NCBI GenBank assembly: GCA_020975725.1
Contig: QXJR01000009.1
Coordinates: 806,001-870,000 of the forward strand
Source of the DNA: Picocystis sp. L7
Lineage: Eukaryota; Chlorophyta; Picocystophyceae; Picocystales; Picocystaceae
DNA: 64,000 bases
Direction of reading: 5' to 3'
The notes under the pieces are model-generated. The model did not search any database. It saw only the letters and a list, made by a program, of their open reading frames with translations, and was not told the origin of the DNA. Both the position numbers and the translations under genes were made by a program. Below, piece after piece: positions 1 to 64,000 of the stretch (position 1 is its first letter; every line of letters starts with the position of its first letter).

Positions 1-1446
1 GCACTTCGGATCTGGACGAACACGTGGATCGATCCCTTCGGTTAACTCGATCGTAAACACGGCGACCCTGGGCGTCGACGGTCGGCGTCCAGGGTCGTCG
101 ATGCGTTCCCGAATGCCCCCCTTCTTCTGCCCCCAAACCTCCGGTCCGAGGGGGTGGGGTCCACGAACCCTCCAATGCCCCCCTTTTGGGAGGATCCTCC
201 ACCCGGGCTCGTGGGGGAGGGGAGCCACACAGGGGAGGTGGCAATCCGACCGTTGGTGGGGGGTGGGGCTTGGCTGGCAGGCGACGAATTCGAACCCCAG
301 AGGTCCCTTCCGAAGACGTCGGATTCTCGGAAGGGGTTTCTTGCATGACGCGACGTCCAAGGTGACGTCGACGGAAGGAGAGGATCGCGATGGGATGGGA
401 CAAGGGCAGGCCTCGGACGAGATGGCGGGTCTCACCGTCGTCCGTGGAAGGCGATGGGATTGTCGGACGCGCTGTCCCATTCCCCGAACCAGGTTACGGC
501 ACCCGATTCGTCTTCTCGATGACGGTCTCGGTGGAGGTCGTTTTGCATGACCCGTCCCTTCGACGAGTGGCCTCGACGGTCCAGGTTTTCCCTATTCCAG
601 CTCACGGACGAGCCGGTCGAACCCCATCGATTCGTGGACGAGCAAGAATCGGACGGTCCTGTTCGTCCTTGGCAACCCGTTCCCAGGAACGATGCCTCGG
701 ATCCGTTCGTCACTCGATTCCGACGTCTCCGAGACGCCGTCGACGCGAGTCGTTCGCCTGTTCCCATTCGTCTGGAGCGGCAGGAACGTTCCCTTTCGAA
801 GCAAGGGAAGGGTAGTTTCTTCCACCGTCGGTTGGACCCCTTCCGAACCTTCCCTCTTTGGTTTCGGGAACACAGCTGGCAGCCTGTTCGGGGTGGGACG
901 GATCTCACGTCATCCTCCCCCTCCTCCAAGGGGGGGCAGGAGGGGAGAGAGACCCAGCCCCTTCCTGTGGGATCGGGATGCACCCAGGGAAAGGGACGTC
1001 GATCCTGGGTTTCACACCTCACGTGCGCTTTTTCGAGCGGGCGGGAGAGCGAGAACGCGTCCCGGGTGGAAAAATCTGGATCGGACGGTGGAGGTGGCGG
1101 TCCTTCCGCCCTCGAGTCGGGGAGATGGGGCCATCCGACGGTCGAGAAGCCACGGCTGCCACCCAGCTGGCCCGGGGGCGACGAAATTCGGGCGAATGTT
1201 CTTCGGTCTCGGAGAGATTCGACGGCATCTCGTGGGACGTATCCCCGCATCTGGACGTGTCGACGAGGCCGTCCTCGCAGAGGATCGCCCGGGGGCGCAA
1301 CCCTTGGGAAAGACCCCCTTCTCCCGCAGAGGACATCAGCAGTAAAACAGAACCATTCCTCTGCACCGATCGTAGTTCCTGCGTCGCGGGGAGGGTTCCC
1401 CCTGCCGATCCCTGCTTCTGCACCGTCCTTTTCCTCCCCCCCACCG

Positions 1447-1455
1447 CAAATATCT
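1447..1455 (+). promoter_or_regulatory. Evening-element-like site (CAAATATCT)
   Basis: The word AAATATCT lies in the pyrimidine-rich stretch about 400 bp before the MYB start codon. It matches eight of the nine bases of the plant evening element, the binding site of CCA1/LHY/RVE-type MYBs. A second, full match lies 160 bp downstream. Confidence 0.3.
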
Positions 1456-1606
1456 CCGTCCTCTGCGATCCAAGCTCCCCTCCGCCCTCCCTCGCCCTCC
1501 CCTCGCCCCTCTCACATCCTCCCTCCCCTCCCCTCCCTCCCCCACTCATCCGCGAACCTTTCAGCCGCGCCTCTCTTCCCTTCCCCCGACCGGGCCCGTC
1601 GCGGAC

Positions 1607-1615
1607 AAAATATCT
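1607..1615 (+). promoter_or_regulatory. Evening element (AAAATATCT)
   Basis: Exact match to the nine-base plant evening element, about 240 bp before the MYB start codon. Two such AT words inside a very GC-rich leader stand out, but function is inferred from sequence alone. Confidence 0.35.
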
Positions 1616-1856
1616 CCGCGTGGGTCCAGCCAGGCTGCGTGCTTCCAGTCGTCCAGTATCGCTTCGACGCCATCCCATCCGCCACACGCAGCACGCCAAG
1701 CAAGGACGTGCGTCGCAGATCCGCAGCCGCAGGACGCAGCCGAAGAGGCGAGGCGTGCCACCGTCGAAAAACGAGAGAAAAAAGAAGAAGGGAGACGAAG
1801 GGAAAGGGTGGCGGAGCGGATCCAGAACGGGAGAACCCACGTCTCCAAAGGACGAG

Positions 1857-3038
1857 ATGGGAAGCGGACAAGTGCCGAAGACGATCAAAGGCGCTTGGAA
1901 AGCACAGGAAGACGAACTGCTCAAGCGATTGATCGAAGCCCACGGGGCCAAGAATTGGACGGTCATCGCACAAGGCATCCCGGGTAGATCGGGAAAAAGC
2001 TGTCGTCTGCGTTGGTGCAACCAGCTGAATCCAGACGTCAAGAAGGAACCCTTCTCTCCCGAGGAGGATCGAACCATCTTGCAAGCCCACGCAGAACACG
2101 GAAACCGGTGGGCGAAAATCGCGGATCTGCTGCCGGGAAGGACCGATAATTCCATCAAGAATCACTGGAACTCCACGCTCAAGAGGAAATACGAGCAAGG
2201 CTTGGCATCCAGGACGAAGGACGACAATGCATCAGGCAGCTTCAACGGATCCAACAACGTCAAGAGCGTTCCCAACAATAACAAGGATCGCACCAGCAAA
2301 AAGAGGCTGCAACCCGATAGCGTAGGGAACACCAAGGTGTTGGTCCCAGAGTACTCCCACCGGAGCATGCCCCAGGCCCCATCCACGCCTCCTTCGGCCA
2401 CCAAGCTTCCGCAACGGAAGAAAGCAAAGACGACGCCCTGTGATGCTCAGCAAGATGGTCACAGGTACGGAGCTTCCCGCGCTGGAGGGAACGCTACCCA
2501 AAGCATGAATCATCCGGACAACCTTGAAGTCATGGAAGCAGACTTCCTTCGTATGTTTGGAGAAGCGACGAGCTACCCTTTCCATGCGCTGGACATGGTG
2601 CAGTCGTCAAGAAACTTTGGCGCCAAGCCAATCTTTTCCAACATGCCGGACGAGACTGCCAACCCTGTTCGTCAGGTGCAGTTCAAGGACCCCTTTGCCA
2701 ACGTAGATCTGCAATTCGGGAACACTGGTGCACAGGCTCCGTCGCCTGCAGCCAAACAGGGGCAAACTGGAATGGGAGGGATGCTAGATCAGGGCAACGC
2801 CCTCCTTGGCCCACTCCCTGGGGGTGATTTCGATCTTCTTCACGAAGACTTCATATCCATGGGGTCGCTTGACATGGGTCCAGTGTTTTCGGGGTCTTCA
2901 GACGAGAGGGGTAGCACGCATGAGCTTGGGAGTGAAGTGCTCAATGCATTTGCCAATGACAACATGGCTATGGAGCAGCTTATCACTCACGGCTTCCCAC
3001 GTTCCGACAGTCAGGCTTTGCTTCAGGCCGTGGGATGA
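1857..3038 (+). CDS. R2R3-MYB transcription factor, MYB44/subgroup-22-like
   Basis: A 393-aa single-exon protein, probably a nuclear DNA-binding transcription factor. Residues about 10-60 form MYB repeat R2 with three regularly spaced Trp, including [15 protein letters not shown]. Residues about 62-112 form R3, where the first Trp is replaced by Phe as in plant R2R3 proteins, followed by [18 protein letters not shown]. The repeats most resemble plant subgroup 22/23 factors (MYB44, MYB73), which are likewise usually intronless. The rest is low-complexity, then Asp/Met/Phe-rich near the C terminus, and could serve in activation; I do not see the land-plant subgroup-22 C-terminal motifs. The ATG at 1857 is chosen because it lies just before the MYB domain; the open frame continues upstream in low-complexity sequence. 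Evening-element-like words lie in the leader. Confidence 0.92.
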
Positions 3039-3538
3039 TGGATCTGCACGCGGCACGCACCTGTTCGGCTGCGGGGGAATAAGCGAGGGTGCTGAAAGTT
3101 GGGGGTCTTTGTAGCATTGCCTCCGAGCATGTGGCCGACAGGTGACTCATGAGGGTGGACAGTAGTGTTTAAGCTTGGATGGGTTTGGCTGGTGTGGGTG
3201 GACCTGATGTTGCTTCTCTTGTTTCCAATTTCCGGTCCCTTGGTGCTCTCGGTTGTCCCTCGTGACTTTGGAGACTCGGAGCAAGATATTCCTGATGGAC
3301 ATGCATGTGTGTAGAAAAGGACTAACATTTTCATTAAGCCGATGGATACGTTACCGTTCTCTTGAACCATCTCTCCAACACCATCCGAACGAGACGCATG
3401 TTGCTTGCCCACCATGGCCTCCCTACTCCTATTTACTTCCTATCGACACGCATTCCTTTTGGTTTATTGGTGCGCTCGCGATCGCTCCACGCTCCGAGGG
3501 GGTGTATCTAGCGCCTTTTTTTCCTGCACCTTCTGGGT
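3039..3538. other. 3' interval between the MYB gene and a convergent gene
   Basis: About 500 bp between two convergent stop codons, presumably both 3' UTRs. No other gene or repeat seen. Confidence 0.5.
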
Positions 3539-4141
3539 TCAACCTTGCATGGCTTCGTCGAGCGGTTGGAACTCGAAGTTCCTGCCCATGCCGAGTTCCA
3601 CGACCACGCGACAGCGCGTCTCCAGGGTAGGCAGGAGGGCCAGGTACCTGAGTTCGGCTTGAGAGAGGATCTTTCCATCCTGGATCCACAGCACCACGCC
3701 TCTGTTTTCGTCTTGCAAGCTGTCCAAGGCGCGCGTGAGCACTCCTTCTTCGTAGTACCTTCGTATCTTTTGCTTGCCGAGGTGCGCCATGCGAACGCCG
3801 TGCACTTGGGTCAAGTACGCTTCGACATCACCAAGCCCACGTGCGTTGACGTTGACCAGCCGGAAGTTCCTGCCGCGGAGCCAGTTGACGTACCGTCCTT
3901 CTAGACCGCCTTCGGCAGGCACACGTACGCCGAGTGCGCCACACTCGTCCAACAGCTCGGCGAACCGTTGGCGATCGGGACGGATGAGGTCGGCGCCGAC
4001 GAACTGGAGCCAAGAGGTGGTGGCCTTTGCACACACGTGGTTCCTTCCACGGTGGCTTGCGATCCTCGTTCGACCCTTTCCATCACGCGACGAGAAGAAG
4101 AGAGGTGTTGCAGGTCGTGCGCACGTACGTGCGTGTGCCAT
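3539..4141 (-). CDS. Unrecognised 200-aa protein, possibly organelle-targeted
   Basis: A single-exon frame on the minus strand, 200 aa from the ATG at 4141. The first 45 or so residues are rich in Arg, Ala, Ser and Thr with few acidic residues, which resembles a transit peptide. The following 150 residues have normal globular composition (segments such as NWLRGRNFRLVNVNARGLG and RYLALLPTLETRCRVVVELG), so I believe it is a real gene. I do not recognise a family. The frame stays open upstream of 4141 to 4261, but that part has promoter-like composition. It converges with the MYB gene. Confidence 0.6.
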   Translation of the reverse strand: MAHARTCARPATPLFFSSRDGKGRTRIASHRGRNHVCAKATTSWLQFVGADLIRPDRQRFAELLDECGALGVRVPAEGGLEGRYVNWLRGRNFRLVNVNARGLGDVEAYLTQVHGVRMAHLGKQKIRRYYEEGVLTRALDSLQDENRGVVLWIQDGKILSQAELRYLALLPTLETRCRVVVELGMGRNFEFQPLDEAMQG

Positions 4142-7100
4142 CGCGAAGTCTCGACCATCCACACCCATTCCCCACCCAGATACACCCCCTCCCAAGGGAA
4201 AGAACCAGGACCAGATGCACCCTTCCACGTTGCAGAAGCCCATTTCGGCACCCTCCCACACACACCCGATCTACCGAGTCGCACACACACACGGTTCGTC
4301 TCCATCGTGGGCACCGTACCGCCCATGGCGGTTGCTTCCGATTCATCATCGACGCGTGGCCCGTTTTCTTGGTGAATCAAAGGAAGGACGGCTTGCCATC
4401 GCGCTAGACGGATGGCATTGGAGCTCGCCCACGAGTCTTCGACGCTAAAATACATCGTGTGTCGTCGTACACCAAGGTGCACCTCGCCCTTTTAGCTACA
4501 AACGACATTACTAACAGCCACAAGGGGGAAATGCACCTAGCTGTGGAAACGCGTGAGAGAAAGTAACGATTGATAACGTCACTAAACAAGTGAGGATTCC
4601 GGATGATGTAGGAACAAAGTTGCAGGGTGAAGAGTAGGAACGGTCTTCGAAAACACGCACTTGCGTTCCTCTTGAGGAAAAACATTCACAACTAGCATCT
4701 ATGGCACGCACACGCTCCCGCAAAAGCAATGGTCAATGTCATCGAATCCAAGCAAGCCGAGTTGAAACGGAAGCAAATACCATACCTTGCCTAACCTTCA
4801 AACTACTTCTCTCCTATTTCAAGGAACACGGTTCAATAAATGAAACATTGGTATAGATTGTCATGAGGATAAAAGTATTTCGTCATCCTTCTTGGCAATT
4901 ATTTCTCATGTATCAGATATTGTATAGAAGGGCGAGCAAAAAACTACTTGCACGATGAGCTCGTTTTGTGATTAAGGTGTGCCAAACAGACTTGTCCATT
5001 TCTTGCGCGGTTGGGATTGAAGATGAAGTTCATACGTTTCCATTGCATTTGTAGCTTATGTTGAAGCAATTTTACGACGATCTTGTGACAATATGTGTCG
5101 TGTTGCCAGGAATTTCGCAGCATGTACCGTACGAGAACACTTTCTAACGAAAACTACACCAAACATCGGTGGGCATCCAATTCTAGAATCTCGACGTCCC
5201 CACTTTGTGCAGTTTGTTAATTCAACGCGCTACCTTCAGCGGACAAACGAGGAACTCCTCGTTTTTTCAAGCAACGAATGAGGCTTATCAAAGCTTGTCC
5301 GAGCGCATTATGAATTCCTCGTTATGTTTCCCTCTTGGTACAAAAGCTTACCTTCAACGAGTACATGCCCCACAAATGCAAACACGACCGTTTCGATCCA
5401 ACTCGTCGAATTTTGGGGAAATGCTCACTCTAGGAGCGACCACACCCTTTCTCTCTCTTCGAAGACAGGTGACCTTTGCAAATGAACGCATTTCCCAATC
5501 GTTGCAACCACAGCTGATACCGATAGGGACGTTCGGGGTTTGCGCCACATCAACTGAGGAGGGGGTCTTCACAAACGAACAAGATTGAGGCCAAAACCCA
5601 TGTAGCTTCGCGTGGTATACTGCAATAGGAGCCGGACACATGCAATTTCAGTCTAGCCATTGATCAAGCGTAGCCCGTGGACATCTTTCGGATGCCGGGG
5701 AGGTAACTCTTGATGGAGCATGAAAGACAAATATTCTACTCATTGTATCATCAACTCGAAAACGGACAAACTTGCGGCAACTCAAGAGCTATACAAAACA
5801 TAATGAAAAGAAACATCTATCGCACTATTGCGTCTGCGCTCTCACAAAGTCGGAAGTGGCAATACTTATGGATTTGGGGTTTGAAGTTGCGTCCAACATT
5901 GCGGCCGAATTCAATCGTTCAACATAATTATTCCAAGTTGCATGGCATAGAAGAGACACGGTGAGTTGTGGCTTGACATTGAAAAAGGCGATCGAGATGG
6001 ACGAAATAACGTTGGCAATTCGAGAATAGCTGTCCGCACTTGAACCTTGCCTTCAATTACTACCACTGCTATTACAACGATGGAACTCTCTAAAAAGGTT
6101 TAATGCTTCTCGGGGAACGTAAAACAAAGTAACTTTGCAAACGATGCTTACCTCTAGTAATCGTAATGTCCAAGCAACAAATCCCGAAAACGGCTTTACT
6201 TGTTTGTACTTATGCTTCGTTCTTTCACGAATCCAAGCAACGCATATTTTTCGATTCATTCTTGTATTTTCCTTCTGCGCACAAGTAGGGAGGTTGTTCT
6301 CTTGTAGATCCTCGCCAAGGAGGGCTCGGTAAAGGTTGGATCGTGGAAGTATTCATCACTTGCATGACCATAAGGAAAAGGATTCGAAGTGAAGTAATGT
6401 CTAACGAGGGACGTTGCTCCACATTTCGTGTCATACATGCAATCCAAAGGAGCTTCGGAGATTCTGTACGACAGCTTGCACGAGTAATTGAACGGTAATA
6501 CGTGAGACGTGATGTAGCATTCTCGTCTTGACTCGTATGAAAAGCAAGTATGCAACTAGCATAAGCGCTTCGTACGCATTTGGCAAGTTGCGCATGCATA
6601 TTCGGGACAATGAGGCACTTGCTATGTCTCGTCCGTTGCCATGATGAAAGGAGGTACGAAAACAGAAGATGTGGTTTAGGTGTATGTTTATGATTACGCA
6701 AATGTCTTCGAAGTAAATTCGAAGTTTTTGCTCGTCTATGTCCATTTGCACTCTCAAGACTCTAGTAAAATCGCAACAGGAGGGAACGTCCAGTACTAAG
6801 AGTGCAAGCAGCACTTTCGAGAATCTTTTCGGCATGATCGTTGTGATGCATAATCTAATCCTCCTGCCCATTGCTGTGCGGAATACCCTGGGTGTCTTTG
6901 CTTGGTCAGGCAGTGGGAATTCTTGCACGATCGACTGGCCCGTGCATTGGTCCAGCTCCGTGATTGGGGCTCAGAGATCATGGGGGGGCTCTACCAAAGC
7001 AGACAGATCTACCAAATAAACACAGTCCAGCAACTTTCAGAATTGATGGTAGCAACATCGATTTCGCTGCAGGGGGACTATTCTCAATCAAATCGTATGA

Positions 7101-7672
7101 GCTTTCGAGACTGAATTGTATCCAACCACAGAAGCAGTTCATGTCCAGCCCAGGTTGCCTTCAAAACTAAAGAGGCCTTGGTCATTCCTGTACTGTCAAT
7201 ATTTCTTATTGAAGGATTGCAAGCAGCGTCACACCTGTTCGTTTGATGCATGTACCAATCTTTTGGTTGCTGCAATGCCCTCACACAAAAATTTTCCGCA
7301 CCTGTTGGAGCTTAGCAATGCAGCACCAGCCACGCAGTATTGACTGTCGTCGGAAGCAGGATTGTGTGGTCAGTCTTGCCAAGCAAGTCCCCAAGGTGCA
7401 ATGACGGTGGTTGACTCAAACATTCAAGCACTTGCCTGGGGAACGGGTCAAAGTCGGCAGTAAAGGCGTATCCTTTGAGCAACCCACCTCAACAAGATAC
7501 AATTACTGATTTCTGTTCGGCGCTTAAGCCAGCACTGATTGCAGAAGCTGCATGCTTTGTGAAGTTGTACAACGCGGTGCAATCATGCAAACCGAGCCTC
7601 TCAGCCTCTCAGCGGTGTACTATGAGCTTGAGACGCAAGGGGAAGAGTACTGTTGCTCATTTGGAAGCATGC
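4142..7672. other. 3.5 kb without a recognised gene
   Basis: The first 300 bp are GC-rich and probably the promoter of the minus-strand gene ending at 3539. From about 4500 the sequence becomes clearly more AT-rich. Only short open frames occur and none resembles a known protein. I see no tandem repeat or RNA gene. Confidence 0.4.
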
Positions 7673-8854
7673 CTATGCTTGTCTCGCGGCTGAGCGGCAG
7701 AAGCACGCAGTAAACATAGCTAACAATGCAGCAAATGCCAAGTTGTTGTTTCTGCTGCCACGTTGCCTGTTCCCAAAATGATAGTAATAATTGCCGGGAC
7801 GCCGCCTGCGATTGCCCCCAAACCGGGCGCCTGCAAACATGTTTCGTGGTGGTCTCTGCCTACGATTCCCAGCAAAATTAGACTGGGGGATGGGCTGAAA
7901 TGGCTGCGCATATCCCTGCTGCTGAACTGGCTGACTGTATCCAGTTGGTCCCCCATGAGGCGGCGTAGGCTGTGGAACCGGCTGTGAATAGGTCTGAGGT
8001 GGTACATATGCAGAGGCCGGGGGTTCTGCAGGAACATAGTCATCTGGGTCTGGAAAGTAGACAGGAGGCGGTGCGGTCGGTGCAGGCTTCGCATGGTGGA
8101 CATGCTGATCCTCCGAAACACTTGTGGCTGCTGGTGCTGCCCCGCTGGAGGCTTCGGGGACAGATGGAGCGACTGTTTCTACCTCAGGTGGTGATGGAGA
8201 CACGCCAGGTTTTTCGTCATCTTTCGCGTTGGTTGCTTCATTTTTCTGTGGGGGCGTTTCGGTGGCAGGCTCCTCTTGCTTCCTTTCAGGGTCCTCGAAA
8301 TAGATCGACAAGCGAATTCGACCCCCAGTCTTTTTCTTTCCCGTTTCGTCATACAAATCGTGCGTTTCGTCTACCCTTTCACCAGTGAGCGCTTCTTTCA
8401 CAGGCACTACGGCAGATCCTAGGCTTTCTTCCTTCAAGGTCTTCCTGGAGAAAACCTCTACGTCAAGGGTGTCCAACACATTGGGAATGTTCTTCATGAC
8501 GAATTCCTGGTTCCATGTCGGTTCCGTACCCTGCCTGTGCGCGATCAGGGTCACTCTCTCGGCTCCGAAGCACCGCAGCACTGCAAAGGAGCTCATTTTT
8601 CCAAACATCACTACGGTCGGTCGGACGTCCGAGGTGCATTTTCGTCAGCTTGGTTTTTCGTCTGCGGTCCTGTCTCTGTTCGTCTTGTCTTCCATTGGGA
8701 GGGTCTCGTGACACGTCCATCTCATCTATCATGCGTTCTCTTCGTTTCGTCGATGCAAGCTTTCCCACGCACCGGTGTTTTTCAAGGACGAGGCGGACAC
8801 GATCGTGACGTGCAACGTTCCATGTCGGATCTTCTCCTCCATGCTGCTCGACAT
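7673..8854 (-). CDS. SRC2-like protein: C2 domain, Pro-rich linker, C-terminal hydrophobic segment
   Basis: Two exons on the minus strand: 8854-8773 and 8610-7673, joined by a 162-nt intron with donor GTGCGTG, a CTGAC word and acceptor GTAG; 339 aa. Residues about 12-130 form a C2 domain (GTLHVTIVSASSLKNT, then FAVLRCFGAERVTL, EPTWNQEFVM). A long Pro/Ala/Gln/Tyr-rich region follows, and the protein ends with a short hydrophobic segment (LAFAALLAMFTACF). This order matches the plant SRC2 (soybean gene regulated by cold 2) type, which associates with endomembranes. The usual loop DPYV is SSFAV here, so a main Ca2+-ligand Asp is absent and Ca2+ binding may be weak. It is divergent from TIPIN across a 1.5-kb interval. 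Confidence 0.78.
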
Positions 8855-10329
8855 GCTACTGTTCGTGGCGGGAAGCTGAACCTTCCTTCGATGTCCAATT
8901 CCAAACCGTGGACAGAGGTGGACGTGCAACTGGACCAATGGACAATGTGGTTCGAAACAAACCCTTCTCCAGATTCAAGACCGTTGACGACCCTGGACCG
9001 TTGCCCCTCCCCCCCCCCCCGAGACGGATCGGATCCTCGTCGGGTCACGACCCGGATCCCGGATATCTCGAGGGAGCACGTGGGGTCCTCCAAGCGAGAG
9101 AGGAACGGTACCCGTGGAGGGGACCCCAGTGGCCTGTCCCGACCCTATCTCCGGCTGGGTCGATCTCGGACCGTCCGATCGGAAATGCGAGGGGAAAGGG
9201 GATTGCGATCCGACCACTCACACCACACGACCAAGACAACAGGTGCAAGCGGAATCGGACACGCCGAAGAAACACACCACGTCTACCTCCGAGAGTGGTG
9301 GTTGGGGCAGCCTCGGAAGCGACACTTGAACGAGGATCGCTAGGAAACGAGCTCGGGGATGACGTTCCATACCGTTGCCCTTGTGTTCGAACCCGGCTAG
9401 AGCAGAAACGACAACCGCAATTCCATTCTCTCCAGCAACCATTTCAAATGTCCTCCCTACGAATGCATGGAACGGTACGCAAAAAAAACGAACGCAGGGT
9501 TGGTAGGAAGCGCATGGAACGATCGATTTCGTTTGACGACACGCCGATCGTACAAGAGCACCCTTGGATCGTCCATGAAGTGCCCTTTCTTCGATGTCAT
9601 TGTAGAACGTTTTGGATTCACATCTTCGCCTTGGCAGAGGCAAGCCGACACCAATGGTGAGCGTAGCAGAAAAGCGCGTTCTTCGGTTTCCTTCCGCCTC
9701 CCTAGAAGATCTGTCCGTACGAGTGAGCATCACCCACGTCCTCGGCGGTGTGCATGCTCGTCTCAAGGAGAACGCGCGCCGTTTGGATTCGAATCATCGG
9801 TAGGGTTGGCATGCATCCGACGTCCAAGGTTTGACTTGCACCCATTCCTTCGAGTTGCAAGGCATTCTCCCGATGTGAAGATGGCATCTTTTTCGCGTGT
9901 GCATCCCACCGTCGTGCCGACGATCTGTTGACGTGACCGGTCCATGACCGAGCGCGTTCCGTATCTGTTTGGACGCACCAAGCACGTGCCACGTGGCACC
10001 TCGTCATGCCGATCGGCACTCGCACCTTGTCCACGTGGCGGATGTGGCATCCAAGCACGCCCACGTGGTGTCACCCCCCCTCCATCCTCTGCAACGATCG
10101 GTCCTTTCCCCCCTCGTTCTCCCCACCTTTCTCCCCGCCCTCCCTCTTCCTCGATCGCGACCCGACGAGGCCGTTCCCCTCCTCGCCCCTCCCAGTTCGA
10201 TTGGTTTGGACTCGGCGGGAAAGCGCGGCAATTTCCACCATTTCCGCTTCGAATCGCCACGCGCAGGCGCGCTTGTGAGGAGCTTTCGATCCGATTCGAC
10301 GCCGGAGGGAGGATTTGGAAGGATCGAAC
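8855..10329. other. Divergent promoter interval between the SRC2-like gene and TIPIN
   Basis: GC-rich with many short words such as GGACCGT and TCGGACCG. No convincing coding region. The right end holds a cluster of CCACGTGG boxes next to a pyrimidine-rich TIPIN leader. Confidence 0.45.
9983..10068. promoter_or_regulatory. Cluster of CCACGTGG (G-box) sites
   Basis: CCACGTGG occurs at 9989-9996 (inside the palindrome GCCACGTGGC, 9988-9997), 10031-10038 and 10061-10068, with a further CACGTG at 9983. They lie 260-350 bp before the TIPIN start. In plants such boxes bind bZIP and bHLH factors. The same box occurs twice upstream of the mTERF-like gene. Confidence 0.4.
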
Positions 10330-11492
10330 ATGGCCGAAGCGAACGCCAAGGCGCCTTCTGGATGCTACAAGTGCGGACAGCAGGGACACTGGTCGAGAGA
10401 CTGTCCCGCAGGAAGGAACACGCATGAAGACGTCGAAGAAGGCGCCCACGTCGACAGGTGCGTTGCAGGACGAATCGGACGATAACTTCGTGGATTTCGG
10501 GCACGTGCTGACGCCTTCTCGATCGGATCTGGACCTCCTTGGATTCCAGGAACGAAGGCGATGCGAACCAAGAGAAAGTGGAGGAACCCAAACCCGTGCG
10601 TAGGAATGCAAGGAGCAAGCTCACAGTGGACATGTTGAAGGAACCGAACGGCATCCCACTGGTGTACAACACCTTTCCCGATCTCTTCCGCGCGCAATAC
10701 AAGGGAAAAGGACACGAGGTGGGGGATCTGGGACGGTTCTTGACCATGTATCGCCGGTGGCAGAAGAAATTCATGGGCGTCACCTCGTACGAGGACTTCC
10801 TGCTGAAGCTGGAACGTGTGGGTGCCACCTACCAGATGAAGAGAGAGTTGAAGGAGCTGCGGTACGAGGCTTGGAAAGCCATCGAAGAAGAGTCCAGGCC
10901 CGGAGGATGGAGGATGGCAGATGAAGAGGACGGAGCGACCAAGGACCGACAGGAAGGAGAAGGCCTAGCGAAAGGTCCTGTGGAGGACGAAGTGGACGAG
11001 TTCGGTTGGGACGAGGAGGAAAGCTTTGATGGGGAGGGCGATGGGAAGGGCGCTGTCCCTCCGGACGATGTGCTGCAGGACATGGACCAGTACATGTGCG
11101 GCAGCATCCAGGAAGACCCTCCACCATCCCACCACGACGCGAAGGAACCACCGACGACGACCGGTACGGACGCGGGAGGAAACGGGGACGGCCAGGACAA
11201 TGGCAAAGGAACAGTGTTCGGTGGTTCTGAAGTCCTTCGATTGCCTGGGATGGACGAGGAGGACTTCCGAGATGCAGATGGAATCCTGGATCCAGACCAG
11301 GAGATCTCTTCCGCACCGGAGGCGAGCGACGAGGACGGATCCATCGAGATGGAGGACGGTGGTCATGGCGGCGTAGGCGATGCGACCATGGATGCGTTGG
11401 AAGACGACGTGGAAGATTTCGGAGCGCGAGTGGATCCTGGTCCACCTACCAAGCGCTCGCGCGTGTTGCTGGACGACGACGAGGACGACTGA
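10330..11492 (+). CDS. TIPIN: TIPIN/Csm3/Swi3 replication-fork protection protein with CCHC zinc knuckle
   Basis: Two exons, 10330-10457 and 10550-11492, with a 92-nt intron (donor GTGCGTTG, a CTGAC word, acceptor TTCCAG); 356 aa. Exon 1 encodes a CCHC zinc knuckle (CYKCGQQGHWSRDC). Exon 2 starts with the Swi3 domain (about residues 60-150; NARSKLTVDMLKEPNGIP, then FPDLFRAQYKGKG and YRRWQKKFMG). An acidic tail rich in Asp/Glu/Gly follows. TIPIN pairs with Timeless/Tof1 at replication forks and supports checkpoint signalling. Zinc knuckle plus Swi3 domain is the known plant arrangement. Splicing is needed because the two exons lie in different frames; the intron sites are my inference but restore a smooth reading. 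Upstream lies a G-box cluster. Confidence 0.88.
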
Positions 11493-11675
11493 GGCGCAAT
11501 CGCAAGCATCCAATGCCACTCCCTCTCTTTCCATTCATGGATGTGCCTTTCGTGCTCTTCTTCAGGCAGGATCCATTGCCTTGCTTTCCTTGGAAGGCGT
11601 GTGCCTGTACGTCTTGGTTTCGAAGATGGAATCCTGCCCAGCCCAGTGCAGTCCATTCACGGATGTGCATTCCAC

Positions 11676-11894
11676 CTATCGATTGGTTTTCGACGACTTG
11701 CTCGATTCCCGTGCTTCTTTTTCCTGTTTCTTGGCTTCCCTCTCCAGGCGAGCGGCTTCTTTCGCCTCTGCCGTGTTTCCAACGCGTGAAGCGATCCCTT
11801 GCGCACCACCGCCGGCGTTGCCGGACTTCTGGTCCTTCGCCAGCTTCCGCTCGCGCGCCGTCCTCTGCTTCTGCACGTTGCTTCCCTTTCCCAT
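11676..11894 (-). CDS. SERF/4F5-like small basic protein
   Basis: A 72-aa protein on the minus strand with ATG at 11894. It opens with MGKGSNVQKQRTARERKLAK, which resembles the SERF/4F5 N-terminal motif (a basic start with xxQKxxxARERxxxK), followed by a Gly/Ala stretch and an Ala/Glu/Lys-rich helix. Proteins of this group are small, highly charged nucleic-acid- or protein-binding factors of poorly defined role. The frame is open far upstream, but with non-coding composition. It converges with TIPIN, 183 bp apart. The family call rests on a short motif. Confidence 0.5.
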   Translation of the reverse strand: MGKGSNVQKQRTARERKLAKDQKSGNAGGGAQGIASRVGNTAEAKEAARLEREAKKQEKEARESSKSSKTNR

Positions 11895-13674
11895 GCCGAA
11901 ACGGACGCGAGGCACACCCAAGGCGATGCAAGGGACCTCGAACACGCTTCCGATGGCGATGGCGGATCCGAAGGCGCGCGTGCGAAGCACGAACGCGAAG
12001 TTGGCGGGAAATGGACCGAGACGAGTCCAGTCCGACGTCCATCCCCTCCGAGGGAGTTTCTTCTCGACCAGGGGAGGGGGAGGGGACCCTCCCTCGGCCA
12101 TCCACCTGGGGTTCGTCGGACCCTGGAGAGGAGGAGACGAGGCGATGTTCATGGCAGGCAGATGCCACACCACGAGGTAGGTGTGGCGGATGGTGAGGCG
12201 CGGAAGCCCCGGGAATTCTGGTCGCGGGATGAGATGTTCAACACGAATGCGAGACGCCGTTCCGGCCGGCAGTGGAAAGCACGCGATCCCACGTTGGATT
12301 CGTTGACATGGAATGGTTTCCTTGTGCAAAGCACTTGCTTTCGCATCCCCGAGACCGATGATCTCGCTTCGCTTCCAGAGTGCCTTACGCATCCCAATCC
12401 ACAGGCATGGAAGCGCGTGGATAAGGCAGGCGCAACACCAAGGGATGTGGACGTTCTTGAAACGGCAACGCGGACCGACCGGCTAGAGCCACGTCGCCTT
12501 CGAAACGATCGCCAACATAGCGAACCCTATGTGACTCAGCTCATTGCCGTTGAAACATGCACCTTCTACATTATCGGTTCGCTTCTCGAGTTGTACTTGC
12601 ACGTCTGAAAGGGGACGATGTGGAATGCCATCGATGAGATGATAGATCCCACACCGACCAAAAACCAAAAGCCAAACCACTGATACCATGCACCTCGGGA
12701 AGTTGTGGATCCCCGTCGATGAGCAACAAACTTACCCAACTGCCATTCACTCTCAAGCAAGCGCTCCGATTGGAAGTTCGTGTAGGGACGTGGATCGTGG
12801 TGTACGGTCATGGAGTCGCCAACCAAAGGAGAGTGGAGATGCGCCACGCATTCGATCAAGCTTTACTATTGAAAAGGAGTTGCGCTCGGGGGCCTCTCGG
12901 GAACGGCCACTTCACTAAACCAGGGAGTACTGCTCGAGTACCCATCCTTGCACGTGTCCGATTGGCCCACACAACGATTCCTGCCGCGGTTCTCGCCGCG
13001 GCGGAAGCACCCTTGATCGTTTGCATCGCCCTTTGACCGATTGTACCGGCCAGTTGTTCTTCAATGTCGCTCATTGGATATCGATTGGGTTATCCGAACG
13101 AGAGCAGGCGAATCTTGGACAAACAAGTTGCGAACTTGATCGCAACAAGCACGAGTTGATCCGTTGCATGGCGTTGAACACGAGGGCCGTCCACGCGTTC
13201 TGATGCTACTTAGGTTGGACTCGAGTCCCCTTGTACGGAGCTCGCATGGAACCGGTGCATTGGTTTGTTTTGTTCCTCGCACTTCATCTCCATCGGAGTG
13301 GCTGTTCACTACCCTTCCACGGTTCGATCGTACCGTTCCCATCATGCGCACCTTTTGCCACGTGCAATCGCATCTTCCTCTCCGTCCCTCCATGGTTCGG
13401 CGACCACGTGCATCTGTTGCCTTGCACCCCCATCCACGCCCTGCCCCGTGCTGCTGCTGTTGGTGCTGTTGGTGGTGGTTTTGGAGACGCACATCGAGGT
13501 GTTTGTTTGCTTGTGTGTGCTTGTGTGTGTTGGGGTGGGTTTGGATTCCACACGTACGGGCTCCACCAGGAAGGGGTTGTGTGTCCCCACAACTCATCCC
13601 CCCCTTACGAACCGGGCTGGGACAGAGATCCACTGGTGCTGTGGTTGTGTTGCGGTTGTGTTGTGGTTGTTTCG
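11895..13674. other. Interval between the SERF-like gene and RTCB
   Basis: About 1.8 kb with the promoters of two divergent genes. Short minus-strand frames at 12483-13074 look partly protein-like but I could not build a convincing spliced gene from them. The 350 bp before RTCB are T/G/C-rich with many TGTGT words. Nothing else recognised. Confidence 0.4.
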
Positions 13675-15201
13675 ATGGTCGCCATGCGTACGTTGGAAGA
13701 AGAGATGCGCTTCATCGAACGTGTGGACAGCACGCGGTTCCGCGTCAACGTGGGATTCGTGCCCAACATGCGCGTCCCAGGCACGTTCTACGCCAACGCA
13801 TCGCTGGAGAAGTTGCTGTTCGACGAGCTGCGCGCGTACAGCGAACGTGGGACGCACGGAGGAGGGTTCCTGCCGGCGGTGAAGCAGCTGGCGAACGTGG
13901 CTGCGCTTCCAGGCGTGGTGCGGGAATCCGTGGCCTTGCCGGACGTGCACAGCGGATATGGATTCGCCATTGGGAACGTGGCCGCCTTCGACGCCTCGGA
14001 TCCGCAGAGCGTGGTCTCGCCTGGCGGCGTGGGATTCGACATCAATTGTGGCGTGAGGCTGCTCCGGACCAACCTGCACCTCAAGGACCTGGAACCTGTG
14101 CAAGAGCAGCTCGCCCAATCGCTGTTCGATCACATACCCGTGGGCGTAGGATCGCAAGGGATCATACCCACCTCGGCCGCCAACTTGGAATCGGCATTGG
14201 AAATGGGAATGGATTGGTCCTTGAGGGAAGGATACTCCTGGGCGGAAGACAAGGAACACTGCGAAGAGTACGGCAGGATGCTCAACGCCGATCCAACCAA
14301 AGTGAGCGCCAGGGCCAAGAAAAGAGGACTGCCGCAAATGGGTACCCTGGGGGCGGGCAATCATTACGCTGAAATACAAGCGGTGGAAGAGATATTCGAC
14401 ACCCATGCCGCCCGCAAAATGGGCATCGAAAGGGAGGGGCAGATCTGCGTTATGATCCACAGCGGGAGCCGTGGACTGGGACATCAAGTGGCCACCGATG
14501 CGCTCACCAGCATGGAAAGGGCCATGGCAAGAGACAACATCCTCACCAACGATCGACAGCTTGCCTGTGCACGCATCCAGTCGCAAGAAGGAAAAGATTA
14601 CCTGGATGCCATGGCGTGCGCGGCAAACTACGCGTGGGTCAATCGGTCCTCCATGACCTTCCTGTGCAGACAAGCGTTCGCGAAAATGTTCAATTCCACG
14701 CCGGACGATCTCGACATGCACGTCGTGTACGATGTGTCGCACAACATTGCAAAGTTCGAAGAACACATGGTGGATGGGAAGCTTAAGACCCTCCTTGTCC
14801 ATAGGAAAGGTTCCACGCGGGCCTTCCCACCGCACCATCCCCTCATACCCGTAGACTATCAGTTCACAGGCCAACCAGTGCTCATCGGCGGTACCATGGG
14901 CACGTGCAGCTACGTGCTTACGGGGACGGAGAAGGGGATGGAACAGACCTTCGGAAGTACGTGTCATGGGGCGGGCCGGTCATGCAGCAGGCACAGCTCC
15001 AGGAACAAGCTGGACTTCCAGGAAGTGCTGGACCGTCTCAAAACCAAGGGGATCTCCATCCGAGTGGCCAGTCCCAAACTGGTGATGGAAGAAGCTCCCG
15101 AGTCCTACAAGGACGTGAGCGCGGTGGTCGATACCTGCCACGAGGCTGGGATCTCCAAGAAAGCGGTAAAGCTCAGGCCTGTGGCTGTAATAAAAGGGTG
15201 A
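13675..15201 (+). CDS. RTCB: RNA-splicing ligase RtcB (HSPC117)
   Basis: A single-exon 508-aa protein, the usual length for eukaryotic RtcB. RtcB joins RNA 2',3'-cyclic phosphate to 5'-OH ends using GTP and Mn2+, in tRNA splicing and, in animals, XBP1 splicing. The diagnostic elements are all present: [10 protein letters not shown] near the N terminus, the metal-binding Cys in [14 protein letters not shown] (about residue 125), [31 protein letters not shown], and the nucleophile His in GSTCHGAGR near residue 430. The ATG at 13675 gives a start aligned with animal RtcB; a second ATG lies three codons later. Land plants are known to rely on the TRL1/RLG1 ligase, so an RtcB here is notable. The mTERF-like gene converges 50 bp downstream. 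Confidence 0.96.
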
Positions 15202-15251
15202 GCTTGACCTTGTGGTCCATGGCCATACTTTGATGGATGCGTCGCGTCGTC

Positions 15252-16207
15252 TTATTCTACGTCTGCATCATACCATGCCAAGATCAAGTTGAAGAGGCCC
15301 AACCCCTTTGGACCAGTCCTGTAGGCCAAATACTCTCCGAATGAAACACCCAGGCGCTCCACAAAGGCAAGGTCGCTGCTGGCGCAGAGGTTTTCCAGGC
15401 TGGTAGGCAATCCCAAGTGCTGCAGATACCCAAAACGAGGCAGTATCTCCGTCTCGAAATTCATGCTGTAGTAGATGGGGTGTTCTTTCGCATTCTCCAG
15501 GTTTTCTTTCATGAGGGCATGGAGAAACACGATCTTTTGATCTAGCTTCCTGGTCCAGTCTGGGTGTAGCATGCGTGGGAAAGCCAATGCTTGCTCCATA
15601 GTAATTCCGGCTTTGCCACTCAAATTCGCAAACGCGGACTCCAAGGACTGGTTGAGGAGGACGGTTGGCTCTTTCAACACAGCCTGCAGCATTCGTCAGT
15701 CTTTTCCTACTTGGTACTTGTGGGGAGCCCCACCGGAGTTCATTGCCGTACCTGTTGGACAGAGCTTGCATTTCCTCTGGCAGCGCAGCATAGAACGTCC
15801 CAATTGCGATCGATCAGGGATGCATTGGATTCCAGAAGGATTCTGGGTTCACGTCCCAGCACATCCATCAGTTCCGATCGATCCAATGGCATTTTTGCGG
15901 ACAGGGCGTCTGGACTGAGATGTGCTGCGAGCAAGGCTGGGTTGTCCTCGATCATCTCCACCACGTTTGCTGCGGGTGGAGAACGTATGTGCGTCATCCG
16001 CGTCCCATGTCAGCCATCCCTCCATCCAACTAGAGGCTGGAATGGCTGTACGCGCATGGCATTGGATCGATCGTCGATCGCACGTTCTTACACACCTTCG
16101 CTCCTGTCCAGCCATTTCATCAGAGCAGACACATTGGTACGGACACGTTCTTCTGCGTCGAAATCGGCATCTTTGCGTGTCGCACTTGCCCATTGTTTCC
16201 ATGCCAT
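15252..16207 (-). CDS. mTERF-like organellar protein
   Basis: Three exons on the minus strand: 16207-16096, 15969-15752 and 15683-15252; 253 aa from the ATG at 16207. Introns of 126 and 68 nt have donors GTGTGTAAG and GTACGGCA, CTGAC words and acceptors CCGCAG and CTGCAG. The spliced protein is built of repeated about 35-residue helical units, e.g. FPRMLHPDWTRKLDQKIVFL and YYSMNFETEILPRFGYLQHL, with the Pro and hydrophobic spacing of mTERF repeats. Plant mTERFs act in plastid or mitochondrial gene expression. The first exon is open further upstream to 16534, so the true start and any transit peptide are uncertain. Two CCACGTGG boxes lie just upstream. It converges with RTCB. Confidence 0.6.
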
Positions 16208-17244
16208 GTTTCGCAATCGCACCACTGCATCTCGACTCGTGCTTGGAGAATCTTCGAATCCATCTCCACGTGGCACGTCGTGCTTGGCGAAGACCCGATG
16301 CCTTTCCACGTGGCAGGTCCTGCGACCACGCCCCCGACACGAGGAGGCACGTGACGATCGGACGGCGGCGCGCCCCCGTCGCCCCGGGGCGAGATCCATC
16401 GCCGCCGCCTCGCCTCGATCCCTCCGAGGAAACGGACGGCGGGGATGCGTCGAAGCCGGGGCGGCTGTAGCGCGGGTTCGGCTCGGACGGCCGTCGATGG
16501 ACGCTTCGAGACCTTCCCTCGGAACCGCATCCAACGGTCACCTGGGCTCGGGTGGATGGGAGGGAGACCACCCTCGGTGGCGTCCAAGCAAGAACACACA
16601 TGGAACACGAAAGGATGGAAGTTTGATGCGTTGGATGTAGCGGTGTGGCGTGGACAGAACCGGGCTCACGTGGATCATGGCCGATCCGTGACAACGGTGG
16701 GACCGATGAGAGTGGACGCCGTGGTGGGTGGCGGTGCCGCATCGGACGAAGGCATTTGTCCGTGGTTCCTTCGAGGCACGAGGATTCTTCCACCTTCACC
16801 GGGTATCAAACTCATGTGCCTCTTTCAAGGCGGGAAACCCTTGCCCCTTGAGGTTGGTCCTTACATCTCGCCCAATCCTTCGTTCCCAGTACCTGTGCCG
16901 TCCCGCCTTGTTGTCTCGTCCTCCCTTCCCACTGCCTCTTCTTGTTCCATTTCATCCCACGTGTCCGTATGCGTGCGTTCTACGAGATCCCAAGACACAA
17001 ATACACATGTGAGCCTGCAAGATGGATCCCAACACAAACACGAACCCACGACGTTTCGATGCCCGCAGTAGAGAATATTCGCAAACACACGGGTTCCTTC
17101 TGTCCTACTGGGGCATAGCCCTCCCCGCGAATATTCCTGCTCACCGAGGACGGTTTCCTTACTCGTTCCGGTTCGAAAGGGATTCCGTTCCTGGTTCGAA
17201 CCCGAGCGGGCTTCCCTTTCGAACCCGAAACAGTCCCAGTGGCG
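16208..17244. other. Divergent interval between the mTERF-like gene and NCA2
   Basis: GC-rich near 16.25-16.5 kb, where the first mTERF exon could extend. Closer to NCA2 there are two GAATATTC words (near 17074 and 17131) and repeated TTCGAA words. No other gene seen. Confidence 0.4.
16266..16313. promoter_or_regulatory. Pair of CCACGTGG boxes upstream of the mTERF-like gene
   Basis: CCACGTGGCA occurs at 16266-16275 and again at 16306-16315, exactly 40 bp apart. The same box occurs three times before TIPIN. Confidence 0.35.
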
Positions 17245-19089
17245 ATGGCGGACGGTGTGGGTCCATCGCCGACACGTCGCGCGCGCGCCATGGCCTTTTC
17301 GGCGGCGCGTTTCGACGAATCGGAGGACGACGGGCGTGGGAGAAGCGGAAGGAGGAAGTCCCTTCCCGTGGCTCGTCCTGGTGCGATGGATGGATCGCTG
17401 TGGGTGATCTCACGTGCGCGTGGAGTAGGTCCAAAACGGAGCGACAAGCAGTGGGACGACGACGACGATGGAGATGGCGGAGGCGTGGCCAAGACGTGGG
17501 AGCTCGGACAAGTCGTGGATGCAGCCGTGGACGTGGCTCAGGCCGTGTCCGACGAACTGCTCGAAGACATGAGGGAAGCGAGCGTACAACTGCTGTTTTG
17601 GGAGAAGAAAGCCCAGCTCAGACGAGGGAAGAGAAGGTTCATGCTCGTGCAGAGAGGACCGTGGGCACTCGTCACGCAGCTCTACCAACGAGCGAGGTTG
17701 GCGTACAAAGGTTTGAACGGACAGGCACAGGTGGAACATGGACTAATGCTGGAACCTCAGTGGCAAATCGAGAGGAGGGTGGAGTCCCTGCAGAACCTCA
17801 AGCGACAGCTGGCCATCGCACTGGGACAAGTGCACATGCTCACCGATGCACTGGTGAGCACGCAGACGGAAAACGAAGCTAGAGGGATGCTCCAAGGAAC
17901 CATCTCCGGCATAGAAGCCGCACTGCAAGAGCTCATCCAAGCTTCAGAGGACGCTCGAAGCGCCATCAGATACCCGCCTTGTCCTAGGCTGCTTCGTTCC
18001 AGTACATTCACGCCAGAAAAGCCAAGAACGAGTCTCCTCAAGATGAGGTCTTCTGGTTCAGATTCTTTACCCGGTCCTGAAGAGCTCTGCTCAAACAGCG
18101 ACCTATACGCCTCCATCAGCCGACTTAAGGTGCAGTTCTACAAGGCTCAGGTAGCGGTGGCTAAGTGCATCCATTCCTGCAAGAAGCCAAGCAATTTCCA
18201 ACAGAACTGGATTTTTTACTCTGGGTTCTCCGTCTGTGCTGGAGCTGGCTTATATTATGTGTTCAAACATAGCAGGATGCATGGCTCGGATGACCTGGAT
18301 CGATGGGTGGTCATGGCACGGTCGTCCCTTTCCACCTTCTTTTCTGAGCATGTGAGAACCCCGTTTGTGACAATCTACGAAGAGCTCACACGCTCTTTCA
18401 GCCCATCTAGTATGGAAGCTCAAACGGTCAGGGAGAGTCAGGAATCCTTGCAGCGCATGTTGGAAGCCTTTGTGGCCAAGAACGAAATTCCGGTCCATGA
18501 GGCGGTGGATGGGGAGCTGATGCCTTTGGTTATGAAGCGTTACGAGCAAGAGCTCATGCAGCCGATCAAAAATCTGTTTGCTGGTGCGCTGGTGCAGATG
18601 CTCTTGATCCAGATTCAGAAGCTCAAGGTCGAGACCGAGAGCGCCCTGATGCAGATGGATCAGATCCTGCTGACCAACCAGATCAACTTTGCCTTGATGG
18701 CAGCTACTCCAGCTGTTTTGGCCACGGCTGGTTTGATGGCTTTGATCAAGCACCTTGTCTTCAAGTCGCCGGCTGCCCAGAGGGATACCATGCGGCAGGA
18801 ACTGAGGATGCTTCTGATCGAGGTGGACAGGGCATTGCACAACGAGAGTGACGAAGACATGGCTTCCAGCGAGGACAAGTCGATGCGGATTGGGCTCCTT
18901 CTCTTTGCGCTGAACTACTTGTACCGGGCCGCGTACAAGCACCGCATTTCCATGGGGCTGGACGAATGGAGGAGCGTTCGCGTAGACGTGGTCGAACTGG
19001 CGGCACCAGTGATATCGACCGAGAGCAAGATTGCCATCGTGGAGCGTATGAGTCGTCTTTACAAGTGTTTCAGCACGCACAATCTGTAG
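17245..19089 (+). CDS. NCA2/DGS1-family mitochondrial membrane protein
   Basis: A single-exon 614-aa protein. The C-terminal half carries the NCA2 family signature: about residues 440-480 read QMLLIQIQKLKVETESALM then MDQILLTNQINFALMAATPA, next to a hydrophobic segment (ATPAVLATAGLMALI). A second hydrophobic stretch (FYSGFSVCAGAGLYYVF) lies mid-protein. In yeast NCA2 affects mitochondrial ATP6/ATP8 expression; the plant homologue DGS1 is a mitochondrial outer-membrane protein that affects galactolipid synthesis. The ATG at 17245 is the first in the frame; the N-terminal 65 residues are Arg/Asp-rich and poorly conserved in type, so the start could be later. Two GAATATTC words precede it. Confidence 0.85.
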   Translation: MADGVGPSPTRRARAMAFSAARFDESEDDGRGRSGRRKSLPVARPGAMDGSLWVISRARGVGPKRSDKQWDDDDDGDGGGVAKTWELGQVVDAAVDVAQAVSDELLEDMREASVQLLFWEKKAQLRRGKRRFMLVQRGPWALVTQLYQRARLAYKGLNGQAQVEHGLMLEPQWQIERRVESLQNLKRQLAIALGQVHMLTDALVSTQTENEARGMLQGTISGIEAALQELIQASEDARSAIRYPPCPRLLRSSTFTPEKPRTSLLKMRSSGSDSLPGPEELCSNSDLYASISRLKVQFYKAQVAVAKCIHSCKKPSNFQQNWIFYSGFSVCAGAGLYYVFKHSRMHGSDDLDRWVVMARSSLSTFFSEHVRTPFVTIYEELTRSFSPSSMEAQTVRESQESLQRMLEAFVAKNEIPVHEAVDGELMPLVMKRYEQELMQPIKNLFAGALVQMLLIQIQKLKVETESALMQMDQILLTNQINFALMAATPAVLATAGLMALIKHLVFKSPAAQRDTMRQELRMLLIEVDRALHNESDEDMASSEDKSMRIGLLLFALNYLYRAAYKHRISMGLDEWRSVRVDVVELAAPVISTESKIAIVERMSRLYKCFSTHNL

Positions 19090-19119
19090 CTGTACCTCTT
19101 GGGTGGTTTGCTTTTGTTC

Positions 19120-19635
19120 CTAGCACGTTGTAAATACACAGCCTTCTTCTGGGCAGATGTCCAATTGTGCTTTGGGGACGGTAATGGTGGTTTCGGTGTG
19201 GTTGATGGCAGCATCGAGGGTTTCTGGCACTACGACTCCGGGTATGGTGGCCAGCTTGTCTCCGGGGCAGGTCCCTTCGATTTCTTGTATGATGAGCACG
19301 TTGTCTTGTATGTCGATGTTGGAAGGGGGACAGTCACAGGGATCGGCTCTCGACACGACGAAGCTGGGCACGGCTCCGCAGTCTTTGGGCTGCACGCAGA
19401 GTTTGGCGCCACCCTCTTCTCCCATCCTCACTTCCACGTCCATGTTGCAGTCCAAGGCGAAGGCGGAGTAGCGGTAGCACTTGGCCAGCTTCTCGAACTC
19501 CACCTGGAAGGCTTCTTCCTTCTCCTCCGTTTCCAGCCACCTCCTCCCCCCTCTCGCGACTTCTGCTGCGACCGTCAGGACCAGCACCACCATCCACACC
19601 GTCTGCTGTGCCTTGCACATCCCTCCTCTGGCCAT
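19120..19635 (-). CDS. Small secreted Cys-rich protein, family unknown
   Basis: A 171-aa minus-strand single-exon protein. Residues 7-28 (TVWMVVLVLTVAAEVARGG region) form a clear signal peptide. The mature part contains about ten Cys, including ADPCDCPPSN, TCPGDK and a terminal TTC, plus an N-glycosylation sequon (NHTE). No membrane segment or GPI-like tail. I recognise no family; it is probably extracellular or vacuolar. It converges with NCA2, 30 bp from the NCA2 stop, and is divergent from SOF1. Confidence 0.68.
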   Translation of the reverse strand: MARGGMCKAQQTVWMVVLVLTVAAEVARGGRRWLETEEKEEAFQVEFEKLAKCYRYSAFALDCNMDVEVRMGEEGGAKLCVQPKDCGAVPSFVVSRADPCDCPPSNIDIQDNVLIIQEIEGTCPGDKLATIPGVVVPETLDAAINHTETTITVPKAQLDICPEEGCVFTTC

Positions 19636-19955
19636 CTTCCTCGAAAACAGGCGCGGTTGGTGTCGGAATCCGCCGCAGTGTGTCGGTCGAAGCCCGTCGA
19701 ATCCACTCGAGTTAACACCTTCCTAAACTCGTCTCCCTCGGACCGATCCGTCCTCCCTCGGACCTGTACCCCCGGGAGGCCGAGGGAAGGACCGCATGGA
19801 CCGCGATTTTCGGATGGATAACACCCGGTCCACGAAGGACCGCTTGGATTGCGGTCCACGAACGGTCTTTGAAAGGGAAGGGGAGGCCCTCGGCGGCTTC
19901 GGAGGAGGCGAAGTCGCATCACGCATCCACGCCACGTGTTGCTTTGGAGTGAGTG
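19636..19955. promoter_or_regulatory. Shared promoter of the Cys-rich protein and SOF1, with GGTCCACGAA words
   Basis: Only 320 bp separate two divergent start codons. The word GGTCCACGAAG occurs at 19827-19837 and GGTCCACGAAC at 19853-19863. The same word is repeated in tandem before the cyclophilin gene. Confidence 0.4.
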
Positions 19956-21314
19956 ATGAAGGTCAAGGTGGTGTCTCGCGACGAAGTGGAGTACACGAGG
20001 GAGAGGAGAAGCGACCTCCAGAAGGTGCACCGGAACCTAGACCCCTCCCTCCATCCCATGGACAAAGCCAAGGAGTGCAAACGTGCCTTGAACGCCGCCA
20101 AGATGGACCGGATGTTCGCCAAACCGCTGGTGGGAGCGCTCCAAGGACACGCCGATGCGGTGAACGCCATGGCCAAGAATCCGAAACGGCTCGGACAGGT
20201 GCTCTCGGGAGCGGCGGACGGTGAAATCAGGCTGTGGGACGTGCCGCAACACAAGCTGATGGCCTCCTTGCGAGGACACTCGAGAGCGGTCCAAGGTCTC
20301 GCAGTGGCGCCGGATGGTAGCACGGCGGTCAGCTGCAGCGACGATTGCACCGTGAGGCTCTGGCACATGCAGGAATCCGCGTTCGGAGGTGTGGGATCCC
20401 AAGCCGCCACCACGTACGAACCGGTGTCGGTGTACACCGCCAAGCACGGATTCAAAGGCATCGATCATCATCACAGGACCAGCCTGTTCGCCACGGCAGG
20501 ACCGGCCGTACAGGTTTGGGATCACAACCGTTCCGAACCCGTCAACAGCTTCGAATGGGGATCCGACAGCGTCCTCTCCGTCCGGTTCAATCCCGTGGAA
20601 CCGGACGTGCTGGGAAGCTGCGGCAGCGATCGTAGCATCGCCTTGTACGATCTGAGGACCTCCACACCCATACGCAAGCTGGTCATGCAGACCAGAAACA
20701 ACGCCATCTGTTGGAACCCGATGGAAGCCTTCAATTTCACCGCGGCGAACGAGGACTGCAACCTGTACACTTACGACATGAGAAAGCTCAACGTGGCGCT
20801 TACCGTGCACCAGGATCACGTCTCTGCCGTGTTGGATGTGGACTATTCGCCCACGGGGAGGGAGTTTGTGTCCGGTTCCTACGATCGCTCCGTGCGGATC
20901 TTTTCATACAACGGACAACGAAGCAGGGAGGTGTATTTTGGGAAACGCATGCAACGGGTGTTTGCGGTCCAGTACAGCGGGGATGGTAGCTATGTCTTGT
21001 CCGGCAGCGACGACATGAACGTTCGGGTGTGGAAGTCCAATGCGTCCCAGCAGCTGGGCACTCTCCTCCCCAGGGAGAAGCACAAGCATGCGTATCAGAA
21101 GGCTCTGCTGAGGAGGTACGCCCACATCCCGGAAATAAGGAAGATAGAGAAGCACCGCCACGTGCCCAAGCCCATCTACAAGGCTGCCACCCTGAGGAAA
21201 ACGATGACCGAAGCAGCCAAACGGAAGGAACAACGGCGTGCCGCTCACAGTGCACCTGGCAGCGTCTCCTTCAAGCCCGCACGCAAGAAGAAGATCATCA
21301 AGGAGGTGGAATAA
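19956..21314 (+). CDS. SOF1: SOF1/DCAF13 WD40 ribosome-biogenesis protein
   Basis: A single-exon 452-aa protein, typical for the family. The N terminus (MKVKVVSRDEVEYTRERR, then DLQKVHRNLDPSLHP) and the C terminus (KHRHVPKPIYKA followed by a Lys-rich tail) are the characteristic Sof1 ends. Between them are about six or seven WD40 repeats, e.g. GHADAVNAMAKNP, LSGAADGEIRLWDVP, GSCGSDRSIALYDLR, VSGSYDRSVRIF and LSGSDDMNVRVWKS. SOF1 is a nucleolar component of the small-subunit processome needed for 18S rRNA maturation; the animal protein DCAF13 also serves as a CUL4 receptor. The ATG at 19956 matches the conserved start. Confidence 0.96.
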   Translation: MKVKVVSRDEVEYTRERRSDLQKVHRNLDPSLHPMDKAKECKRALNAAKMDRMFAKPLVGALQGHADAVNAMAKNPKRLGQVLSGAADGEIRLWDVPQHKLMASLRGHSRAVQGLAVAPDGSTAVSCSDDCTVRLWHMQESAFGGVGSQAATTYEPVSVYTAKHGFKGIDHHHRTSLFATAGPAVQVWDHNRSEPVNSFEWGSDSVLSVRFNPVEPDVLGSCGSDRSIALYDLRTSTPIRKLVMQTRNNAICWNPMEAFNFTAANEDCNLYTYDMRKLNVALTVHQDHVSAVLDVDYSPTGREFVSGSYDRSVRIFSYNGQRSREVYFGKRMQRVFAVQYSGDGSYVLSGSDDMNVRVWKSNASQQLGTLLPREKHKHAYQKALLRRYAHIPEIRKIEKHRHVPKPIYKAATLRKTMTEAAKRKEQRRAAHSAPGSVSFKPARKKKIIKEVE

Positions 21315-21389
21315 ACGATCAAGAAAGGACAACCCTCGCGTCAGGTTGGATGTAAAACAAAAATCATCGGGAACTGCGTTACATTTCGC

Positions 21390-21911
21390 TCAGAGCTCGC
21401 CGCAGTTGGCAATCACGCAGGGGCTCGCAGGCCTGTCCATGCGGTCGGTCTTGGTTCCTTCGACCTTCCTGACGACGTCCATGCCTTCGATCACTTCTCC
21501 AAAAACCACGTGTTTGCCGTCCAACCAAGGGGTGGACACGGTACACAGGAAGAACTGGCTCCCGTTGGTGTTTGGACCAGCATTGGCCATGGACAAGATT
21601 CCAGGACCCTTGTGGACCAGGTTGAAGTTCTCGTCGGGGAAGGTCCTTCCATAGATGGACTTTCCACCGGTGCCGTTTCCGGCCGTGAAGTCACCGCCTT
21701 GGATCATGAAGTCCTTGATCACGCGATGGAAGGCAGATCCCTTGAATCCGAAGCCGGGCTCTCCGGTGCAGAGCTTGCGGAAGTTCTCCGCGGTCTTGGG
21801 CACGACGTCTCCGAAGAGTCCCATGGTGATCCTTCCGGCGGGCTCTCCACCGATCTCGATGTCGAAGAACACCTTGTTGGTGACGGTGGCCTGCGTCTGT
21901 CCGCTAGCCAT
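21390..21911 (-). CDS. Cyclophilin A-type peptidyl-prolyl isomerase
   Basis: A 173-aa single-domain cyclophilin on the minus strand, starting at the ATG at 21911. All hallmark segments are present: [24 protein letters not shown], the catalytic [30 protein letters not shown], and the cyclosporin-contact [12 protein letters not shown]. It catalyses cis-trans isomerisation of Xaa-Pro bonds and is probably cytosolic, since no targeting peptide or C-terminal tail is present. The frame stays open upstream, but with non-coding composition. It converges with SOF1, 75 bp apart. Three tandem GGTCCAYGAAC words lie about 275-300 bp before the start. Confidence 0.97.
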
Positions 21912-22832
21912 GGTTCTGGCGTTCCTCGTGGCTTTCAAGACTCCTCGCACCGTCGGCGATGTCGGACGTGTCCAGATGGGCGCACGTACACACTGATCCA
22001 CACGTACAGCACCCACGTTCCACCCAAGCCCGATCCCCATGGAGACCCGAAGACGGTCCCCAATCAGACCCGAAGACAAACCCGATCGTGAAAGGAGGCC
22101 GAACGGGATCGAAAATCCACAACCGTCGGTGGCGGCGGACCCAACCGGGGAGAAAAGACCGTGAAAAGACCGCGTCAGTCAGGGTCCATGAACGGTCCAC
22201 GAACGGTCCACGAACCTGCGCGACGGTCCCAGGCGTCCACACCGCGCAAGGTACGAGGCCGAAGCGAGGTCAAGGCGGATCCAAGCGTCTGGAACCCTTC
22301 CAGCGTGGCGGTACGAACGCACCGTGACCGTGGCGATGCGGCTGGCGGCACGCATGAGAGTTGGACCGACGTGTGTCCACGGGTCGTCGCGAAAGATCTT
22401 TGCCTCCGAAACGGGAGGCTCCCCGGTTCTATCCCCTTTCAAAGGGAATTCGACCCCGATCGGACGGTGGGGATGAAAGGAACGCGGATCGGAACAGACC
22501 GGCGGGAACGATGCCGTACTGGTCACAGCAGCTCCGATGCAGGACAGGCAGAGGGGTGGACATGCCCCACAAAGATATGGAAGATGGTGCATTGACCCCA
22601 GCGAACGTCTGGATCCTGGCCAGAAAAACAGGGAGAACAATGTCCAGAATCATCCCCTGAAACTGACCCTCGGCAAGGATGCAGAGATGGGCGTGCTGGA
22701 ACGGACATGAAAGCATGCAAATGAGTATTGCCAAGAAAACCATAATCATGACCAAACGACACACGGCATGGAACTGAGCTTCATGCAATCGACAGTGGAC
22801 CGGATCATCCGATCCCGCTCAGGGAAAAGCAC
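21912..22832. other. Interval between the cyclophilin and FAS1 genes
   Basis: Contains the cyclophilin promoter with a tandem 11-mer array, then about 500 bp near the 3' end of the FAS1 gene. No coding region recognised. Confidence 0.45.
22183..22215 (+). repeat. Three tandem 11-mers GGTCCA(T/C)GAAC
   Basis: Positions 22183-22193, 22194-22204 and 22205-22215 are contiguous copies of GGTCCAYGAAC. A preceding stretch (from about 22152, with two AAGACCG words) is echoed near 26453-26505 in front of the LNK-like gene, so this looks like part of a recurring upstream module. Confidence 0.6.
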
Positions 22833-23486
22833 TCAGAAAAGGTTGGCCACGGACTCTGGCACCATAACCAGGTCGATCACCTGGATGACGGACTTGCATG
22901 CCGGAATATTGGGCCCGACGATGTGGACTGACTCTGGTACGAAAGGATCCAACATGATATGGAACTTGTTTCGGGTCACAGAGATGGTCTCTCCTTGCAA
23001 TGTGGTGAGTGTATCAGGCAACTGAGGAGTGTAGAAGGCTTCGCCCACTGCATGGTAAAGCAAGGTCTGCTCCACCGCCTGTGGAAGTTCCAAGAACTCT
23101 TCGATCGGCAATGGTACATACGTATCGAATGCGCGTGTGAATGCGTTGTTGGTGGGGGCAAAAAGAGTAATTTCTGCTTCGGGATCGTCCAACACATCCG
23201 CCAACCCTGGAACCACACCCACCGCAGTGGCGAGCGTGCTGAACAGCGAAGGGTGCGCCAAGACGATTTCCAGGATGGTGCGGCATTTTCCCTGTCCTCC
23301 GTGCACAGGTTTTGCCCAGTGAGAGAGGGTGGTGATGTTTTCCTTCTCCAACAGCGTTCGCTGCATCATGGAATGAGCATCGTCCTCGACCTCGGAGCGC
23401 GTTACGCCTACATTGCTTGTTGTGAACGCAACCGGAGAGAAGCTAAGCAGGAGGGCCAAGAGGAGGTGGGTCAACGGGCTGATCAT
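22833..23486 (-). CDS. Secreted fasciclin (FAS1) domain protein
   Basis: A 217-aa minus-strand single-exon protein. The first 22 residues (MISPLTHLLLALLLSFSPVA) are a signal peptide. Residues about 80-215 form one FAS1 domain: the H1 box is ITLFAPTNNAFTR and the H2 box near the end is VHIVGPNIPACKSVIQVID. FAS1 proteins act in cell adhesion and matrix organisation. There is no GPI-like tail after the domain, so it is probably soluble in the wall. An N-glycosylation sequon (NITT) lies in the linker. The ATG at 23486 is preferred because the signal peptide follows directly. Confidence 0.9.
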   Translation of the reverse strand: MISPLTHLLLALLLSFSPVAFTTSNVGVTRSEVEDDAHSMMQRTLLEKENITTLSHWAKPVHGGQGKCRTILEIVLAHPSLFSTLATAVGVVPGLADVLDDPEAEITLFAPTNNAFTRAFDTYVPLPIEEFLELPQAVEQTLLYHAVGEAFYTPQLPDTLTTLQGETISVTRNKFHIMLDPFVPESVHIVGPNIPACKSVIQVIDLVMVPESVANLF

Positions 23487-24388
23487 CTTTGCCTTCGATA
23501 TCAAGGTAAAGCTTCGTCAGTTGGTTGGATTCAAGTCCCGCATACAATATTGGGTGTATCAGCTCGGAATCCCACAGAAAGATGGATGGAAGGCTCTCGA
23601 GGCTTTCCGACCGACATCGATGGCTTTCTTCACTCCCAACTCTTCAATCCGCGTCCGGTGCGTCTCCTTACCGTCTTTTCCTGACTAGTGGTCGGTCAGG
23701 GTGTGATGGCGCGCCTGGCGTGGGAAGACCTCGTGTTTCGTGGGTTCCAACGCTGAAACTGTCGCGTGGTTGTGTCGGTTAGTAAAGAACTAAACGTGCG
23801 GTAGCACATCAACCGACAGGTCTGTAGCAGGAGGGGGGTGACGACATCGACAAGACAGCCATACATATGAGCACGGGTTCGGATCGTACGGTGCATATGG
23901 ATCCCAAAGATGCCCCGGGGGAGCGCCCCCATCGATCGGGGCGTCGACGATCGTCGATCGATCGGGATGTGGGGTGTACGGAGGGGGAATCTCGGATCCA
24001 TCGAGGTTTGGGGCACGTGGATGGACCCCTCCAAGGGAGTGGGACTCGATCGATCCAACAGATCCGAATTTGTCGTGCGAAAAGCTGCCGTCCGCGTGCA
24101 TGGGAGATGGAGTCGATCGCAGTGCGGTCCATGATCGGGCCTGCATGAGCCAGGGGAACGGCATCCTGCTCTGGACGAGTAGGATGCCGTCCGTTTAAAG
24201 TCGATCCCATGACCAAAGGTCGACTAGAGAAACGGCTTGGAACGTGACTCCACGAACCAAGGGAAGAGATGTCCTTGTTCCGTCTTCGCGTAACGTCAGG
24301 ATGCAAGGGAACACTAGAAGACCAACCACACGGCATGTCTGGCGGAAGATGATGCGAAGCGAAGAAGATGCTGACAATTCGGACAAAG
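23487..24388. other. Interval between the FAS1 and LNK-like genes
   Basis: Holds the FAS1 promoter and presumably the LNK 3' UTR. Dense in CGATCG words around 23925-23965, including the 14-bp palindrome TCGACGATCGTCGA at 23944-23957. No convincing coding region. Confidence 0.4.
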
Positions 24389-25824
24389 TTACAGTTGGTA
24401 GGGCGCTGGCCCACAATGTAAAGCATCAGACCATGCAGGCCTTCTGGTGCCCGCATCCCCTGCATCAGGTGGCAGGGTGCACGGGGAAGCGACTTTTCTT
24501 TCAAGCTGAGGATAAACAGCATTCGAGTGATCAACCCCGAATCTGTGATACAGCAAAGACGCCACTGTACGATCAATAGCACTTTCAACCTCTGTGGGAG
24601 GCTGTTGACTCAAGTTTCCCCCAAAGTCATCTACACAACCAAAGCGCCGACCTGTTCGGACATCTGCACTCTTTGCAAGTCTAAACAGAGAATCACGCAT
24701 GCTCACCCTTGTTTTCAGATCAAGGCCGTCTATGGTGTTTCGGAGTCCCTGGAGGACAGCGAAATACTCCTGGTCTTTCTCGTTCAATTTGACGGCATGG
24801 ACTTGTTGCTGAACATCATGGGTACTGCTCGGCACCGCCATGCCTTGGACAAGGCTGCCATGGCAATGATCCTCCGGTGCATTTCCTACCAAAGAAACCG
24901 GCAGCGAGATGGGGATATTCACATTCAGCGGTAGTCTGCCTTGTCCTTGACGGCCCGCCCCCTTTTGCGGCTGTGAATCCGCCCCTCGCCTGGAACTATT
25001 TTTCTGCCTGCAAATAGCTTGGCGGTGTGCACGGCGTGCCTGTGCAGCCGCCTGCCTCCCTTTTGCAGAAAAGTCCATCGGTCTGCCGTCTTCTACAAGC
25101 ACTCCATCAGTCGGATCATTGAGCAGCTCCTGGTAGCTAGTGCTTGCTAACTTGCAGTTATTACGAGCACAGAAGTTCTTGCTGGGATCTTCTCCACTCT
25201 GTGAAGGAACAGAACCGCATGACAGGTCAGCTACTGGTAGTCAATGATGGGTCCAGGATTCGTGGCACGACGATCGAAGGCAAGGCTCACCTGTACAAAG
25301 CTGATTGCATCCTTCTGAAGGGGTATGCTGTTGTACCTCAAGTCTCCAAACATGAGTCCGTCTGTTGCTGTACTCGGTTCTGAACCAGGGTGCACTGAAG
25401 GACCTTGGCTGGAGTCCAAACGTTTGTTGCTTTTAAATTGCCCCTTGTCCAGAATGCCATCCGCAAATGCCACATCTGTCGGATCATCAGTACCACTGAA
25501 AATCGCCTCATTGCTGGTCTTTTCTTCCCTGTCTCCCCAAACAGCGGGGCCTGCTGTGTTGTCGAGGGAATGCAAGTAATCGGCGATGCCCATATCCTCC
25601 TCCTATCAAGCAGGGCCACAAGCGATCGGAAGACAAATTCCAGTCAGTCTAGGTTCCATAATCGGGTTTCGTATGCATAGCAGCTATTTGCGTACAAGCA
25701 CATGACGTACCGTCAAGTTCAACTCATCGCCATGTCCAAATAACTCCGGTAAGAACTCGTCATTGAACATGCCACTCTCTTGGTTGTCGATCGACATCCT
25801 TCCTCCTTCTGACGAATCTGCCAT
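24389..25824 (-). CDS. LNK: LNK-like clock-associated transcriptional coactivator
   Basis: Three exons on the minus strand: 25824-25711, 25602-25291 and 25198-24389; 411 aa. Introns are 108 and 92 nt with donors GTACGTCA and GTGAGCCT, CTGAC words and acceptors GATAG and TTCACAG. All junctions are in phase 0. The identification rests on two conserved LNK blocks in the last exon: DLKTRVSMRDSLFRLAKSA, and shortly after AIDRTVASLLYHRFG. The N terminus is acidic and aromatic (FNDEFLPELFGHG), as in LNK proteins. In Arabidopsis LNK proteins act as coactivators with RVE8/MYB factors at evening-phased promoters and lack a DNA-binding domain. The C-terminal 40 residues are less convincing and a further small intron is possible. 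Confidence 0.72.
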
Positions 25825-27824
25825 GATTGTTTTTCTCCTGCTTCGTATGCCTTCCTTTTCACCCTCCGCTTCCTCGTACGCCGAGGCCCCGACGATCGCT
25901 ACGAACCCGAGCTTCCACGGCAGAAGATAGATCTGCAGACGGCGACGACGTCTACTCAACGCCACCAGAGTGGTAGAGTGGGATCTTCCCGGACACTTGC
26001 ACTCGCGCCTTTTTGCGTCCACTTCCCAAGACTTGCCCTTTTTCCGTTCTTGCGCGTGTTTTCGCACAGCAAGCCTTGGCTTGGATCCGACGCAAGCCTC
26101 GTTTCCGCCGCAACTTCTTCTTTCCTTCCACTTCGCGGCTATCACGCACCACCACGTGCTCCTTCCCTTCCTTTCCCACCTTCCTGGCCTCCACACGCGC
26201 TGGAAACGTCCCTTTTTCGAGCACGTTTCGCGACAAATGGAGCGGACGCGTCGGCGTGGAGCGCAGCACGCGCAGCACGTGCGAATGATTTGTGGCTCGT
26301 CGATCTGGGCGTCTCCCGGTTTCGACCCGGGCACAGACCCGAGAGATCTCCCTTTCCACCTGGGATCGAAAGGGTGGGAACCACGGGCAGACCCGGTTCG
26401 TGGGAAGGGGAGAGATCGATCGTCCAGGGTGGAGGACAGATCACCCCCGATGGAGAAAGACCGTGTGAAGACCGCTGTCTCGGACGGTCCATGACGGTCC
26501 ACGAGTACGAAGGGGGGTCCTTCGGGTGGGGTCCTTCGGGTGGAGAACCAGCCTGGTTCGGTTCAAATCCTTGTCCTTTGTCTATGAACGAGGCATCGCA
26601 CGATGATGGACAAGCAGGAAGAGGCAACATGCCACCGGGGAAGGAAGGAGAAGAAACAGAAACATGTGCAAACCATGCGGTGGGTTCCTCGCCACAATCC
26701 ATCCATCCCGGTAATGAGCGAGATCTCACCGCACAGGAAGAGGAAGTTGGGCCCATAACGACGGAAGGAGTGTAGGCGGAGGAATGGAAGTAAGCAGAAA
26801 CATTGTGTGTGCTAGGTCTGCGACTCCCTTCGCTGCACCTGGATGCTCCAACCACCCTCTTTGTGCGCGCGACGTGTAGGCTCTGTTGACTGCAAAAGTT
26901 GGTCCCAATCCTCCCGTAGGTTCAACAGCTGGCCCGAAAGCTTTCACGGAGACAATGGGCAGACCTGAAAGAGTTCAGCACATACCGATGTGATCTTTTG
27001 TTGAAACCGTAATGAAACAGTAGAACCATGGACATACACACCACCGAACCTTTGCTGCGAAGAAACTGACTGCACTCGGACAAGGTCCGGTCGATTCAAC
27101 TGTTTGTCCTGCGCTAAGAGACTGCGATTGACAATATGTTACTGTATAGTCATACAGAACAAATGCCAATTCAAGGCATGAAACCCCCTGACCCATCAGA
27201 CGCGGTTCTTATCACCCATCAGAAAAGTGGAAATGGGCTCCGTGCAATTATAAGTGGCCGCTGTCTCTTTGTAGAAAGCGCTTTCAGCATGTGATTTGAT
27301 CAGTAGGGAGATAGAATCATCCAACATATGATATTGTCTCCTTCAATATGGGAAAGGGAATATGGTGGTATAAGAGGCATTCCACTGCGTCTTTGTCTGT
27401 GCAGGTAAGTATACCAGAATTGATTTTGACAAATAGCAATAATCGGGCTTCCTGTTCGTTCGCTGTGCTACATCAAGTTTTGATTTTGCGAGGAAAGATT
27501 GGCCACGTATCAAGGAACTTTCACGGACTTTCTTGGATGAATGCATGCCGAATTTACTGGATAACAATGTTTCAAATTTATCGGAACAGGAATGTCTCTT
27601 GCTTACTCGCTGTCAACAGATGCAAATCGAAAATGCTGCCCACGGGACGAGCTTGCAGAACCCTCCAAAAAGATCTGAGGAACAGGTTGCCATTTGCTGC
27701 AAAACTGGCTGTCTAGTGCAAGCAACGAAGCCAGATCTCTCATTCTGTATGTATCAATTATGCCATGGGTGCAGGAGCCAAGATAAGGAAAGCCTATTTA
27801 GAGCATCCGCCCTACCGTCTGTGT
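25825..27824. other. 2 kb upstream of the LNK-like gene
   Basis: GC-rich up to about 26.9 kb with promoter-like words, then AT-richer. Contains a GGTCC module at 26451-26505. Short open frames after 27.3 kb resemble nothing known. No RNA gene seen. Confidence 0.4.
26451..26505 (+). promoter_or_regulatory. GGTCCATGAC/GGTCCACGAG module
   Basis: Reads like the module upstream of cyclophilin: a purine-rich start, AAGACCG words, then GGTCCATGAC at 26486-26495 directly followed by GGTCCACGAG at 26496-26505. It lies about 650 bp upstream of the LNK start. Confidence 0.4.
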
Positions 27825-28904
27825 TCATTTCATTGCAAGAAAACTTAATGGATCTGCTTCTTCTGAACAGAGACCCACTTGCTTCCTAAGGTGTTCTTTG
27901 TTGAAGAAACCATCCAGGCGATAGTTTCCCTTCAGTGGACTAAGCGTCAGCTCTCCAAAATAGACTGTCTCGTTCACCACATAGAAATCAACGCGAACAA
28001 AGCGGAACCCTCTGGCAAGAGCAACTCCGGCATTGAACATTTTCTCGACAGAGGTCACGGGTGGAGGTTCTGCTGCGCTTTGACTCATTTTGTCTACCAA
28101 ATCAGCGAAAGTGAGAGGTGTCCGGTTTCTGTTCTGGTGCACTCTAGCCCTGAGTCGCGAACCAGATGTATTCTTCGGCATCTCTTCAAATCTTCTCACT
28201 TGGACGGCAAAAGGACGTCCCCCAAACATAAAAAGCTGATAGTCGTAGGGCAGGTGCGAACCAAGAAACTCCTCTACAATGACTGCTCTGCGTACACGCT
28301 TGTACTGCGGCTCAATATCACAGCTATAGCATCGGCTGAGCCACGAGCGTGCCAACTGCTTCATTTCTTCTCCAGTAAATCTTTTCTTCCTGCTGTATCT
28401 GCCTTTGTTACCTGCATACACCTTTTTATTGGCCACCAGGAGGTTCATACCTGATCCGTGCACGGCCTTGAACGCAAATGAATCCGGGAATTCGAATGCA
28501 CGCAGAGCTCTGAGGCGAGGCCTTGTGAAGAGTGCAATGGTTTGCGCCGTGGTGATGTATGGTGCGTGCGTGACTGCGTAGTGCTTGGCGGAGGATTTAT
28601 CCACGAACCTTGCTAATCGAGTGTATTGACTGCTGTTCATCTGCCTCCTAATCCAGGCGGAGAAGGACTCGCTGTCTTCCATGCAGCCTTGCTCTGGCGG
28701 TTTCGTGTCCCCGCGTTCCAAGTAGAACTTCCAGGTGGCGGCGTCAATCTTTGGATTCCCCTGCACCACCACGTCCCAAGTTCCGTTCCACCACGCGCAT
28801 CTGAAGAGCCACAGGACGATCCATGGCCCTGCATGCCACAGCCTCCATGACCAACTGTGTGTGGCTCGGACACCTTGGGGTCGCATCGTTTCTTCCATCG
28901 GCAT
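27825..28904 (-). CDS. TupA-like ATP-grasp protein with N-terminal membrane anchor
   Basis: A 359-aa minus-strand single-exon protein. Residues about 15-40 (WRLWHAGPWIVLWLFRCAWW) form a hydrophobic anchor, so it is probably a type II Golgi or ER membrane protein. The rest resembles the TupA-like ATP-grasp family: LARFVDKSSAKHYAV, FPDSFAFKAVHGSGMNLLV, then VIVEEFLG, PYDYQLFMFGGRPFAVQ, and near the end FRFVRVDFYVVNETVYFGEL, the usual metal-site region. Bacterial TupA is tied to cell-wall polymer synthesis; eukaryotic relatives have no settled role but often sit with glycan-modifying proteins. The ATG at 28904 places the anchor near the N terminus. Two N-glycosylation sequons (NTSG, NETV) fit a luminal domain. 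Confidence 0.72.
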   Translation of the reverse strand: MPMEETMRPQGVRATHSWSWRLWHAGPWIVLWLFRCAWWNGTWDVVVQGNPKIDAATWKFYLERGDTKPPEQGCMEDSESFSAWIRRQMNSSQYTRLARFVDKSSAKHYAVTHAPYITTAQTIALFTRPRLRALRAFEFPDSFAFKAVHGSGMNLLVANKKVYAGNKGRYSRKKRFTGEEMKQLARSWLSRCYSCDIEPQYKRVRRAVIVEEFLGSHLPYDYQLFMFGGRPFAVQVRRFEEMPKNTSGSRLRARVHQNRNRTPLTFADLVDKMSQSAAEPPPVTSVEKMFNAGVALARGFRFVRVDFYVVNETVYFGELTLSPLKGNYRLDGFFNKEHLRKQVGLCSEEADPLSFLAMK

Positions 28905-29484
28905 CTTCGCCACCGCGGACCTAAGAAGGACCCCGGCGGTCCTCGGATCTCCCAAGCAATCTCGCACTCAAAACGATGGCGATCGATGGGAAGGACGAAC
29001 GATGCAAGGAGGAGCTGGCAAGTTTCCTCAGTCCATCCGCCTACTCTCGATCCTTGTCGCTACGGCGGGTTGGACAGGTCAGAATCAGAAACCACCCGCG
29101 GGAGTTTCTTCTCAAACCGGCGAGGAGTGGTGCGTGTGCAACATACGAGAAGATGTCACACCCACCAGAAAATACTTTCTTTCGGCATGAATCGTCCCAA
29201 GGGAACTAGCCGGATCGTTTAAAAATAGGGCTTCGTTGGCCATCCATTTAGTAGATTGTTGGTATGAGCACGAAAAACATCTCACGTACTGGAGCGGATT
29301 GAAGACGCTTTCAAAGATAGAAACCTCATCTTCAAGGATGGACCTTACTATTGCTCCAAATCGTCGTCCCAAGCGTAAGGGCAAAGCATTCGTAGCACGA
29401 ATCAAAAAAACCCTTCATAAAGCCATGAGGTGTAGTTATTATTCTAGTACGCGCATGTATAAAGAGAATGGACATTCTTTCGAG
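28905..29484. other. Upstream region of the ATP-grasp gene
   Basis: Promoter region grading into AT-richer sequence before a solo LTR. No gene recognised. Confidence 0.4.
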
Positions 29485-30218
29485 TGATGCTGCGACCAAC
29501 CCTCTCGAGACACCTGTCTTGCCGAGATTGTCCTTCGACGATGAGGAATATGCACTCCATCGCGAGGCTCCTGAGAGGTTCTCAATTACATTCCGGCCAT
29601 TTACTTGGGACTTGTTTGCCTCGCCAAAACATGCTCAATGTCCGGCCTTCTTTACACGGGAGACCCATGCTCTCGCCCAAGAATGGGCTAGTCTTGGCAA
29701 CCTATGGGCACACCCACCCTGTTGCCTCATTGACTCCGTGATGGGCAAGCTCGAGGCCCAACCTAGAGCCCTTGTGACCATGACCACTCCGCATTGACCA
29801 CAGGCTCCCTGGTTCCCTCGCTTGCAGCATCTCGCTACCGACCAGGAGGTACTAGGGAGGCATGAGGGAATATTCTCGGATGCCCGAGGAAGGACCTTGC
29901 CTTCCCCTCACTGGGACGTCCTCCTTAGCCATGTCCCTAGGCGGATGCAGGGCTAGGACTAACCCCGAATAGGGACCGGTTCGTCCCCCTTTCTACTGAG
30001 GGCTCCGTGGCCGATGAACCGGATAAATACGTGGCTTCGCCGCGGGCGGATTCCCCGATGGAGTTAAGATGTAATATCGATTGCGGCGGAGGGGAACGAG
30101 AAAAAAGAACAACGGTCACGACTATCGCTACAACACGAACGAGCGCGAGCGCACATCAATGTCACCATCATCGATGTTGGCTCGCAACTCAAGAAGGAGG
30201 TGGGCGCGTATGCGCCAT
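29485..30218 (+). repeat. Old solo LTR of a Ty3/gypsy element
   Basis: About 734 bp that match the 759-bp LTRs at 54682-55440 and 58057-58815 from the first bases to near the end, but with clearly more divergence, especially in the last 200 bp. No internal region adjoins it. I see no clear target duplication. It is older than the other two copies. Confidence 0.75.
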
Positions 30219-31727
30219 AGTCACGTCCCATTGCAAAGCAATGTTGGAAAGTACTCTCCTTGAGTCCTCACGTGTCTACGACCCCCTTGCTTAGTCTTTG
30301 AGAGTCGGAGTGGGACATACTCATTAACGCACCAAAGGTCTAACAATTTTATGGCTTACTCTTGAACAACGAGTGTCTCCATTTCCACTCCTTCCTCGCT
30401 CCATCTTGCCCGTGCACCTTCATCAATGTTAGCTTGATCTTTGACAATTCTGCCTTGGCCGTGTGCCATGTTGACAGCCCAATGCGTCTTGCACCAACGT
30501 ATGGACTTCCAAATGAACTATACGATCGACGCTTTCCTTTGTTATGTGCCACCATTTCAAACGCAAAGCACCAAAGTACCTCAATTTTGAGCTACGTCTT
30601 TCTTTTTGCTTGGCTTCCCGAGTTGGAGCCCCTCTCCACCTCTTTCTCTACGGGGTGCTCAAGGATTTACTTTGCCAACTCTTCCTCGTCTCATTGGACG
30701 CTTGACCCACCTGGCTCTACAGTGGCACGAGTACCCTTGTTCTTCTTTAAAGCTTCGCTCAATGCGTCCATGAGATGCCACCTCATTGAATTGATCAAGA
30801 GTTCAAGCCGTTGAACAGTCAATCCCGACCACCTTCAAAGCACTCCGCCAGCAAGCATGTGCACTCTTTGTCAGCTTGTGTCCGCGCTTTTTTAGGGGAT
30901 TGCGTGAGTCGACAAATCATTGGTAGAAAAAGGGAAGGGATGGTCCGATGTCTATGGTCCGTGCCTCAGCCTGGCAAGTTCAATTGCAGTCTCCGTCCCA
31001 TTGCTTGCATAGAGGTTGGTTCTCATGAGGAACTTTTGCTTATGCCATTGGCCACCGTTTTTTTTAAATTTGGGCTCATTTTCGCCACACTAGGTCTTGT
31101 CGTTCCTCGGCGGGCTGAGCTGCTGTTGGATGCCATGCACTTACATGCAAAAGCTTAAATGGTTGTTCTAAGTATCTTGTGTGAATGGGTAAAGGTTGCC
31201 GCTTCGAGGCAAGCATTGGTGGCCATAGTTTTGGTGGCAATGTCAGTTAGATATACATTTGCCGAAGTATCTTCAACCGCGCCTCCCCTCCATTCTTGGA
31301 AGGGTAACGAAATCCTGGAGAGCGATTTGGAAGGGACGTCTTAGAATGGGATATGGGTCGAGTTGCAATGTTTCATTTCGGAGCGAAAACGAATCCCTAT
31401 CGTGGAAGGATTTCCCAACCCCAGACTCTAGACCCTGGGGAACTGATTGGTACTGTACCATGGCGACCCCGGGGTAAATACTTCCTTTTGACAGGGAGTC
31501 TGGGTCGATACCCGTACTAGCAAATGAGTGTTGACATAGACCGGCCCGGAGTGAACTGTCTGTTCCAGACTAACGTCATTATCAGATCGTCTGCACTTTG
31601 GTCGAAGGCCAAGGGAAGACGAGCTGACGGTTCGACTTGGTATCAAAACTTTGCGGTTTTCGGATAGAGTCCATTCAGTCCAAATAAGAGTCCAGTGTCG
31701 CAAGGGAAACCGCCGCAAACTATTCCA
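30219..31727. other. Decayed repeat-like sequence and upstream region of a surface-protein gene
   Basis: The minus strand near 30349-30600 encodes a protein-like stretch (e.g. ARRIGLSTWHTAKAELSKIK) without a start or family I can name, perhaps a transposon remnant. The rest holds no recognised gene. The last 250 bp are presumably the promoter of the next gene. Confidence 0.35.
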
Positions 31728-32666
31728 ATGCTGTGCGTGGCGCCAAGAGGGGTGTGCCAACAGACGCAGTGCTTTCGGAAAACGGACATCTCGAAGAAGC
31801 TCAGTCCATGGTACAGGTCAGTGTGGAAGCTTACAAGGAGTATCATCTTGATAGCACTTCTGAGCAAAACCAGTGTTTACACAGGAGCATTTGCTGAGGA
31901 CCTCCCAGGTTGTTCCTGCGAGGTTGGGTCTCTAGACTGCCAATTGGCTGCAGATACTGCCGAAGATTCAATTCGATATCTTTCAAGTCACGATTGTGCA
32001 AACCAGTGCCAAGCCGACAGAGGGTGTCAGGAAGCATTCTTTCGACTAGAGCAGATTTTACAAGGCTGTCCAGTGGGAACTGTGCAGGAGAGGATCAGCT
32101 ACCATGCTTTTGAATTCGAGAGCAGCTGTTCACGCTGTAGAGAGTACCCTCCGAACCAAGCAGGAAAAAAGTTGTGTCCAGCTTCTCTTCATTGCCAGAA
32201 TGAAACTCAAGCCCTGGAAGCCCTCAACTTTCTCAGACGGTCTTGCAGGGGTTCCAGGGGCTGTGTTAATAATCCGCAGTGTGAAGAGTCCTGGCATCGC
32301 CTATATGCAATGGAGTACATGTGCGCACCTCACGATGTTAGCCCCAAGCTCAGAGAATCTATAAGATCTTGGGGCATTAGCAATTGCAAAGGAGAGATGT
32401 GTAATCTTCATAAGAGAGAAGTGTACTTTGGACCTGATTGTCTGGCCGAGAACGAAAGCTACTCTAGTGGAATATCGAAGGGTGCCATTGCTGGGATAGT
32501 AATTGGAGGATTGATTGGGGCCCTACTCATAATTGCAACAACAGCTTTTGCTCTCAAGGCAAGAAAGAACCCGTTCATGCCGTTTGAGATGGCTACAGAT
32601 GCAAAGGCCAACGACCAGCATGACGCACTGCCACCGCCAGCTTCTTTTCATGCGGCGAGAAATTAG
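31728..32666 (+). CDS. Single-pass membrane protein with two Cys-rich modules
   Basis: 312 aa from the ATG at 31728. A hydrophobic stretch (SIILIALLSKTSVYTGAFA) is the signal or anchor, then comes a Cys-rich ectodomain, a strong membrane span near the C terminus (GAIAGIVIGGLIGALLIIAT) and a short cytosolic tail. The ectodomain holds two related modules: GCQEAFFRLEQILQGC continuing to SYHAFEFESSC, and QCEESWHRLYAMEYMC continuing to WGISNC. The same module occurs twice in the gene at 33628, so the two genes are probably an old tandem pair. The signal lies about 40 residues in, so a first intron or another start is possible. Topology suggests a cell-surface protein; I know no family name. Confidence 0.65.
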   Translation: MLCVAPRGVCQQTQCFRKTDISKKLSPWYRSVWKLTRSIILIALLSKTSVYTGAFAEDLPGCSCEVGSLDCQLAADTAEDSIRYLSSHDCANQCQADRGCQEAFFRLEQILQGCPVGTVQERISYHAFEFESSCSRCREYPPNQAGKKLCPASLHCQNETQALEALNFLRRSCRGSRGCVNNPQCEESWHRLYAMEYMCAPHDVSPKLRESIRSWGISNCKGEMCNLHKREVYFGPDCLAENESYSSGISKGAIAGIVIGGLIGALLIIATTAFALKARKNPFMPFEMATDAKANDQHDALPPPASFHAARN

Positions 32667-33627
32667 GTGCAACATTCTGAGGTGCCCTCTGCACAGTAGC
32701 TTTGTAAGCTAATTTGGCGCAGCAAGAACAATGATTGCATGTATTTACAGATACGACTCTTCAAATCTATCAGTGTGTGCCTACATTGTTTGGTTTTGTA
32801 AACCTGAGCAACTTGAAACTGCTGATCCAGCAGGAGGCCCAATATCCGCAACACTCCTCTTCTGTCTGCAACCGTGATCACTTCTTTGACAGCCATTCTT
32901 TGTTGCCCCATTCTGTGCACCGGTGTCCATGCATAGTAGGGCTCGCTCGTTGGTTGAGCAGCCAATTGCCACAACACATTTTCCTCTTTACCACAGTCCC
33001 GTTGACAACCGTTGAAGCAGCACACACAATGGCATTATCCCTTCCTTGTCGCCCTTCCACACGGATGATAGTACCAGTTCACTCACCCAAATTATTGCAC
33101 TGGCCACATCCTTGCACTTTTGGAGAGTGAGAGGTCAATAGTCATGGTAGCTTCCTTGTTCGTGGAGATAATAAATGCAACAATTTCTGAGCCTAATTAT
33201 AAAATCAAACTCAACAGAAGTACAACCGGTCCACGTTTGTGGGTTCCACCACGACCCATGCTGCAGACCGGTTGAAGGCCGCAGTCTAAAGCCGAGGATG
33301 TCCGCAACGGTCGTCAGGGCACTTTACGCATCCTTCCACCAAGCGTCTCAGTCACTATATAGCTTCTGGTGTAGAGTTGCCCCATTTCTGACATTCGATC
33401 CTCATTCTGGGGTCTGTAGGGTTTTGTGGAGTGCGGTTCGGTTGCAACAGACTCGTTGGGATGTCGACATCGCCCCGACCCTGTCGACACTATCTGGGAC
33501 ACGAAGGGGTCGGAAGTTTGAGAGAGGGTCGAGTATACGTCGGAGTCGCCAACAAGCAACCCGTGGTAACGACTCAAGTTGCAGACACCGGTGACGAACG
33601 GTATCAAAGCGTGCATCTACAGGTAGC
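32667..33627. other. Interval between two surface-protein genes
   Basis: 3' UTR of the upstream gene and promoter of the next one. The promoter half has GTCGAC palindromes. No other gene. Confidence 0.4.
33461..33490. promoter_or_regulatory. Paired GTCGAC sites upstream of a GPI-type surface protein
   Basis: ATGTCGACAT, a 10-bp palindrome, at 33461-33470, and CTGTCGACAC at 33481-33490, about 140-165 bp before the start codon. The gene at 37493 also has two TGTCGACA-type sites at a similar distance. Confidence 0.35.
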
Positions 33628-34452
33628 ATGGCTTTGACAGTAATTGCCGCATCCTTGCTTGCTTTGCAGCTGTCGTGCGAAGGGCAGCTGACGTCCAGAA
33701 GTTTTTCTCTTCAAGATCCGGAGACATGGCCAGATTGCGAGTGCGTCTCCATGGATGGACCGATCAAGTATTGCGGCAACCTTGATGCGTTGACTGAAGT
33801 GAAGCGGGAGATCATCGACCGCAAATGCGAGGACGATTGCTCGCCGGAAGCGTGTCAGAGGGCATTCTATACGATGATGCAACATCACGATGGTTGCCAG
33901 GCAGGTACCTTCGACGCCATTTATGGAGTTTTTTATCATGAAATCGAGTGGGACTGCCGCATCAGGTGCTACGAAGATCCGGCCCCAAGGACTGGCTTGG
34001 ACACATGCGAGTACGAATGTGACGATACGGGTGAGGCCAGAAATGCTGTATCGACACTCGAGGGTAGCTCATGCCCAGGTGATCCTCCCTCCCAAGAATG
34101 CAAGGATGCTTTCAAAACGTTGGAACGCTATCACCACGTGTGTCGCGGCGGTGACCGAGGATTGCTTTCCAGCTATCACAAGTTCAAAGGCGAGTACGAT
34201 CCTGCCTGCAATCCTCCCCCACGGGAGAGTCGGTCTATTGATTGTGATTCTGCGATTAACAGGGAGGCAATTCAGGGTTTCAATGGAAACGGTCCTTCCC
34301 CAGAACCCTCCACGTCCCCCAGTCCTTCTCCAGGACCACCCACGCCTTCCAATGACGCAAGAACTGTTGGGGGTGTAAGCAAATGTGCCCTCGGAGCAGT
34401 GACTTTGGCAATAACAACTATGTGTCTTGCATTTGCCACGCCTTTTGTATAG
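33628..34452 (+). CDS. Secreted Cys-rich protein with Ser/Pro linker and GPI-like tail
   Basis: A 274-aa single-exon protein. Residues 1-19 (MALTVIAASLLALQLSCEG) are a signal peptide. Two Cys-rich modules follow: ACQRAFYTMMQHHDGC continuing to HEIEWDC, and ECKDAFKTLERYHHVC continuing to GEYDPAC. A linker of Pro-Ser repeats (PSPEPSTSPSPSPGPP) and a C-terminal hydrophobic stretch (ALGAVTLAITTMCLAFATPFV) follow, the layout of a GPI-anchored wall or plasma-membrane protein. The modules resemble those of the gene at 31728. The linker DNA is nearly identical to that of the gene at 37493, although the ectodomains are unrelated. Confidence 0.78.
   Translation: MALTVIAASLLALQLSCEGQLTSRSFSLQDPETWPDCECVSMDGPIKYCGNLDALTEVKREIIDRKCEDDCSPEACQRAFYTMMQHHDGCQAGTFDAIYGVFYHEIEWDCRIRCYEDPAPRTGLDTCEYECDDTGEARNAVSTLEGSSCPGDPPSQECKDAFKTLERYHHVCRGGDRGLLSSYHKFKGEYDPACNPPPRESRSIDCDSAINREAIQGFNGNGPSPEPSTSPSPSPGPPTPSNDARTVGGVSKCALGAVTLAITTMCLAFATPFV
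34291..34374 (+). repeat. 84-bp linker segment shared with 38309-38392
   Basis: By eye, 82 of 84 bases agree with the segment in the gene at 37493. It encodes the Pro-Ser linker and the residues SNDARTVGG before the GPI-like tail. Sequence on either side is unrelated. Confidence 0.9.
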
Positions 34453-37263
34453 CGTGGGTTGAACAGTTGGTGTCTTCCACGGCCTGGTGAGATTAAGAAG
34501 GATATTTCAAGAAGAAAGTTCGTCACTGATCTTTCTTCCTCTACATGTAACAAAATTTGCCAAGTCGGCATTACGGTGTGATTCCTCCCCAAGAAGGAGC
34601 AAGGGGTACATTTTCAGGGCATATGAATCACCTGAATTATGATGGTGGGCGTGCAGTTGCAATTGGTGCCTATTGAATGTGTAGCTGCAGGCAATTTCTA
34701 CCTGTGCAAGATGATATTAAAAATCAACAGATGCATGAAGTTCCTTAGCTTCTCATTCTCACCGCATTCAGAGCATCCCTTGCCTTGAATATGCTGTCAT
34801 ATACTTAAGACTTAATCCTCTCATAGACTACGGTACACCTTCGTGGCTAGTGAATATTTGAATCCTGTCTCGATTCTGTGTGGCAATTTTTCTCTTGAAT
34901 ATGACTCTTGAGCAAAACTGTCCTTGCTTTACAACGTTCTAGCAGGTGTAGAGATTCTGTCTTTATAGGTATCATCATTTAGGCTCAATTTCGAATGGCA
35001 GGTCAACGGAATTGGGTGACAGTGTGCAAAGAGGGTCACACGCACAGGTATCACATGAATTGAAGAGGCAATCACGACTTGTGATCAGAAGCAGTTGGGT
35101 AGAAAATCTTAATGTTAAAACATTCAGCAGCTTATCACTCTATGAATCTGCAGAGGATTGATGAACGCTTGAGGGAAGTTTTTCATGCTTGGTTCAGCAC
35201 ATCAACTTGCAGCTGCATATATCATTCACACACTTTGAAGTTTCTGGTCACTCAAAAGCTGGAAGTGGTGTAACGGTGGGGAGATTTGGGCAACATAGGC
35301 ATGCAGATTTGTTACACCGTTGACACCTTATCAAAGGGATTCGGTATGAGGATCGTACCATCAGACTCTGGCAAACACGATCCGGCATTCTTTTCCAATA
35401 GCACTAAAGCATAAGCAATTCACGCATGAAGCCACCATGCCCTATGTCTTTCTTCTATAAAAGTCGCCTCGCTTACTATGAGAAGCTACCTGATTTGCAC
35501 AGGTGCCTTGGATTATTCCAATTCTGAATCATTGCACCATGACAACGTAGAAAGTACGCATACAATATCTACTTAATATGGAATTTTCAAGTTGTTATGA
35601 GCACCTCGCCCAATGAAAGACAATTGCTTCCATCTATTCAGACTTTTATGCCGAGATTAAGATGCAGTGTCTACGAATGCTGCAAAAGATGAACATCAAC
35701 AATCATGGCTTAGTTTGCGATGTAGTTGGCACAGGGACTTTGTACCCAATAGAAGGACTTTTCTAACTATTCACCACCATTGCGTACACAAACAGCGAGC
35801 CAGTTTAGGGCGGACTATAGCACTATAAAGACTTCATAACCAGTTGTTATTCACGAGCCACTTAGCACATTGCTAGGAGTTAAGTTGGAGCAATCGTGAT
35901 ACACGGAAAGGCGTAACCATGACCTGTATTTGGAGTAACTTCAAGTCAGTATGATTGTGTAGAGCAGTATAAGGTGTTCAAGAGCACGGCTGAGCATTAG
36001 GTATTTTCTTTCATTCTTGCCATTTCAAGTACCCTCTTCCATATTCAAAAATTTACAAAAGACTGTCTTGATGTCAGTGCCTGTGTGTTATCCAAACAGA
36101 GAAAGAAACGAACGACACACGCTTGGTTGATTCTGATCTTAGATTCTATGCACCAGGTGCTGGATTGATCAATAAAGCTCACGATACCGGGAATAGTGTG
36201 TAAAGGTTTGCAACGCTGCAAAGTTTGCAGAGCCCATCCATCAGTGCAGCAACACATTTACATTAAGCTCCTCAGACAAGGGATTGATACCATCTTTAAA
36301 AGGCATGTCAAAAGTAAAAATCTCAATAGACTGCAAATTTTGTTTGAGCTCCTTTCCAATGGCCTACAATCTTCTTGGCATGACTTGTCGGGACAATTGC
36401 TGGCATCATCAGCTGCACCTGTGCCATTTACAAATGAATTGATATAAATACATTGTGCTGGACAAAGGTGAAAGGCGGACTGGAAACACTGAGGAAATCC
36501 CTGCGACTAATATCATGCTTTCCAGAATACACTCCGTTGCTGTGTTCAAATGAGCTAATTATGCCCAAGTCCAAGAAAAGAGGTGCAATCAAGGCTTTGC
36601 TTAGGGCCAATGGCCCACATAGTATGACTATTCAAATCGCTTTGTTGCTACATACAATCTACCTCACAGAATTAATCCATGCTGGCCAGCAAGAAAGATT
36701 TACTTGGACTGAAAACTAATTTTAAGACCAGCACTGGCGTCTGAGCCTGTCATAACACACACAATAGGATTTGAGGTACTGTGTAAAAGAATGGTGTTTA
36801 TATACTTCCAATCAACAGTTCAGAACTTGTGTCACAAGGGAATCAATGGCATAAGACCATGGTCAAAAGAGAAGAGTTGCCAAGTCGCGCTGGTGATGTA
36901 TGGGTACAAAGCTTTCAATTGAGACGTCCATATTCTTGTAGATTCCGGCAAAGTATTTTACCATCATCCCGGCAGAAAGAACTTGCACAATGTTCCGGAG
37001 CACCCTCTATGCAATGTAGGTTTGCTTGTGTGAGGGCAGTTTTCCCACCTCGTGTTCATTTCCTGTTTCGCAAAGTCGATCGAACCCAGTATGCGATTGT
37101 TGACTCGTTATTAATGCTTCGTAAAAGCGGACTGAGATGAATCTCGACTCGTTTGGCCCGATGTGAATTTCAAGATATTCTCGAACCCCTGCCGATACTT
37201 GGTGGACAGTTGGACAATACCACACCAGCAGAAGGGACCATGCGTCGGGAGTGTCGGCTTCAC

Positions 37264-37288
37264 GACCCTGAGTGGGACAGTCAGGGTC
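37264..37288. promoter_or_regulatory. Inverted repeat GACCCTGA/TCAGGGTC
   Basis: GACCCTGA at 37264-37271 and its exact complement TCAGGGTC at 37281-37288 with a 9-bp spacer, about 205-230 bp before the start codon at 37493. Confidence 0.35.
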
Positions 37289-37344
37289 AAGGGCAGTTTC
37301 ATGGAATCATCGAAGTGGGGTCGGTGCCAGACTGTCCGTACAAT

Positions 37345-37383
37345 ATGTCGACACCATGCGGGCATTCGGGTAGGTGTCGACAT
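37345..37383. promoter_or_regulatory. Inverted repeat ATGTCGACACC/GGTGTCGACAT
   Basis: Two perfect 11-bp inverted copies (37345-37355 and 37373-37383) separated by 17 bp, about 110-150 bp before the start codon. Each contains TGTCGACA, the word also paired before the gene at 33628, which suggests a shared regulator. Confidence 0.4.
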
Positions 37384-37492
37384 CTGAAACGGCTGACCCT
37401 GGATATGAGGGCGACATGGAACACAGAAGGCATCAGAAGTGTGAGCAGGCTGTTGCCTCAGCGGGTCGACCTTGGATTGGCCTGCGGCTCAA

Positions 37493-38452
37493 ATGGCCAG
37501 GATGCTTTTGAAGATCTCTAATTTTGCACTGTTGCTTCTTGTTCTGCTGCATGCGAACGTTCCTGTCCACGGCAACATCGAAGTTTTCAAGATCAAGGAT
37601 CGAAATACTGGAAGAAATGTCGTCGCGGAATTGAAGGATGGTGTATGGGAAGGTGAATTGAACATCGTTCCATTGCATGGCCGTCGATCCTCTTTGATGG
37701 CAGAAGTAAGATGCAATGGAGTAGATGCCAATTTTGACAGGGATCTTGTCCCCATTCAAAGCCTGAATGTGACGATTGCTTCTTCCGAGGACCCACCAAT
37801 ACTTACAACTGGCTTATTCCAAGATCACGTTCATCTTTACGCAGAACGAGCCGGCACAGCAAAGGTGGCATTTAGTTGGGAAAGTCCAGCTGGAAGTGAT
37901 TCCCCACAGTGTACTACCCCCCCAATCGATGTTCGCGTCCCCAATGTGGAAACATTCGAAATTCTGGACCGTGGCCAGGATCGCAAAAAAATTGCGTACG
38001 CACACGGAGACCATTGGCACTATTCTGATGGCCCCCCCGAGGTTGGCTCAGGAAGTGCTAGGGGGTCATACAGTGCGAATGTCAAGTGTGACGGCAAGGA
38101 ACCCGACTACGGTGCTGGTGACTCTCTGCATGTGGAACTTGGAAATGGCCAACCTGAATTTGTCGAGACTGAATCGCATGGCGATCATGTTCACATCAGA
38201 GCTACAGATAATGGACAGACTAAGGTTGTTTTCTCATGGATGCATAATGACCGTGTTGAATGTTCTGTTCCTGAAATGACCATCAATGCGAGGATGGGAG
38301 ACGTAAATGGTCCTTCCCCAGAACCATCCCCGTCCCCCAGTCCTTCTCCAGGACCACCCACGCCTTCCAATGACGCAAGAACTGTTGGGGGTTTGGCCAC
38401 GTTTCTGATCTTGCAGGTGGTCGCAGTGACATGGATACTGAGCTTGGTTTGA
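37493..38452 (+). CDS. GPI-type surface protein with two tandem HGDHxH domains
   Basis: A 319-aa single-exon protein. Residues about 1-28 (FALLLLVLLHANVPVHG at the end) are a signal peptide. Two tandem domains of about 120 residues follow. Each starts with a phrase like FKIKDRNTGR or FEILDRGQDR, contains two Cys, and ends with a block like DHVHLYAERAGTAKVAFSW or DHVHIRATDNGQTKVVFSW. The second domain has AHGDHWHY and SHGDHVH, the HxxHxH arrangement of bacterial zinc-binding histidine-triad (Pht-type) proteins, so metal binding is plausible. A Pro-Ser linker and a hydrophobic tail (ATFLILQVVAVTWILSLV) complete a GPI-anchor layout. The start at 37493 is the first ATG before the signal peptide. 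Confidence 0.75.
   Translation: MARMLLKISNFALLLLVLLHANVPVHGNIEVFKIKDRNTGRNVVAELKDGVWEGELNIVPLHGRRSSLMAEVRCNGVDANFDRDLVPIQSLNVTIASSEDPPILTTGLFQDHVHLYAERAGTAKVAFSWESPAGSDSPQCTTPPIDVRVPNVETFEILDRGQDRKKIAYAHGDHWHYSDGPPEVGSGSARGSYSANVKCDGKEPDYGAGDSLHVELGNGQPEFVETESHGDHVHIRATDNGQTKVVFSWMHNDRVECSVPEMTINARMGDVNGPSPEPSPSPSPSPGPPTPSNDARTVGGLATFLILQVVAVTWILSLV
38309..38392 (+). repeat. 84-bp linker segment shared with 34291-34374
   Basis: Second copy of the Pro-Ser linker segment, in the same reading phase, with two mismatches to the first. It marks recent gene conversion or module transfer between two neighbouring genes. Confidence 0.9.
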
Positions 38453-39669
38453 GAACAGACATCAATCAATGGAACATGGGTTTATGGTAACTCAAGTTGG
38501 CTGTTTTCCATACTACCTCTTCCGATATTGTAATTTTCCTTCTACTTAGATGGTGATTGCCTGATTTCCCTTTGTCATCTTAAGTGACATACCTTCCATA
38601 GTGCTGAGATACAGCGTAGCTACTTATGGGTGTGGATGTTCCCATCTACGCGTCGACCCCAAAAGTTCGGCTAGCTCTTCCATAGAGTCGCAACTCGATT
38701 GCGACATTTGCAAGTGTGACTGTCATGTAAAATGGTTTAGCTGTAAGTAGTAATTTAGTACCTCCATTTGTTGGTGTGCGTGCTTCGCAACAAATAACTT
38801 TGTGATTGTTTGAGTTGGAAGTTTGCATGCTAATTGCTCGTGATGCTTGAAAAAACTATCTATATAACCATGTTGATACGTCAATGCACGACATGACAAT
38901 GAGTACAGCATGCAAACTCGGTAGCATGCACATTAGGATCTTGTCCACCTAGGAGCGAAGGATGATAGTACTTTGTCCGTGCTAGGCAATTTCCTATTGG
39001 TGAAAGAACCATCATGTCACGAAGAGGACTCAACCAATCCGCATTAGTCTTTGAATGGTGATGTGAACCTTTCCGTTAAAGTACAAATTGTGCCTCCTAG
39101 TCATAGGTTGCTTAGCAATTATTTGTGTGCATATCTATCCTTCACTTTCGTGACACTAGTATTGTAGAGCGTCCGTGGAGACATTGCCGGTTCACACACG
39201 TTTTGGGTCACAACGAGGCCAAGATGCAAGGAAAGAAGTTGGGAACCGCTTTCAAGGGCACGTTTGTGGAGCGTCAGCCATCTGGGAAGGCTCCTGCTAA
39301 CTGGCGCGAGTCTCGGCGATGTTGGGAAGCCGCAATAAGCCCGTGCTTGGTGGAGGCATGCACTCGAGAAGTCGTCAAGGCAAAAGTCTATATTCAAGTC
39401 AAGTGAGGGGGCCTCTAGAGGGCCCCAAGCCGATAGCGGTTCAGGGTGGTACCTTTATCTCCATGGGGCGCCTGGTGGTCACGTGGCCCTGTCGCCCTCA
39501 TCGGACGCTTGCACGGCAGGCAAGCACGTGACCTAGATCCCCAGGGTGCTTCCCCACCCTTCGATCGAGCTCGGGAGATTCGGGGGGATACGGTCCACCC
39601 TTCTGCCCGAGTCCCCTAGAATTGCCTCGAACTAAGCATGGGAAGACTTCTGCAAATCGGGTCAACCCG
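38453..39669. other. Interval between the surface-protein genes and the transposon nest
   Basis: 3' UTR, then about 1 kb without a recognised gene. From about 39.4 kb the sequence becomes GC-rich, with GGGGCCTCTAGAGGGCCCC near 39407-39425. Confidence 0.4.
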
Positions 39670-39695
39670 GATTTTGGTGCAACTGGTTTCGGGTG

Positions 39696-40376
39696 ATGAT
39701 GTTCCCCTTCTTTCCGAGGGCCCGTGGGCTTCCGATCCCGGACCAACTGGAATGGAGCAACAGGGACGTCCTCTGTGGCACTTGTCGAAATATCGATTGT
39801 TCGGGGACTGGCGGGAAGGTCGGGTGGGCAGGGACGACCGTCGGCCAATGCGCCGATGGCGATGATGCATGTTCCAATGCCGGGGATCCAGAGAGGAATG
39901 CGCACAAAATTGGTGCGAACACGTCCACGCAAAACCGGGGTCGGACGTGGACGCTAGCGCACCAGAAGGCGCTCCTCCGTACCGTCCTGGACGAGGAATG
40001 CTGCTTCTTCGAGAAGGTCTCGAATGTGGAGAAGAATAGCGCGTGGAAGTTGCTGTTGGAACGGATGCGAGGATCCTACCCGGACCTCTTCGGCGGTTGG
40101 ATATTGCATCGAAATGTGGTGCAGAGGAGATTGATGGATATTATCCGCCTACACCGCGAGAACGAGCAGGAAGCGTTGCGAGCGACTAGTCGCGGAGGAG
40201 GGAGAGCGGACGAGGAATTCGCCCAACTGTATGAGGTTAGCGAAAAGATGGAGGAGGCGAAGGCGAGGATAGGAGCGGAGGCCAGCCAGAAAAATCTGGC
40301 TCGCGAGGAGAAGGAGCGACTTGGCGAACTCCTGCGGGAGCACAAGTTGCAACGCGCCGGGAAGCGAAAGCGATGA
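39696..40376 (+). CDS. Accessory Myb/SANT-like protein of the Harbinger-like transposon
   Basis: A 226-aa frame starting 26 bp inside the presumed left end of the transposon. Residues about 87-150 (RTWTLAHQKALLRTVLDEE, then SAWKLLLERM) look like a SANT-type helical DNA-binding domain. A highly charged coiled-coil region (about 165-225, e.g. EEAKARIGAEASQKNLAREE) ends in KRKR. Harbinger elements usually carry such a protein beside the transposase. The true start is uncertain. Protein-like sequence also resumes beyond the retroelement at 48243-48504, so this gene or a neighbour was interrupted. Confidence 0.5.
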   Translation: MMFPFFPRARGLPIPDQLEWSNRDVLCGTCRNIDCSGTGGKVGWAGTTVGQCADGDDACSNAGDPERNAHKIGANTSTQNRGRTWTLAHQKALLRTVLDEECCFFEKVSNVEKNSAWKLLLERMRGSYPDLFGGWILHRNVVQRRLMDIIRLHRENEQEALRATSRGGGRADEEFAQLYEVSEKMEEAKARIGAEASQKNLAREEKERLGELLREHKLQRAGKRKR

Positions 40377-40481
40377 ACGTCGCCTACCAGCAAGTCACCG
40401 GACGAGGCTGATGGACGTGGGGGTGGGCGACGTCGTCGCTCTTCCGCGACGAGAGAACGAGAAACACGGGTTACTTGCTTC

Positions 40482-41207
40482 TGTTACGCAAGGTCACCCT
40501 ACCCCCATCGAGGGTAGCTCCAATTCAAAGGATAGACAGTAACAATTGCAGTGAAAAGTGGGGAGAGGCCTTCCCTTAGTGAGGACTGACCCGGCTCTGA
40601 GCCCAATACTCTCGACGGGACGGGAAGTCCCCCCAATCAAGACTGGGACTGAATGGACCAGCTTCAGGAACCCGGGTTCACCCCCCTTACTAATTGGGAA
40701 ACAGACCCGGGCTCAGTCGGGGCGAATCCCCCCCAAGTGGATCGAACGGTGGAATACCCTGGTGACCGGATAGGGTCGGCAACTACACAGCCCGAGGACC
40801 GTCCGATGGGGACGCGGGGGCCCACGTGGGCCCCCAACTACCTGTTGAGCGGATAAGGAGGGCAGTTTCCACCACTCGTTCTCCACGAGAGATCGAAAGA
40901 AGAAGGGGAGCAACCCACTTGCTAGAAGAGAACTTTGCTTGAGCCAGCAACCGGCTGTCCCCTTTCCCTCGTGAGCTTGGTGCGCCATTCTCTTCGGTCG
41001 CCAACTGCTCCGGACGACCAGCAAGAAGCTCTCCTACGACCCCAACCGAGAGGAACTCCTCACTTGAAAAGGAAAGCGAGAGAAGACCGGGAACTAGGGA
41101 CCTCCCAAGGCGCTCTACGACCCTTTTTCCTCCAACAACCGGACAAGGACAAGGTGCACAGGGAGAAAACGTGTGTGAAAAGTGTCCCTCACGGACGCTT
41201 GGTAACA
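40482..41207 (+). repeat. 5' LTR of the methyltransferase-bearing element
   Basis: 726 bp, TG...CA with TGTTAC/GTAACA termini. Repeated at 47517-48242 with an offset of exactly 7035 bp and no difference seen by eye. Confidence 0.95.
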
Positions 41208-41253
41208 CTGTCGAAGCCTAAGCTCCAGGTGTACTCTTTGAACGACCCGTAAC

Positions 41254-42510
41254 ATGGAGGAAGGTGACCCTGCCACCCGTATGGGTACACTTCGGAGGGA
41301 GCTTGAACAAGAAAAAGACCGAAGAAACGCTCTTGAAGTCCAGGTGGCTGAGCTCCAGCAACTCCTTGAAGAACTTCAAGCAACGAAGGCGAATGAAGCT
41401 GAGGATGGTGACGAAGAACCTCTTGGCGAGGAGGTACCCCAAGAAGACACGAGCATGGAAGAAGAGGGTGTTGTCATCCCATCAGAGAGAGAGGGCTTGC
41501 CACACCTCATTAGTGTATATGGCACAGCCTTACAAGACTCAAAAAATATATCCAAGGTGTCGTTGGAGAAGCCCGACAAGTTTACGGGCCTAGAGCTAGA
41601 GGACAGCCCCTACGCCCTCATGTATTGGTACCGAGACGTTCTTTGCTGGTGCCAAGCCTACGCCTTTAATAGGCCAATGGAACAACTGGTTCTTGCTATT
41701 AATCAAGCCTTGGCAGGTACCGCAAAGGCAATGGTGCAGAATCTGATAATGCGAGACCCAAGCGCGCTCTCGTCAGTGGAAGACCTGTATCGGTACTTGC
41801 GTCGAACCTTTCAAAACCAAGACCCCGGGCCGGAAGCGTGGCGGGAATTCCATACCACCCGAATGAAGCGAACAGAAAATGTCTTGCAATTTCTCAACAG
41901 ATTGGTGCAGTTGAGCTTTGTCGTTAACGCGAGCAGCTCACCTGTGTGTCGAACGCTTACAGAAAATGACATATCCGCTCGTCTTCAGCATGGTCTTCCA
42001 GGACATTTGCAAAGCGCTCTGTACAAACACCTGGACCATCTGATTGAAGTGGACAAAGCTCCTGACATGGAGCCTGGAAGTCTCGCCGCAATCATTTTCA
42101 AACTGGAGCGTGAGATAAACGAGCATGCGAAGAAGGACACTCGGCAACCAGTGAACAATTGGAAACCGCGTTCTACAGGTGGGCCCTTCAACCGAACATC
42201 GCGCTACCCAGCCTCGCAGTCACCAGCAGCAATGGCAGCTGCTCTACCTACAGCAAGGCCCAGCAATAGTGCTAAGGAGAGCTCTCCAGCAACACGGCAA
42301 CGCAAACGATTTGATGACCTGGATGAAAACCAGAAGACTTCCATCATCAGAGTGCAAACTCAGTTAGCGAACAAGCCCTTGGGTGCGAAGTTGACACAGG
42401 AAGAGCGAGACCTCTGCCTGTCACATGCCTTATGCTTGCGCTGCCGCCGATATGGTCACGACCAGGCGGCCTGCAAGATGGCATCTGTGATGGGTGCCCC
42501 AAAAAACTAG
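41254..42510 (+). CDS. Gag of the Ty3/gypsy element
   Basis: A 418-aa frame. It begins with a coiled-coil ([18 protein letters not shown]), has a central gag/capsid-like region (e.g. [20 protein letters not shown]), and ends with a zinc-knuckle-like block ([14 protein letters not shown]). It overlaps the pol frame by 79 nt in a different frame, as in gypsy elements that use programmed frameshifting. Confidence 0.85.
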
Positions 42511-45500
42511 TGGCGCTCCGTCCGGTAACTATAGTTACCGAGACGGAGCCGGGAGCGAAATCTGCAGCCGCCCCGGTTACCAAGAAAAGGGATCCCGTCT
42601 GCCTCCATTCACTCACTAACAACAGGCCTAGACATGAGTTCCTTGCTGCTGAGACTTATTTTGGGAAGAAGCCCAACAAAATCAGAACCCAAGCATACCT
42701 GGACACCCTAGCGAGTTATTGTTTCATCAGTGAACGACTCTTCGATACACTGCGGCAATCTGACCCACAGGGTCTGTCCTGGGGATACACTACACAGACT
42801 TACGAATACAGTGTGGCTGTGGGCGAGCAAGTCCACACTGCCCCAGTAATTCAGGCTTCATTTTCGATCGATGGGTTCCGAGCCCGCATCGAGTTTGGAG
42901 TGGCACCTCTGGAAACATTCGATTGTATTCTGGGTGCGACCTTCTGTCACAAGCATTTGAAAGCACTTGATTGGCAGAATCATCGAATGATTCTCTGCAA
43001 CAAAAATGGGACCAGTTTCTCAGTATATGGAGACCATCAGTTCCTCGCATCAAGGAAGCTGGACCTGATCGTTCCACGCAGTGAGGCTCGGAAAGCGGTG
43101 AAGCACCCTGGCTGTCTACTCTTAATGATACAGCCAATGGACACGACCCCTGAACTGGTCAGTGAAGAATCAGATTTTAGCGCTATGCGCAGCACAGTCA
43201 GCGACGAATGGCCACTAAGCGATAGCGATAAGGAAAGGCTGGATACTTTAGTGAACAAGCGATACAAGCATTTATTTGAACCTCGCACAGAGCTACCGCC
43301 TGAACGGGCACCGGGCGAGCTATTCAAAATCCAGTTGGTCGATGGCGCTACGCCACAGTACAGAAATTACTATCGCCTCTCCCCGCAACAACAGGCTGCC
43401 CTGAAAGAGCTAGTGGCTGAATATGTTGACGCTGGGAAGATGGACCTCTGTGCTGGGTCAAGCTGGGGAGCCCCAGTCATCCTGGTTCCTAAGAAGGACG
43501 GTGGCTGGCGTGTCGTGTTCGACTATCGTTTATTGAACAGTGTCACCGTCAAGGACAGGTACCCCCTCCCCAGAATTGATGACTATTTACAGAATCTCCG
43601 GGGTGCAAAATTCTTCTCCTCCCTGGATGCGCTGGACGGTTTCCATCAGGTGCGAATGGATCCTGCAGATATTGACAAAACAGCAGTTGTTACCCCGTTC
43701 GGGTCTTATGTATGGAAGGTTATGCCCATGGGGGCAGCCAACGCCCCAGCCATGTTTCAACGCATGATGAATAGGGTATTTGGGCATTTACTTTATCTGA
43801 AAGTATATATGGACGATATCTTGATACACTCCGAAACAGCAGAGCAGCACTTCAGCCACCTCGAGGAGTTCTTGGCCACCTGTGAGCACGCTGATATTCG
43901 GTTAAAAAGGTCAAAGTGCCACTTCTTTATGAGAAAACTGGAGTGGGTAGGATTCAGTATTAGGGACGGTCAGCTTGCTTGCACTGATCACTTACTGTCC
44001 AAGATACAGCAATTCCCCCGCCCCCGAACACAGCGCGAGAATATGGCCTTCCTTGGACTCTGCCAGTTTTACATGAGGTTCGTGCCTCACTATGCGGAGC
44101 TAGCGGCACCCCTCACTGAATTAAACCAGATTGCATTGAAGCATAATTTCGACGCTTACTGGAAGGCGCCGCAGGAACAATCCTATAAGGACCTGGTAAA
44201 AGCTTTAACCTCAGCGCCAGTACTTACGCTGTTTGATGAAGATCGGCCAATTAGGATCGAAACGGATGCATCTGATATTGGAATGGGTGCAGCCTTTATG
44301 CAGCAAGACAAGCAGGGCATGTGGCAACCGGTAGAATACTGGTCCAAGAAGTTCAACACGGCACAGCAGAACTACCATCCTGCTGAGAAAGAGACGTGTG
44401 CGATACTTTATGCACTGCAACATTGGAGGCACCTAGTATTTGGGCAGCAGTTTACTGTCGTCACCGACAATAAAGCTAGCCAGTTCATTGGGACAAAAGC
44501 GACCGAACAGCTCTCACCTCGCGAGATGCGATGGGTCGAAAAGCTGGCCTATTTCGCACCGTTTACGATCGAGTACAGGCCAGGCAAGGAGAATGTAGGC
44601 CCAGATTACCTTTCTCGACATTCAGCGAAAGTCAGCGGTGGCGAGACATACTGCATCTTAGACCTTTGCGCTGGCATGGGCACAACCTTGCGGGCGCTGG
44701 AGCTGGTGATACCGGAAGCTGCCCACATCACGATAGATTACATAGCAGTGGAGAAAGATAAGGACTGCCGTAGCGTAATTTCACGTGTGTTCCACCAAGT
44801 CCGCCTAGCCCGTCCTGGATTGTTCACACGTAAGGACATCTTCCGTTACGGCAACGATGTTACCACTCTAGTACATCGACGGAAACTCCCCCACGCGCAT
44901 CTGATTATTGCTGGGGTGCCCTGCCAACCATTTTCGAAGGCAAACACGGATTTTACCAGGCCCCCGTTAGGCCTGTATGATACCCGAGAGCTCTTTACAG
45001 CAGTGGCTAAGCTTCGCGAGCGTTTACGGTCACCTGATTTTATACTGGAATGCACTCCGTTTGCCCCTCATCTGGCGTCCCACTTGGAGACAGTTGCAGA
45101 ATGGTTTGGGGAGCCCCAACGCGAGGACCTGTCAGCGTATTGTGCACAGTCTCGACTACGACTGTGTTGGACATCATTACCAGCTTCTACACCGCAGATC
45201 AGCCTACTCGAACGACTTTCGATGACCTGGCAAGACTGCCTGGATGCTGGCTCACGAGTGCCGCTGGACGCATTCGATCAACCCCGCCTGAAATGCCCCA
45301 CCTTGATGGCTAGCGCACGATCCCACAGTGATCGCTCGCGTTCCACATGGGTGCATGATCTGGAGGGAGCATTGCGCCCGCTTACGATAACTGAGCGGGA
45401 GCGACTCGTCGGTATGCAAGCTGGGGACACTGCTGCACTTCACGTCAGCGAACCCAGTCGGCAGCGCATGTGTGGCAATGCATTCCCAGTGGGATGGATT

Positions 45501-47489
45501 GCGCACATGCTACACCGATGGATGAACCACACACGGACGCTTCGACCGCTAGCTAGCCGCAGTCCTGCGGGGACTGTGTGTGGATCAATCGCGTCTTTAA
45601 CAGATCAACATCCCGATCGAACATCCTTGACAGGACAGACCAATGAGCCGCCGCCTATACTCGACCGTATACGAGTTGCCGCTGAAGCTGATCCACAGTA
45701 CCAGAGGCTGTTGAGGTCACCCCCAGAGAAATCAACAGTACGCGATGGCCTCCTTTTTGAGGTCTCGACTAATGCTCAACCAGTCCTGGTCGTTCCATCG
45801 GACAATTCCTTGAGACAGGAGTTGTTGCATATGATACACGACCAGCGACACTTTGGATCTGCGCGAACGTTCGCAGATGCCAAGCGTCACTTCACATGGA
45901 CAGGCATCCGATCGCACATCGATCACTTTGTTTCACGTTGTCCTGTGTGTCAGCTTCAGAAACCTGGGAACCGGTCACGACTTGTGCCGTTATGTCCAGA
46001 ATTCAGATTCTACCCTTATCCATTCCACACGGTGGTGCTGGACGTGGTAGAAAACTTGCCCCTCACATCGCTAGGGCATAATGCAGTGCTAACTATTGTG
46101 GACAAATTTACGAAGTTCGCAATCTATATACCAATTCATTCAACTTGGAGTGCTCATCGACAAGCACAATGCATAATGGATGGCCTGGTGTACAAATACC
46201 ATACACCTGTGCATATACATACTGACAATGGCCCAGCTTATCGGGCCCTCTTCCAAGCTTTCTGCAGAGCCTTAGGAGTCAGGCATGTCACAGGGACACC
46301 ATACCACTCTCAGTCACAGGGTGGGGCAGAAAGGCAGCATCGCACACTTCTGCAGACGCTGCGTACAACGTGCGCTGAAAAACATCAGTGGGACCAGTAC
46401 TTGCAAGCTGCTGCGCATGCGTATAACGATACGGTGCACACTGTCACTCAGCACTCTCCTTTCGAGTTACTTTTTGGCTGCCCAGCCAGACTACCATGGC
46501 ATCTGCAACTGCCCACATGTGAAGGACTGGAGCAGAATCAAACCATTACCACCTTCGATAAGCGGGTCACAGCCTTGTTAGCCAAGCACCGTACGGTGTA
46601 TCAGGCCGTGCAGGACAATCTGGTCACGGCCGCCGACCAGATCGCTAAAGCTACAGCACATCGACCCAAGAAAGCCTTCGCTGTCGGAGACAAAGTAAAG
46701 GTCCAGTACGGCCTCAAAGGACCCACAGACAAACATAAATTGGATCCATATTTTGTGGGGCCCTACATAATCAAACAGGTGCTGAAAAACGGATCATACC
46801 AACTGGACTTACCACCGGGCTCTGCCTTTTCAGATCGCATACATGGCAACAGATTGGAACCTTGGGTGGACTCAGACTTGACACTATTCCCAATGGATGA
46901 ACACAGGCAGCCCGCTATAACACCCTTGCAAGATACAGCAGCCATGCAGCTTGAAGCTGCATCATACCGCATCAGAAGATACTTGCTCCGCGATTACTCC
47001 GCATTCCCTACATTGCCTGTTAAGTACTGGATTGAGAGCAATTTGACTGACGCTTCGCAACGATACTTCTGGGTGGATGAGTCCTCTCCCCTACTTGAGG
47101 AATTCTTACCGCTGGAAGAAAACAACGGGTGTATCCCTGAGAAGGGCATCACACCAGCAAACTATGAAGCCGTCAGGACACACAAAAAGACAACCTATCT
47201 GCAGTCGCCAGCTCCCATCATGATCAACACCTGGCCCTTCAACAAGTTACCATACGAGACAAGACGACGACCCCAACTGCCAGCGCCCTCAGACCTAGTA
47301 GGCTGCGTGATACAAGAATTGTTCCACTTGGAGGACAGGCCAGTGTACTATCAGGGCCTCGTCCAGGAAAAGGAAGGGGACCTTTTTGAAGTCTTATGGA
47401 CAGATGGAAAGACCGATTACTACCTCGAACATCAGGTTCGATCAATGATTTATGACCCAGTAGCCTACATATACGACTTCCAGGCATAG
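42432..47489 (+). CDS. Pol of the Ty3/gypsy element: protease, RT, RNase H, DNA methyltransferase, integrase
   Basis: A 1685-aa frame. Reverse transcriptase lies at about residues 280-530 (YMDDILIHS near 458) and RNase H at about 605-730. A C5 DNA methyltransferase occupies about 740-1030, recognised by the motif-I segment [14 protein letters not shown], the PCQ segment [26 protein letters not shown] and a C-terminal [13 protein letters not shown]. Integrase follows at about 1070-1330 with its His/Cys zinc-binding start and HTDNGPAY, then a GPY/F-like module and about 200 further residues. The order of the methyltransferase segments resembles the DNMT3 type. That tail is shared with the other gypsy family in this window. 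Confidence 0.92.
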
Positions 47490-47516
47490 AGCCCTCGAAG
47501 TCTGAAGCCGGGAGAG

Positions 47517-48242
47517 TGTTACGCAAGGTCACCCTACCCCCATCGAGGGTAGCTCCAATTCAAAGGATAGACAGTAACAATTGCAGTGAAAAGTGGGGAG
47601 AGGCCTTCCCTTAGTGAGGACTGACCCGGCTCTGAGCCCAATACTCTCGACGGGACGGGAAGTCCCCCCAATCAAGACTGGGACTGAATGGACCAGCTTC
47701 AGGAACCCGGGTTCACCCCCCTTACTAATTGGGAAACAGACCCGGGCTCAGTCGGGGCGAATCCCCCCCAAGTGGATCGAACGGTGGAATACCCTGGTGA
47801 CCGGATAGGGTCGGCAACTACACAGCCCGAGGACCGTCCGATGGGGACGCGGGGGCCCACGTGGGCCCCCAACTACCTGTTGAGCGGATAAGGAGGGCAG
47901 TTTCCACCACTCGTTCTCCACGAGAGATCGAAAGAAGAAGGGGAGCAACCCACTTGCTAGAAGAGAACTTTGCTTGAGCCAGCAACCGGCTGTCCCCTTT
48001 CCCTCGTGAGCTTGGTGCGCCATTCTCTTCGGTCGCCAACTGCTCCGGACGACCAGCAAGAAGCTCTCCTACGACCCCAACCGAGAGGAACTCCTCACTT
48101 GAAAAGGAAAGCGAGAGAAGACCGGGAACTAGGGACCTCCCAAGGCGCTCTACGACCCTTTTTCCTCCAACAACCGGACAAGGACAAGGTGCACAGGGAG
48201 AAAACGTGTGTGAAAAGTGTCCCTCACGGACGCTTGGTAACA
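47517..48242 (+). repeat. 3' LTR of the methyltransferase-bearing element
   Basis: Same 726 bp as 40482-41207. A purine-rich run precedes it. The 4-bp CTTC that follows (48243-48246) repeats the four bases before the 5' LTR. Confidence 0.95.
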
Positions 48243-48782
48243 CTTCCGTGAGGAGCTGAAGGTCATGCGCCGAGAAAGAGTGTACGACCGCGCAATGAGG
48301 GAGTACGAGGTGCAATCGAGATTGTTCCGCAAGAATCCGGTTCGCTTCCCGGAGCCACTGCCACTGGAAGAATACGTTGGGTGGCACTTGAAAGGACATT
48401 CCACCATCACGACTTCTTTGACGTACGAGTGTTCGACGCACATCGATGAAGTCGAAGTTGAAGTCGAGTCTCCAAACAAGGAGCGAAGTGGAAAAGACCA
48501 GTAGTAGGTTGTAAATGTAATCGGCTTGCATCTAGTACTACAAATGTTTTGAAATCAATGTAATAGTTGCTTCTTCTCAATGAATGCGTTTGACAGGACT
48601 TCTCTTGTCCACTTCCAAGAGTACAACTCCCATGCCCATTTGCAACTGATGGTTCTTGCAGTTGGTCCCCACAGTGATGGCTGCCCAAGCCTTGCAGTAG
48701 CTCCTACTTCCAAATAAAGACTGATGCTGATGAAAAGAAGGAATGCCGTTCATAGATTTGCTGTTGCTGAAAAGAAGGAATG
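48243..48782 (+). other. Transposon sequence resuming after the retroelement
   Basis: An open frame at 48265-48504 (RRERVYDRAMREYEVQSRLF region) ends with a charged tail. It is probably the downstream part of a gene in the Harbinger-like element. Near the right edge a sequence around GGAATGCCGTTCATAGATTT appears that recurs just beyond the solo LTR. Confidence 0.4.
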
Positions 48783-49915
48783 TGTTACGCCGGGTAAAGC
48801 TTACTCCTATGAAGCCACGCTCTTCTTTGTACCAATAGTAATTAGCGACAAGACCCCAACTACCGATCAGTTCATCGGACAGCCCTGTTGAAGTACCCGA
48901 AGTACTGGAGGCATGGATAGCCCCAACCAAAGGGTCGACCGACAGATCGACATGTGGGCCGACGAACGTTTCGTGGGACGGAACAAACTGTGCGTCCGAG
49001 GAACGAGCAACTAAGCCCAACAAACTCGTGTCGATCACAGCAAAATAGACCAATTATAAATCATTGGACAAACAAACCAGTGCGACTATATAAGGAGCGC
49101 GACACCTTACATGTAATAGAACTTACAACCTAATACGACATCAACAACGTGCCTTCTTCCTCCATTGAGCTCCACAAGCAGCTCTCGAACACTTGACAGT
49201 CATCACCGTCGACGTATCGCCACACCGGATCAGAAAGTGAACGTACGGAGGGAAAGAAAGAAACCCTACCAACCAGTTCACAACAGGTTCACAACAGCGA
49301 ACACTACAGAAATTTACTAGAGTGAAGAAGACCCTCATTCAACAATCCCCCCCCGGACTGATTTCCCAATTAGTCGGAGAGCTGTCCGGGCAAACCGGGA
49401 CTGAAAAGGCCCCCAACAACGGCCGAATCTCTCGGAATCTTTGAGGGGACAACGAAGGGCGAGGATGTTGTCCGACCAGATTGGGTGAATCACAAGCTCA
49501 GTGTTGAACCTTCCGATCGAAAAGCGGGGTCCACGTGACCACCAGCAACCGCTGGTTCGTAGGGGAGCTCCACTTGGACCGCTCCTTCCTATGGTGGCCC
49601 TTAGGGGGGCTCCTTTGCCGTGAAATAGAGAGAATTTGCTTAGCCTACGGGAGGACACGCTACCTCTCCCACGAGCTTGGCGCGTCATCTCCACACGGAA
49701 ACTGTTCTTCAAGACCACCGGAAGCTTTCTCGCGGCGTTCCTCGTGCTAGGGAGCCGAAGAACCCCCCTCTTGAGGCCACGCAAAAGGCCCGAGGAAGCA
49801 CAAGAAAAGGATTTCCTTGCAGCCCAACCGGCCTCTCCCACCTTCTCCCGTGGAAGCTCGAAGTACATCAGAGAAAACCGTGTGTAAAAGTGTTCCTCAC
49901 GGACGCTTTGTAACA
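48783..49915 (+). repeat. Solo LTR related to the methyltransferase element's LTR
   Basis: 1133 bp starting TGTTACG and ending GTAACA, flanked by a 5-bp GAATG duplication (48778-48782 and 49916-49920). Its last 60 bp resemble the end of the 726-bp LTR (ACGTGTGTGAAAAGTG versus CGTGTGTAAAAGTG, then CACGGACGC), but the rest differs, so it is a relative, not a copy. A TATATAAGG box lies near 49086. It may contain a nested piece. Confidence 0.7.
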
Positions 49916-50354
49916 GAATGCCGTTCATATATTTGTTGCTGCTGCTGGAAAGAAGGAAGTTGATGACGAAAAAAGAAGGAGAAGCTCTGCTGCTGACGAC
50001 AGTAACGTGCAAAAGTGCGCAAACTCTTGCACAGCCTTTTGCTGGAACCTTCCATCGACTTGTTCGTGCACGAAAGTGCAAGGATCCAACTTCGTCTCCT
50101 TCTCTTCCTTCCTTCTAGCTGCGATCCATGGCCTCGACTGGCCGAAAAGAAGAACACCAACGTAGAAAAAAATGTCAGCCTCACGAACGAAGACGACGTC
50201 GCTTGCACACGTTCCAACCACACGTACCGTCTCCCGCACGAGACATCAGCCTCTCGTATTCCTGCAGCGTCGGCGGTGCGATGCCAAGGTAGTCGGTGGT
50301 GACGCCACCACAAAGACACGTGTGAAAGATAGTCGATAATGCGGCGATCACATC
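49916..50354. other. Transposon interior between the solo LTR and the transposase
   Basis: About 440 bp of transposon sequence with GAAGAAG and TGCTGCTGC runs. No complete gene recognised. Confidence 0.35.
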
Positions 50355-51504
50355 CTACCTACCGGTTTGACGCAGTATGATTGAACGTCTCGTTTTGTCG
50401 CCCACGAGCGGCCAGAGCTGACCGATTTTCCCAAGCATCCATTCCACTGTTTGCCGGAATGAACTCATCTCCTCGTTGAAGGCCGCCTCACTTGCACTGA
50501 GGGCTCCGCGGTTTAACTCGATGCGGCCTATGAATGACACTCGAGAGGGAGTAGGCAGCGTCTCCATAGACGCTTATCGTACTTCCCAATCTGATGCTCA
50601 TTGCTCGAAGCCGATCCTCCACGTTCGATTGATGCAAGATGTTCCCGTCTCCACCCGAGCTTTCATGTGGACCATCGTAGTCCCAAATCAAGAAAGTGGC
50701 CAGGAACAAAGCTTGGTATTTCGTTGCGTGCATCCTCGTCCAACCATTATACGTTGCATCCTCTCCTTCCGTCGGTCTTCAAATCTTGAAGATCGTTCCA
50801 TCGATGAACCCGCAGCATGTGGGGATAAGGCACCCTTGCTGATGCAACTCCTGCGCCAATCGCGGGAGCTCATCCTCCCACACCTCCAATCGCAAAGCTC
50901 GCTTGGCATACGGATAGACGTGGTCGAGCATGGCATTATGCAACTCCAAGATCGCGGTTGGCAAGCGAACGAATGTTGCACTGAGGTGGTATAGGTTTTC
51001 CAAACCTGCGAGGCGTCGCAGCATCACCAACATTCCCTCCTTGCCGGTGAGGACCCTTCGAGATCCCGGCACTCGGATGATGGGAGGTACAAGGAGGATC
51101 CTCATGAGCTCCCGTATCTCCCAACCGACGAAGCGACAATGCTGTCGCAACCACTCATCGTCGAAGTTGGCGATTGGGCGCGGGATGTTCCCTACCACTC
51201 TGGCGAAGTTGAAACGGCGCTCCGCCTCCCTCAAGTCCTCCAAGCAGTCGTCCATGGCTTGGACGATCATTTCAAGTATGACGACAACGTCATCTCGATA
51301 TTCCTGGAATTGGGTGAACTCCACAAAGAGTTCCGACAGCTCGTCGAACTCTTCGCGGAGCTCCCTTCGCTCCAGTGCGCTCCCCATCCTCGAGGGCATG
51401 TCCGCGATCGAATCGTCGACTTCCCGCCGATCGGTTTTGGAACCACGAGGACGAGCCCCTCCGAGGACGTAAACCCTGTTGCACCAATTTTCCTCGAAGG
51501 CCAT
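50355..51504 (-). pseudogene. PIF/Harbinger-type transposase, broken
   Basis: Reads on the minus strand from the ATG at 51504. The N-terminal part is a helical region (EEFDELSELFVEFTQFQEYR, then FVGWEIRELMRILLVPP). The DDE domain begins with CCGFIDGTIFKI, continues with GWTRMHATKYQALFLATF and ISVYGDAAYSLSS, and ends with SSFRQTVEWMLGKIGQLW, as in DDE_4 transposases of the Harbinger superfamily. A TGA directly after FKI interrupts the frame near 50779, and the frame shifts again near 50490-50560, so no intact transposase is encoded. It converges with the accessory gene at the other end of the element. Confidence 0.75.
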
Positions 51505-51622
51505 GGTTAAATGCGATGGGTTAATCGACAAATCATTCTCCTGTCCCCCCGGGTTCGACAGATGGGGTAGGGCCGAAAACCATTCTGGTGCAACTCAGGG
51601 GCCTCGAGTTGCTCGAAAATGA

Positions 51623-51681
51623 GATTTTGGTGCAACTCGATTTGCTGGGGTCGAGAAAAACTCTCGAGTTGCACCAAAATC
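51623..51681. repeat. Perfect 18-bp inverted repeat at the right transposon end
   Basis: GATTTTGGTGCAACTCGA at 51623-51640 and its exact complement at 51664-51681 enclose 23 bp. The first 15 bases also occur at 39670-39684, on the far side of the nest. A weaker copy (TTCTGGTGCAACT) lies near 51583. Confidence 0.8.
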
Positions 51682-52277
51682 AAAATCAAGGCAATTGTAG
51701 AAGTCCTCCCTCGGCTTCATCGGGTTCGCCCTGGGTCTATTTGGACGGCTTGTATCGGGGAGACCCTTTGTACCCTCGGACCGTGGTACCAAGGGCGCCC
51801 CATCACCCGCCTTCCCAAGTCCTGAGCCGCACTCGTCCACTTGGGGAGGGGTAACCCGTCCTGCACGTGACCTAACATCGAGCGATTCAGAGCAAGCTCC
51901 AAGATCGCTTATCTAAGCTACTGCTTGACAACAATCGTTGTCAAACACCAGGTCCCATCGCAGAGCCGTGTTCACACCCTCTTTTTGGGGGGAATCCAAG
52001 GAACCGGGGGAGGATTTGCGTGTTCACACCCTCGACCTCGGGGAATGTCCGAACCGGATTTCCGACGCGAATATTCGGATTCTATTCATTGGTGGCCGTG
52101 CGGTTGGAAGGGCGACGTGACCATCGTAGCGCGGTGAAGGTGGAGCTCAGAGTTTCCATTGGGGGAAAAGTGTGAGCCAGCTAGCTTTCAAAGACGCGCT
52201 ACGCTTCAGCGTATTTGAAAATGGACGGACTCAAGACTTCATGGCGATCGCGAGCGCCAACCGTGAACGAATCGTAG
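51682..52277. other. Junction between two Harbinger-like elements
   Basis: About 600 bp. The word GTTCACACCCTC occurs twice, near 51967 and 52021, before GGGGGAATCC- and CGGGGAATG-like words. No host gene recognised; probably the left part of the second transposon. Confidence 0.35.
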
Positions 52278-53529
52278 GTGGCTTGGTTGCAAATACAGGA
52301 AGCTTTGGAAAAGGACGAAGACGACAAAGAAAGCGAGCGGAGGCAAAGTATGGTTGAAATGTTGCACACTCAGCAAACGGCATTGGTCATGTGCCTTGAG
52401 GTGGTGTCCAGCGCATTCGCCAACACTGCGTTGCCTAACATCCTGGAAGCCCAGGAGCGGTCTTGTTGGAACTTGAACAGGCGACAGAACAACTTCGAGG
52501 AGTTGTTTGGAAAACGAACGAACGAGGAGACGTTCAAGCGTCACATGCGTATGACAGAAAGCAGCTTCGAAAACCTTTTGGACTTGGTTCGGGATAGGTT
52601 GCAGCCGTCGCCTTTCTCGAGACTCGACTACATGTCCCCAAGGACAATACTGACCCTCACTGTGTTACGTCTTGCTCACGGATACACGTTTCATAACTTA
52701 GGTCAGTTGTTTGCGATTGGGGTATCCTCTGCGCAAAAGTGCTATGCCAAAGGTATCGAGGCGATTTGTGGTCTGCGAGTGCTGTTCATTAGGATGCCGT
52801 CAACTGAAGCGGACATTGCTTCTTGCATAGCCAGCTTCAGTGAACGTGGGTTTCCTAGTGCATGCCTGGTTGTGGATGGATGCCATGTCAAGGTAGAGCT
52901 AGCAGATCACTTTGACAGCCTACAGGATTTCGTATGCTACAAGGGGTTCTAGTCCTTGAACAGCATGGCGTATGTGGATGGGAATGGGATGTTTAGGGCA
53001 GTGCCATGTGGATGGGCAGGATCTTGCGCAGATGGTGGTGTCATCATGGAGATGCACTTCACCAAAATGCTGCAGGTGGGTTAGAGGGTGCATGGTTGGA
53101 TAGACTTAGGTTGTGCAAGTGTATTGATCGGTTTGATATTCACACCACTGGTACGGCACGTAGGATGCTTTGCTCACCAATATGCAAAGGCTGTACAAGC
53201 CTATCCCCTTACTCGATACTTCACGGCACAAAATCACTTTGCAGTTGCCTCCTATGGTATTGGCTAACTCGGCATTTGGACTGGAGGCTTGGCAGATGAT
53301 ACCGTTCAAAATTGACAACGGTGCAGTTTTCAAAATACAGCGGAGGTTCCACTGGATTCATATTAGTGCACGGGTGGTGGTGGAGCACGCCTTTGGGAGG
53401 CTCAAGGGTAGGTCCGGGTTGCTTCTTGGCACACACAAAACATCTTGGCAACTGGGAGCACATGCAATCATGGCTGCTTTGGTACTCCACTATTTTCTAG
53501 GTTTGCATAATCATGACTTCCTTGCTTAG
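52278..53529 (+). pseudogene. Second PIF/Harbinger-type transposase, broken
   Basis: A plus-strand transposase of a different lineage from the one at 50.4-51.5 kb. The N-terminal part (e.g. FKRHMRMTESSFENLLDLV) is followed by SPRTILTLTVLRLAHGYTFH, the DDE start ACLVVDGCHVKVE, and near the end ARVVVEHAFGRLKGRSGLLL, the typical final block. In-frame stops after KGF (near 52950) and in 53.0-53.1 kb plus a change of frame near 53170 break it. The accessory frame downstream is on the opposite strand, as in the first element. Confidence 0.75.
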
Positions 53530-53754
53530 TGGGCAGAGGGTGTAGAGGAATTGGAGAGTAGTGGGGAGGGTGCTAAAGGCCCAATGGGTAGTGCTCTGAC
53601 GGAACAGCTAGAAGCAGCAATGGTGTTTAAAGATGGATTCACTGATCTTCATGCTACATGGACAGCTGGTGCGTAGGAACAGGAACAAGTGAAGACACAA
53701 CCGCAGGTAAGTAATGCAGTAAGTATATTCTATGGTTGAGTGGAGCAGAGCACG

Positions 53755-54681
53755 CTAACAGTTCTTCCGCAGTGCCTCTTGCAAACTCATCACTTGCTGA
53801 ATTGCCTCATCTGCAGTTGGTCGAGGCCCAATGTAGCTCGTGATGAATTCAAGTGGGATGCACTGTGCTGCCAAGAAAGCAAGACGTTCATCCCAACTTC
53901 TCTGGATCTTCATAGCTCTGTCAAGAATGAGAGCCTCTCGATCATTGGTCTGAAGCTTGGCCTGAAAGTCTGTGATAGATTTTGTAACATGTGTTACAAT
54001 TTCTTGCACCGTACTTGACTGTTCCATCATGATTGAGACCACCTGGTCGTGCCTTCGGTCTGCGTTGCTAGGACGCCTGCCCTTTGGCATTGGCGGTGCG
54101 GCCTTACGAACGGGCGATGATGCTTCGTCTGGGCGAGTGGACTTCTTCTTACTGTAATCAATACCATCTTTTGCAGCAGTAGGAGAATTCTCGTACACCT
54201 TGCACTGCACGTCTCCAGATTTGCCGTCCATGCACACTTGTGAAGGTCCGTCGGTGCATGAAACATACTTGGTCGAAGGCGTGCAATTCTGTAGTATGAC
54301 TTGCGAAGGTGGACACACTGATGCCCTGTGTAGCATTGCTTGCTGCATGATGTCGAAGAACTGCCACTCAACTTCGTCGAGTTGAGCCTCTCCTGTGCAA
54401 TTCGCACGTTTCTTCACAACCTTCCCACAGTCGTCGAGGACTGTGACTGTCCCTCGCTTCTTTTCCTTGAAGACCTCCTAGAGGTACTTCCACTTCTCCG
54501 TGGCCTTTATTTTGAAGACCTCCTTGAGGTACGCATCGGCATCGATGTTGTGCTCGTCGCAGAAGTTGCGGAAGTCATGACCTCCCGTGACGAACCACGG
54601 TGCAAGCGCGCCCAGCTTGTCACACATTGCACGCCGCACCATTTGCCATCCACTTTCCATGTGCTTGCCTCGTGCAATATC
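53755..54681 (-). pseudogene. Accessory gene of the second Harbinger-like element, probable
   Basis: On the minus strand, 54417-53755 encodes 220 aa of protein-like sequence (e.g. SKKKSTRPDEASSPVRKAA, then DREALILDRAMKIQRSWDER). Upstream, 54681-54478 encodes GHDFRNFCDEHNIDADAYL before a TAG stop; the two parts are separated by a short duplicated GAGGTCTTCAA. No family recognised. Its place opposite a Harbinger transposase suggests the accessory DNA-binding gene. It is cut at 54682 by an LTR. Confidence 0.45.
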
Positions 54682-55440
54682 TGTGGCACTTGGGCACCCA
54701 CCTCCTTCTCCCTTGATGAGCCGGCGGCGCTCGTGGTGGCATCGGCGTGCGTTCGCGCTCGTTCGCTTGTGCGTTTGTGTCGCCGCGGCGCTCGAGACCG
54801 TTAGGCTGAACGTCGAGAAACGTTGTTCTCGTTCCCCTCCGCCGCAATCGATATTACATCTTAACTCCATCGGGGAATCCGCCCGCGGCGAAGCCACGTA
54901 TTTATCCGGTTCATCGGCCACGGAGCCCTCAGTAGAAAGGGGGACGAACCGGTCCCTATTCGGGGCTAGTCCTAGCCCTGCATCCGCCTAGGGACATGGC
55001 TAAGGAGGACGTCCCAGTGAGGGGAAGGCAAGGTCCTTCCTCGGGCATCCGAGAATATTCCCTCATGCCTCCCTAGTACCTCCTGGTCGGTAGCGAGATA
55101 CTGCAAGCGAGGGAACCAGGGAGCCTGTGGTCAATGCGGAGTGGTCATGGTCACAAGGGCTCTAGGTTGGGCCTCGAGCTTGCCCATCACGAAGTCAATG
55201 AGGCAATAGGGTGGGTGTGCCCATAGGTTGCCAAGACTAGCTCAATCTTGGGCGAGAGCATGGGTCTCCCGTGTAAAGAAGGCCGGACATTGGGCATGGT
55301 TTGGCGAGGCAAACAAGTCCCAAGTAAATGGCCCGAGTATAATTGAGAACCTCTCAGGAGCCTCACGATGGAGTGCATATTCCTCATCGTCGAAGGACAA
55401 CCTCGGCAAGACAAGTGTCGCGAGAGAGTTGGTCGCAACA
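54682..55440 (-). repeat. Ty3/gypsy LTR, minus orientation
   Basis: 759 bp, the same length as the LTR at 58057-58815 and nearly identical to it apart from a cluster of differences in the first 30 bp. Its 5' end abuts the C-terminal half of a piggyBac-like transposase, its 3' end abuts the second Harbinger-like element. It lacks matching flanks of its own; its partner appears to be the LTR at 58057. Confidence 0.88.
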
Positions 55441-56995
55441 ACACCAAGCTGGTTGGTGGTTGTGGATGAGTCACTGTTGAAATGGATGGGCAGGTACATG
55501 CCCTCTAGGATGTTTTTGCGCAGGAAACCTGACCCGCTACGTAGGAAGCTTAAAATTGTGTGTGATGGGCTGACCGGTGTCTGCTTTCGTATGGAACCAG
55601 TGGAGAATGCAGGCTTGATGAAGGAGAAAGAATTCTTTGCAGAATTTGGCACCACAACGGCAACCACCCTTAGGCTGATGAAGCCGTTCTTTGGCAGTGG
55701 GCGTGTCTGCCTTGGTGGCAGCTAGTTTAGACCAATCGAGACATGCTCTGCGCTGCTTGAGCGCAGTCTGGACTCTATGGTGTATATGAAAACATCACAT
55801 AGAGGTTTCCCCAAGACTGCACTTCAACATTTCCTCGCCGGTGAGGCCAACCAATCTCAACTCACTGTTTGCATTCTAGGAGAGGCCACTATGCGCAGGA
55901 CCCGCATCAAGATGATGGCAACTGGCCATCGTGGGCCCGCTCGTGTACCACTGTGCTTGGTGTCTTCCTACTTCACCACACAGCCAGTAAGCACCATGAA
56001 GTACATGATCAAGCATCCAAGCGACACCACGCATTTATTGGCAAAGGAGATCCAGTAGATGACACGACGCAAATGTACAAGTCGAAGTACAGCATCGTGG
56101 ACCGGCACAACCGGATGCGAACGGATAGTGTTGCGTTCCATGATGCGTGGAAAACGAACGACTTTCGAATTCGTGAATCGAGCGAGCTGATTGGATTGGC
56201 GGAGGTGAACACCTTCGTGCTCATGCGTGCAAACGGAGCAGGGCAGGTGCGACAGAAGCATTGCAGGATGCTCCTCGCAAAGGAGCTGCTGGAGAATCCG
56301 TGGATAGTGGCAGAGTTTGAGACGGAGAGGCAGCAAGCTCTCCGTCTACGTCCGTTGATCGTTGCGATGGGTGATTCGGGTGGAGGAAGTGCACACCGTC
56401 TGGTGGCACTGGAGGAAGTGATGAGGACGACAAGCGAAGACACGCAAGCGAGGAAGGTGACGCAGCGTCGCTGCATCATGTGCGGTAGGAAAGCCTCGGC
56501 AGCATGCCAGGCATGTCACAAGCCAAGCGAAGGCACCGTTGCCTACCTGTGTGGGCCATACACGGGCCGTGATTGCGCTGCACTGCACATGGCAGGAGTC
56601 CCCTCTAGGCGACGCCGGAGGGTGTCGGGGGCGGACGTGCACACAACTGCACCGGCCTGTCCGATGCGAGGTCGGAGGCGTAGCTCCACAGAGTAATAGA
56701 TCCAAACGTTGACCTCCTAAGCTTTCAAATGAGCCGTGCGACGCGACATGCGATTGCGCGATGTGTGTACACGGACCGCGCAAAATTGGGCGCTATTGTC
56801 CTATGGGTTGACGAAGGGCCGGATGTACGGGGCGCTAGATGACGACACGAGGCGTCTCTCCGCTCATGCGCATGGACTTAGAACCTTCAAAGAGTTCTCT
56901 ACACGTCCTAGAACGCGCAAAAGAAACGCGCATGGTTATGGTGGCGAACGCGCGCCAAACGTCATTGTCCCCGATTGTCCTATATATAGGACAAT
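55441..56995 (+). mobile_element. C-terminal half of a piggyBac-like DNA transposon
   Basis: Starts mid-protein with SWLVVVDESLLKWMGRYMP, the DDE_Tnp_1_7 (piggyBac) core, then ATTLRLMKPFFGSGRV, KYSIVDRHNRMRTDS and a C-terminal Cys-rich zinc-binding domain (RRCIMCGRKASAACQACHK). The frame changes after FGSGRV near 55715 and again before 55869, so the gene is broken. The N-terminal half lies at 58816-60530 on the other strand, so the two halves now face one another. The element ends near the palindrome at 56974-56995. Confidence 0.75.
56974..56995. repeat. 22-bp palindrome ATTGTCCTATATATAGGACAAT
   Basis: A perfect palindrome near the outer end of the piggyBac C-terminal half. Sister palindromes lie at 60812 and 60843 beyond the N-terminal half, and a half-site ATTGTCCTATGGG near 56797. 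They look like subterminal repeats of the transposon. Confidence 0.75.
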
Positions 56996-57002
56996 GAGCT
57001 GG

Positions 57003-58815
57003 GGATTTACACACTAAGAGAGAAAGCAGACCCTGCGTGCAAGCGACTCCATTCGCTGTTTGACGCTCGCCGAGAGCTCTACGCTCAAGTGCAAAAACGA
57101 CACGCCCTCTATCAACAACAAGTTGAAGATAGATTGAACCGCCAAAGGCAGGTTCGACGCTTTCGCGTCGGGGATAAAGTCAAACTGCAACGCGGTATGA
57201 AGTCCTCCAGGGACAAAGGAAAGCTCGAGAGCTACTTTGTAGGGCCGTACACCATTGGGGAGGTGTTACCAAAGGGAGCTTACCGCTTGGTTCTACCTGA
57301 CGGCACTCGACATTCCGCCACAGTCAATATCGAACGACTGCATCCCTGGCATGAGAGCGAACATTCAAAGTTCCCCCATCGCGAACTTACTCCTGAACCT
57401 CAAACGGTTCCTCTCCCAAATGGATTAGAGGATACTCGTATCCAAGTGGAGCGCTTCTACATACGTGATTGGACCACTTTTCCACCTAGGTACTATGTCC
57501 AATTTGCTTGTAGCGCTGATGCCCCTCTTCACGAACATCGCGGGTATGTAGAGGAAACGTCGGATCTCATTGACCACGTTTGTGAGATCGAGGAACTCCT
57601 CGGGCATTTCCCCGAGCAAGGCATCACCGCACGTAACAAGAGTCGCGTGTCTCGCTACAAGTCCAAATTTTATCACCAGAAGAGGCCCATCCTAAAGGAT
57701 ACGTGGCCGTACGCTCTGCCATACACTAGCCTAAGGAAACCGCGCTTTGCGAAACCGCCAAGTACGAACTTGGTTGGGCAAGTCGTGCAAGCAAGGTTCT
57801 TGCTCGAGCTCATGGACGGCTCAACTCGCCTAGAGTTTTGGACTGGCCTTGTGGAACGCTTTCGAAAAGCGGCGAAATCTTCTCCCGCTGCTTACGTCAT
57901 CCGGTGGACGGACGGGACTACTTCCTCCTACCGTCCCGATGACGCACACACGATCCTATTTGATCCCGTGGCGGCCGTGTACGGCCAAGCTTCCCTCGTC
58001 TCGCCAGAGCCACTCGACGATCGGGCTGAGTTGCGCTTAATGGTGGTCCGGGAGGGTGTTGCGCCCAGCCCTCTCGAGACACCTGTCTTGCCGAGGTTGT
58101 CCTTCGACGATGAGGAATATGCACTCCATCGCGAGGCTCCTGAGAGGTTCTCAATTATACTCGGGCCATTTACTTGGGACTTGTTTGCCTCGCCAAACCA
58201 TGCCCAATGTCCGGCCTTCTTTACACGGGAGACCCATGCTCTCGCCCAAGATTGAGCTAGTCTTGGCAACCTATGGGCACACCCACCCTATTGCCTCATT
58301 GACTTCGTGATGGGCAAGCTCGAGGCCCAACCTAGAGCCCTTGTGACCATGACCACTCCGCATTGACCACAGGCTCCCTGGTTCCCTCGCTTGCAGTATC
58401 TCGCTACCGACCAGGAGGTACTAGGGAGGCATGAGGGAATATTCTCGGATGCCCGAGGAAGGACCTTGCCTTCCCCTCACTGGGACGTCCTCCTTAGCCA
58501 TGTCCCTAGGCGGATGCAGGGCTAGGACTAGCCCCGAATAGGGACCGGTTCGTCCCCCTTTCTACTGAGGGCTCCGTGGCCGATGAACCGGATAAATACG
58601 TGGCTTCGCCGCGGGCGGATTCCCCGATGGAGTTAAGATGTAATATCGATTGCGGCGGAGGGGAACGAGAACAACGTTTCTCGACGTTCAGCCTAACGGT
58701 CTCGAGCGCCGCGGCGACACAAACGCACAAGCGAACGAGCGCGAACGCACGCCGATGCCACCACGAGCGCCGCCGGCTCATCAAGGGAGAAGGAGGTGGG
58801 TGCCCAAGCGCCACA
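57003..58815 (+). mobile_element. 3' part of a Ty3/gypsy element: integrase C terminus to 3' LTR
   Basis: A partial element. The frame at 57089-58255 encodes the integrase end with a GPY/F-type module (FRVGDKVKLQRGMKSSRDKG) and a long tail clearly related to the tail of the methyltransferase-bearing element (e.g. WTDGTTSSY and LFDPVAAVYG versus WTDGKTDYY and [10 protein letters not shown]). The frame runs into the LTR. The 5' internal region is absent; the 5' LTR is probably the inverted copy at 54682-55440. LTR similarity suggests a fairly young insertion. The element is broken by truncation and rearrangement. Confidence 0.85.
58057..58815 (+). repeat. 3' LTR of the partial Ty3/gypsy element
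   Basis: 759 bp beginning TGTTGCG and ending GCCACA. The piggyBac N-terminal half begins directly after it. Confidence 0.88.
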
Positions 58816-60530
58816 GAGTGTAATGCCGGGACGCATGTGCATTCCATGCATTCTAGAACCAGCGCAGTTCCCAATGAGAATCACTCTGCAGCGTATGTAG
58901 GGTGCCTTTGGGTCCCTTGCAAGCTCCAGCTTGCTTAGGCTTGTCCTCTCTCGCTCCTCGCTTCGTTGTGTATTTTGGGACACTACTTGCCAATAGTTAT
59001 TGGAGGCGGGCAAAGTCCCTTCTGCACAGGATCTTGTTCCGGTTGAAGTGGACCGCCAATGGGTCCTTCTCCACATCACTCACTTGCTAGAAGGCCTTCC
59101 TGCTATGCCGAGGGTGCAAGAACATGCACATGAAGACCCAACACGCTCAACAACATACCAGGTGTACACTCTCTGTCGTAAGACAAGAAAGTGTCACCTC
59201 GTCTCTTGTACTTGCTTCGACCACGCCCGGTAATCTCAACAATCCAATCATGCAACAATTCGTACGCAGAGAAGCGTAGGAAATACTGCAATGCTTCCGT
59301 CTCATGGAACGGCTCTGGTAGGTACGAGCAAGGTGAGCGATAGCCTCGCTGCTTGTCCATGACCCCACTGGTTGCATGTGAATCGACCATCACGTGCGCC
59401 TGCTCCTCCTCCCACACCACTCCAAAATCACTCCCAACAACTTTGTTGGCGTCGACGCCATCTCCAAGCGGGTCCAAGCATTCCTCGTGGAGCGTTGCGC
59501 ACTCCTGGACGTCAAGAAGGCCTCCTCGGGTGGTAACTCCGAGGATGGAGGTACCAAGTCGTCTTTCCCACCCGCATCCGTTCCAGTGGGTCTTTCTTCC
59601 TCCATGGCCGCGCGGTGCGGTTCTTCTTCCGGTGGATGCTCCACAACCGTGTAACGCCTTACCGTTTCCTCGGTGACCTGCCATGCCTCCGTCGAGGTGC
59701 CCGACATGTCGCAGCTAACAATGGTCTCTTGCTCTCCTGTACGTAAACTGTAACGGCCAGCGAGGCCTGCCAGGGTCCCTACGAGACCCTGGCCTACGGG
59801 ACTAGACCCCCGGGACCCCATATGGATGAGGGGCAATGGTATCCCCTCTCAAACAACGGCTGTACCGTTCCGGAACTGGAGTCAGTCCCCTTGGGAGTTC
59901 GTATTGAAGGAAGGTCGCCCCGGTTCAGAACGGGTTTTCTGTAAGGGACATCGAGGATTTAGACCGAAACAGACCGACTGAAGGGGACCGACCACATCGT
60001 TACCTTCGCTTCTGGAAGGTAGGGTTGGGAGCTGGACGGTGTCGATGCGACTGCCAGCTCACGTTCGCCCCGGGGCGAACGCAACGGACGGTCAGATGTG
60101 ACTCTAGGGAGCACGTGGGCTGCCATGACGCCCCAGTTGCCCCAATTCCAACCGCGAGTGAGAGGCGGTGAGAGAGGTAGACCCTTGGTCCCTCTTTGCT
60201 TTGTGATACACTTCTTCTACTTGCCAAGCCAAGTGCGCAACACGCCTCCTCCTCCGACCCTGACCAACGCGACAGGAGACACCACCTGGACGCTCCAGCT
60301 CGTCCGTTCTCGCCTCCCACGCCGGCCGAGGCTCCTTCAACGCAAGGGAGAAGAGAGAGAGAGAAGAAGACCCCGGGACAAGGGGTGAGAAGCCCGTCCT
60401 CCACGAGACCCTCGTCACCAAGAGTACGTGTGTTGGGTCATTCAACCACGGACGCAAGTCTAGTAGTAAACGCATCAGGCGGAGCACCATGCCGTCATAC
60501 CACGTGTCGCTCCACGCCTCCCCATGCACT
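58816..60530 (-). mobile_element. N-terminal half of a piggyBac-like DNA transposon
   Basis: Read on the minus strand. From about 60530 (GEAWSDTWYDGMVLRLM) through 59.84-59.10 kb (GEQETIVSCDMSGTSTEAWQ, then SDFGVVWEEEQ and ALQYFLRFSAYELLHDWIVE, the piggyBac N-terminal block) to 58816 next to the LTR. The sequence continues at 55441 on the opposite strand. A solo LTR (59749-60465) interrupts it. Frame changes in 58.9-59.4 kb show the gene is decayed. Confidence 0.65.
59749..60465 (+). repeat. Solo LTR inserted in the piggyBac N-terminal half
   Basis: About 717 bp beginning TGTAACGG. GTAAAC occurs directly before (59743-59748) and directly after (60466-60471), the likely target duplication. 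Its end (ACCACGGACGC, then a GTAG run) resembles the ends of the LTRs at 40482 and 48783, so it is a third related family. The exact 3' border may be off by one or two bases. Confidence 0.65.
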
Positions 60531-60811
60531 TTACGGGCCCATTCTTCGCCAAACTCGGTTGCTGGAATCCGAACGCGCGCACCAATCAGCGGATTGGGCG
60601 GCTGTTACCGGCGTTGCTTCCGCCGCTACGCCATGGCTAATCACGTCCGAAATCCTATTGGGCTTCCTTCCCTGGCGGACAACTCGAGAATAAATACTGA
60701 GCTTACCCATACTAATTCCGTCCCATGATTGGAACATGTCTTGGGCATCTAGGCATCAATTCTCCCACCCTAAATTGGGCAATTTGCAGAAAAAACGTTC
60801 CTATTGGGAAG

Positions 60812-60833
60812 ATTGTCCTACATGTAGGACAAT
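60812..60833. repeat. 22-bp palindrome ATTGTCCTACATGTAGGACAAT
   Basis: A perfect palindrome near the outer end of the piggyBac N-terminal half. It differs from the one at 56974 only in the centre. Confidence 0.75.
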
Positions 60834-60842
60834 AACACCTTC

Positions 60843-60862
60843 ATTGTCCTATGTATAGGACA
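60843..60862. repeat. Near-palindrome ATTGTCCTATGTATAGGACA
   Basis: Second palindrome 10 bp beyond the one at 60812, imperfect at the centre. Probably the outermost repeat on this side of the piggyBac-like element. Confidence 0.65.
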
Positions 60863-61573
60863 TATGGCGATTCGTACAACAAGATAGAAGCCATGTTTTG
60901 CATTCAAGGTAAGGCTTTCTTTAGCAACCTTGGTTTTCGCACGTCGTAGAACGACCTTGAAGGGAGTATTTGAGTGAGCAGTGTGTTTACAAAGCATGGC
61001 CATGGTAGAATAGCTGCAAGGAAGAGTCAAGGAATCACAACATTCCAAGGTAGTGGTGATATTTAGGTTGAGATGTTCCTCTGGCGGAAGTTCATCCCCC
61101 ATTTCCGAAGGATTTCCAAGAACTTCTTCGTTGGTTTAAACCATGGAAGTTGGACGATGGATCCAATGGACGAGCCAAGGCAAAACTGGAACCCTTGACG
61201 GCGGCATTCTGATTGAAAATAGGTGCATCGATGTGTGCGTGTCAAGTATCTAATGTTGCATGGCATTGAATTTGATTCAGTCCGGTAGCAAGCCCTTTCG
61301 AAGCCGTCGTCCGTACGTGCAACAAGGAGTATACTTTCTTATCTGGGAGAACGAACTCTCCCACTGGAACGGCGTAACCCAAGTCTCTTGATTCCCTTTC
61401 ACTGGCCCTTTGCTCCAACCGGGTTTCTCTTCCAACAAAGGCTCTGGAATGGTTCCAATCGGAAGGCGTATATCATTGTGTCGTGACGGCTTTGGGCGTT
61501 CGGCATGCCCGTCCAACGCTTCATCGAACGTCGCAAGTATTGCTGATCGACAACGAACGCAGTAAGAAGGACC

Positions 61574-62422
61574 ATGGATCGCACGCAGGAGTTCGTGAAC
61601 CTCGTCTGGAATCGTGGTGGAACCGTCAATGCGCTCCATGAACCCTCGAAAGGGAGGACGGGGCACAGCGCAAGTTTCTTGACGGCAATGGATTCCCTCC
61701 GCGAGAAGGTGAAAACCGTGGCATGTGCGGTAGAGGGTCCATCTGGAATCATTCGAAGCACCTGGAAAACTCGCAGAGAGGTCGAACGAGAACAAAAAAG
61801 AATGAGAGGCGATATCCAAAGCTGCCAGAAGCTTCTGGACCAGCTACAGTGGGAAGCGAAAGAACGGGGAGCACAACATAAGCCAATGGAGAGAGCACAT
61901 GCGCAAGGCATGCTTCTCATTGAATCCGAGAGGTTGTCTGAAGCCACCAAGAAGTTTGATCAAATGTACAGTAGAACACTCCTCCGAGGACAGAAGAAAA
62001 GAGCACGAGTGGACGCAAAAGAACAAAGTGTAGCTTCAGAGTGGAATGCATGCCAGGGGGAGGAAGAGGAACAATTGCACAATACATTTGATTCAATAAG
62101 CCAACAGCAGCTCCTAGCATCGAGCTCTAATTTTACTGCAACATCAGTGAGACTTGATGAACTGGAGATGGCCAGAGATGCGCATCGAGCGGTCGTTCAA
62201 ATATCATCGCTCAATCACTTATTCTCCACTGAAGTGGTACGCCAAACCCATCAAATTGAGGCCATGTACGAGGATGCTCTAGCAGCCACGCATAATTTTC
62301 AAGTGGCCAATGTGCACCTGCAGAAGACCATTGAGCGTTCCAGTGGCTCCCAATGCTACGTTTTCCTTTTTTTCGTGGCTGCTTCGCTCGCTCTGCTCTT
62401 CTTGGATTGGCTTTCTGGGTAA
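61574..62422 (+). CDS. STX18: Syntaxin-18/SYP8-type Qa-SNARE
   Basis: A 282-aa single-exon protein. The C-terminal third has the SNARE region (about residues 185-255: ARDAHRAVVQISSLNHLFST, then VVRQTHQIEAMYEDALAATH) with Gln at the central layer, followed by a C-terminal membrane anchor (CYVFLFFVAASLALLFLDWL). The N-terminal part is helical and charged (e.g. TRREVEREQKRMRGDIQSCQ). Syntaxin 18/Ufe1/SYP81 acts on the ER in retrograde Golgi-to-ER fusion. The ATG at 61574 follows the context ACC. Its stop lies 16 bp from the stop of the convergent EXO84-like gene. Confidence 0.82.
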   Translation: MDRTQEFVNLVWNRGGTVNALHEPSKGRTGHSASFLTAMDSLREKVKTVACAVEGPSGIIRSTWKTRREVEREQKRMRGDIQSCQKLLDQLQWEAKERGAQHKPMERAHAQGMLLIESERLSEATKKFDQMYSRTLLRGQKKRARVDAKEQSVASEWNACQGEEEEQLHNTFDSISQQQLLASSSNFTATSVRLDELEMARDAHRAVVQISSLNHLFSTEVVRQTHQIEAMYEDALAATHNFQVANVHLQKTIERSSGSQCYVFLFFVAASLALLFLDWLSG

Positions 62423-62438
62423 CCGGGTGGGCATTGCA

Positions 62439-63638
62439 CTAGCGCACTTGAAATTTTCGCATAAAGATACCATGCTGTGCAGCAAATTGTCGAGTGAAGT
62501 GCTCAAGAATGAACTCAAGCCCAGCTTTAGGAATGGTGCCATTGGCAGCGATTCTGGAGAGTGTGGTTTGGAACACTTCGGCCGACTGACCTCGGACCCA
62601 CATGACGAAGGGCGCCAGGATTTGCTGCCCCCGTCGGGCTGTTCCAAGCACGCTCTTGAACGCCTCAAATGTGTCGCTGATGGTGCAAAAGTAGGTGTCT
62701 ATACACTCGAGCACTGCGGTATTGTGCTGCTCCTCGTTCACTCGTGGTACATCTTCAATGGCCTGAAGTTGAAAAGCAAGCCTTTTCCCATGGAACTGAA
62801 TAAAAACTTGAACAGAAAGCTCTGGATAATTTAGTTTTTCCCCAAGAGTTCGGACGCAGTCATGGAAGAAAGCCATGTCCTGGGGTCCTGCATATTGCGC
62901 CAACTCCAGCAGATCTTTACCAAGCTCCGCTCGTATTCCCTCCCGCTTCTCTTTCGAGATGCTCGTGCAGGTCTGGAGAAGCCCTGTGGCTTCAGACAGC
63001 TTCATCTCTGCTCTTAAGGCTTCGATGCGCTCTAGTTCAGAGCTGTGAACCGCTTCTTCCACGTCCTGGTCAGGTTCTTCCTTGGCCTGCATGGTGGCCG
63101 AAGTATCCCTCCACTTCGTTTCGCTGATTTTTGCATACATATCCAGCTGGTCCTTGAACTCGTGCGAGATTTGCGGAAGGTTGTGCACGTCTTCGGCGAC
63201 TTGTTGCAGGTCTTTGGAGACTTTAGCGAGCACGTCGTAGCTTTGCATCAGCTCCTGGGAGAGTTTCCCGTGGAGCCTTGTCTGCAATTCTCGGAACCTT
63301 TCGAGCGCGACGTGCATGTCTGTTTCTGAGAAGTGTCCGATTCGATCGAGATGCAACGTTTCGTCTGCGAGCACTCTTCGAAGGTCCATCTTACCTTCGT
63401 GCAGCAGGTCGTCCACGTTCCATTCCTTGGCACGTCGGACGCACAACTCCGCCACGGGATCGTTGGTGGACACGACTTGGCGCACCACGGACGTCCTTCG
63501 TTCATCTTCCAACCCATTCTCCTTCTCTTCCACTTGTACTTCCACTTCTGACTTGCGTTTGGTCCGAGAGAGTCCCATCCTCCACCTGGAACGCGTGGAA
63601 GGTTGGCTGCTCGGCATGGTGTCGAGTGCAATCTCCAT
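62439..63638 (-). CDS. EXO84: EXO84-like exocyst subunit
   Basis: A 399-aa minus-strand single-exon protein from the ATG at 63638; another ATG seven codons later is possible. Residues about 75-165 form a Vps51/EXO84-type helical start (FRELQTRLHGKLSQELMQSY, then DLQQVAEDVHNLPQISHEFK). The C-terminal half follows the EXO84 pattern: a stretch around LGEKLNYPELSVQVFIQFHG corresponds to the LGxxxxAxxxFL block, then ECIDTYFCTISDTFEAFKSV and ILAPFVMWVRGQSAEVFQTT. EXO84 helps tether secretory vesicles to the plasma membrane. It is shorter than land-plant EXO84 (about 750 aa) and I see no PH domain. Another CATCHR tethering subunit is the main alternative. Confidence 0.6.
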   Translation of the reverse strand: MEIALDTMPSSQPSTRSRWRMGLSRTKRKSEVEVQVEEKENGLEDERRTSVVRQVVSTNDPVAELCVRRAKEWNVDDLLHEGKMDLRRVLADETLHLDRIGHFSETDMHVALERFRELQTRLHGKLSQELMQSYDVLAKVSKDLQQVAEDVHNLPQISHEFKDQLDMYAKISETKWRDTSATMQAKEEPDQDVEEAVHSSELERIEALRAEMKLSEATGLLQTCTSISKEKREGIRAELGKDLLELAQYAGPQDMAFFHDCVRTLGEKLNYPELSVQVFIQFHGKRLAFQLQAIEDVPRVNEEQHNTAVLECIDTYFCTISDTFEAFKSVLGTARRGQQILAPFVMWVRGQSAEVFQTTLSRIAANGTIPKAGLEFILEHFTRQFAAQHGIFMRKFQVR

Positions 63639-64000
63639 ACGAACCCAGAAGCGGGAATCCCAACCAGGGAAGAAAGGGACGTGTCGAAACCATCGGGGAT
63701 CGAGTCCGGGACAGAAAGAGGAATCTGAACCGTAAGGCCTACGATATGACAGGGCAAGGCCACGGGTGTGGTGGTCGAAAACACGTGCGGATGAATGAAA
63801 TGTCATGGAAGCAAGGCGTACAAGGCGAGGAAAGACGCAAAGCCATTCAAAGAAAGAAATCCATCTGCGATGCGGCTTCTCCAGGCTTGCCATAAGAGGT
63901 GTCCCCAGGCATGTCTGGTTTGATATTCGTCTAGCGAGGAATATCTCATTCGAAAAACGATGGTCGAAAGCAACCGTGTGTTGGACCCCTATGTACAGCA
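63639..64000. other. Upstream region of the EXO84-like gene
   Basis: The frame is open to 63893 but with promoter-like composition. Nothing else recognised before the window ends. Confidence 0.4.

What the first reader, a model, noticed from the sequence alone, without database searches (positions are those of the whole stretch)
44650..45540. DNA methyltransferase built into a young, whole-looking Ty3/gypsy element
A C5 cytosine methyltransferase of about 290 residues sits in frame between RNase H and integrase of a retroelement with apparently identical LTRs. Retroelement-borne methyltransferases are known from dinoflagellates and charophytes and have been proposed to self-methylate new copies. 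This copy looks recent, so it may be an active example, and it offers a case to compare with published families.
Basis: partly seen in the sequence, partly recalled or inferred. Interest (0 to 1): 0.88.

Follow-up and report, generated by a model that had tools for sequence, protein, structure and literature searches.

The report
Jumping gene carrying a DNA-methylating enzyme
A green alga's genome holds a young, intact-looking LTR retrotransposon whose polymerase protein has a DNA-methylating enzyme built in, a combination described before in dinoflagellates and a charophyte alga.

Summary
Window 40482-48242 is a Ty3/gypsy element: identical LTRs (728/728 bases), a 4-bp target duplication, gag, and a 1,685-codon pol with a C5-cytosine methyltransferase (44646-45542) in frame between RNase H and integrase. 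It is not a one-off: 133 matches to the domain were listed in this 20.5-Mb genome, and 110 of 114 scored reverse-transcriptase relatives have it next door. Catalytic residues are kept almost without exception in 72 domains; selection is purifying (median dN/dS 0.10, against 0.44 for the neighbouring linker). By profile the domain is Dnmt3-like, but phage-type enzymes match it better, so its donor is open. The host is a chlorophyte; published cases are dinoflagellates and the charophyte Klebsormidium. Another gypsy group in the genome lacks this enzyme and carries a Dam adenine-methyltransferase domain inside its LTRs; no element I read carries both. Self-methylation is not shown, and CpG depletion does not support it, because copia elements with no such enzyme listed nearby are more depleted. 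Likely role (inferred): Pol-delivered methylation of the new DNA copy or its insertion site. New variant of a known kind.

The parts
40478..40481 (.). target-site duplication CTTC, left copy
   Evidence: read
40482..41207 (+). 5' LTR (TGTTAC...GTAACA)
   Evidence: identical to the 3' LTR; the identical block runs to 41209
41254..42510 (+). gag ORF, 418 aa
   Evidence: only sub-threshold gag matches (Retrotrans_gag E 0.04)
42501..42507 (+). A AAA AAC heptamer directly before the gag stop, in phase for a -1 shift into pol
   Evidence: the same in copy L067, absent in L068
42432..47489 (+). pol ORF, 1,685 aa: protease-like, RT, RNase H, methyltransferase, integrase, C-terminal part
   Evidence: protease matches below cut-off; frame open for 1,720 codons
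43485..44555 (+). RT and RNase H region used as genome query
44646..45542 (+). C5-cytosine methyltransferase domain (299 aa), motifs I, IV, VI, VIII, X present
45801..46310 (+). integrase H2C2 zinc domain and core (pol residues 1124-1293)
47517..48242 (+). 3' LTR
   Evidence: the identical block runs to 48244
48243..48246 (.). target-site duplication CTTC, right copy
   Evidence: read

Best explanation
This is a recently inserted, structurally whole Ty3/gypsy LTR retrotransposon of a chlorophyte alga. Its Pol polyprotein carries a Dnmt3-like C5-cytosine methyltransferase with intact catalytic residues between RNase H and integrase. Gag and Pol are probably made by a -1 frameshift at A AAA AAC. 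The methyltransferase would therefore travel in the particle with RT and integrase (inferred) and methylate the reverse-transcribed DNA or chromatin at the new site (inferred). Shown: architecture, copy number, conserved catalytic residues, purifying selection, co-inheritance with RT. Not shown: enzyme activity, target sequence, any effect on transposition or silencing.
For: Architecture and LTRs. 133 genome matches, 55 with an open frame of at least 1,600 codons and no stop in the match. 110 of 114 scored RT relatives have the domain adjacent. Among 72 aligned domains the motif IV Cys is kept in 72, the motif VI Glu in 70 (one gap; one with Glu shifted a column in ENV) and the motif VIII Arg in 71. 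Median dN/dS: domain 0.096 (20 pairs), RT-RNase H 0.018 (21), integrase 0.041 (20), linker 0.443 (119). RT and methyltransferase trees agree in their supported subgroups. The profile scores DNMT3A at 59.9 bits, HhaI 40.3, DNMT2 32.7, DRM2 31.8, DNMT1 24.9. The frameshift heptamer is in this copy and in L067.
Against: Constraint is weaker than on RT or integrase. The 20-21 pairs come from a few clusters and are not independent. A gypsy group without the domain is abundant in the same genome, so it is not needed for transposition as such. CpG depletion is not greatest in its carriers. L068 lacks the heptamer. No expression or methylation data are held.
Confidence: 0.6

Rival explanations
1. The enzyme acts outward, on host chromatin, rival elements or the insertion neighbourhood, rather than on the element's own cDNA, for example to imitate a host mark or to steer integration.
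For: The host has its own DNMT1-like, CMT-like and DNMT2 genes, so cytosine methylation probably exists. Carriers are less CpG-depleted than copia.
Against: No targeting data; concentration on two contigs has other possible causes.
Confidence: 0.2
2. The domain is now a structural or passenger part of Pol whose catalysis no longer matters.
For: Weaker constraint than RT or integrase; another gypsy group lacks it.
Against: Catalytic residues almost never change across domains down to 28% identity; dN/dS far below the linker's.
Confidence: 0.12
3. The donor was a phage or viral C5 methyltransferase rather than a host Dnmt3.
For: Profile scores: P0041 87.8 bits and P0043 73.3 against a DNMT3A fragment 57.6; PHROG 116 E 4.6e-18.
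Against: P0041 and P0043 were picked as best of 5.8 billion sequences. In the small tree DNMT3A groups with those two (81/89) and the retroelement set stands apart, so the donor is unresolved. Sixteen ORFs from IMG/VR scored 31-58 bits.
Confidence: 0.3
4. The methyltransferase is an assembly or annotation artefact, or sits in this one copy only.
For: None found.
Against: Copies on many contigs (167 places on 25 contigs, host genes included) and public proteins with the same domain content.
Confidence: 0.01

Closest known systems
KnitGypsy-Dnmt3 of Klebsormidium nitens (PMC5890265)
   Same: Dnmt3-related C5 methyltransferase inside the Pol ORF of a gypsy-type element, key residues kept, purifying selection (parts 1-3 of 7 read).
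   Different: The paper's legend gives it DIRS-like repeats; this element has ordinary direct LTRs and a target duplication. The host is a chlorophyte, not a charophyte. I had no sequence of it, so common descent is untested.
SymbioDIRS-Dnmt3 and SymbioLINE-Dnmt of Symbiodinium (PMC5890265)
   Same: Retroelements carrying C5 methyltransferases; SymbioDIRS domains were shown to methylate CG de novo in yeast.
   Different: DIRS with tyrosine recombinase, and LINE; this one has an rve-type integrase and LTRs.
Dam-bearing DIRS elements (PMC6338049, passages)
   Same: Retroelement-borne DNA methyltransferase.
   Different: Adenine chemistry and DIRS class; relevant to the other group, L070, not to this element.
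Orchid Ty3/gypsy with m6A demethylase (PMC9289625, search listing and abstract start only)
   Same: Nucleic-acid-modifying domain captured by Ty3/gypsy.
   Different: Demethylase acting on RNA.

Membership tests
Ty3/gypsy LTR retrotransposon | direct LTRs with short target duplication | tested here: met
   728/728 identical, CTTC duplication
Ty3/gypsy LTR retrotransposon | Pol order RT, RNase H, rve-type integrase | tested here: met
Ty3/gypsy LTR retrotransposon | tRNA primer binding site after the 5' LTR | tested here: inconclusive
   no TGG start seen by eye just after the LTR, 41206-41235; no tRNA gene in the window to compare
C5-cytosine DNA methyltransferase | motifs I, IV (PC), VI (E), VIII (RxR), X (GN) | tested here: met
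C5-cytosine DNA methyltransferase | methyl transfer to cytosine | not testable with these tools
   needs bench assay
C5-cytosine DNA methyltransferase | class I methyltransferase fold | not tested
Dnmt3 family | closest to Dnmt3 among C5 methyltransferases | tested here: inconclusive
   best PDB profile matches are DNMT3A/B, but two metagenome enzymes score higher and the small tree keeps retroelement domains as a separate group, 96/98; DNMT5, DNMT6 and algal Dnmt3 not included
KnitGypsy-Dnmt3 | sequence relationship to the K. nitens element | not tested
KnitGypsy-Dnmt3 | DIRS-like repeat arrangement | tested here: not met
   ordinary direct LTRs; description

The most novel reading that the evidence does not exclude
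In one chlorophyte genome, two gypsy groups carry two different DNA-methylation chemistries, one a C5-cytosine methyltransferase in Pol, the other a Dam adenine methyltransferase encoded in its LTRs. They are alternative solutions to the same need: marking new copies or their surroundings. The C5 group is ancient and present in metagenomes.
Probability: 0.35. Interest if true: 0.85.

Novelty: new variant of a known kind. Interest (0 to 1): 0.62.

Why it matters
It extends retroelement-borne cytosine methyltransferases to a chlorophyte and to an element with ordinary LTRs, in a small genome with many copies, several of them with nearly identical LTRs. That makes the self-methylation idea testable by long reads. 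The contrast with a Dam-bearing gypsy group in the same nucleus is a natural comparison that the published cases, as far as I read them, do not offer.

Tried and rejected
CpG depletion as evidence of self-methylation. Whole elements first looked telling: 0.75, 0.77, 0.72 and 0.77 for four carriers against 0.99 for L070 and 0.92 for host sequence. Carriers are also modestly below 11 host genes (CpG across codon boundaries 0.74 against 0.88, p 0.002; eleven subfamily representatives p 0.03) and below two Dam-group stretches. But five copia fragments gave a median CpG ratio of 0.48, against 0.81 for 49 carrier stretches, 0.85 for the host genes and 0.97 for the Dam group, so the signal is not specific. 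The nearest listed methyltransferase match to those copia fragments is 74 kb or more away; the copia elements themselves were not read whole. A 2025 paper also reports CpG-rich, highly methylated prasinophytes (PMC12695648, passages).

C-to-T excess between close copies: CG 0.044 and CHG 0.034 against CHH 0.021, but C before T is also high at 0.036. Per-pair CpG tests were mostly weak (ratio 1.5-1.7, p 0.016-0.36 for five pairs; none in L068's LTRs; 2.0 and 1.4 for two relics of the Dam group). Compatible with host methylation, not specific.

A vestigial methyltransferase in L070's 208-aa segment: suspected by eye, rejected as unsupported (-1.2 bits against a shuffle maximum of 5.2).

Loss of the domain in L070: its RT falls inside the carriers in the best tree, but the alternatives are not rejected (p-AU 0.33 and 0.30). 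The first RT tree used a mixture model whose branch lengths ran away; I replaced it with LG+G4.

One element with both enzymes: 7 of 168 methyltransferase matches have a same-strand Dam match within an element's span. I read two of the seven; both are Dam-group LTRs inserted into a carrier (L095, L096). Five were not read.

Host naming: the RF01960 search did not complete.

Rows dropped: domains covering under 250 profile positions, and four duplicate copies (76 to 72). In one search, of L001-L030 only frames open throughout, less three duplicates, plus W, L066, L067 and L068: 20 rows. In one search no viral-contig ORF met my full-length rule, so none entered the tree.

Full report
What is there. 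The window lies in a 20.5-Mb, 30-contig genome at C7:806001-870000. Window 40482-48242 is an LTR retrotransposon. Its two LTR blocks are identical over 728 bases. Trimmed to TG...CA they are 726 bases, flanked by a CTTC duplication (read). A 418-aa gag ORF (41254-42510) overlaps a 1,685-aa pol ORF (42432-47489) in the -1 frame. The heptamer A AAA AAC lies in gag phase directly before the gag stop, both here and in copy L067, though not in the distant copy L068; L066 has no intact gag frame. That the heptamer works as a frameshift site is inferred. Pol has RT, RNase H, a C5-cytosine methyltransferase, the H2C2 zinc domain and an integrase core, in that order.

The methyltransferase. Pfam reaches only its first part (E 8.4e-8). 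Aligned over 72 domains from this genome and public proteins, the motif IV cysteine is kept in 72, the motif VI glutamate in 70 and the motif VIII arginine in 71. One miss is a truncated row; the other has ENV shifted by a column. Most rows were chosen by similarity, so this is not an unbiased sample. The single sequence matches DNMT3A at only E 6e-4. A profile of 19 domains scores DNMT3A 59.9 bits, HhaI 40.3, DNMT2 32.7, DRM2 31.8 and DNMT1 24.9. PHROG 116, a phage methyltransferase family, matches at E 4.6e-18. Two metagenome enzymes, P0041 and P0043, outscore a DNMT3A fragment; sixteen viral-contig ORFs score 31-58 bits. In a small tree of 17 rows the ten retroelement domains form one group (96/98), apart from the host DNMT1-like, CMT-like and DNMT2 proteins and from DNMT3A plus the two metagenome enzymes. 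So the domain is a C5 methyltransferase with Dnmt3-like make-up, it is not a recent copy of those three host enzymes, and its donor is open.

Copies. The domain query gave 133 matches (132 of 188 candidates scored). Of these, 55 have an open frame of at least 1,600 codons with no stop in the match, and 16 have a stop in the match. Merged with a Pfam search (121 matches, 123 of 177 candidates scored) there are 167 places, at least five of them pieces of four host genes. Of 114 scored RT relatives (227 candidates), 110 have the domain just downstream. Of the four without, the one I read (L069) breaks off inside the domain. Copy L067 has LTRs differing at 1 of 732 bases and L068 at 1 of 660, with 4- and 5-base duplications; L066 has 96.3% identity and no duplication. 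Several subfamilies have therefore inserted recently. No rate is known, so no age in years is given.

Selection and descent. With dS between 0.1 and 1.5, median dN/dS is 0.018 for RT-RNase H (21 pairs), 0.041 for integrase (20), 0.096 for the methyltransferase (20) and 0.443 for the linker beyond it (119). The pairs are few and not independent. Between this element and the close copy L066 the values are higher: 0.29 for RT, 0.35 for integrase, 0.37 for the methyltransferase and 0.53 for the linker. RT and methyltransferase trees share their supported subgroups, so the domain has travelled with the polymerase. A search limited to Pol-sized proteins found 20 public relatives at 30-95% identity. 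All have precomputed RT and RNase H domains; P0019 lacks a DNA_methylase call and P0001, which is short, an integrase-core call. The 95% hit is labelled Pavlova lutheri in EukProt.

Host. Its light-harvesting protein scores best with two multi-unit LHCI chains of one PDB entry and next with chlorophyll a/b LHCII proteins of green algae and plants. A conserved WD40 protein from the window falls on the chlorophyte side of a branch with SH-aLRT 99, outside the named chlorophytes (88) and next to two unnamed metagenome sequences. One gene and a quick tree: chlorophyte is well supported, the class is not. The haptophyte label in EukProt therefore probably marks a mixed or mislabelled assembly (inferred).

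A second group. Of 150 scored RNase H hits (204 candidates), 119 have a methyltransferase listed downstream and 31 do not. One of the 31, when read, does have it (L072), so 119 is a lower bound. Twenty-two of the 31 lie between two Dam (PF05869) matches about 8.1 kb apart, and no RNase H hit with a listed methyltransferase lies in such a pair. There are 23 such pairs among 101 Dam matches. In L070 the Dam stretch (1752-2006) lies within the block 1314-2081, which recurs without the rest of the element in this window and inside carriers. The Dam coding sequence is therefore in the LTRs, at the end of a 2,669-codon open gag-pol frame. Seven of 168 methyltransferase matches have a Dam match within an element's span; the two I read are Dam-group LTRs inserted into carriers, the other five were not read. 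The RT of L070 is 47-53% identical to the carriers nearest this element and 30-42% to the four more distant ones, but its exact place is unresolved.

Function. The published work showed that one retroelement class methylates CG in yeast and proposed self-methylation (PMC5890265). Here I found no support for that specific step: copia fragments are more CpG-depleted than the carriers. What stands is an enzyme with intact catalytic residues kept by selection inside Pol. Packaging with RT and integrase, and action on the new DNA or its site, is the most likely use but is inferred.

Known or new. I read parts 1-3 of 7 of PMC5890265 plus passages, and passages of PMC12344493, which names retroelement DNMT3 as reported in streptophytes and dinoflagellates. 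PMC6338049 (passages) says that Dam- or C5-bearing Ty3/gypsy and DIRS elements occur in several groups including green algae, without details in what I saw, so a chlorophyte case may not be wholly unreported. Searches listed no paper that by title or abstract start describes such an element in a chlorophyte; only open-licence papers are searched. I call it a new variant of a known kind.

Noticed in passing
L070:1314-2081 and window 54681-55440, 57014-58816, 29488-30117: A gypsy group whose LTRs contain coding sequence for a Dam adenine-methyltransferase domain (PF05869, E 1.1e-11); 23 pairs of Dam matches about 8.1 kb apart among 101; relics lie in this window.
   Followed up: partly
genome contigs C3 and C4: 71 of 168 methyltransferase matches sit on these two contigs, 29.8 per Mb against 5.3 elsewhere (capped lists): possible outlier or low-recombination chromosomes.
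   Followed up: no
L031, L032, L033, L034: Host C5 methyltransferase genes: two-BAH DNMT1-like, DNMT2, BAH-chromo CMT-like, and one with a C-terminal PWWP domain that matched no PDB chain at E 0.001.
   Followed up: partly
genome-wide, e.g. L090-L094: Copia elements are abundant (150 scored of 167 candidates); five RT fragments are strongly CpG-depleted, median 0.48.
   Followed up: partly
P0001, P0021 and other EukProt hits: Close relatives are labelled Pavlova lutheri, a haptophyte, though the host genes here are green-algal.
   Followed up: no
P0019, P0020: Public gypsy Pol proteins with more distant C5 methyltransferases (32% and 30% identity) in the same position and a classical ENV motif.
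   Followed up: partly
L095:876-1640 and L096:1416-1901: Dam-group LTRs inserted into methyltransferase-bearing elements; C12 and C13 carriers have the Dam match at the same offset.
   Followed up: partly
window 50779-51531 (-): ORF that by eye resembles a Harbinger-type transposase; recalled resemblance, no search made.
   Followed up: no
L068 pol C-terminus: Weak Tudor-like match (PF21743, E 2e-4, below cut-off) at the end of Pol in the second methyltransferase-bearing group.
   Followed up: no
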